IMG/VR virus record: IMGVR_UViG_3300001748_000955 | Location: 1 to 20,332 of that record | Source of the DNA: a virus | Direction: 5' to 3' (one strand) | DNA: 20,332 nt | In this document: piece by piece, positions 1 through 20,332 of the stretch | How positions within the stretch are numbered: position 1 is the first letter of the stretch | How the letters are laid out: every line of letters begins with the position of its first letter | The notes under the pieces: generated by a model | Told to the model about the DNA's origin: nothing | Databases searched by the model: none | What the model saw: the letters and a program-made list of their open reading frames with translations, nothing else | Position numbers and translations under genes: made by a program

Positions 1-854
1 CGCTCACACTTATCAGCTTCGCGATCATACCCCTGAGCACGCATCCACTTACCAACATCAGTATATGGAACACCCATACCAAGAATCATTTCGCTCTCAA
101 CATTAAACGATGGTCTATCGTATTCTGGATCATCGAAAAGTGATTGAGCAAATTCTCTGTGAGTCATTCCTCCTTTTATTTCTTCAAGAAAGTAACGATA
201 ATATGGATCGTCTTTAGAGGGAATTTTAGTATTAATTGGTTCAGACTGAAAGTTGCTCTTAGTTTCAATCAAGAGATTACGAATTGTTGGATATTCTCTT
301 TTATAATAGTTGAAAACTGGAATTTTGTTGTCAAATACGTCTCTACGCCAGAAGAAGTAAAATGTTCTTCTACGAATTTGTGGGTTACCATGAAGTAGCG
401 TCTTAGTGATGAAGATAGACATGTTATATCCAGCTTCATTAGCAATCTTATTTAGTTTTTCTCTCATGAACTTACCAACGCTTGTAGCGAGAGCCGGAGC
501 ATTTTCACCCCAAAGAACTTTGGGACGAATTTCGTTCAACACCATGTGTGTAGATTTTTCCATCCACTGGTTATTCTGATTATGTTCACCATAGCTTGAA
601 TGGTAACTGCTCAAACCAGCGCAAGGACAGACCGAAGAAACTACATCTACGTTTTCGAAAGTTTTCGGAGCATTTTCTGAATCGAGTATATGATAAGGAA
701 TGTTATAGCCATTCTCCTTATAATGATTGATAAGATGTTTCTCGTTATCAGTGAATCCTGAGTAAGTAAGAATATATTTAGGTTTAGTACCATATACTTT
801 ATCCGAAGCAAGGACTTCTCCGCCAATAAGCGGTATAATAGCAGCATGATCCAT
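1..854 (-). CDS. C5-cytosine DNA methyltransferase-like protein (partial, C-terminus beyond left edge)
   Basis: My translation of the minus strand from ATG at 854 stays open to base 1 (284 codons, no stop). It has the ordered motifs of C5-cytosine DNA methyltransferases: a catalytic Pro-Cys (CPCAGLSSY, Cys78), the Glu-Asn of motif VI (GENAP, about 116-120) and the motif VIII basic block (PQIRRRTF, about 158-165). The SAM-binding N-terminus is less typical (IIPLIGGEVLAS near residue 6). The family transfers a methyl group from SAM to C5 of cytosine through a covalent Cys intermediate. The start overlaps the stop of the upstream gene by one base (TAATG), so it is the last visible gene of the modification operon. 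C5 methylation is odd in a phage that also encodes a dCMP hydroxymethylase. The target-recognition region and C-terminus are not visible, so specificity and activity are open. Confidence 0.8.
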   Translation of the reverse strand, partial: MDHAAIIPLIGGEVLASDKVYGTKPKYILTYSGFTDNEKHLINHYKENGYNIPYHILDSENAPKTFENVDVVSSVCPCAGLSSYHSSYGEHNQNNQWMEKSTHMVLNEIRPKVLWGENAPALATSVGKFMREKLNKIANEAGYNMSIFITKTLLHGNPQIRRRTFYFFWRRDVFDNKIPVFNYYKREYPTIRNLLIETKSNFQSEPINTKIPSKDDPYYRYFLEEIKGGMTHREFAQSLFDDPEYDRPSFNVESEMILGMGVPYTDVGKWMRAQGYDREADKCE

Positions 855-1972
855 TAGTCGAACAGAGCCTCCAATTCTTTTCTTTGTACACTCTTATCGA
901 GTGGATGATTATCATATAAGCATTCTTTTTGTGCTTTTGCAAGGGCTGCTAATTCTGAAGTGCTCATTCCTTCAATTTTAGCGATCGTATTTCCAACATA
1001 TACATCTCCGTAAATAGCACCTTCTTTGTCTGAGCAAAGAAGAATTGATTGTACGTCTGCTACTTGTTGAACACGCGATCTCCACCAACCAGAACCTTCG
1101 TGATAGTAGGTCGGCATCAAACATCCCCAGTTCTGATTGTAAATTCTACACATGTCTGGTTCTTTTACGCGATAAGTCTGTATGCCCTGTGTCTGCTTTG
1201 TTTCTCTACGAGGACCAAAGTTCTTGTGTGGCCAAGTCAGAGTTTGTTTATTGAACCAACTCATAGTTTTGCTCTGTACGATAGAAGAGAAAATCCAGCA
1301 ACGTTCTTTTTCTTCTGGAGCAATAACTGTCTCTTCTTCGCCAAAGAAGTCCATAATACCGCGATCTTCACCATAGTTGTTTTCTGGACAACGATTAAGA
1401 TTGTACGGGTTTGGATTGTATCGAATGATTTCACCATTCCAATTTAAACGAAACTTTGAGTTATCACCACCAGCGAAGGCGCAGAGCATCAGTTTGTTCT
1501 TTTTCTGATTTACGATTTCGCAACCTTGGATAAAGATATCAATATGATTTCCAAGTTCTTCAATTGGAGTATTTCCGCAATAAAGATCTGCGAGATACTT
1601 GTTTGTGTGGTAGTTAAGGAAAGGCTCATTGCGATGTTCTTCGAGGTTCTTCTTATAAACCTGAAATGAATAAGCAACTTCAGCAACCTGCCAGTCATCG
1701 TTTCCAAGAATAGCATCAGGCCGTGCTGTCAGCGCATAAAGCGCGTCAAACGCATAGTGGCTAAAAGATTTTACAGAAGCAAGATAGATAATAACCTTGT
1801 CGTAACCAGAAAGATCTTCGCCAATAGATACAGGTCTTTGATCAATTTCATGGCCCATGTCTTCTAAACACCGTATGAGCGAATAATGCGAATTGAGAAT
1901 TTTAAGTTCTTTTGTAAGAAAATAGTCTCTTGTGCACTGCTCTTTATTGAACCCTGTAATTAAAATTTTCAT
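854..1972 (-). CDS. Putative glycosyltransferase, possibly beta-glucosyltransferase-like
   Basis: A 372-aa protein starting MKILITGF, a Rossmann-type first strand. A second strand-like stretch follows near residue 57 (GYDKVIIYLASVKSF). The C-terminal part (about 300-360) has an Arg-rich turn (WWRSRVQQVADV) followed by a helical tail, resembling the donor-binding domain of GT-B enzymes. By eye the overall pattern (MKI start, DYDxLIV-like strand, Arg before a helix near the C-terminus) recalls T4 beta-glucosyltransferase, but identity is low and I cannot confirm it. Its place between a clear GT-B glycosyltransferase and a C5-methyltransferase-like gene, in one operon with dCMP hydroxymethylase, supports a role in modifying DNA bases. 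GGAG lies about 7 nt before the ATG. It could instead be an unrelated phage-specific protein. Confidence 0.5.
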   Translation of the reverse strand: MKILITGFNKEQCTRDYFLTKELKILNSHYSLIRCLEDMGHEIDQRPVSIGEDLSGYDKVIIYLASVKSFSHYAFDALYALTARPDAILGNDDWQVAEVAYSFQVYKKNLEEHRNEPFLNYHTNKYLADLYCGNTPIEELGNHIDIFIQGCEIVNQKKNKLMLCAFAGGDNSKFRLNWNGEIIRYNPNPYNLNRCPENNYGEDRGIMDFFGEEETVIAPEEKERCWIFSSIVQSKTMSWFNKQTLTWPHKNFGPRRETKQTQGIQTYRVKEPDMCRIYNQNWGCLMPTYYHEGSGWWRSRVQQVADVQSILLCSDKEGAIYGDVYVGNTIAKIEGMSTSELAALAKAQKECLYDNHPLDKSVQRKELEALFD

Positions 1973-1984
1973 AATGCGTCTCCA

Positions 1985-3064
1985 TTATATGAAGAATGAA
2001 GTCAAATCTTTAGACTCATTCTTGTAGTTATCAATAGTTTTATCAACAATATTTTCTATATTAGACTTCCATCTTTCAACAGAATGTTTTTCTTTTGTTC
2101 GTTCTGAGATTTCTACACGTTCCTCGAAAGAAACTTTCTTAAAATCTCGTACAATTTCTTCAAGTTCACCGGGTTTAACCGTGGTTTTTACCTTGACTAT
2201 ATCCCTATTTATTGCCGGAATACACTCCGAAGCGTGAGTTTCTGAAGAATTTGTAACTAAAATTGTTGGTAATCCATGTGCAAGAGCTTCAAGAGCAGTA
2301 ATACCCCAAGTTTCTGATGGACAAGTAGAAATATAGCAACTTGCTTGAGACATCTTTTTCATTGTTTCGATATAGCTAAGACCGCGAATTACTTCGTTCG
2401 GAGCTTCCCAATGTAAGTTTTCTTCGTGATATTTTTTGTGTTCGCCATACAACAATTCAGAAACATAGCTCGTAAGAACGATATTGTGAAGACCAGAGTT
2501 TTTAAGTTTGTTGTGCATCCAAAATGGGTTTTTAGTTTTATCGGTTCTACCAACAGTCACGGCGTCATATTCTGCTTCTGCTACAACTTCAGTTCCATGG
2601 CTAAACGAAGAATTGATGAAACCACCATTCAAATCAAGAGGTTTACTTTCTACTCTTCGTGATAGTTTGTCCATACCCTGCCATTGATGTTCGCTCACCA
2701 TGGAAAGGGTTCCATTCTTAGAAAGAAACTCTTGCATAGATTTTACATGACCAAGTTTAGAAATACCACCGGCACCAGTATGGCTAATCCAAAGGATAGG
2801 AACTTTCACTACGGCTTGTAGTTTAACAGTGATCGGGTCATTGTCATAATTTACAATGATCACATCAGGCTGGTGATGATCGGCTGCAGCAGAGATTAAG
2901 TCTGTGACGCGTCTCTTCTTTCTATCTTCGTCTGTAAAATGTACAGGGATTACATTATCAAAGTTTTGATATATCAATTGTGCAAAACGTTCTATCCCGC
3001 CAATTACAACAGGATCAGAAATTTTAATATTGTTACGAGTAAAATATGGAAGAAGTATTTTCAC
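1985..3064 (-). CDS. GT-B glycosyltransferase (GT4-like), probable base-modification enzyme
   Basis: A 359-aa protein. The N-terminal Rossmann half has an acceptor-side glycine loop (IGGIERFA, about 21-28). The C-terminal half carries the retaining GT4 signature: E251, seven residues, E259, then AHGLP (about 250-267), which binds the nucleotide-sugar donor. The family moves a sugar from a nucleotide sugar to an acceptor. Here the likely acceptor is hydroxymethylcytosine in phage DNA, because the gene sits in the hydroxymethylase operon; that is inference. The start is GTG at 3064-3062, giving a GTGA overlap with the upstream TGA, so translation is probably coupled. The stop is 12 nt before the next gene. 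T4 alpha-glucosyltransferase is the closest functional analogue I can suggest. A role in modifying surface glycans cannot be excluded. Confidence 0.8.
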   Translation of the reverse strand: MKILLPYFTRNNIKISDPVVIGGIERFAQLIYQNFDNVIPVHFTDEDRKKRRVTDLISAAADHHQPDVIIVNYDNDPITVKLQAVVKVPILWISHTGAGGISKLGHVKSMQEFLSKNGTLSMVSEHQWQGMDKLSRRVESKPLDLNGGFINSSFSHGTEVVAEAEYDAVTVGRTDKTKNPFWMHNKLKNSGLHNIVLTSYVSELLYGEHKKYHEENLHWEAPNEVIRGLSYIETMKKMSQASCYISTCPSETWGITALEALAHGLPTILVTNSSETHASECIPAINRDIVKVKTTVKPGELEEIVRDFKKVSFEERVEISERTKEKHSVERWKSNIENIVDKTIDNYKNESKDLTSFFI

Positions 3065-3714
3065 TTAGTCGCCTCATATTGTCTTCGCCATTCGCCATAG
3101 TCATTTTCTAAAAGAGCCCAATGCAGTTTAGTAGTTTTTTCAAAATTTAAAATTCTACGATCCCAAATAACCCATGCATAGGCGATCATGCCACCAGTTT
3201 GATCTTGTTTTTCTACGGGTTCTACGTGACCTTGATCGAACTTAACTCTATCGCTCAAAAATATAATATCACTTGGTGGGTAATTTGTAAACAGCTTATT
3301 TCGTTTTTTTCCTTCAAGGAACGTCAAACGAACAAACATTGCTACATAAGGATATTCTTTTACTGCCTTTTCGGCAATTTTTCGAGGAAGATCTTTATGG
3401 TACGGCGGATTTGTAACCAATCCATCATAGCCTTCCGGTCTTTCTAAATCAAGTACGCCGACGCCGGTCGCAACTTCCACGAGATTGTTGTCATATTCAT
3501 TTAAGTCGAACGATTTTACATTATGACCGTTTCGTTCGAGTTCAATCGAAATATTACCTCGGCCTGCGCAAGGCTCGACAACATTCTGTGGAGGGCGAAC
3601 GTATTTACATAAAATATAAGTTGCTAATGGTGGTGTAGGATAAAAATCGTTTTTTCTTCGATTGCTATCTTGTTTATTCACTCCAACGTAAATGTCTTTT
3701 AAGTTATTTGCCAT
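3061..3714 (-). CDS. DNA methyltransferase, NPPY type (adenine-N6 or cytosine-N4)
   Basis: A 217-aa class I SAM-dependent methyltransferase. It has an N-terminal DFYPTPP element common in phage methyltransferases (about 23-29), SAM motif I (VEPCAGRG, about 46-53), an acidic residue after the next strand (SFDLNE, about 68-73), and catalytic motif IV TNPPY (101-105). NPPY marks amino-methyltransferases of the N6-adenine/N4-cytosine class, which flip the base and methylate the exocyclic amine. There is no obvious separate target-recognition domain, so it resembles short Dam-like or orphan phage enzymes. Its first 11 nt overlap the end of the dCMP deaminase gene, and its stop overlaps the GTG of the glycosyltransferase. 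It probably adds a second layer of modification for restriction avoidance. The target site is unknown. Confidence 0.78.
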   Translation of the reverse strand: MANNLKDIYVGVNKQDSNRRKNDFYPTPPLATYILCKYVRPPQNVVEPCAGRGNISIELERNGHNVKSFDLNEYDNNLVEVATGVGVLDLERPEGYDGLVTNPPYHKDLPRKIAEKAVKEYPYVAMFVRLTFLEGKKRNKLFTNYPPSDIIFLSDRVKFDQGHVEPVEKQDQTGGMIAYAWVIWDRRILNFEKTTKLHWALLENDYGEWRRQYEATK

Positions 3715-4168
3715 CTAATTCACAATCAATATATTCATATTCTACGCCAGCTTCACGAAACATCGTTTCGCTAAGCTTAAATGATTCTATCCAATATTCT
3801 GGATAATCCTTTTGAGGCATTACAACTCTTTTGATACCTACTTGAATTACGCCTTTTGCGCAATCTGAACAGCAGGGAAGTCCCCAGATATAAAGTGTAG
3901 CGCCATCAAGAGATACACCGTTATAAGTAGCGTTGTAAATCGCGTTCATTTCAGCATGTACGATGAATTTATATTTATGCTCTTTTATTTGCCAACGAGG
4001 TTCAAGATCTTCTCTTACTCCTCGAGCAAAACCATTATATCCTTGAGAAAGTACTTGGCCTTTATGACCAATAGCAACAGCTCCAATTTTTGAACTAGTA
4101 TCTTTAGACCAAGTAGATACTTCTTTTGCTAATTTGAGATATCTAATATCCCATTTATTGCTTTTCAT
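3704..4168 (-). CDS. cd: Deoxycytidylate (dCMP) deaminase
   Basis: A 154-aa protein with the zinc-dependent cytidine deaminase core: HAE at 71-73 (zinc His plus catalytic Glu) and the zinc cysteines C100 and C103 in CCSDCAKG. The N-terminal SKIGAVAI and GYNGFARG segments are typical of dCMP deaminases. It converts dCMP to dUMP, feeding dTTP synthesis and balancing dCMP use with the hydroxymethylase upstream. It is somewhat shorter than T4 Cd as I recall it (about 190 aa). I chose the ATG at 4168 because it overlaps the gp42 stop (TGATG) and has GAGGAAC 7 nt upstream; a TTG one codon earlier is possible. Residues before the first zinc cysteine read LPC-C rather than SPC, a minor variation. Confidence 0.9.
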   Translation of the reverse strand: MKSNKWDIRYLKLAKEVSTWSKDTSSKIGAVAIGHKGQVLSQGYNGFARGVREDLEPRWQIKEHKYKFIVHAEMNAIYNATYNGVSLDGATLYIWGLPCCSDCAKGVIQVGIKRVVMPQKDYPEYWIESFKLSETMFREAGVEYEYIDCELDGK

Positions 4169-4824
4169 CAAATCAGTTCCTCTATAAACTTAAAGTGACG
4201 TTCATAAACGTGAAGAGATGAAGCTGTCCAAATTAGATCACCAACTTCAATACGAAGTTCATTGGCGAGCTTACTTTGAACATACCTCGCCCACGCGAAA
4301 TCATTGTTCGCGCCGAATACCGCATCGTTGCTCCTGAGAATGTAGTGAGAATGAAGTTTGTCATTACGAATATGAAAAGAATTTGCAAAGGTGCAAATAA
4401 AGTCATTCATTTCGTCTTCACGATAATCGTCATGTATGGATGGGCGATTATAAATCATCGCGGCCCGGCGGCTATTTGGATTGCGAAGAAGTTCAGTTAG
4501 TACATTTGTATACTGATTTCCGTTCTTCTCGGAAAAGATTAAGTATCCATAATTGGAATTAATGCGCCCGTGTTTTGACGAAACGTCTTTCCAGATTTGT
4601 GGCGTATCTCCAGGAATATCTTCGACATAAAGAGACTGAGACTCGTACCAAGCAAGCTCGCGCGCGATATAGTCATAATTCGGTTTTCGAATAATCCAGT
4701 CCTCGTCAACTAAAAAAGACTCGCCGATGATTTCCACGGTTTTTACGCCGGTTTTATCAACGACAAAGTCTTCGTCTTTATATTTTTGAATAAGTTTGTT
4801 TCGAATATCACTTACTGTTTGCAT
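4168..4824 (-). CDS. 42: dCMP hydroxymethylase (T4 gp42 family)
   Basis: A 218-aa thymidylate-synthase-fold enzyme with strong resemblance to T4 gp42: DKTGVKTVEIIG near residue 23, INSNYG at 88, RRAAMIYNRPS near 119, catalytic Cys144 (DFICTF), RSNDAVFGANND (164-175) and SLHVYERH (203-210). Asp175 stands where thymidylate synthase has Asn, the substitution linked to choosing dCMP over dUMP, so this is a hydroxymethylase and not a thymidylate synthase. It uses methylene-tetrahydrofolate to make 5-hydroxymethyl-dCMP. It is shorter than T4 gp42 (246 aa) at both ends. It is the first gene of the modification operon, with AGGAG 5 nt before the ATG and a consensus early promoter 45-73 nt upstream. 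The phage therefore probably carries hydroxymethylcytosine or a derivative of it. Confidence 0.95.
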   Translation of the reverse strand: MQTVSDIRNKLIQKYKDEDFVVDKTGVKTVEIIGESFLVDEDWIIRKPNYDYIARELAWYESQSLYVEDIPGDTPQIWKDVSSKHGRINSNYGYLIFSEKNGNQYTNVLTELLRNPNSRRAAMIYNRPSIHDDYREDEMNDFICTFANSFHIRNDKLHSHYILRSNDAVFGANNDFAWARYVQSKLANELRIEVGDLIWTASSLHVYERHFKFIEELI

Positions 4825-4868
4825 AAATTCTCCTATGAAAATTGGGAAATGTCTAGACTCTTGATCTT

Positions 4869-4897
4869 ATTATATAATATTGGATCATCAATGTCAA
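4869..4897 (-). promoter_or_regulatory. Early sigma70-type promoter of the modification operon
   Basis: On the minus strand: TTGACA (4897-4892), 17-nt spacer, TATAAT (4874-4869), a perfect match to the E. coli consensus. It points at gp42 with predicted transcription start near 4862. The site lies inside the reading frame of the broken nuclease-like gene upstream. Confidence 0.88.
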
Positions 4898-5045
4898 CAA
4901 GAACTTTGAAGTCTTTTTTGAGAAATCCAGCAATAATTCGACGATCCTTCGAGTTCTGAATGTTTGAAAAGCGTCTTTGTCCAGGCGGAGGAGCTTCCCA
5001 GATCTTGATTGTTTTTTCGCCCAGTCGATCTGAAGGATTTTGAAC

Positions 5046-5132
5046 TATGAACCAGCGATCTGCGTTGAGACATTTATCAAGCTGATTTTATGAACCAGCG
5101 ATCTGCGTTGAGACATTTATCAAGCTGATTTT
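5046..5132. repeat. Exact tandem direct repeat, period 43 bp, two copies
   Basis: Bases 5046-5089 and 5089-5132 are identical over 44 nt at an offset of 43, with no mismatch. Each copy begins TATGAACCAGCGATC and ends AAGCTGATTTT. The duplication shifts the frame of the gene on the minus strand. Confidence 0.97.
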
Positions 5133-5383
5133 GTGCAACACGCCCATCTCGTTGTGTAATGGGAACAGTGAAAGCTTGCATAACAGTTCCTCGAGTTGCA
5201 TAAGACTTGAAGAAGTGATAAAGTGTCATAAACTTGACTTCACAGCGCTTACCATCAATCAGCATGTCCATAGTACCATCAAATGGATCTGTCGCCATTT
5301 CTACTACAGATCCATTCTTTTCAAAATAGTCCTTTACGACTTTTTCAGCAAAATAGCCAAGTGATATAATTTTTTCTTTGACA

Positions 5384-5812
5384 TTATACGTCATAATGTT
5401 GAATTCCTTCGTCGTAATCAGTAAGAGTGGTTACAGTAATAGTACTATCTTCTTCATTGAATTCAAATTGAATTTCGCGCTTGCGATTGAAAATATCATG
5501 TTCTATCGACTGGCCAGGAATTTCACCGCGACAGTACGAAACGAAAAAGCTCGCATAGTTGATTAGGTCTTTTGCGCTATCTTCAAGACTTTCAAAATTA
5601 GGATCATATCCATCAGTTTGCATAGCTTCCATGACAGACTTCATACGAAGCATCTTAGCGTGCATGATGTCGTGAATTGTAATCACACCATTCGGATAAT
5701 AGTCTGCTTGTTTCACTGTAGAGTTTGGATTTTGATAGTCGCGGCTCTTTCGTAGCTGCAAGTCCATACATTCTTGTAGTACCTTGACGGATTCTGGATT
5801 TTCGATTGTCAT
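5384..5812 (-). CDS. DUF1599-like (nucleotide-modification-associated) protein
   Basis: A 142-aa, mostly helical protein. The stretch LRKSRDYQNPNSTVKQADYY (about 20-39), followed by a helix with KMLRMKSV and an ESLEDSAKDLINYASFF segment (about 85-101), resembles the DUF1599 'nucleotide modification associated' family, which is thought to be related to all-alpha MazG-type pyrophosphatases; this is by eye. It sits just upstream of the hydroxymethylase operon, which suits a role in nucleotide-pool control or base modification. I chose the ATG at 5812 because AAGGAG lies 6-7 nt upstream; a longer frame starts inside the GIY-YIG gene and lacks such a site. Its last 11 nt overlap the next gene. The exact reaction is unknown. 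Confidence 0.7.
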   Translation of the reverse strand: MTIENPESVKVLQECMDLQLRKSRDYQNPNSTVKQADYYPNGVITIHDIMHAKMLRMKSVMEAMQTDGYDPNFESLEDSAKDLINYASFFVSYCRGEIPGQSIEHDIFNRKREIQFEFNEEDSTITVTTLTDYDEGIQHYDV

Positions 5813-5822
5813 ATCATCTCCT

Positions 5823-6323
5823 TTAAATTCTGGAACCGTGTCCTTTGATTTCAAAATTGAGCTTTGGTTTATAAGTTTTAATTGTTGCAGACTCGAGCAG
5901 TTCTGACATGCCTCCAATATTAAACTTATTAGTATTGATATATTTTATCACAACATTTATAGTTTGTAAACCGTTTTCTTTCATATACTCACGATACTTT
6001 CGCCCTGACGACTCAGAGTCAATCTTCATTTGAAAACTATCACGATGCTGTTTTTGGCGCGTGTGAATAGTTTGTGTTTTAGAATCAGTCTTTCCTACAT
6101 AAAGCACATCATCATTATATAACCAAATATAGACACCTTTAGCTTCACTCGCTAAAAACTTTTTGCCTCTTTTTTCTATCCCAGAGTCAGAAGTGATGTA
6201 GGATTGATCGGGAGTAACAGTCAAGGTAACGTTACCATAGGTTTCAGCCTCTTTCCAATAAGAGTCTATGTTATCATATACATACTTTTCAAGCAGATCA
6301 GCTAAATTAGATAAAGCAGACAT
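5823..6323 (-). CDS. Free-standing GIY-YIG endonuclease
   Basis: A 166-aa protein. Residues 63-80 carry the GIY-YIG core as GVYIWLYNDDVLYVGKTD. A basic helix with Arg and His follows (IHTRQKQHRDSF), then the catalytic Glu in SELLESATI (about 146) and Asn in KLNFEI. The N-terminal 60 residues are unassigned. In T4-like phages such free-standing GIY-YIG genes (Seg family) act as homing endonucleases; repair or host-degradation roles are also possible. ATG 6323 is preferred because AGGA lies 9-13 nt upstream; the ATG at 6332 is only 2 nt from the same site. It lies between small unknown genes and the DUF1599-like gene, with tight spacing on both sides. Confidence 0.82.
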   Translation of the reverse strand: MSALSNLADLLEKYVYDNIDSYWKEAETYGNVTLTVTPDQSYITSDSGIEKRGKKFLASEAKGVYIWLYNDDVLYVGKTDSKTQTIHTRQKQHRDSFQMKIDSESSGRKYREYMKENGLQTINVVIKYINTNKFNIGGMSELLESATIKTYKPKLNFEIKGHGSRI

Positions 6324-6337
6324 TTCTAACATTCCTA

Positions 6338-6616
6338 TTAGCGATTGTACACATAAACGTCAGCAGTAGCAGCATCGGGAAGACGAACGCACTGAGCTTT
6401 TCCGTAGATGCCGCCGTTGCGATACTGACGATACTTCCATGCGTTAGGGTTGTTCTTACCCAAGCGACCCTGAAGCTTTACGTATTGAGTAGTGCCATAA
6501 GCATAGTTACCGAGCTTGACAACAGTACGCAGACCGTCAACCGCGGCTTGGTCTTCAGAATGAACCTGGCCGTTGACCATACGAACAGTGAAGCGATAAG
6601 CAGAAGTGCGGTTCAT
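6338..6616 (-). CDS. Small basic hypothetical protein (92 aa)
   Basis: Not recognised. The 92-aa product is rich in Arg, Tyr, Gly and Asn (KYRQYRNGGIYGKAQCVRL near 60-80), with alternating strand-like segments and no membrane stretch or known catalytic motif. The start ATG overlaps the upstream stop as ATGA, with GGAG about 9 nt before it. Base composition looks richer in G+C than its neighbours. It lies in the small-gene run transcribed from the early promoters at 6822 and 7563, so an early accessory (host-takeover or defence-related) role is possible but unproven. Confidence 0.65.
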   Translation of the reverse strand: MNRTSAYRFTVRMVNGQVHSEDQAAVDGLRTVVKLGNYAYGTTQYVKLQGRLGKNNPNAWKYRQYRNGGIYGKAQCVRLPDAATADVYVYNR

Positions 6617-6765
6617 AGACTAACTCCTTCGGTTTCAAAACCGTTTGAATAACGATAAAATACAACCCAGTATTCTTTTACGGGTTGTATAAAGTTCATC
6701 ATTTCACGGGAGTTTGAAAACTCCCGTTCTGAACCGCTCGCCATATGTTTCGCTATTAATTTCAT
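6613..6765 (-). CDS. Small hypothetical protein (50 aa) behind an early promoter cassette
   Basis: A 50-aa product starting MKLIAKHMASGSEREFSN. I chose the ATG at 6765 because it follows the promoter-leader cassette directly, with GAAAGGA about 8 nt upstream; a longer in-frame extension would run back through the promoter. There is no recognised domain; the C-terminal half (VKEYWVVFYRYSNGFE) looks like a beta hairpin. Its stop overlaps the next gene's start (ATGA). Confidence 0.65.
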   Translation of the reverse strand: MKLIAKHMASGSEREFSNSREMMNFIQPVKEYWVVFYRYSNGFETEGVSL

Positions 6766-6793
6766 AATAGGTCCTTTCGTTTTACCTATTATT

Positions 6794-6822
6794 AGTATAT
6801 ACTGATTCGGATCAAATGTCAA
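6794..6822 (-). promoter_or_regulatory. Early promoter cassette B
   Basis: Minus strand TTGACA (6822-6817), 17-nt spacer, TATACT (6799-6794), then a leader containing TAATAGGTAAAACGAAAGG directly before the 50-aa gene. The leader is shared with the cassette at 17713 on the plus strand, and the -35 and spacer with the one at 7563. Confidence 0.85.
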
Positions 6823-7051
6823 CCCAGTTTTTGAATTTATTTCGAAAAGCTCTCTCATCCTGTGGATGTTCAAAAAAGAACGTGTCCTCATAGACGTTTG
6901 TATACTGACGATGTACCCACTGAGAAGAGTGCATCTGGACCTTACAGAAGTCCTTTGCTTGACTTCGCAGATCGCTATGGATGCGAACCGGATGGTTATG
7001 TCCAGATCGCATCCAGCGCATTTTATGGTCGGAAATTTCTAACGGTGTCAT
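6812..7051 (-). CDS. Hypothetical protein (79 aa)
   Basis: A 79-aa product, MTPLEISDHKMRWMRSG at the start and FFEHPQDERAFRNKFKNWV near the end, rich in His, Arg and aromatic residues. Not recognised. The ATG at 7051 overlaps the upstream stop (ATGA), which makes it preferable to an earlier TTG. The last codons (GTT GAC ATT TGA) form the TTGACA box of the next early promoter, so the gene end and promoter are fused. Confidence 0.65.
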   Translation of the reverse strand: MTPLEISDHKMRWMRSGHNHPVRIHSDLRSQAKDFCKVQMHSSQWVHRQYTNVYEDTFFFEHPQDERAFRNKFKNWVDI

Positions 7052-7338
7052 GCAGTGATCCAATCATCTGTTGTTACCAAGGTTTCGGAACCATCGTATT
7101 CGTCAATGCGAAACTTAGTACCTTCGGGCACCCATTCAATTTCTACCTTACGAGCACCACCTGCGTAACCCAATTTTTCTTCATCACAGATACGATGAAC
7201 TTCGTCAATGTTGCCATCTAAGAATAGTTGGTTGAACCGAGCGTCTCGCGGGTCAACATCATTCCATGTTGACCATCCGGCACCAAAGCCACCACTGACC
7301 GCAACTGCTACCATTCCATCACGAACAATCTTTTCCAT
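7048..7338 (-). CDS. Conserved-looking hypothetical protein (96 aa)
   Basis: A 96-aa acidic product with a glycine-rich N-terminus (VSGGFGAGWSTWND, about 15-28), a central KLGYAGGARKVEIEWVPEGT (about 55-74) and a FRIDEYDGSE segment. The pattern looks like a small alpha/beta phage protein of the kind seen in many tailed phages, but I know no function. The start overlaps the upstream stop by one base (TAATG) and its own stop overlaps the next start (ATGA), so it belongs to a translationally coupled set. Confidence 0.68.
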   Translation of the reverse strand: MEKIVRDGMVAVAVSGGFGAGWSTWNDVDPRDARFNQLFLDGNIDEVHRICDEEKLGYAGGARKVEIEWVPEGTKFRIDEYDGSETLVTTDDWITA

Positions 7339-7505
7339 TATGCAGCTACCTTTCTCATGTCATAAAGTGCAATCACCGAAACGTCACCGTTAGCCAAAGC
7401 CCAGTTATAGGCATTTGAGTATGATTGATCTTTGGTCTCGCCGTGTAAGCTCATTTCGCGGCGCTCATCGTAACGGTCGAAGTATTGAAAGATGATCTTA
7501 AACAT
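7338..7505 (-). CDS. Small hypothetical protein (55 aa), first gene of early unit
   Basis: My own translation: ATG at 7505, 55 codons, TAA at 7340-7338, start MFKIIFQYFDRYDERREMS and end LYDMRKVAA. GAAAGGA sits about 10 nt upstream, at the end of the early promoter leader. The stop overlaps the next ATG (TAATG). The mix of strand and helix looks like a real small soluble protein; no family is recognised. Confidence 0.7.
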   Translation of the reverse strand: MFKIIFQYFDRYDERREMSLHGETKDQSYSNAYNWALANGDVSVIALYDMRKVAA

Positions 7506-7534
7506 GGTAGGTTCCTTTCGTATTACCTATTATG

Positions 7535-7563
7535 ATACTATACCGATTCGGATCAAATGTCAA
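7535..7563 (-). promoter_or_regulatory. Early promoter cassette A
   Basis: Minus strand TTGACA (7563-7558), 17-nt spacer, TAGTAT (7540-7535), then a leader with AATAGGTAATACGAAAGG. The -35 box and spacer start (TTGACATTTGATCCGAATC) are identical to cassette B. It begins 5 nt after the stop of the MazG-like gene and drives the small-gene run. Confidence 0.82.
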
Positions 7564-7568
7564 CTGTA

Positions 7569-7988
7569 TTATGAAAGAATACCAGAAAGTTCGCCGTGAT
7601 TTCCTTTGTGACTAGGAGGCTTCCAGCCTGACGGCTTCAACAAATCAGGCAAACCGAATTTGTTGGGTCGGCCGGGCTTTACTCCAGGTTCTTTAGCCAT
7701 GTTTGCTTCATATACCGCGTCCCAAGCAGCTTTGACATCCACACCCATAATATCAAGTGTACCGATGGCAAAGACGATGCTATCAATCAATCCATCTACG
7801 ACTTCTTCAGGATTGCTTTGAACGAGAGCTGCAGACATTGTTTCACCGAGTTCCTCATACTGCATCATAAGACGAAATGCAATAAACTTTCGCATCAAGT
7901 CTTTATCGTGCTTGTTATTTTCAAACCATTCACGCACACCAAACTTATTGTGCATCATGTATATATCGTGTGCCATATCAGCCGACAT
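7569..7988 (-). CDS. MazG/PRA-PH-like all-alpha NTP pyrophosphohydrolase
   Basis: A 139-aa protein with the all-alpha NTP-PPase pattern: FRLMMQYEELGETMSAAL (about 38-55, metal-binding EExxE-type helix) and EEVVDGLIDSIVFAIGTLD (about 61-79, second acidic helix), followed by DVKAAWDAVYEANMAK and a Gly/Pro-rich tail. The family hydrolyses (d)NTPs to monophosphates and pyrophosphate. In a hydroxymethylcytosine phage such an enzyme could help remove dCTP, but specificity cannot be read here. I chose the ATG at 7988 because GGAAGGA lies about 8-10 nt upstream; an earlier in-frame Met lies deep in the preceding gene. It overlaps that gene by 11 nt and ends just before early promoter A. Confidence 0.78.
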   Translation of the reverse strand: MSADMAHDIYMMHNKFGVREWFENNKHDKDLMRKFIAFRLMMQYEELGETMSAALVQSNPEEVVDGLIDSIVFAIGTLDIMGVDVKAAWDAVYEANMAKEPGVKPGRPNKFGLPDLLKPSGWKPPSHKGNHGELSGILS

Positions 7989-8169
7989 TTTGTAATCCTT
8001 CCATTTCATTTTCCAGAGCTGCGATCTCATCCTTGATAGAAAGTTTGAGCCGTTTGTGGTTTTTGATCATTTCTTCAGGAGCTTTTTCTGCTTCAAGAGT
8101 TTCAACAATATCATGCTGTCTCTTATGCTGATCTCTCAAGAATCTAATTTTCTTTTCTAGCTTTGTCAT
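7978..8169 (-). CDS. DUF465-like small coiled-coil protein (63 aa)
   Basis: A 63-aa, entirely helical charged protein: LEKKIRFLRDQHKRQHDIVE, then KRLKLSIKDEIAALENEME. This helix-turn-helix layout with a KxxKLxxKDEIxxL second helix resembles the DUF465 (YdcH-like) family of short coiled-coil proteins; role unknown. I chose the ATG at 8169 because AAGGAG precedes it by 7 nt and directly follows the gp43 stop. It overlaps the MazG-like gene by 11 nt. Confidence 0.72.
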   Translation of the reverse strand: MTKLEKKIRFLRDQHKRQHDIVETLEAEKAPEEMIKNHKRLKLSIKDEIAALENEMEGLQNVG

Positions 8170-8180
8170 GTAGTTTCTCC

Positions 8181-10718
8181 TTATGCAAAAAAGTCTTCGA
8201 CTGTGTTGAGCTTTTCTGAAGACCAACCCAGAGCTTCAAGTATGTTTTCAAGCGGCTTGAGAAACACTTTGTCAAACTGCTTGTCGTAGTCTATATATTT
8301 CTCAAGAGCAAACTCTTTTGGAAGAACACCAGGAAACGAGATCATATTTTCTTGAATTGGGTTCGGCAACTTGAGATACACAAACTTTACCTTGTCTCCC
8401 GACTGAATTTGCTCATACTTTTTATCAAGTGATTTTTTACTCAAGAACTGGTTGTACAAAATGCAGCCTCGAACGTGCATTGGACAACCCTTCTTGTAAC
8501 CACCACGAGGATCTTGATACTTCTTGATATTGTCAGTACCAGACGTCTTCGCGATCGCTTCTACGGGAAGACTACGAAACTCTTGGCGGAACTTTTCGAT
8601 GAACTCTTGAGACGCTTCTTCGCCTTCGTTCATGATGACTTCAAATGCTTGTTTGAGCTTATCTCGACAAACTTCTGGAGTAGAAGAACGAACAGACTCA
8701 AGTCCGGTCACGGAAACTTTTGGCTTTTCATAGTGAACGCCTTCGGAGTTTAGCGTATTCATGATATAACGCTTTTTGGCAACGAACACCGATTTGTTTG
8801 TAATCTTTTCGCGTTTCATCACCATGGCATTACGATACGCACCCATCTTCTTTGCGAGCTCTTCGTAGCCTTTTTCTAGTACGCTTTCAATCTTTGTCGA
8901 GCAGACCTTGTCAAGAAACTCTTCGCCCTGCTCTCGCGTAATATCTACAGTACCAAAAACACTCTTGACAAGAGGACCAAAGTCGACATAAATCGAGTCA
9001 GTGTCGATGTAAATAATATAGTCTTGATCTTCAGTCTTCAGAACCTTGTTCAAATATCCATTGACAGATTTTTGAGCATATCGGATTGAAAGCTGACCAG
9101 ACGTCGTAATCGCTTCGGCCATTTCACCAATATAATAGAGGAAGTAAATGTTTGCAGTAGCTCCATACAAAGAGTTCATCGCAATTTTGATAGCCATCTG
9201 AGAGTTATGAAGCTGGTTTGCTTCACGCTTAAGTTCTGCTTTTTTACGAGGATCTGACTCGTTCTCAAGAAGCTGTTCTACGCGAAGCATTTCTTGCTTG
9301 ATTTTCTTACGGTTACCATAGTACTCGTCAATGATCTCTGGAATGATACCAAGCTTTTCGTTCGTGAAGTGAACTCCGTTTGCGCATACAGAATGATCTT
9401 TGTTGGCGTTTTGAAACTGATCGTTCAAGACCATTTCTTGAGTAACATAGGTTCGTTCGTCTTCGATGTAAGTCTCTGGTGACATGTTATACTGTAACAT
9501 GAGGTGAGGATACAGAGAGTTCAAATCGAAAGATACTACCCAAGGATGCATACCAACTTTTGGATCTTTGACATATCCACCGACGAGTTCATTGCCTCTT
9601 TCTCCTGGGCTTCCCTTGAGAAACGGAACTATCTTTTTATCCATCAGCTTACGATAGATCGTAGACTCCCAGATACCAACTGTGCCAAATGCATCGTTGA
9701 AGTTCACACCGCCACCATAAGCAACAGTCATGACCAACGCAAGTAGGCCAGTTTCATCTTCCATACGTTCAACGAGCCGAGTATCCTGAAGGTTGTAGTC
9801 AAGATAAAGTTGTGGATTTTTTTCATAGAGTTCAGTCAGCCCGCCATACTCGGAATAGTCAAGTTTCTTTTCACCGAGGACGACATGCGCGATATGATCA
9901 AGTTTGTAGGACTCTTGAGGTCCATACTTGTAACCAAACTTCTTAAATGCATCCATGTAGTCAATCACAGACACGCCAGAGATGGCATAAGTAGATTGAG
10001 CCTTACCAAAGATCTCGTTTGTGATCTTACGAACATTTCCCCACGGTGAGAACTTCTTGATGTAAGCTTCACCAAAAATGTTTTGAATACGAGTAATGAT
10101 GTATTGAATATCGAAGTATTGGACGTTCCATCCAGTAACGATGTCAGGATAATCATTCATCCAGATCTGAACAAATCGACGAAGAAGTTCGGCTTCGGAG
10201 TCGAATTTCATGAACGTAATATTTTCTGGATCAATACCGGTGATCGTCTTATACTTGTCATAGTCTTTACGACCAAGAAGATGATATGTGTCTGATTTCG
10301 AAGACTTATATGCAATAGATGTAATTTCTTTGTCTGCTTGTTCAATATCAGCGTAGCCATCACTAATATCGACTTCGATGTCAAAAGATACGATGTTGAT
10401 AAGACTTGGATCGAAAGTGATGTGACCTGGATAATTTTCTTGAATATACTGTGTCACATAGTTTGTGGTTCCGCACACAGAAAAGTTACCAACATCCTTG
10501 TACTGATCCACAAATGCTTTAGCTTCTGACATAGAGTCAAAACTTACTGGAGCCACTGGATTTTCATCAATCAAAGTTTTGTATTCTGTTTGTTCTCGAG
10601 TAGGAACAAAAAGTGTCGGGGCAAAGTTTACGCTTTCTGAGTATCGCTTACCGTTGCGATAGCCTCTACAAAGCAAACTATTACCGCGACGCTCTACAGA
10701 CGTGTAGAAGTCTTTCAT
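8181..10718 (-). CDS. 43: DNA polymerase, family B (T4 gp43 type)
   Basis: An 845-aa replicative polymerase with both activities. The 3'-5' exonuclease has FDIEVD (112-117), GWNVQYFD (196-203) and YNLQDTRLVERM (308-319). The polymerase palm has DLNSLYPHLM (398-407), KIAMNSLYG (511-519) and IDTDSIYVDF (571-580). The C-terminus ends VEDFFA, fitting a sliding-clamp-binding peptide. It is complete and somewhat shorter than I recall for T4 gp43 (about 898 aa). It would copy the genome with gp44/62 and gp45, which are not in this window, and would incorporate hydroxymethyl-dCTP. The start has AAAGGA about 7 nt upstream, and an early promoter lies about 30-57 nt upstream. The DUF465-like and MazG-like genes follow immediately. 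Confidence 0.97.
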   Translation of the reverse strand: MKDFYTSVERRGNSLLCRGYRNGKRYSESVNFAPTLFVPTREQTEYKTLIDENPVAPVSFDSMSEAKAFVDQYKDVGNFSVCGTTNYVTQYIQENYPGHITFDPSLINIVSFDIEVDISDGYADIEQADKEITSIAYKSSKSDTYHLLGRKDYDKYKTITGIDPENITFMKFDSEAELLRRFVQIWMNDYPDIVTGWNVQYFDIQYIITRIQNIFGEAYIKKFSPWGNVRKITNEIFGKAQSTYAISGVSVIDYMDAFKKFGYKYGPQESYKLDHIAHVVLGEKKLDYSEYGGLTELYEKNPQLYLDYNLQDTRLVERMEDETGLLALVMTVAYGGGVNFNDAFGTVGIWESTIYRKLMDKKIVPFLKGSPGERGNELVGGYVKDPKVGMHPWVVSFDLNSLYPHLMLQYNMSPETYIEDERTYVTQEMVLNDQFQNANKDHSVCANGVHFTNEKLGIIPEIIDEYYGNRKKIKQEMLRVEQLLENESDPRKKAELKREANQLHNSQMAIKIAMNSLYGATANIYFLYYIGEMAEAITTSGQLSIRYAQKSVNGYLNKVLKTEDQDYIIYIDTDSIYVDFGPLVKSVFGTVDITREQGEEFLDKVCSTKIESVLEKGYEELAKKMGAYRNAMVMKREKITNKSVFVAKKRYIMNTLNSEGVHYEKPKVSVTGLESVRSSTPEVCRDKLKQAFEVIMNEGEEASQEFIEKFRQEFRSLPVEAIAKTSGTDNIKKYQDPRGGYKKGCPMHVRGCILYNQFLSKKSLDKKYEQIQSGDKVKFVYLKLPNPIQENMISFPGVLPKEFALEKYIDYDKQFDKVFLKPLENILEALGWSSEKLNTVEDFFA

Positions 10719-10746
10719 AATGATCCTTTCATGTTGTGATAATAAT

Positions 10747-10775
10747 ACTGTATACTACAGATCAGAATTTGTCAA
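10747..10775 (-). promoter_or_regulatory. Early promoter of gene 43
   Basis: Minus strand TTGACA (10775-10770), 17-nt spacer, TACAGT (10752-10747), in the gap between gp46 and gp43. The -35 box is perfect, the -10 matches 4 of 6 consensus bases, and the exact -10 register is uncertain. Confidence 0.65.
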
Positions 10776-10777
10776 CC

Positions 10778-12490
10778 TCAAAATGCAATCTGGCTGAAGT
10801 TTTTGACTTTTTCAAATCGAATGTGTGAGTCAAACTTTTCTCCAAATTGTTCACCTCGATGGCTGATAACGAAAATGTTATCGTTGTTGTTGAGACCGTG
10901 GAGTGTGTCGATTAGGTTCTCGATACCGATACTGTCGAGTGCACCGTCAAGTGTTTCGTCGAGTAACAAAAGGTTGGTCGATGTTGAGTTTCTCAGCTTT
11001 GCGACTGACCTCCACGCAAGCATGATTGAAAGTGTAATGCGTAACTTCTCGCCTTCCGAGAATGAAGCATACGAGAACGTGTCACGAAAACGAGATTTGA
11101 TTACTTCGTTGAAACTCTCGTCAAGATGGAAGTCAACAAAAAGATCAAATGCTGCAAGATACTTATTGATCAGCTTATTCATTACCGGCACATATTGCCG
11201 AATGATTCGAGTCTTGATACCACCATCTTTTAGCATTGTAGAGACAACACTCATAGTATCTCGATGATCGAGAAGTTTCTTGTGATCATCTTGCATGGTC
11301 TTGAGTTCTTTTTCAAATGCTTTTAACTTTTTTGTATCAACTTCTTCGACTTCTTTTTCAGCTGCATCGAGTTCATCCTTCGCAGAAACAAGAGCGTTCT
11401 TTGACATCTTGATCTGCGCTCGATGCTCACCGATAGTCAAGTTTTTCTGCTGTATCTGATCTTCGACCGAAGAGATCTCTTCAACGCGTGTTTCGATCTC
11501 TTTGATTTTTTCGATGATCTTTTTCATACCATCTTCAAGTTCAACCTTCTTAGTATTTTTCTCTTCTACAATTGTTTCTTTGAAGTCATGCGCGATGCCT
11601 TGTTTACATGTTGGGCAATTGTCATTGTCATGATAGAACTTGAGTTCCTTGTTATAGTTACGAAGATTTGTATCAAGTTCACTCTTTAAGCTTTTTGCTT
11701 TTTCAAGTTTGCTTTTAGCAGACGCTTTATCCGATATGGTTTCGATCAGAGCTTGTATCTCTTCTTGAATTGTTTCGATTTGTTCTTTTTCACTTTCGAT
11801 CTTTTGAATATGCTCCTGCATGCGATCGCGAATTTTATTGGCTTCAGTTTCTCGGATCTTACGAATAGACTCGTTGTGTTCTTTTGCTGAGTCGATTTTT
11901 GATTCCAGAATGTCCATCTTGTAGCTGTTGTCTGTAATATCGTCTTTGTTTTGAGACATACGCTCTTTCAGAAGAATGTTCATGGTACTAAAGACTTGAA
12001 TGTCAAGTAGGTCTTCAATAATTTGACGACGTGCACCAGCAGATAGTTCCATAAAAGGAACATATGTGGCACTACCAAGTACCACAATCTGATTGAATGA
12101 TTTCTGATTGATACCAAGTATGTCTTGTTCAAGATAAGTCTGGTAGTCTCGCTTTGCAGACTCTTGATCTACGAGTTGACCGTCACGGTAGATTTCAAAT
12201 ATTCCAGGGCGAATACCTCTGCGCACGCAATAATCACTTTGACCAACAGCGAACTCGATCTCGACTAATAGATCTTTTTGATTGATTGAGTTCAACAGCT
12301 GTGGCTTATTGATTTTGCGGTGCGCTTTACCAAATAATGAAAATACTATAGCATCTAATAAGCTTGATTTCCCACTACCGTTTGAACCGCTGATTAGTGT
12401 AGTGGTATGTCTATCTAAATCAATTTCGGTGAAAACGTTTCCGGTGGCTAAAAAGTTTTTATACCGCACCTTTTTAAAATTGATTCTCAT
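10778..12490 (-). CDS. 46: Recombination endonuclease subunit, SMC/Rad50-like ATPase (gp46)
   Basis: A 570-aa Rad50/SbcC-type ATPase: Walker A GSNGSGKS (35-42), a long charged coiled coil (about 175-425) interrupted by the zinc hook CPTC (292-295), the ABC signature FSEGE (477-481) and Walker B LLLLDE (507-512). The length is close to T4 gp46 (560 aa as I recall). With gp47 it forms the Mre11-Rad50-like complex that resects double-strand ends for recombination-dependent replication and helps degrade host DNA. Its ATG overlaps the gp47 stop (ATGA). The stop is 2 nt before the TTGACA box of the gp43 promoter, leaving almost no intergenic space. Confidence 0.96.
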   Translation of the reverse strand: MRINFKKVRYKNFLATGNVFTEIDLDRHTTTLISGSNGSGKSSLLDAIVFSLFGKAHRKINKPQLLNSINQKDLLVEIEFAVGQSDYCVRRGIRPGIFEIYRDGQLVDQESAKRDYQTYLEQDILGINQKSFNQIVVLGSATYVPFMELSAGARRQIIEDLLDIQVFSTMNILLKERMSQNKDDITDNSYKMDILESKIDSAKEHNESIRKIRETEANKIRDRMQEHIQKIESEKEQIETIQEEIQALIETISDKASAKSKLEKAKSLKSELDTNLRNYNKELKFYHDNDNCPTCKQGIAHDFKETIVEEKNTKKVELEDGMKKIIEKIKEIETRVEEISSVEDQIQQKNLTIGEHRAQIKMSKNALVSAKDELDAAEKEVEEVDTKKLKAFEKELKTMQDDHKKLLDHRDTMSVVSTMLKDGGIKTRIIRQYVPVMNKLINKYLAAFDLFVDFHLDESFNEVIKSRFRDTFSYASFSEGEKLRITLSIMLAWRSVAKLRNSTSTNLLLLDETLDGALDSIGIENLIDTLHGLNNNDNIFVISHRGEQFGEKFDSHIRFEKVKNFSQIAF

Positions 12491-13551
12491 TCAATACTCA
12501 TTGCCTCTATATAAAGTTCATCAACTAACTTTTTGATTTGATCTCTGTTGATTTTTGTTTCAATTGTTTCAATATAGTTATGAAGTATATCTTTTGTATC
12601 TTGAGTTTCATCAAGAATTTCATCAACACCAGCAGACTCCAAATTGAGTGAGTCGTCAATTGCTTTGACGTCAGCTGCACCAGAGTCCGATAGCTTATTG
12701 AGAAATAGATCATAGATGTACGCGTTTGTTCGATTTTTGACAATGACTTTGATATAAGTATCTCTGAACATGGATGTATCAAGTGAAGCAATATCTTCAA
12801 TCGTCATATCAACATCGTCGTAATCAAGCTTGTAGAAGACTCGATGGGGGTTTTCGATCCATTCTATATTACGAGACTCTGTATCAAAAACATGAAAACC
12901 GCGTTTGCCATCATAGTCAGTCCAGGTCATTTCATATTGAGCGCCGAGATACTTGATATTGCCATATTCTGAAGGATGGTGAAAGTGCCCAGAATATACG
13001 GCTTCAAAGCTTGATAGGAAATTCTTATCTAAGCCATGGTCACAAATAGTACCTCGCATCATCTCGAAACCCTGAATCTCAAGGTGTCCCATCAAGATTG
13101 GAGCCTTTGTTTCTGATATCGCTTGAAAACAAGCATCCGAATTACTTTTAGTAATCCATGGCACCATTATAATCTGAGTTGATCCAAATGTCAACTCTTT
13201 TGGTTCGTGTTCATAGAAATGAAAGTTACTATACTCTTTCAGAAGTAAAGACATCGAGTTCACTTCATTGGTATTTGTATAGTAAACACTATGATTACCA
13301 ACTATTGCATGATACTCGATATTTCGCTTTGACATTTCATCGAAGAAAAACTCTTTTGCTTTCTTGAGAGTTACATAATTGATGTACTTTCTTCGATCAA
13401 ATGTATCTCCAAGATCAAGGACTACTCGAATATTGTGCTCATCTAGGTACGGAAAGAAAATATTTTCAAAAAACCTTTGTTGATGATCTAGAAATACACG
13501 AGAGTCTCCCCTGCATCCGAGATGACTGTCATTAACTATCGCTAGCTTCAA
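12487..13551 (-). CDS. 47: Recombination endonuclease subunit, Mre11-like phosphoesterase (gp47)
   Basis: A 354-aa calcineurin-like metallophosphoesterase: NDSHLG with D8 and H10, DLGDTFDRR (46-54), VGNHSVY (84-90), a later GHLEIQ and the metal-binding GHFHHP (about 205). These are the dimetal ligands of Mre11/SbcD nucleases. It is the partner of gp46 in end resection. The start is TTG (13551-13549), overlapping the gp55 stop as TTGA, with GAAGGA about 10-15 nt upstream; the family start MKLAIVNDSH begins exactly there and no ATG is near. The weak start codon with coupling probably keeps gp47 tied to gp55 translation. The C-terminal 130 residues are less conserved. Confidence 0.95.
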   Translation of the reverse strand: MKLAIVNDSHLGCRGDSRVFLDHQQRFFENIFFPYLDEHNIRVVLDLGDTFDRRKYINYVTLKKAKEFFFDEMSKRNIEYHAIVGNHSVYYTNTNEVNSMSLLLKEYSNFHFYEHEPKELTFGSTQIIMVPWITKSNSDACFQAISETKAPILMGHLEIQGFEMMRGTICDHGLDKNFLSSFEAVYSGHFHHPSEYGNIKYLGAQYEMTWTDYDGKRGFHVFDTESRNIEWIENPHRVFYKLDYDDVDMTIEDIASLDTSMFRDTYIKVIVKNRTNAYIYDLFLNKLSDSGAADVKAIDDSLNLESAGVDEILDETQDTKDILHNYIETIETKINRDQIKKLVDELYIEAMSIE

Positions 13552-14057
13552 GTATCACTTTCCTTCTTTTTTGCTGGTAAATTTTTGTCTTCAAAATCTT
13601 CAATGAATTGATTGATATAATCTGCGCTCGTATTCAAATTCAATTGTATCTCGTTTGAATCATATGTACCACCAGTAGCGATCATACTCTGTGAAGACTT
13701 GAAGCGAATATACATCTGCTTCTTTTCCTTTGCAATCCTTCGAAGAAAAGCATACCAAATGATCTGCGTAAAGTAAGCAAATGGGTTCTGTGATTTTTCT
13801 GGATCGAAATTATGCATGTATTGTAGACAGTTTTCGATACCATCCGATATCATATCTTCTTTGTATGAATAGCCTGAAAAGTTTGGTTTTGTTGCAAGTC
13901 TTGTTGCTATTTGATAAATGCACTTACCTATATAATCTGGAACTCTTGGCTTTTCATCTCCACAGTCTTCAGCTTCTGCGCAAGCCTTTTTGTATTGAAT
14001 CATCGCTTCCAATAAATCTTTGTTGTTGACGTAATTTCTTTTTGCTCTTTTTGCCAT
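13548..14057 (-). CDS. 55: Late-transcription sigma factor (gp55)
   Basis: A 169-aa minimal sigma factor resembling T4 gp55: N-terminal NYVNNKDLLEAMIQYK, KPNFSGYSYKEDMISDGIENC (region 2-like core-binding helices), HNFDPEKSQNPFAYFTQ and FLRRIAKEKKQMY, the segment expected to contact the promoter -10. It lacks sigma region 4, as expected. It directs host RNA polymerase to TATAAATA boxes, together with the sliding clamp and gp33. Such boxes are present in this window before the late-type genes, so the regulator and its sites are seen together. The C-terminus (FIEDFEDK, then a lysine-rich tail) differs from the T4 clamp-binding end. It is the first gene of the 55-47-46 unit. Confidence 0.95.
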   Translation of the reverse strand: MAKRAKRNYVNNKDLLEAMIQYKKACAEAEDCGDEKPRVPDYIGKCIYQIATRLATKPNFSGYSYKEDMISDGIENCLQYMHNFDPEKSQNPFAYFTQIIWYAFLRRIAKEKKQMYIRFKSSQSMIATGGTYDSNEIQLNLNTSADYINQFIEDFEDKNLPAKKKESDT

Positions 14058-14087
14058 GCAATAATCCTTTTATACTAATATAGATTT

Positions 14088-14116
14088 ATAGTATCATATG
14101 TTTTTGTGTTTGTCAA
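14088..14116 (-). promoter_or_regulatory. Early promoter of the 55-47-46 unit
   Basis: Minus strand TTGACA (14116-14111), 17-nt spacer, TACTAT (14093-14088), about 30 nt before gp55. Its -35 region forms an inverted repeat (TTTGTCAAC ... GTTGACAAA) with the -35 of the divergent promoter at 14150. Confidence 0.83.
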
Positions 14117-14149
14117 CAAACTTTTTTTGTTCCAGATCAAACTTTTTAG

Positions 14150-14177
14150 TTGACAAATTCTGGTAATGTGGTATAAT
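14150..14177 (+). promoter_or_regulatory. Orphan extended -10 promoter pointing into the 3' end of uvsW
   Basis: Plus strand TTGACA (14150-14155), 16-nt spacer, TATAAT (14172-14177) preceded by TGG (an extended -10). The predicted start is near 14184. No plus-strand ORF lies downstream until 17552; the transcript would run antisense to uvsW. The 14058-14257 gap holds only this, the divergent gp55 promoter and a hairpin. Confidence 0.75.
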
Positions 14178-14238
14178 AGATTTATCTCAAACAAACTATT
14201 AAAGTGATTCTGATTCAGTAAAACAAGGGTTCGTAAGA

Positions 14239-14254
14239 CTTGAGCAAGCTCAAG
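14239..14254. other. Hairpin just after the uvsW stop codon
   Basis: CTTGAG-CAAG-CTCAAG, a perfect 6-bp stem with a 4-nt loop, starting 3 nt after the uvsW TGA on the minus strand. No run of T follows on either strand, so it is not a standard intrinsic terminator. It may protect the uvsW mRNA 3' end or lie within the orphan plus-strand transcript. Confidence 0.5.
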
Positions 14255-14257
14255 GAA

Positions 14258-15748
14258 TCAAATATCCACTGTGTAGATACGAAACGGGAACTGCTCTGAA
14301 GAGTAGATCTCAATGCGTTTACGAAAATGATTTAGTGTGTAGTTGCTGAATGAACCAACACTCAGATCATCAGCAATATCGTAAAGAGTAGCTTTATCCG
14401 AGCCATTACCTTTCCGAAGAGTACGACCGATTGATTGAAGTACTTTAATTTCAGATTTAGAACCAGATGCAAAAATCACATTGTCAAGTCGCTTGAGGTT
14501 GACTCCAGTTGAGAAAACACCATATGAAGCTAGTATGTCATGCTGCTTGATAGGATCATTTTCAATCAAATGTCGAATTCGTTCACGTTCATCTCCACTA
14601 ACACCGCCATATATGAAGTGAAGCTGACGATCGTCTCTCTTGAGCATTGGTTCAAGTATTTTACCATGTTTCTCAACGAGATCAAAGAGTACAAGATTGT
14701 TCTGATCTTTGAGTGACCAGAGAAGATTTCGAATGAAAATGTTTCGCTTTTCGTGATTGACAAGATACTCTCGCTCCGCGGGATAGCGCTTTGCCTTGTT
14801 TTGCACACTCTTCATGGCAGTTTTGAATTTGTTGCGAGAGTCTGCTGAGTGTGACAAAACGATAGCCTTGATGTTGAAGTCTGCGACTGTCCCCTGATCC
14901 ATGAGATCTTTTGTTTTGACTACGCGTTTGACAGAACCGAAGCATCCTTCAAGTACAAGATGGTGCACCTTACTATCAGAAGATATTGTACCAGTGAAGC
15001 CGTGGCGATACTTACAGTCTGTAAGCTTTTCCATAATCTTCTGTAAAGAATTTGCTTTAAATAAGTGAGCCTCGTCACCAAGTACTACGCCAAATTGGTC
15101 AAACCAGTCTTTTGGAAGCTTTGCCAAAGATTGCCAAGTGCTCACGACGATTGGTGAAGATGTGTTCTTATCTACACCACCCTGAATCTTGTAAATATTG
15201 CTTGGATCGCATCCATAGTCTACGAAATCTCCAGCCATCTGATGCACGAGAGAAATAGTTGGTACAATGATAAGAGTTCGTAGACCAAGAGTATGATAGT
15301 AGTGTTGCTGAATGAGATAAATAATGAGTGACTTACCAGAGGAAGTTGGCGAAAGAGAAAGCGAACGACGATTCCGAAGAGCATTTACGATGTACTCGTT
15401 CTGGTAGTCTCTTGGTGTAAATTTACAGCCGATGTCCTTTGCTATCTCATAGCCGTAGTTATCATCAATATCTTCTGGTTTTGCTAGTTCTGGCGGCGCG
15501 ACTAGTTCATACTCACGCTCTTTACAAAACTTTTCGAGATAAGGAAGTAGACCAACGTAGAGCATAGGTTTCATGGGTTGGAAAAGTCTGATGTATCCAT
15601 CCCACACTCTTGCTTTGAATTTTGGCGAAAACTGATAACCTGGAGGCCTGAATGAAAAGTAATTCATAATCTCTTGACGAGTGCCTGGATCTGATGTTAC
15701 TTTCATGTAGACTTCATTGTACGGTTCAATTAGTACTTGTTCTGTCAT
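14258..15748 (-). CDS. uvsW: RNA-DNA and DNA helicase UvsW
   Basis: A 496-aa superfamily 2 helicase: N-terminal DNA-binding domain (about 1-110, with FSFRPPGYQFSPKFKARVWDG), Q-motif region FTPRDYQ, Walker A SPTSSGKS (133-140), DEAH (225-228), motif III GFTGT, and motif VI QSIGRTLRKG near residue 440. The length matches T4 UvsW (about 503 aa as I recall). In T4, UvsW unwinds R-loops at origins and branched recombination intermediates, and is expressed late, moving replication from origin to recombination mode. A TATAAATA box 33-40 nt upstream gives the same late control here. The ATG at 15748 is preceded by an in-frame stop, so the start is fixed; its ribosome site is weak (GTGAG at close range, AGGAG farther off). 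Confidence 0.95.
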   Translation of the reverse strand: MTEQVLIEPYNEVYMKVTSDPGTRQEIMNYFSFRPPGYQFSPKFKARVWDGYIRLFQPMKPMLYVGLLPYLEKFCKEREYELVAPPELAKPEDIDDNYGYEIAKDIGCKFTPRDYQNEYIVNALRNRRSLSLSPTSSGKSLIIYLIQQHYYHTLGLRTLIIVPTISLVHQMAGDFVDYGCDPSNIYKIQGGVDKNTSSPIVVSTWQSLAKLPKDWFDQFGVVLGDEAHLFKANSLQKIMEKLTDCKYRHGFTGTISSDSKVHHLVLEGCFGSVKRVVKTKDLMDQGTVADFNIKAIVLSHSADSRNKFKTAMKSVQNKAKRYPAEREYLVNHEKRNIFIRNLLWSLKDQNNLVLFDLVEKHGKILEPMLKRDDRQLHFIYGGVSGDERERIRHLIENDPIKQHDILASYGVFSTGVNLKRLDNVIFASGSKSEIKVLQSIGRTLRKGNGSDKATLYDIADDLSVGSFSNYTLNHFRKRIEIYSSEQFPFRIYTVDI

Positions 15749-15779
15749 AACTTATATCTCACTAAAATTCTCCTGCCAT

Positions 15780-16433
15780 CTATTTATATTTGCAGTTATC
15801 CATATGCCATCTAGCCATAGAATTACCTCTACCTTCCTTTCCGCAGTGTGGACATTTATATTCCTTAAATTTCATACTTTTTCTTGGCTTGCTGAGATTT
15901 TTTCTCCATTCTTCAGAACGAATTCCGCGTCCTTCTGGCCAAATTTTTTTACCTTTCATTTTCTTGCTGTGTTCTAATGAAGCTCTTTTTTGATTTTCAG
16001 TGCGATTTTCTCCTTTGAGCTTTTGCGTCGAATTATCGCTCATGGTATAAGTTGATCCTAATTCTCTTGGAATTTTTCTGTGTTTTTTAGGATCCAAACC
16101 TCTTCTGATATAACCTTCATCACTCTGAAAATTTACATATTCTGTTTGATTTTCATAAATATTTTTATCAATACGTACTAGATCTCCTTTAGGGCCAACT
16201 GCAGTTATTGAATTTTGTAAATGATGCGTTCCTTTATTTACCTTTTCTTTCTGCAGTTCGCCTCCCACGAAGGGATGATCTGGAAATGTTTCTTTATCCC
16301 AAGTAGCAAACCCATTGGATAGACTTTCATCTCTTATTTTCTGTTGAAATTCTGCGTTAATTTCGGCTAATGTTTCTTGTGGTAAACTTTCCACATTCAG
16401 AAACTCGCTTATTACGTCTTTATAAATAATCAT
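15780..16433 (-). CDS. Homing-endonuclease-type protein with NUMOD-like and zinc-finger C-terminus
   Basis: A 217-aa protein. The C-terminus has a C2HC finger, CPHCGKEGRGNSMARWHMDNC (C-x2-C-x12-H-x3-C), as found at the end of phage homing endonucleases. Before it lies a Lys/Arg-rich stretch with NUMOD3-like repeats (SLEHSKKMKGKKIWPEG). The N-terminal part has an NKGTHHL element seen in phage HNH and terminase-linked proteins. I see no complete HNH or GIY-YIG active site, so it is a divergent endonuclease, a DNA-binding remnant or a degenerate homing gene. It sits between uvsY and uvsW, a typical intrusion site near core genes, and is visibly more A+T-rich than them. It has its own late promoter and a structured leader; AGAGGAG precedes the ATG. 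Confidence 0.65.
   Translation of the reverse strand: MIIYKDVISEFLNVESLPQETLAEINAEFQQKIRDESLSNGFATWDKETFPDHPFVGGELQKEKVNKGTHHLQNSITAVGPKGDLVRIDKNIYENQTEYVNFQSDEGYIRRGLDPKKHRKIPRELGSTYTMSDNSTQKLKGENRTENQKRASLEHSKKMKGKKIWPEGRGIRSEEWRKNLSKPRKSMKFKEYKCPHCGKEGRGNSMARWHMDNCKYK
15781..15788 (-). promoter_or_regulatory. T4-type late promoter of uvsW
   Basis: TATAAATA on the minus strand, 33 nt before the uvsW ATG and overlapping the last codons of the upstream homing-type gene. It matches the T4 gp55-dependent late -10 element exactly. Confidence 0.82.
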
Positions 16434-16434
16434 G

Positions 16435-16494
16435 CTGGAACTCCTCTGTTGTTCTAGAGTAGGCAGGGATTCTTGGCGGTCTCCCGTGGCCTAC
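16435..16494 (-). promoter_or_regulatory. Structured leader of the homing-type gene (possible ribosome-site control)
   Basis: On the minus strand the leader can fold into two hairpins. The first pairs GTAGGC (16494-16489) with GCCTAC (16464-16459) and has an inner GGGA/TCCC stem. The second pairs CTAGAAC (16457-16451) with GTTCCAG (16441-16435), one mismatch, placing the AGAGGAG ribosome site in its loop and stem. T4 homing genes such as I-TevI are known to be limited by RNA hairpins over the ribosome site; a similar role here is inferred. Confidence 0.5.
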
Positions 16495-16500
16495 ATGACT

Positions 16501-16508
16501 TATTTATA
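16501..16508 (-). promoter_or_regulatory. T4-type late promoter of the homing-type gene
   Basis: TATAAATA on the minus strand, in the gap just after uvsY. The predicted start falls near 16495, at the 5' arm of the leader hairpin. Confidence 0.75.
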
Positions 16509-16513
16509 AAGCA

Positions 16514-16960
16514 TCAAAATTCTCCAGCTTGAAAACGCAGCATGTCAATCATTGACTTGATTACGAAGTTCCTATTATTTATTTGGCGGATAATGCTTTC
16601 AAGATAGTTGGCTTGCTCTTCGTGAAAGGCGATCTTGAGACTCAGATTGATCACGTCTTTATCGCTCTGTATGTATCTATCAAGATCGTTTCGAAGTATC
16701 TTGAGCGGATTTGGCTTCCAACCGCGTTCCTTGAGTTCTTCTTCACACATTGAACCGTTGTAGTACTCAATCTTTGCTCGTTCGAGTTCTTTTAGGTCAG
16801 ACTTGAGTTTCTTGACTCGAAGTGCTTCCTTGAAGAAAAGATTGTAGTATTTGCTATGAAGTTCTGGAATTCTTCTTGCTTCGCTTACAAGGTTTGCTTC
16901 GTCAATTTTGCAGTCCTTCGACCACATTGTATTGATATCGTCAGTCATTAATTCCTCCAT
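16514..16960 (-). CDS. uvsY: Recombination mediator UvsY
   Basis: A 148-aa helical protein that aligns by eye with T4 UvsY along its whole length: N-terminal W-x2-DCKIDEANLVSEA, HSKYYNLFFKEALRVKKL, AKIEYYNG, SDKDVINLSLKI, and the C-terminal FVIKSMIDMLRFQAGEF. It is slightly longer than T4 UvsY (137 aa). UvsY loads UvsX recombinase onto gp32-coated single strands. The start has GGAGG 5 nt upstream. A perfect sigma70 promoter lies 15-43 nt upstream, with its -35 box overlapping the stop of the tail-tube-like gene. Adjacency to uvsW parallels T4. In T4 the uvsY promoter is also replication origin oriF, so this promoter merits attention. Confidence 0.92.
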   Translation of the reverse strand: MEELMTDDINTMWSKDCKIDEANLVSEARRIPELHSKYYNLFFKEALRVKKLKSDLKELERAKIEYYNGSMCEEELKERGWKPNPLKILRNDLDRYIQSDKDVINLSLKIAFHEEQANYLESIIRQINNRNFVIKSMIDMLRFQAGEF

Positions 16961-16974
16961 TACAAATAATACCG

Positions 16975-17003
16975 ATTATATCACAACAAGAATGAAATGT
17001 CAA
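16975..17003 (-). promoter_or_regulatory. Early promoter of uvsY
   Basis: Minus strand TTGACA (17003-16998), 17-nt spacer, TATAAT (16980-16975): a perfect consensus. The TGA stop of the tail-tube-like gene (17002-17000) lies inside the TTGACA box. Confidence 0.88.
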
Positions 17004-17488
17004 CTAATACTTGTGATGTCAAAATAGTTGTATCGGAATGTGACTGTCGCTTCTGGATATATGACGTCATTCTGCGTGGTATCCAGTGTTACTTCTGAAA
17101 GACTGATTGGAAAACAATCACGATAGTCTATTAATAAAGAAGGGTTCTTGTGACTATTGAGTACCTTGATCGAGATATCAGACTTGAGACCATTTTGACT
17201 TGCTGCAAGGTTCTTGTACTGATCAAAGTTTTCTGGAAACGAGTATCCTTTGATCCAATTGAAAATTTCGAGGTAGTTCGTCATGCCTTCATCTACTACG
17301 AACGATAAATTCAGATCATCATAGTTCAGTCGATCTCCACCTTCGAATGTAGGCTTGAATGGAGTTGGATGCTCGATTGGATTTACAGAGATACCCGGTA
17401 TCGAAGTCCTTTGAGTGAAAAACTCAACACTTGGTAGTCTCTTGACCGTGATGATAAACTCAAGTGGAGAAAGATAGTTCGTAATCAT
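17000..17488 (-). CDS. Tail-tube-like virion protein (gp19/gp54 type)
   Basis: A 162-aa, mainly beta protein. The opening LSPLEFIITVKRLPSVEFFTQ and TSIPGIS is the pattern of myovirus tail-tube-fold proteins: a strand, then the 'xPGxS' turn. GGDRLNYDDLNLSFVVDE (about 50-67) matches the 'GDRxFDDWxVxVxND' region of gp19, and the C-terminus ends in a YPEATVTFRYNYFDI strand. The length equals T4 gp19 (163 aa as I recall), but a baseplate or tube-initiator paralogue (gp54-like) is equally possible. A late promoter TATAAATA 39-46 nt upstream supports a structural role. AGGA precedes the ATG by about 8 nt. It is the only clear virion gene on this strand. Confidence 0.68.
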   Translation of the reverse strand: MITNYLSPLEFIITVKRLPSVEFFTQRTSIPGISVNPIEHPTPFKPTFEGGDRLNYDDLNLSFVVDEGMTNYLEIFNWIKGYSFPENFDQYKNLAASQNGLKSDISIKVLNSHKNPSLLIDYRDCFPISLSEVTLDTTQNDVIYPEATVTFRYNYFDITSIS

Positions 17489-17500
17489 TCAATTTTCCTG

Positions 17501-17529
17501 TTGACATTTGTGCCGAATCGTATTACTAT
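17501..17529 (+). promoter_or_regulatory. Early promoter of the rightward genes
   Basis: Plus strand TTGACA (17501-17506), 17-nt spacer, TACTAT (17524-17529), then GAAAGGTAGGA before the ATG at 17552. The -35 and spacer (TTGACATTTG, CCGAATCG) resemble cassettes A and B. Its -10 box overlaps the leftward late promoter. Confidence 0.82.
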
Positions 17530-17534
17530 TTATA
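17527..17534 (-). promoter_or_regulatory. T4-type late promoter of the tail-tube-like gene
   Basis: TATAAATA on the minus strand, 39 nt before the ATG at 17488. Three of its bases are shared with the -10 box of the divergent early promoter. Confidence 0.83.
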
Positions 17535-17551
17535 TTGAAAGGTAGGAACAC

Positions 17552-17716
17552 ATGTCGGATCCACTTCTAGCCATCATACTGATTATATCATTTGTAATCT
17601 TGATCCGCGGTACTCTGCTGGTCTTCAGTCAGAACTTTTGGCTCGCACTGCTGATGTTGTTTCTGCTGCCTCCGCTTTTGTTCTTCTGGATTGTTTTGAA
17701 AGGAATTTTTGGTTGA
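17552..17716 (+). CDS. Small two-helix membrane protein (54 aa)
   Basis: My own translation: ATG 17552 to TGA 17714-17716, starting MSDPLLAIILIISF. Two very hydrophobic stretches, residues 5-25 (with one Arg near residue 19) and 30-49 (FWLALLMLFLLPPLLFFWIV), are joined by a short loop with VFSQN; the C-terminus is KGIFG. It has its own early promoter and a ribosome site (AAAGGTAGGA). The size and layout recall small phage inner-membrane proteins such as T4 Imm (superinfection exclusion) and Pmp3-type proteins, but no family can be assigned. The stop codon lies inside the TTGACA box of the next promoter. Confidence 0.75.
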   Translation: MSDPLLAIILIISFVILIRGTLLVFSQNFWLALLMLFLLPPLLFFWIVLKGIFG

Positions 17717-17741
17717 CAAACGCAGAGAATCAGTATATACT
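17713..17741 (+). promoter_or_regulatory. Early promoter cassette C
   Basis: Plus strand TTGACA (17713-17718), 17-nt spacer ending AGAATCAGTA, TATACT (17736-17741), then a leader with TAATAGGTAAAACGAAAGG identical to cassette B and AACCTACC as in cassette A. Confidence 0.87.
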
Positions 17742-17771
17742 AATAATAGGTAAAACGAAAGGAACCTACCT

Positions 17772-17972
17772 ATGATGACCTTCAACGAATACAACGAAGC
17801 AACCAACTCGATCAAGCCCGTTATGATCCACAAGTCATTCAACGGCTACATGTTGTATACTCCTGAAGGTCGTCTGCTCGATGAGTTTACATCCGCAGGT
17901 CCTTTCGTTGACTTCGATTCCGCAAAGCGGAATGCTGAGATGAATGTTGGCGTCAGCGTCAACTTCATCTAA
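17772..17972 (+). CDS. Hypothetical early protein (66 aa)
   Basis: A 66-aa product, MMTFNEYNEATNSIKPVM at the start, then a strand-turn-strand (GYMLYTPEGRLLDEF) and a helix with DFDSAKRNAEMN. No known family. It starts just after cassette C; the second ATG (17775) could also be used. The first ten residues look somewhat like T4 capsid-targeting leaders but lack the (L/I)-x-E cleavage site, and the gene has an early, not a late, promoter, so I do not call it a head protein. Confidence 0.7.
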   Translation: MMTFNEYNEATNSIKPVMIHKSFNGYMLYTPEGRLLDEFTSAGPFVDFDSAKRNAEMNVGVSVNFI

Positions 17973-17982
17973 TTCTTCGAAG

Positions 17983-17990
17983 TATAAATA
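17983..17990 (+). promoter_or_regulatory. T4-type late promoter of the putative head protein
   Basis: TATAAATA on the plus strand, 20 nt before the ATG at 18010. AGAGG (18000-18004) serves as the ribosome site, leaving a very short leader. Confidence 0.83.
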
Positions 17991-18009
17991 CTGAGAAAAA
18001 GAGGTTATC

Positions 18010-18624
18010 ATGCTTTCCTTTTCTCAGTATCTAAACGAGAACTACAAGAACTTCATTGGTCCACAGTCTATTCCTCAACGTGAGAAATGGATTGACCAAG
18101 CTTGGGATATAGTTCAAAAGTCCTATGCTCCTATCGGTGGCATCAAAGGTTCCGGTTTCAACTCAAAGCAAGAGATGCTTGAAAAGATTCCTTTCTGGAA
18201 GATCTATAAGAAAGGTGACAAGTTACTAGTAGCAGTCTTTTATAAAGACAAAGGCGGACGAAAGTCTGTCGCAATTGCCACCGATGGTTCTGACGAAGCA
18301 AAAAAAGTCGTAGCAAAGGTTTTCAAGGACTCACTCGGAGTATCATACGGTGAGAAATCAGGACCTGCTCTTGCTACAATGATGAAATCTGTACCTTGGG
18401 ATGAACTCAAGAACTTCATGTTTACACCAGATCAAGTCGAAAAGATTACTGGCAAAAAAGTAATTCGTCTTGAAAAGTTTGGAGCTGACAACCTCGATGC
18501 TAAAGATCGGTTCACATATGATAAGTTTCCAAAGCTAAGACCATACTTTTATGTTCGCGAGCTCGGTGGTGAGTATCATCTGAAAGCTGCAATGGGAACT
18601 CCGAATCTTCCAATTTTGAGTTGA
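18010..18624 (+). CDS. Putative packaged internal head protein with capsid-targeting N-terminus
   Basis: A 204-aa product. The first ten residues MLSFSQYLNE match the form of T4 capsid-targeting sequences (IPIII begins similarly, MKTYQEFIAE), ending in L-x-E, the consensus cut site of the gp21 prohead protease. The mature part (from residue 11) is soluble alpha/beta: IGGIKGSGFNS (about 43-53), FWKIYKKGDKLLVAVFYKDK, GRKSVAIATDGS, and a C-terminal RPYFYVRELGGEYHLKAAMG. I do not recognise that domain. A late promoter directly upstream fits a virion protein. The prediction is that the protein is packaged in the head, trimmed after Glu10 and delivered with the DNA. The stop overlaps the TTGACA box of the next promoter. 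Confidence 0.68.
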   Translation: MLSFSQYLNENYKNFIGPQSIPQREKWIDQAWDIVQKSYAPIGGIKGSGFNSKQEMLEKIPFWKIYKKGDKLLVAVFYKDKGGRKSVAIATDGSDEAKKVVAKVFKDSLGVSYGEKSGPALATMMKSVPWDELKNFMFTPDQVEKITGKKVIRLEKFGADNLDAKDRFTYDKFPKLRPYFYVRELGGEYHLKAAMGTPNLPILS

Positions 18625-18649
18625 CAAATCGCCAGTTTTGGTTTATGAT
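18621..18649 (+). promoter_or_regulatory. Early promoter of the esterase and sugar genes
   Basis: Plus strand TTGACA (18621-18626), 17-nt spacer, TATGAT (18644-18649). The preceding gene's TGA (18622-18624) lies inside the -35 box. Confidence 0.82.
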
Positions 18650-18673
18650 GATTCTATAATGAAAGGAATCAGT

Positions 18674-19246
18674 ATGATCTATGTCTATCTTCATGGCTTC
18701 AATTCAGCCTATGATCCTCTATCAACAAAAGTTAAAGCACTCTCGACTCTCGGCGAAGTTGTTGGTATTACTTACAACACGTTCGGAACATATGACGAAA
18801 TCTTTTCTGAGATTGAAAGTCAAGTTCCGGATGAAGAAGTCATTTTTGTCGGTACATCACTTGGTGGTTTCTGGGCTGCAGAAATGGCAAAGCACTTCGG
18901 CATGCCCTCTGTAATCATCAATCCTTGTTTGGATCCAAATGAAGCTCTTCGCAAATACATTGATGAGCCTCATCTGAACTACGTAACTGGTGACTATATG
19001 ACTCTGACTGAGGGTGCAGTCAATAGTTATCAAACCGAAGTATCTTCTGATACCGCTTTCTTGCCGCTAGTTCTTTTGGACATGGGTGATGAAGTAATTG
19101 ACTCGTTTGAAACTCGTAAAGCGCTCGAAGGATTTCCAATGGTTCACTACGCTGGTGGTAGTCATCGGTTCGAACACATGGAAGATGCTCTCGAAGAGAT
19201 CGCTGAATATGTAAATCACTGTTCGAATGCTGGTTTATCAGTCTGA
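18674..19246 (+). CDS. Alpha/beta-hydrolase esterase (YqiA/UPF0227-like)
   Basis: A 190-aa alpha/beta hydrolase: MIYVYLHGFNSA (oxyanion HGF, 7-9), nucleophile elbow GTSLGG (Ser62), probable acid Asp139 in LLDMGDEVID, and His164 in GGSHRFEHME. The order and short length match YqiA/YcfP-type esterases. The family cleaves acyl or thio esters; the substrate in phage is unknown. I chose the ATG at 18674 because GAAAGGA sits about 8 nt upstream; earlier in-frame starts fall within the promoter or before this ribosome site. It is the first gene after its early promoter and is followed by the sugar-phosphate genes, with which it may be co-transcribed. Confidence 0.83.
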   Translation: MIYVYLHGFNSAYDPLSTKVKALSTLGEVVGITYNTFGTYDEIFSEIESQVPDEEVIFVGTSLGGFWAAEMAKHFGMPSVIINPCLDPNEALRKYIDEPHLNYVTGDYMTLTEGAVNSYQTEVSSDTAFLPLVLLDMGDEVIDSFETRKALEGFPMVHYAGGSHRFEHMEDALEEIAEYVNHCSNAGLSV

Positions 19247-19252
19247 TAAATA
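19234..19252 (+). promoter_or_regulatory. Hairpin at esterase stop and weak late-promoter-like box
   Basis: TTTATCA (19234-19240) and TGATAAA (19244-19250) form a 7-bp stem with a 3-nt loop over the esterase stop codon, with no T run after it. GATAAATA (19245-19252) differs by one base from the late box TATAAATA and could give weak late expression of the sugar genes. Both readings are tentative. Confidence 0.35.
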
Positions 19253-19278
19253 GTAAATTCTTACAGGAGGCAATACAT

Positions 19279-19332
19279 ATGAGTAATGATCCTTGCGACG
19301 ATGTGACTCATTGGATTGGAATGTTGATTTGA
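19279..19332 (+). CDS. 17-codon leader ORF before the phosphomannomutase
   Basis: ATG at 19279, 17 codons (MSNDPCDDVTHWIGMLI), TGA at 19330-19332. It carries the strongest ribosome site in the area: AGGAGG, 8 nt before the ATG. The stop overlaps the TTG start of the phosphomannomutase as TTGA. It most likely works as a coupling leader that brings ribosomes to the weak TTG start; the peptide itself may have no function. Confidence 0.55.
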   Translation: MSNDPCDDVTHWIGMLI

Positions 19333-20033
19333 AAAAGTATATTTTTGATGTAGATGGTACTCTTACGCCAAGTCGTAAACCTATAGAGCAAGATTTTAGA
19401 GATTACTTTCAAGATTTTGCTTCAAAACATAGTGTGTATCTTGTAACAGGAAGCGATAGAAAAAAGACACTTCAGCAGATTGGTCAAAAAATATATGACC
19501 TCTGTGAAAGAGTTTATCAGTGTTCTGGTAACGATGTTTGGGAAAAAGATCAACACATTAGATCTTCGGAAATTGAAATACCGTGCAATATGTACGAAGA
19601 TTTTACTCGATTTTTTAGCGAAAGTAACTTCAAGATAAGAACTGGAACTCATCTAGACAAGAGACCTGGTCTAGTAAACTTTTCCATTATAGGCCGTAAT
19701 TGTACTCAGTCAGAGCGACAAGAATATATTGAATATGATAATGCCTTTCAGGAAAGAGAACACATAGCTGCGGCACTTCGACGAAAGTATTCGGATTTTG
19801 ATATACAAATTGCCGGTGAAACTGGAATAGATATTACGCTCAAAGGAAAGGATAAGTCTCAGATCATAAAAGATTTTGATACGAGTGATCAACTTCATTT
19901 CTTTGGTGATAAGATGAATCCAAACGGAAACGATTATTCTCTTGCTCAGAGAGTACTCGAACGAAACAGATTTGTATACAACGTCAAGTCTTGGGAAGAA
20001 ACATGGGAACATCTAAAAAAATTGTCGGTCTGA
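19329..20033 (+). CDS. Phosphomannomutase, eukaryote-type HAD family (PMM2-like)
   Basis: A 234-aa HAD phosphotransferase close to eukaryotic phosphomannomutase (human PMM2, 246 aa). Nucleophile and acid are Asp7 and Asp9 in FDVDGTLTPSR; TGSDR follows near residue 43; the substrate loop reads NFSIIGRNCTQSER, paralleling the PMM2 segment with its two key arginines; GDKMNPNGND near 197 is the Mg site. The family interconverts mannose-6-P (or glucose-6-P) and the 1-phosphate, the precursor of nucleotide sugars. I chose TTG 19329 because the family start (KKYIFDVDG) begins there and it overlaps the leader stop; a TTG at 19293 is possible. It overlaps the next gene by 31 nt. It probably supplies sugar-1-phosphate for DNA or another glycosylation. 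Confidence 0.85.
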   Translation: MKKYIFDVDGTLTPSRKPIEQDFRDYFQDFASKHSVYLVTGSDRKKTLQQIGQKIYDLCERVYQCSGNDVWEKDQHIRSSEIEIPCNMYEDFTRFFSESNFKIRTGTHLDKRPGLVNFSIIGRNCTQSERQEYIEYDNAFQEREHIAAALRRKYSDFDIQIAGETGIDITLKGKDKSQIIKDFDTSDQLHFFGDKMNPNGNDYSLAQRVLERNRFVYNVKSWEETWEHLKKLSV

Positions 20034-20332
20034 CATGTAGTACTTTTGACTTGTTGCACGCGGGTCACATTCAAATGTTACGTGAAGCTAAATCGCATTG
20101 TGATTATTTGATTGTCGCATTACAGGTTGATCCGAGTGATGATCGCCCAGAAAAGAATGCTCCAGTACAGACTTTGGTAGAAAGATATGTACAACTCTCG
20201 GCAGTTAAATATGTTGATGAAATCGTCACATATCAGAACGAAAGAGACTTGGAAGATATTCTTGAGATGTTTCCAATTGATATGCGCATTCTTGGTGAAG
20301 AGTACAGAGACAAAGACTTTACTGGTCGCGAA
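20003..20332 (+). CDS. Cytidylyltransferase-like nucleotidyltransferase (partial, C-terminus beyond right edge)
   Basis: My translation from ATG 20003 stays open to the end (110 codons). It begins MGTSKKIVGLTCSTFDLLHAG, with the HxGH nucleotide-binding motif (LLHAGH) after the first strand, then DYLIVALQVDPS, a RYVQLSAVKYVDEI helix and MRILGEEYRDKDFTG, which matches the layout of TagD glycerol-3-phosphate cytidylyltransferase and the RfaE/HldE nucleotidyltransferase domain. The family joins CTP or ATP to a phosphorylated sugar or alcohol, giving CDP- or ADP-linked products. GGAAG precedes the ATG, which lies inside the phosphomannomutase gene, so the two are probably translated together. Substrate and full length are unknown. 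Confidence 0.82.
   Translation, partial: MGTSKKIVGLTCSTFDLLHAGHIQMLREAKSHCDYLIVALQVDPSDDRPEKNAPVQTLVERYVQLSAVKYVDEIVTYQNERDLEDILEMFPIDMRILGEEYRDKDFTGRE

Follow-up and report, generated by a model that had tools for sequence, protein, structure and literature searches.

What chemistry does a T4-like phage apply to its cytosines when the genes for making hydroxymethylcytosine (hmC), for transferring sugars and for methylation lie together in one operon? This question is raised by a 20,332-nucleotide stretch of viral DNA (the window). The operon is read here as a DNA-glycosylation cassette, with a probability of roughly 0.8, in which hmC is made, a sugar is attached to it by ORF2, and ORF3 and ORF1 act as proposed below. 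The phage DNA probably carries a sugar-decorated cytosine.

Organization of the operon

The cassette consists of six minus-strand genes running from gp42 to the left edge of the window (Table 1), joined by overlaps of 4 (or 1), 11, 4 and 1 nt with a single 12-nt gap, and gene calls and junctions thus bear out the compact operon described in a sequence-only reading. The window corresponds to positions 162430-182718 of a 194,645-bp genome (G001), probably the complete genome of a T4-like phage, with zero mismatches over window bases 1-5300 except for the 43-bp tandem duplication. In G001 the operon continues beyond the window, where ORF1 is followed by two more genes, one of them exonuclease-like.

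Table 1. Features of the cassette and its upstream neighbours, in window coordinates
Feature	Position	Strand	Evidence or remark
ORF1, C5-cytosine methyltransferase-like	3-854	(-)	N-terminal 284/410 aa, cut by contig edge; complete in G001 162051-163283
ORF2 (phrog_14998), predicted DNA glycosyltransferase on 5-hydroxymethylcytosine	854-1972	(-)	model, profile match, gene context
ORF3, GT4-type (retaining) glycosyltransferase, GTG start	1985-3064	(-)	PF00534 2.7e-6, EX7E motif
NPPY-type methyltransferase	3061-3714	(-)	phrog_799 1.8e-41
dCMP deaminase, 155 aa from TTG / 154 aa from ATG at 4168	3704-4171	(-)	PF00383 7.3e-19; phrog_174 5.3e-42
gp42-type dCMP 5-hydroxymethylase, 218 aa	4168-4824	(-)	PF00303 4.9e-21; phrog_160 7.9e-56
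Consensus sigma-70 promoter, TTGACA-17-TATAAT	4869-4897	(-)	perfect match; 73 nt upstream of gp42
Upstream gene, shortened here by 43-bp duplication at 5046-5088	5077-5394	(-)	in G001: 172 aa, ends 8 nt before gp42
phrog_1485/DUF1599-like protein (nucleotide-modification-associated domain)	5384-5917	(-)	phrog_1485 2.2e-12

The perfect sigma-70 promoter claimed from the letters is present and, in the complete genome, is embedded in the 3'-terminal part of the gene upstream. G001 (194.6 kb) contains 14 perfect sites where 0.2 would be expected, and the promoter is therefore not due to chance; a near-consensus site is kept in one of 16 relatives (L129, one mismatch). The phrog_1485/DUF1599-like gene, whose DUF1599 match reaches only 14.4 bits and is under the cut-off, precedes gp42 in most related loci and is a probable companion of the cassette.

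The gp42 product is 52% identical to T4 gp42 and only 26% identical to the RB69-type protein. Its Cys144, Asp175, Tyr92 and Ser90 align with T4 C148, D179, Y96 and S94, in agreement with the earlier statement that Asp175 is placed as in T4. Carrying the catalytic Cys, the cytosine-specifying Asp and the overall similarity of the T4 type, it is, as judged from its sequence, a true dCMP hydroxymethylase, distinct from the RB69 type that produces 5-hydroxy-dCMP. The dCMP deaminase gene after gp42 is conserved in most related loci. The contrast once drawn with T4, in which such functions would be scattered over the genome, holds only in part, as T4 beta-gt and gene 42 are adjacent.

ORF2 and the exchangeable glycosyltransferase slot

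ORF2 matches no curated family model in Pfam or NCBIfam, and searches of its sequence and profile against PDB sequences yielded nothing useful. Its high-confidence AlphaFold2 model (pLDDT 90.6, pTM 0.89) adopts a BGT-like GT-B fold, with 304 residues aligned with T4 BGT; the best PDB matches are T4 BGT (Z 18.8, Foldseek 6.7e-7) and then T4 AGT (Z 16.7), with other GT-B enzymes behind. A structure search against the T4 enzymes had been proposed beforehand, with matches of both glycosyltransferases in glycan or lipopolysaccharide pathways as the outcome that would refute the DNA-modification reading; for ORF2, the T4 DNA enzymes came out on top. The ORF2 profile was too weak against the single T4 BGT sequence, and the match became significant once family profiles were compared (E 4.7e-6), with R300 placed on R269 and Q303 on E272. 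D93, invariant in all aligned members, is a plausible counterpart of BGT Asp100 in a part of the protein that the automatic alignments do not cover reliably. D93 is a candidate catalytic base, and R300 and Q303 are candidate donor-site residues. GT-B folds are widespread, and the fold of ORF2 alone is no proof of a DNA substrate.

Relatives of ORF2 occur in at least 438 IMG/VR stretches, and the slot of the gene lies between gp42/dCMP deaminase and ORF1. Directly upstream of ORF1, 14 loci carry ORF2, 12 a true AGT (PF11440, representative 3.6e-73), 13 a TAGT (PF20691) and 24 phrog_13881, a second BGT-like family, which identifies the position as a DNA-glycosyltransferase slot. Family searches found AGT and TAGT absent from the rest of G001, while a search of this genome with the T4 BGT sequence, which had no positive control match, gave no match. 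ORF2, a distant but widespread relative of the T4 DNA glucosyltransferases, most likely adds a sugar to hmC. The multi-layer modification made as one unit, as first suggested for this locus, is strongly supported as far as cytosine hypermodification is concerned. The glycosyltransferase left without a clear family in that reading has the T4 DNA enzymes as its closest structures and shares its slot with known DNA glucosyltransferases.

Additional variable genes

ORF3 scores 27.5 bits against PF00534, for which the cut-off is 26.4, and is thereby assigned to the GT4 type; its EX7E motif, read from the alignment, is E251/E259. Its AlphaFold2 model, built from a shallow alignment, is poor, with a pLDDT of 48.7. 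Relatives are present at 19 IMG/VR loci, and at those examined they take the corresponding place in the same cassette; ORF3 occupies a second variable slot. No relation was detectable between ORF3 and the GT4 of the TET cassette in L137, so the two GT4 genes in this slot may be independent. ORF3 may add a second sugar.

The NPPY methyltransferase, probably of the DNA N6-adenine or N4-cytosine type, is missing from nearly all related cassettes and present in L129, L207/L208 and L229/L231. It was therefore rejected as a core part, its inclusion in the unit as initially suggested is not supported, and it is read as a variable passenger.

Sugar supply and donor

Many ORF2 relatives lie beside GalE and UDP-galactopyranose mutase (UGM), accompanied by gp42 (L032-L034, L121, L127-L129) or by a TET/JBP oxygenase, the latter adjoining ORF2 relatives in C48C1 and most of L133-L151. 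Additionally, arabinose-5-P isomerase co-occurs with an ORF2 relative in Gualtarvirus. Aeromonas phage 25 encodes UGM and an ORF2 relative, neither of which is conserved in phage 44RR2.8t according to the annotation, while the adjoining phrog_13881 gene occurs in both phages. The GalE/UGM-linked cassettes are predicted from their gene content to encode a galactofuranosyl-DNA pathway, with galactofuranose as the sugar; a literature search found no paper on galactofuranosyl DNA. C48C1 has TET and lacks both PF00145 and PF00303, so the acceptor in the TET group could be hydroxymethyluracil instead of hmC. In G001, a genome search found no UGM and nothing GalE-like apart from a weak epimerase match at a distance from the cassette; the donor in the clade of the window phage, which has lost UGM, could be host UDP-Galf, UDP-Glc or another.

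The broader proposal, tentative and held at somewhat less than even odds, is that ORF2 is the founding member of a furanosyl-DNA transferase family and that galactofuranosyl-hydroxymethylpyrimidine, a DNA base of which the sources searched gave no description, is made by phages with GalE-ORF2-UGM next to gp42 or TET. The window phage would represent a lineage with a changed donor and a second sugar added via ORF3, and in ORF1 a C5-methyltransferase fold would have been co-opted for work on hydroxymethylated DNA alongside interchangeable glycosyltransferases.

Alternative explanations

It is rather unlikely that ORF2 uses UDP-glucose as T4 BGT does and that the window phage makes ordinary glucosyl-hmC. 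The structures closest to ORF2 are indeed UDP-glucose enzymes, and the window-clade cassette has neither UGM nor GalE, but linkage to UGM is seen in nearly all of the closest relatives that fall outside the clade (2 tree changes versus 16.8 by shuffling). Donor-site residues also differ between the window clade and the UGM-linked group (S299/V301 versus A299/P301), a sequence difference that fits a changed donor but amounts to one lineage event. Far less probable is that ORF2, with the GalE/UGM of its relatives, and ORF3 act on glycans of the host surface, placing for example galactofuranose on lipopolysaccharide to block superinfection, and lie near gp42 by chance. The usual role of UGM and GalE is in supplying galactofuranose for cell walls or O-antigens, the UGM of Agrobacterium phage Atu_ph04 has been interpreted in terms of surface galactofuranose (PMC6630229), ORF3 is by sequence an ordinary GT4, and other sugar genes in G001, near 107-120 kb, look like surface-glycan genes. 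However, dozens of contigs preserve the placement between gp42/deaminase and ORF1, known DNA glucosyltransferases fill this slot elsewhere, ORF2 relatives are tied both to gp42 and to TET/JBP, which are unrelated hydroxymethylation routes, and the best structural matches of ORF2 act on DNA.

For ORF1, an ordinary C5-cytosine methyltransferase acting on leftover unmodified C or host DNA, in a genome with glycosyl-hmC and 5mC, comes close to an even chance. Full-length ORF1 matches PF00145 at 3e-18, its best PDB profile matches are C5-methyltransferases, and motifs IV (CPC), VI (ENAP) and VIII (QxRxR) are nearly invariant in 163 relatives; yet the first 33 residues fall outside the family profile, which matches only from residue 34, and the cofactor motifs depart from the canonical forms, with PLIGGE in place of motif I (FxGxG) and an S/T-Y pair (SY in ORF1) in place of the acidic residue of motif II. 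Moreover, DNA fully substituted with hmC offers no substrate, CpG shows no depletion as a trace of 5mC (0.997), and ORF1 is tied to glycosyltransferases, not to a cognate restriction enzyme. The methylation layers of the originally suggested modification are doubtful because fully hydroxymethylated C has no free C5 and motifs I-II are atypical. C5-methyltransferases are able to react with 5hmC in vitro, and a repurposed ORF1 might flip or covalently engage 5hmC without methyl transfer, for example assisting or site-selecting glycosylation. ORF1 adjoins the glycosyltransferase slot in related loci, is the constant partner of at least five different glycosyltransferase types downstream of gp42, and retains its catalytic cysteine while motifs I-II diverge, but the homologue in cyanophage S-TIM5 stands alone near thymidylate synthase, with no glycosyltransferase neighbour, and this role is unlikely.

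Proposed pathway

In the DNA-glycosylation cassette proposed here, gp42 would convert dCMP to 5-hydroxymethyl-dCMP and the deaminase would help drain the dCMP pool, as their close homologues suggest, allowing hmC to enter phage DNA. ORF2 would then glycosylate hmC in DNA at its hydroxymethyl group, adding the first sugar, with Asp93 probably serving as the base and Arg300 and Gln303 presumably in the nucleotide-sugar site, and ORF3 might extend this sugar to a disaccharide. ORF1, with its cysteine intact and its cofactor motifs atypical, would work with whichever DNA glycosyltransferase is present. In T4, DNA modification protects against restriction and CRISPR nucleases, and by analogy the cassette may serve the same purpose.

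Comparison with known systems

A 2026 study reported that 288 of 753 phage genomes have TAGT alone, with neither an alpha- nor a beta-glucosyltransferase, and considered undescribed transferases probable (PMC13216743). The present analysis puts forward ORF2/phrog_14998 and phrog_13881 as candidate BGT-like families, predicts a sugar for many members, and reveals a slot in which glycosyltransferases are exchanged while their C5-methyltransferase-like partner stays constant. If the reading is correct, new sugars would be added to known DNA chemistry, the evasion of restriction by T4-like phages of natural waters might be partly explained, and new enzymes for 5hmC labelling would become available.

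T4 BGT (b-gt, 1J39/1NZD) shares with ORF2 the GT-B fold, the aligned donor-site arginine and E272 position, plausibly an invariant Asp around strand 4, and a gene close to gp42, whereas ORF2 is only 12-14% identical to it, has Q303 replacing E272, and has many relatives linked to sugar-supply genes. T4 AGT and TAGT take the same slot in related phages but constitute separate sequence families. The RB69 arabinosyl-cytosine pathway (ORF003c, ORF055c, ORF53_52c; PMC6024577, PMC13390438) likewise joins a gp42-like enzyme, sugar-supply genes and a DNA glycosyltransferase, and in Gualtarvirus an ORF2 relative occurs together with supply genes of the RB69 type; unlike the window phage, RB69 makes 5-hydroxycytosine via a different gp42-like enzyme. 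RB69 ORF003c, considered as a relative of ORF2, gave no detectable match. In phage TET-linked cytosine hypermodification, work by Burke from 2021 is said to describe hydroxymethylation followed by the action of glycosyltransferases; ORF2 relatives accompany TET in the loci named above, whereas the window relies on gp42, not TET.

Genomic setting of the cassette

The 20,332 bases of the window are a piece of a T4-like phage and match positions 162430-182718 of G001, a contig of 194,645 bases that is probably complete because a 77-base repeat stands at both ends, almost without difference. Over window bases 1-5,300, the sole difference is a 43-bp tandem duplication, either an assembly error or a real polymorphism, which cuts short the gene upstream of gp42, a gene of 172 amino acids in G001. 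All six minus-strand genes proposed by the sequence-only reading were found behind the perfect promoter that it described, which in G001 falls within the 3' portion of the upstream gene. The 1-11 nt overlaps it reported were recovered as overlaps of 4 (or 1), 11, 4, and 1 nt, together with one 12-nt gap. Perfect sigma-70 sites number 14 in the genome against 0.2 expected, and the phage therefore employs host-type promoters.

In G001, the operon extends beyond ORF1 to an exonuclease-like gene and then to one encoding a phrog_1574 protein; this protein is kept in most cassettes, lacks a family match in Pfam, and carries an LMFIDSDIG stretch resembling GT-A glycosyltransferases. A dispersed element, roughly 60-70 bp long and with about a dozen further copies in G001, has TTGACA-17-TATACT-like boxes together with a start codon and the ribosome-binding stretch AAAGGA, making up a repeated promoter-plus-start module.

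Coordinates of the cassette genes and associated features
Feature	Window	Other contig or locus
ORF1, C5-methyltransferase-like	3-854	G001 162051-163283 (full gene, 410 aa)
ORF2, predicted DNA glycosyltransferase	854-1972	
ORF3, GT4-like	1985-3064	
ORF4, NPPY-type methyltransferase (phrog_799)	3061-3714	
dCMP deaminase	3704-4171	
gp42, dCMP hydroxymethylase	4168-4824	
Consensus sigma-70 site	4897-4869	
43-bp tandem duplication	5046-5088	
Dispersed element	6763-6833, 7503-7570, 17706-17780	
Homing-endonuclease-like gene adjoining uvsW (weak PHROG matches)	15780-16433	
Eukaryotic-type phosphomannomutase, then cytidylyltransferase (from 19991 on, continuing in G001)	19293-20332	
phrog_1574 protein (beyond the exonuclease-like gene that follows ORF1)		G001 160528-161427 (= L057:528-1427)
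pfkB kinase, cytidylyltransferase, NAD-dependent epimerase, and DXD glycosyltransferase cluster		G001 about 107-120 kb (L054)
Small protein resembling uracil-DNA glycosylase (score below cut-off)		L034:5744-6130 and many related loci
phrog_13881 protein		L167:2948-3979 and 23 more loci

Probable hydroxymethylcytosine synthesis

The gp42 protein is 52% identical to T4 gp42, and the cytosine-specifying Asp175, recognized earlier, aligns with D179, the nucleophile Cys144 with C148. Since this enzyme is T4-like and a deoxycytidylate deaminase gene comes directly after it, 5-hydroxymethylcytosine (hmC) is very likely the product. An RB69-type enzyme, now reported to produce 5-hydroxy-dCMP (PMC13390438), is ruled out as its identity. 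The small uracil-DNA-glycosylase-like protein of related loci lies between the deaminase and ORF2.

ORF2 and the exchangeable glycosyltransferase slot

ORF2 belongs to phrog_14998, a family with no assigned function, and its sequence found no match in Pfam or PDB. The sequence-only reading had proposed a structure search against T4 beta- and alpha-glucosyltransferase (BGT and AGT). When a confident AlphaFold2 model (pLDDT 90.6, pTM 0.89; alignment of 40 relatives) was searched against PDB structures, BGT was the top match (Foldseek E 6.7e-7; VIA-align Z 18.8 over 304 residues at 12% identity), AGT came second by Z (16.7), and other GT-B enzymes reached about Z 16 at best. A profile of 26 diverse ORF2 members also matched the BGT-family profile (E 4.7e-6, probability 86%), and in this alignment Arg300 coincides with R269 and Gln303 with E272, both in the UDP site of BGT. 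Asp93 of the DDW motif, invariant in all aligned members, is likely the counterpart of the catalytic Asp100 of BGT.

The strongest argument on function, itself drawn from gene order, is position. ORF2 is flanked by gp42/deaminase and ORF1 in about 80 related contigs. A reverse search from ORF1 yielded 77 loci, of which 71 have an intact gene immediately upstream: ORF2 in 14, a phrog_13881 protein in 24, AGT in 12 (PF11440, representative E 3.6e-73), TAGT (PF20691) in 13, and a GT4-like enzyme in 4, with the remainder holding other sugar enzymes; these counts do not represent independent events because IMG/VR contigs are partly redundant. Among the larger parent contigs tested, 8 of 12 carry gp42. 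Known DNA glycosyltransferases fill the slot occupied by ORF2, which thus marks the DNA glycosyltransferase position of related phages; ORF2 would accordingly be expected to act on DNA. The modification presumably protects the phage from host nucleases. The phrog_13881 family, likewise without an assigned function, also has members in Aeromonas phages 25 and 44RR2.8t; profile comparison links it to the N-terminal domain of BGT (E 3.4e-8), which makes it a second candidate family of DNA glycosyltransferases.

Partner genes

ORF1 matches PF00145 (E 3e-18) from residue 34 onward. Across 163 relatives, motifs IV, VI, and VIII are almost invariant, motif I reads PLIGGE, and the acidic residue of motif II is replaced. 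Its constancy while the glycosyltransferase varies suggests a role common to all those enzymes; it may be a methyltransferase for residual cytosine, a helper acting on hmC, or something else. A homologue stands alone in cyanophage S-TIM5.

ORF3 is GT4 by sequence (PF00534 barely over the cut-off), carries an EX7E motif, and was seen in 19 loci, at an identical cassette position in those examined; elsewhere, this position holds a GT8-like enzyme or UDP-glucose 4-epimerase (GalE). The GT4 at this position in TET cassettes of the L137 type is unrelated. By analogy with TAGT, the second-sugar transferase of T2 and T6, ORF3 could plausibly add a second sugar. ORF4 was earlier counted within one modification unit, yet most cassettes lack it, and it is best regarded as a methyltransferase in its own right.

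Sugar supply in ORF2 relatives

GalE and UDP-galactopyranose mutase (UGM) flank many ORF2 relatives, in gp42 cassettes (L032-L034, L121, L127-L129) and in the TET-GalE-ORF2-UGM cassette of most of L133-L151. UGM also adjoins ORF2 relatives in Aeromonas phage 25, Erwinia FBB1, and DSL-LC01, and Gualtarvirus carries arabinose-5-phosphate isomerase and an NTP-transferase in its place. The parsimonious reading is that these relatives transfer a furanose, usually galactofuranose, onto a hydroxymethylpyrimidine. Phage C48C1, ordered TET-ORF2-UGM, has neither PF00145 nor PF00303, so its TET/JBP could act on host-made 5mC or thymine. Contig NVXB01000001.1 (186 kb, Hyphomicrobiales MAG) holds ORF2 and UGM relatives twice (L153, L154) and is probably a phage contig binned with a bacterial MAG and assembled with a repeated end.

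UGM presence requires just two changes on the ORF2 tree, against a shuffled mean of 16.8. The window ORF2 falls within a supported 23-member clade without UGM, and UGM is absent throughout its large contigs, G001 among them. Donor-loop residues 299/301 are S/V in this clade versus A/P in both UGM groups, only a hint since it reflects a single lineage event. Locus L129 resembles the window in gp42 (77% identity), ORF1 (67%), and ORF4 (64%) and differs in ORF2 (46%), which is accompanied by GalE and UGM; this looks like a swap of the sugar module. The window cytidylyltransferase shares about 70% identity with a gene within the TET-GalE-ORF2-UGM cassette (L137 and others), and the separate G001 sugar-gene cluster looks like surface-sugar synthesis.

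Comparison with known systems

Gene order, homologies, the predicted ORF2 fold, exchange within the slot, and the association with UGM, GalE, and TET are results of the analysis; activity on DNA, the identity and order of the sugars, the role of ORF1, and protection from host nucleases are deduced from them. Compact units predicted to glycosylate hmC, such as this cassette, belong to a kind already known from T4, RB69, and TET phages; this one includes a widespread uncharacterised transferase family, for whose relatives new sugar chemistry is predicted, and the constant partner ORF1.

Follow-up and report, generated by a model that had tools for sequence, protein, structure and literature searches.

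We propose that a phosphomannomutase (PMM) gene and an HxGH nucleotidyltransferase (NTase) gene in an environmental T4-like phage probably act together to supply the sugar donor for glycosylation of cytosines in the phage's DNA. The window we analyzed is the complete IMG/VR contig IMGVR_UViG_3300001748_000955 (20,332 bp). A 194,645-bp contig (L002/G001) represents the same phage, with 99.96-99.99% identity across the whole window, and prolongs the window on both sides. Gene identities were established from profiles, and the analysis also established catalytic residues, the overlap between the paired genes, synteny, and the folds of protein models. The results suggest that phages carrying the pair beside cytosine-sugar enzymes themselves produce the sugar that masks their DNA. 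The pair comprises the following features:

19329-20033, plus strand: HAD-family phosphohexomutase of the eukaryotic PMM type (234 aa, TTG start), assigned from PF03332, PDB relatives, and invariant residues
20003-20332, plus strand: HxGH NTase of the TagD/HldE-C superfamily (ATG start, PF01467), cut at the contig end
20003-20033, plus strand: 31-nt PMM/NTase overlap, with the NTase ATG inside the PMM frame; similar overlaps or abutments occur in relatives

The initial annotation had identified the first gene as a eukaryote-type PMM from its FDVDGTL segment, two-arginine loop, and GDKxxPxGND segment. All of these motifs are present, and the product matches the Pfam PMM profile (PF03332) with an E-value of 5e-27 and 95.6 bits (cut-off 22.4); HAD Hydrolase_3 ranks second. 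The closest solved structures are phosphomannomutases, which fill the top 15 places in a PDB search (best E 3.7e-30). The last two matches, both weak, are to alpha-phosphoglucomutase (4bnd), so family membership is compatible with either mannose or glucose. The motifs read FDVDGTLTPSR (D7, D9, R16), RPGLVNFSIIGR (R112, R123), and GDKMNPNGND (D194, N201, D202), and each residue named here is invariant across 18 phage homologues. The protein departs from the PMM alignment at QRGT and GGQIS, where one further cap Arg is replaced by Thr and a Ser by Gly; these positions are flanked by R104 and T165, respectively. Cellular homologues are found mostly on phage-like contigs in MAGs. Chromosomal-looking homologues are 31-37% identical, and one of them sits two genes from a phosphoglucose-isomerase-type SIS gene, a neighborhood that is suggestive only. 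Directly 5' of the PMM gene in the window lies a gene for a YqiA-type esterase (18638-19246; UPF0227, E 7e-23). At locus L152, a related gene precedes the NTase with no PMM in between.

The second gene had been read as an HxGH nucleotidyltransferase overlapping the PMM gene by 31 nt, and this description holds. The protein has an HAGH motif, and its ATG at 20003 lies within the frame that ends at 20033. Its cut form matches PF01467 (CTP_transf_like) with an E-value of 1.3e-12 and 48.5 bits (cut-off 21), and the full-length protein on the 194,645-bp contig has 145 aa (L002:10675-11112). The NTase scores highest with heptose-1-P adenylyltransferase (TIGR02199, rfaE_dom_II; 73.3 bits against a cut-off of 181.5), followed by TagD glycerol-3-P cytidylyltransferase (TIGR01518; 64.6 bits against 165.4), and thus falls below both NCBIfam cut-offs. 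HldE-C and TagD are likewise HxGH nucleotidyltransferases of about 140 aa; the phage protein differs from them in these sub-threshold scores and in a C-terminal RFSSSGLRKR motif. The NTase family is common and was found in at least 599 stretches.

The proposed coupling of the two genes is borne out in many relatives. An NTase lies close to the PMM in about 17 of the 31 loci found with PMM. The genes overlap or closely abut in the order PMM-NTase at L003-L008 and L013-L018 (as they do at the phage's own L002) and appear in the reversed order at L020 and L024; L021 is cut, and at L019 they are a few genes apart. The cultured phage Ab1-TPeters also has the order NTase-PMM. Because this close arrangement recurs, and does so in both orders, the pairing is not a product of chance. 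Among 80 loci found with the NTase, a PMM is present within four genes in 37, a nucleotide-sugar epimerase in 30, a cupin in 12, and a UDP-glucose/GDP-mannose dehydrogenase in 8.

The window also encodes a predicted operon for modifying cytosine, located about 14 kb from the pair and on the opposite strand:

4168-4824, minus strand: dCMP hydroxymethylase (HMase) of the T4 gp42 type, the predicted supplier of the acceptor base (phmmer, identity to T4)
3704-4171, minus strand: dCMP deaminase (PF00383, E 7e-19; phrog_174)
3061-3714, minus strand: DNA methyltransferase-like protein (phrog_799, E 1.8e-41; without a Pfam match)
1985-3064, minus strand: GT-B glycosyltransferase (PF00534, 27.5 bits)
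854-1972, minus strand: putative DNA glycosyltransferase of phrog_14998 with a T4 BGT-like fold (structure model, HMase synteny)
3-854, minus strand: C5-methyltransferase-like protein (PF00145), a nearly constant neighbor of phrog_14998, truncated by the window edge

These genes include the hydroxymethylase and two glycosyltransferases (GTs; 1985-3064 and 854-1972) that the initial annotation had reported. The HMase is 51% identical to T4 gp42 and 31% identical to its RB69 homologue. Its phmmer E-value to T4 HMase is 2e-68, whereas most thymidylate synthases score about 1e-9 or weaker, placing the protein nearer to T4 gp42 than to either thymidylate synthase or the RB69 enzyme. A search with 1985-3064 against cultured phages gave no match. 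In the closest relatives, the slot between the dCMP deaminase and phrog_14998 is occupied by a PF00534 gene or a GT8 gene. We considered PF00534 as a common consumer for the PMM-NTase cassette and rejected it, as it is present in only 6 of 19 records.

phrog_14998 carries no assigned function in PHROGs. The model of 854-1972 (mean pLDDT 84) has a GT-B fold closest to the T4 DNA glucosyltransferases. Its best match is the beta-glucosyltransferase BGT (Foldseek 1.5e-7; Z 18.2 over 306 residues, with 12% sequence identity in the structural alignment), followed by the alpha-glucosyltransferase AGT (Z 16.4) and other GT-B proteins (Z of 15.9 or less). The family is also embedded in cytosine-modification loci: 76 of 80 viral loci found with phrog_14998 contain an HMase, 73 contain a C5-methyltransferase-like gene, and 22 contain a UDP-galactopyranose mutase. 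From the model, phrog_14998 is probably an unannotated family of DNA glycosyltransferases. Members also occur in phages of Aeromonas, Erwinia, and Morganella; the neighboring gene is a UDP-galactopyranose mutase in the Erwinia case and an arabinose-5-P isomerase in the Morganella case. We rejected the idea that phrog_14998 is a constant partner of PMM or NTase; most phrog_14998 contigs, many of them partial, show neither. The C5-methyltransferase-like protein is 410 aa in its full form in G001. A C5-cytosine methyltransferase-like gene beside HMase and phrog_14998 is odd where cytosines should already bear a 5-substituent.

The strongest evidence that the NTase serves cytosine glycosylation comes from a scan seeded with the HMase alone, which returned 80 viral loci. 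Decisive counts were made by tblastn; a simple gene caller had dropped some overlapping NTase frames. An NTase (67-77% identical) is present in 48 of the 80 loci, always on the HMase strand. At 40 of these 48, the end of the NTase match falls in the interval from 26 nt ahead of the HMase match to 10 nt into it. Other genes in the 80 loci include dCMP deaminase (75), AGT (27), epimerase (26), nucleotide-sugar dehydrogenase (21), PMM (21), phrog_14998 (13), and the TET-associated glycosyltransferase TAGT (6). The loci are related to one another and form 18 clusters at 75% HMase identity, with an NTase in 10 clusters and a PMM in 7. Operons that join NTase and HMase contain a T4-type AGT (DNA alpha-glucosyltransferase, PF11440, E 7.7e-30), a TAGT (PF20691, E 5e-19), or phrog_14998, and some add a phosphomutase, nucleotide-sugar dehydrogenase, epimerase, or UDP-galactopyranose mutase. 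The L182 series, on which our assignment of the NTase to cytosine glycosylation also relies, reads PMM, NTase, sugar-nucleotide dehydrogenase, HMase, dCMP deaminase, DNA alpha-glucosyltransferase, epimerase, C5-methyltransferase, and UvsX. At L181, PMM-NTase, HMase, epimerase, phrog_14998, and Glf lie inside about 10 kb, and the cultured Acinetobacter phage AB1I1M-1 has an HMase, two GTs, and a PMM-type gene inside 6 kb.

The neighborhood of the pair in this phage is less telling. It had been suggested that extending the contig to the right might reveal more sugar genes, and none is adjacent in the 194.6-kb contig. Reading by eye, we found a Dps-like gene, homing endonucleases, thymidine kinase, an endonuclease-III-like gene, and topoisomerase 3' of the NTase. 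G005 and G045 keep the window's arrangement of the pair and the HMase operon. In both (G005 at L179:1857-4954), the window's gene order and the PMM-NTase pair are kept while the GTs are swapped for three other proteins: one of 414 aa and unknown family, a small one of the HAD type, and one of 507 aa with an NTP-transferase domain. In G046 and G047, partial contigs whose GT operon is 73% identical to that of the window, an FkbM-type methyltransferase gene occupies the pair's syntenic site. No HMase was found in many records with a PMM and/or an NTase, several of them fragments; examples are the cyanophages S-SSM7 and P-TIM68 and phiKT1024, a Vibrio phage. The claim that the pair supplies a sugar donor for base glycosylation, possibly bypassing host UDP-glucose, is upheld in part: it is strengthened by the NTase abutting the HMase in 40 of 48 loci and by operons shared with DNA GTs, and weakened by the distance and strand change between pair and operon in this phage, by G046 and G047, whose GT operon is the nearest to that of the window but which have no pair in the corresponding place, and by the records without a detected HMase. 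Overall, synteny largely supports the donor-supply interpretation.

We weighed three other explanations for the pair. The activated sugar could be destined for a glycan on the cell surface or virion (LPS, capsule, or a tail-linked sugar) rather than for DNA, which we regard as unlikely. The same phage carries its other sugar genes in a heptose-type cluster beside structural genes (G001:C1:107382-116990, L061) that encodes an NTase-cupin fusion, an HldE-N-like kinase, an NTase, an HldD-like epimerase, a cupin, and a DXD glycosyltransferase; the HldE-N and HldD labels rest on sequence reading and weak epimerase matches. This cluster could be a consumer of the pair's product. In cyanophage S-SSM7, in which no HMase was detected, several genes for nucleotide-sugar epimerases are situated about 6 kb away from the PMM. 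Pelagimyophage LPS genes have been interpreted along the same lines (PMC7029224). A surface destination is harder to reconcile with the 40 loci in which the NTase abuts the HMase and with operons shared with three families of DNA glycosyltransferase. We give still less weight to the idea that the two are separate metabolic genes, with the PMM balancing sugar phosphates and a TagD-like cytidylyltransferase acting on a non-sugar phosphate. The NTase does match structures of ethanolamine-P and glycerol-3-P cytidylyltransferases, and the genes occur apart in P-TIM68 (PMM without an adjacent NTase) and phiKT1024 (NTase without PMM). Against this stand their recurrent adjacency in both orders, also beside nucleotide-sugar dehydrogenase and epimerase genes, and an NTase score slightly higher to heptose-1-P adenylyltransferase than to TagD.

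It is similarly improbable, in our estimate, that the pair is a donor module with several acceptors, namely hmC where an HMase is encoded and, in HMase-negative phages, a base of deazaguanine type inserted by a TGT. In HMase-negative phages, the cassette lies between DNA polymerase and a clamp-like gene, which is followed by a gene for a TGT-fold protein; about 30 loci show the cassette followed by the clamp-like and TGT-fold genes. Structure comparison assigned the TGT fold with a Z of 19.6, and all 50 matches listed were TGT. Six HMase-negative records contain a PTPS/QueD-type gene. Together, these features hint that the acceptor in such phages may be a modified base of another type. Countering this explanation, the TGT-like protein lacks a sequence match to the DpdA or TGT families, the QueC evidence is weak, and the cassette has no GT tied to it. 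The TGT-like protein matched nothing in Pfam, PHROGs, NCBIfam, or the PDB sequences, and its assignment comes from fold comparison only. The proteins are 485-540 aa, carry DSGGFQ and FDCASP motifs, and follow an NTase-PMM-epimerase cassette in HMase-negative phages. They are encoded at L186:8434-9891 (minus strand), L127:12903-14360 (plus strand), and about 29 more loci of the same cluster. The modeled fold makes a new family of DpdA-type DNA transglycosylases possible.

Under our preferred model of donor supply for cytosine glycosylation, the HMase, whose gene is present and whose chemistry is predicted from its family, would make hm-dCMP for phage DNA. The HAD phosphomutase would convert a host hexose-6-phosphate (mannose-6-P or glucose-6-P) to hexose-1-phosphate, which the HxGH NTase would join to a nucleotide, giving an NDP-hexose. 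The sugar would then be transferred to hmC in DNA by one or both GTs encoded with the HMase, most likely the T4-BGT-fold protein (854-1972). The enzyme substrates, the activating nucleotide, the presence of a sugar on DNA, and the passage of the NTase product to the GTs are all inferred. In relatives, a dehydrogenase, epimerase, or UDP-galactopyranose mutase may alter the sugar after activation. We found neither such a dehydrogenase nor a mutase in this phage, and a phmmer search of the G001 proteome with the RB69 sugar genes (RB69p051-p053 and p055; E 0.01) returned no homologues, leading us to reject an RB69-type arabinose pathway. Given these absences, our simplest guess is that the sugar is a plain hexose.

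The DNA glucosyltransferases of T4 draw on host UDP-glucose. The window phage resembles T4 in combining an HMase with a GT-B DNA glycosyltransferase, the fold of 854-1972 being closest to BGT, and differs in encoding its own donor pair. RB69 had been cited as a precedent for a T4-like phage using arabinose. The sugar is indeed arabinose, but a 2026 paper (PMC13390438) reports that it is attached to 5-hydroxycytosine and not to hmC. RB69 and other Mosigvirus phages share with the window phage a T4-like genome, phage donor genes near an HMase-type gene and DNA polymerase, and a cytosine sugar (PMC6024577, PMC13390438). They differ in their donor genes, an arabinose-5-P isomerase and an NTP-transferase-type protein (PMC6024577, PMC13390438), and in their base enzyme, a 5-hydroxy-dCMP synthase that is 31% identical to the window HMase. 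The annotation of Bacillus phage SP-15 includes a phosphomannomutase along with donor genes that serve a base carrying a sugar (PMC5977210). By annotation, it shares with our phage a phage-encoded phosphomannomutase, sugar-1-P nucleotidyltransferase, and glycosyltransferases; it differs in using a UTP-glucose-1-P uridylyltransferase and a modified uracil, in place of the HxGH NTase and presumed hmC of the window phage (PMC5977210). Since SP-15 and RB69-type arabinosylation precede it, phage-encoded donor supply for DNA glycosylation is an already known kind of system. What is new is a version with PMM and an HxGH NTase and with tight NTase-HMase synteny. Our literature search, incomplete in coverage, found no description of a PMM-NTase pair in T4-like phages.

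A broader reading, which we offer tentatively, is that a widespread T4-like donor cassette feeds base glycosylation with sugars unseen on DNA, such as mannose, hexuronate, or galactofuranose. The cassette would comprise the HAD phosphohexomutase and HxGH sugar-1-phosphate NTase with optional cupin, epimerase, dehydrogenase, and UDP-galactopyranose mutase, and the acceptor (hmC or a TGT-inserted deazaguanine-type base) would be exchangeable, with one acceptor per lineage. The work yields a probable, so far unannotated DNA glycosyltransferase family, phrog_14998, along with candidate enzymes and a synteny rule in which an NTase directly upstream of an HMase would predict unusual DNA sugars. If our model is correct, a large group of environmental T4-like phages would make their own activated sugars for DNA hypermodification, using a eukaryotic-type phosphomutase and an NTase family so far tied to heptose and teichoic-acid chemistry. 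A sugar coat on DNA determines whether a given restriction or other defence system can act against a phage.
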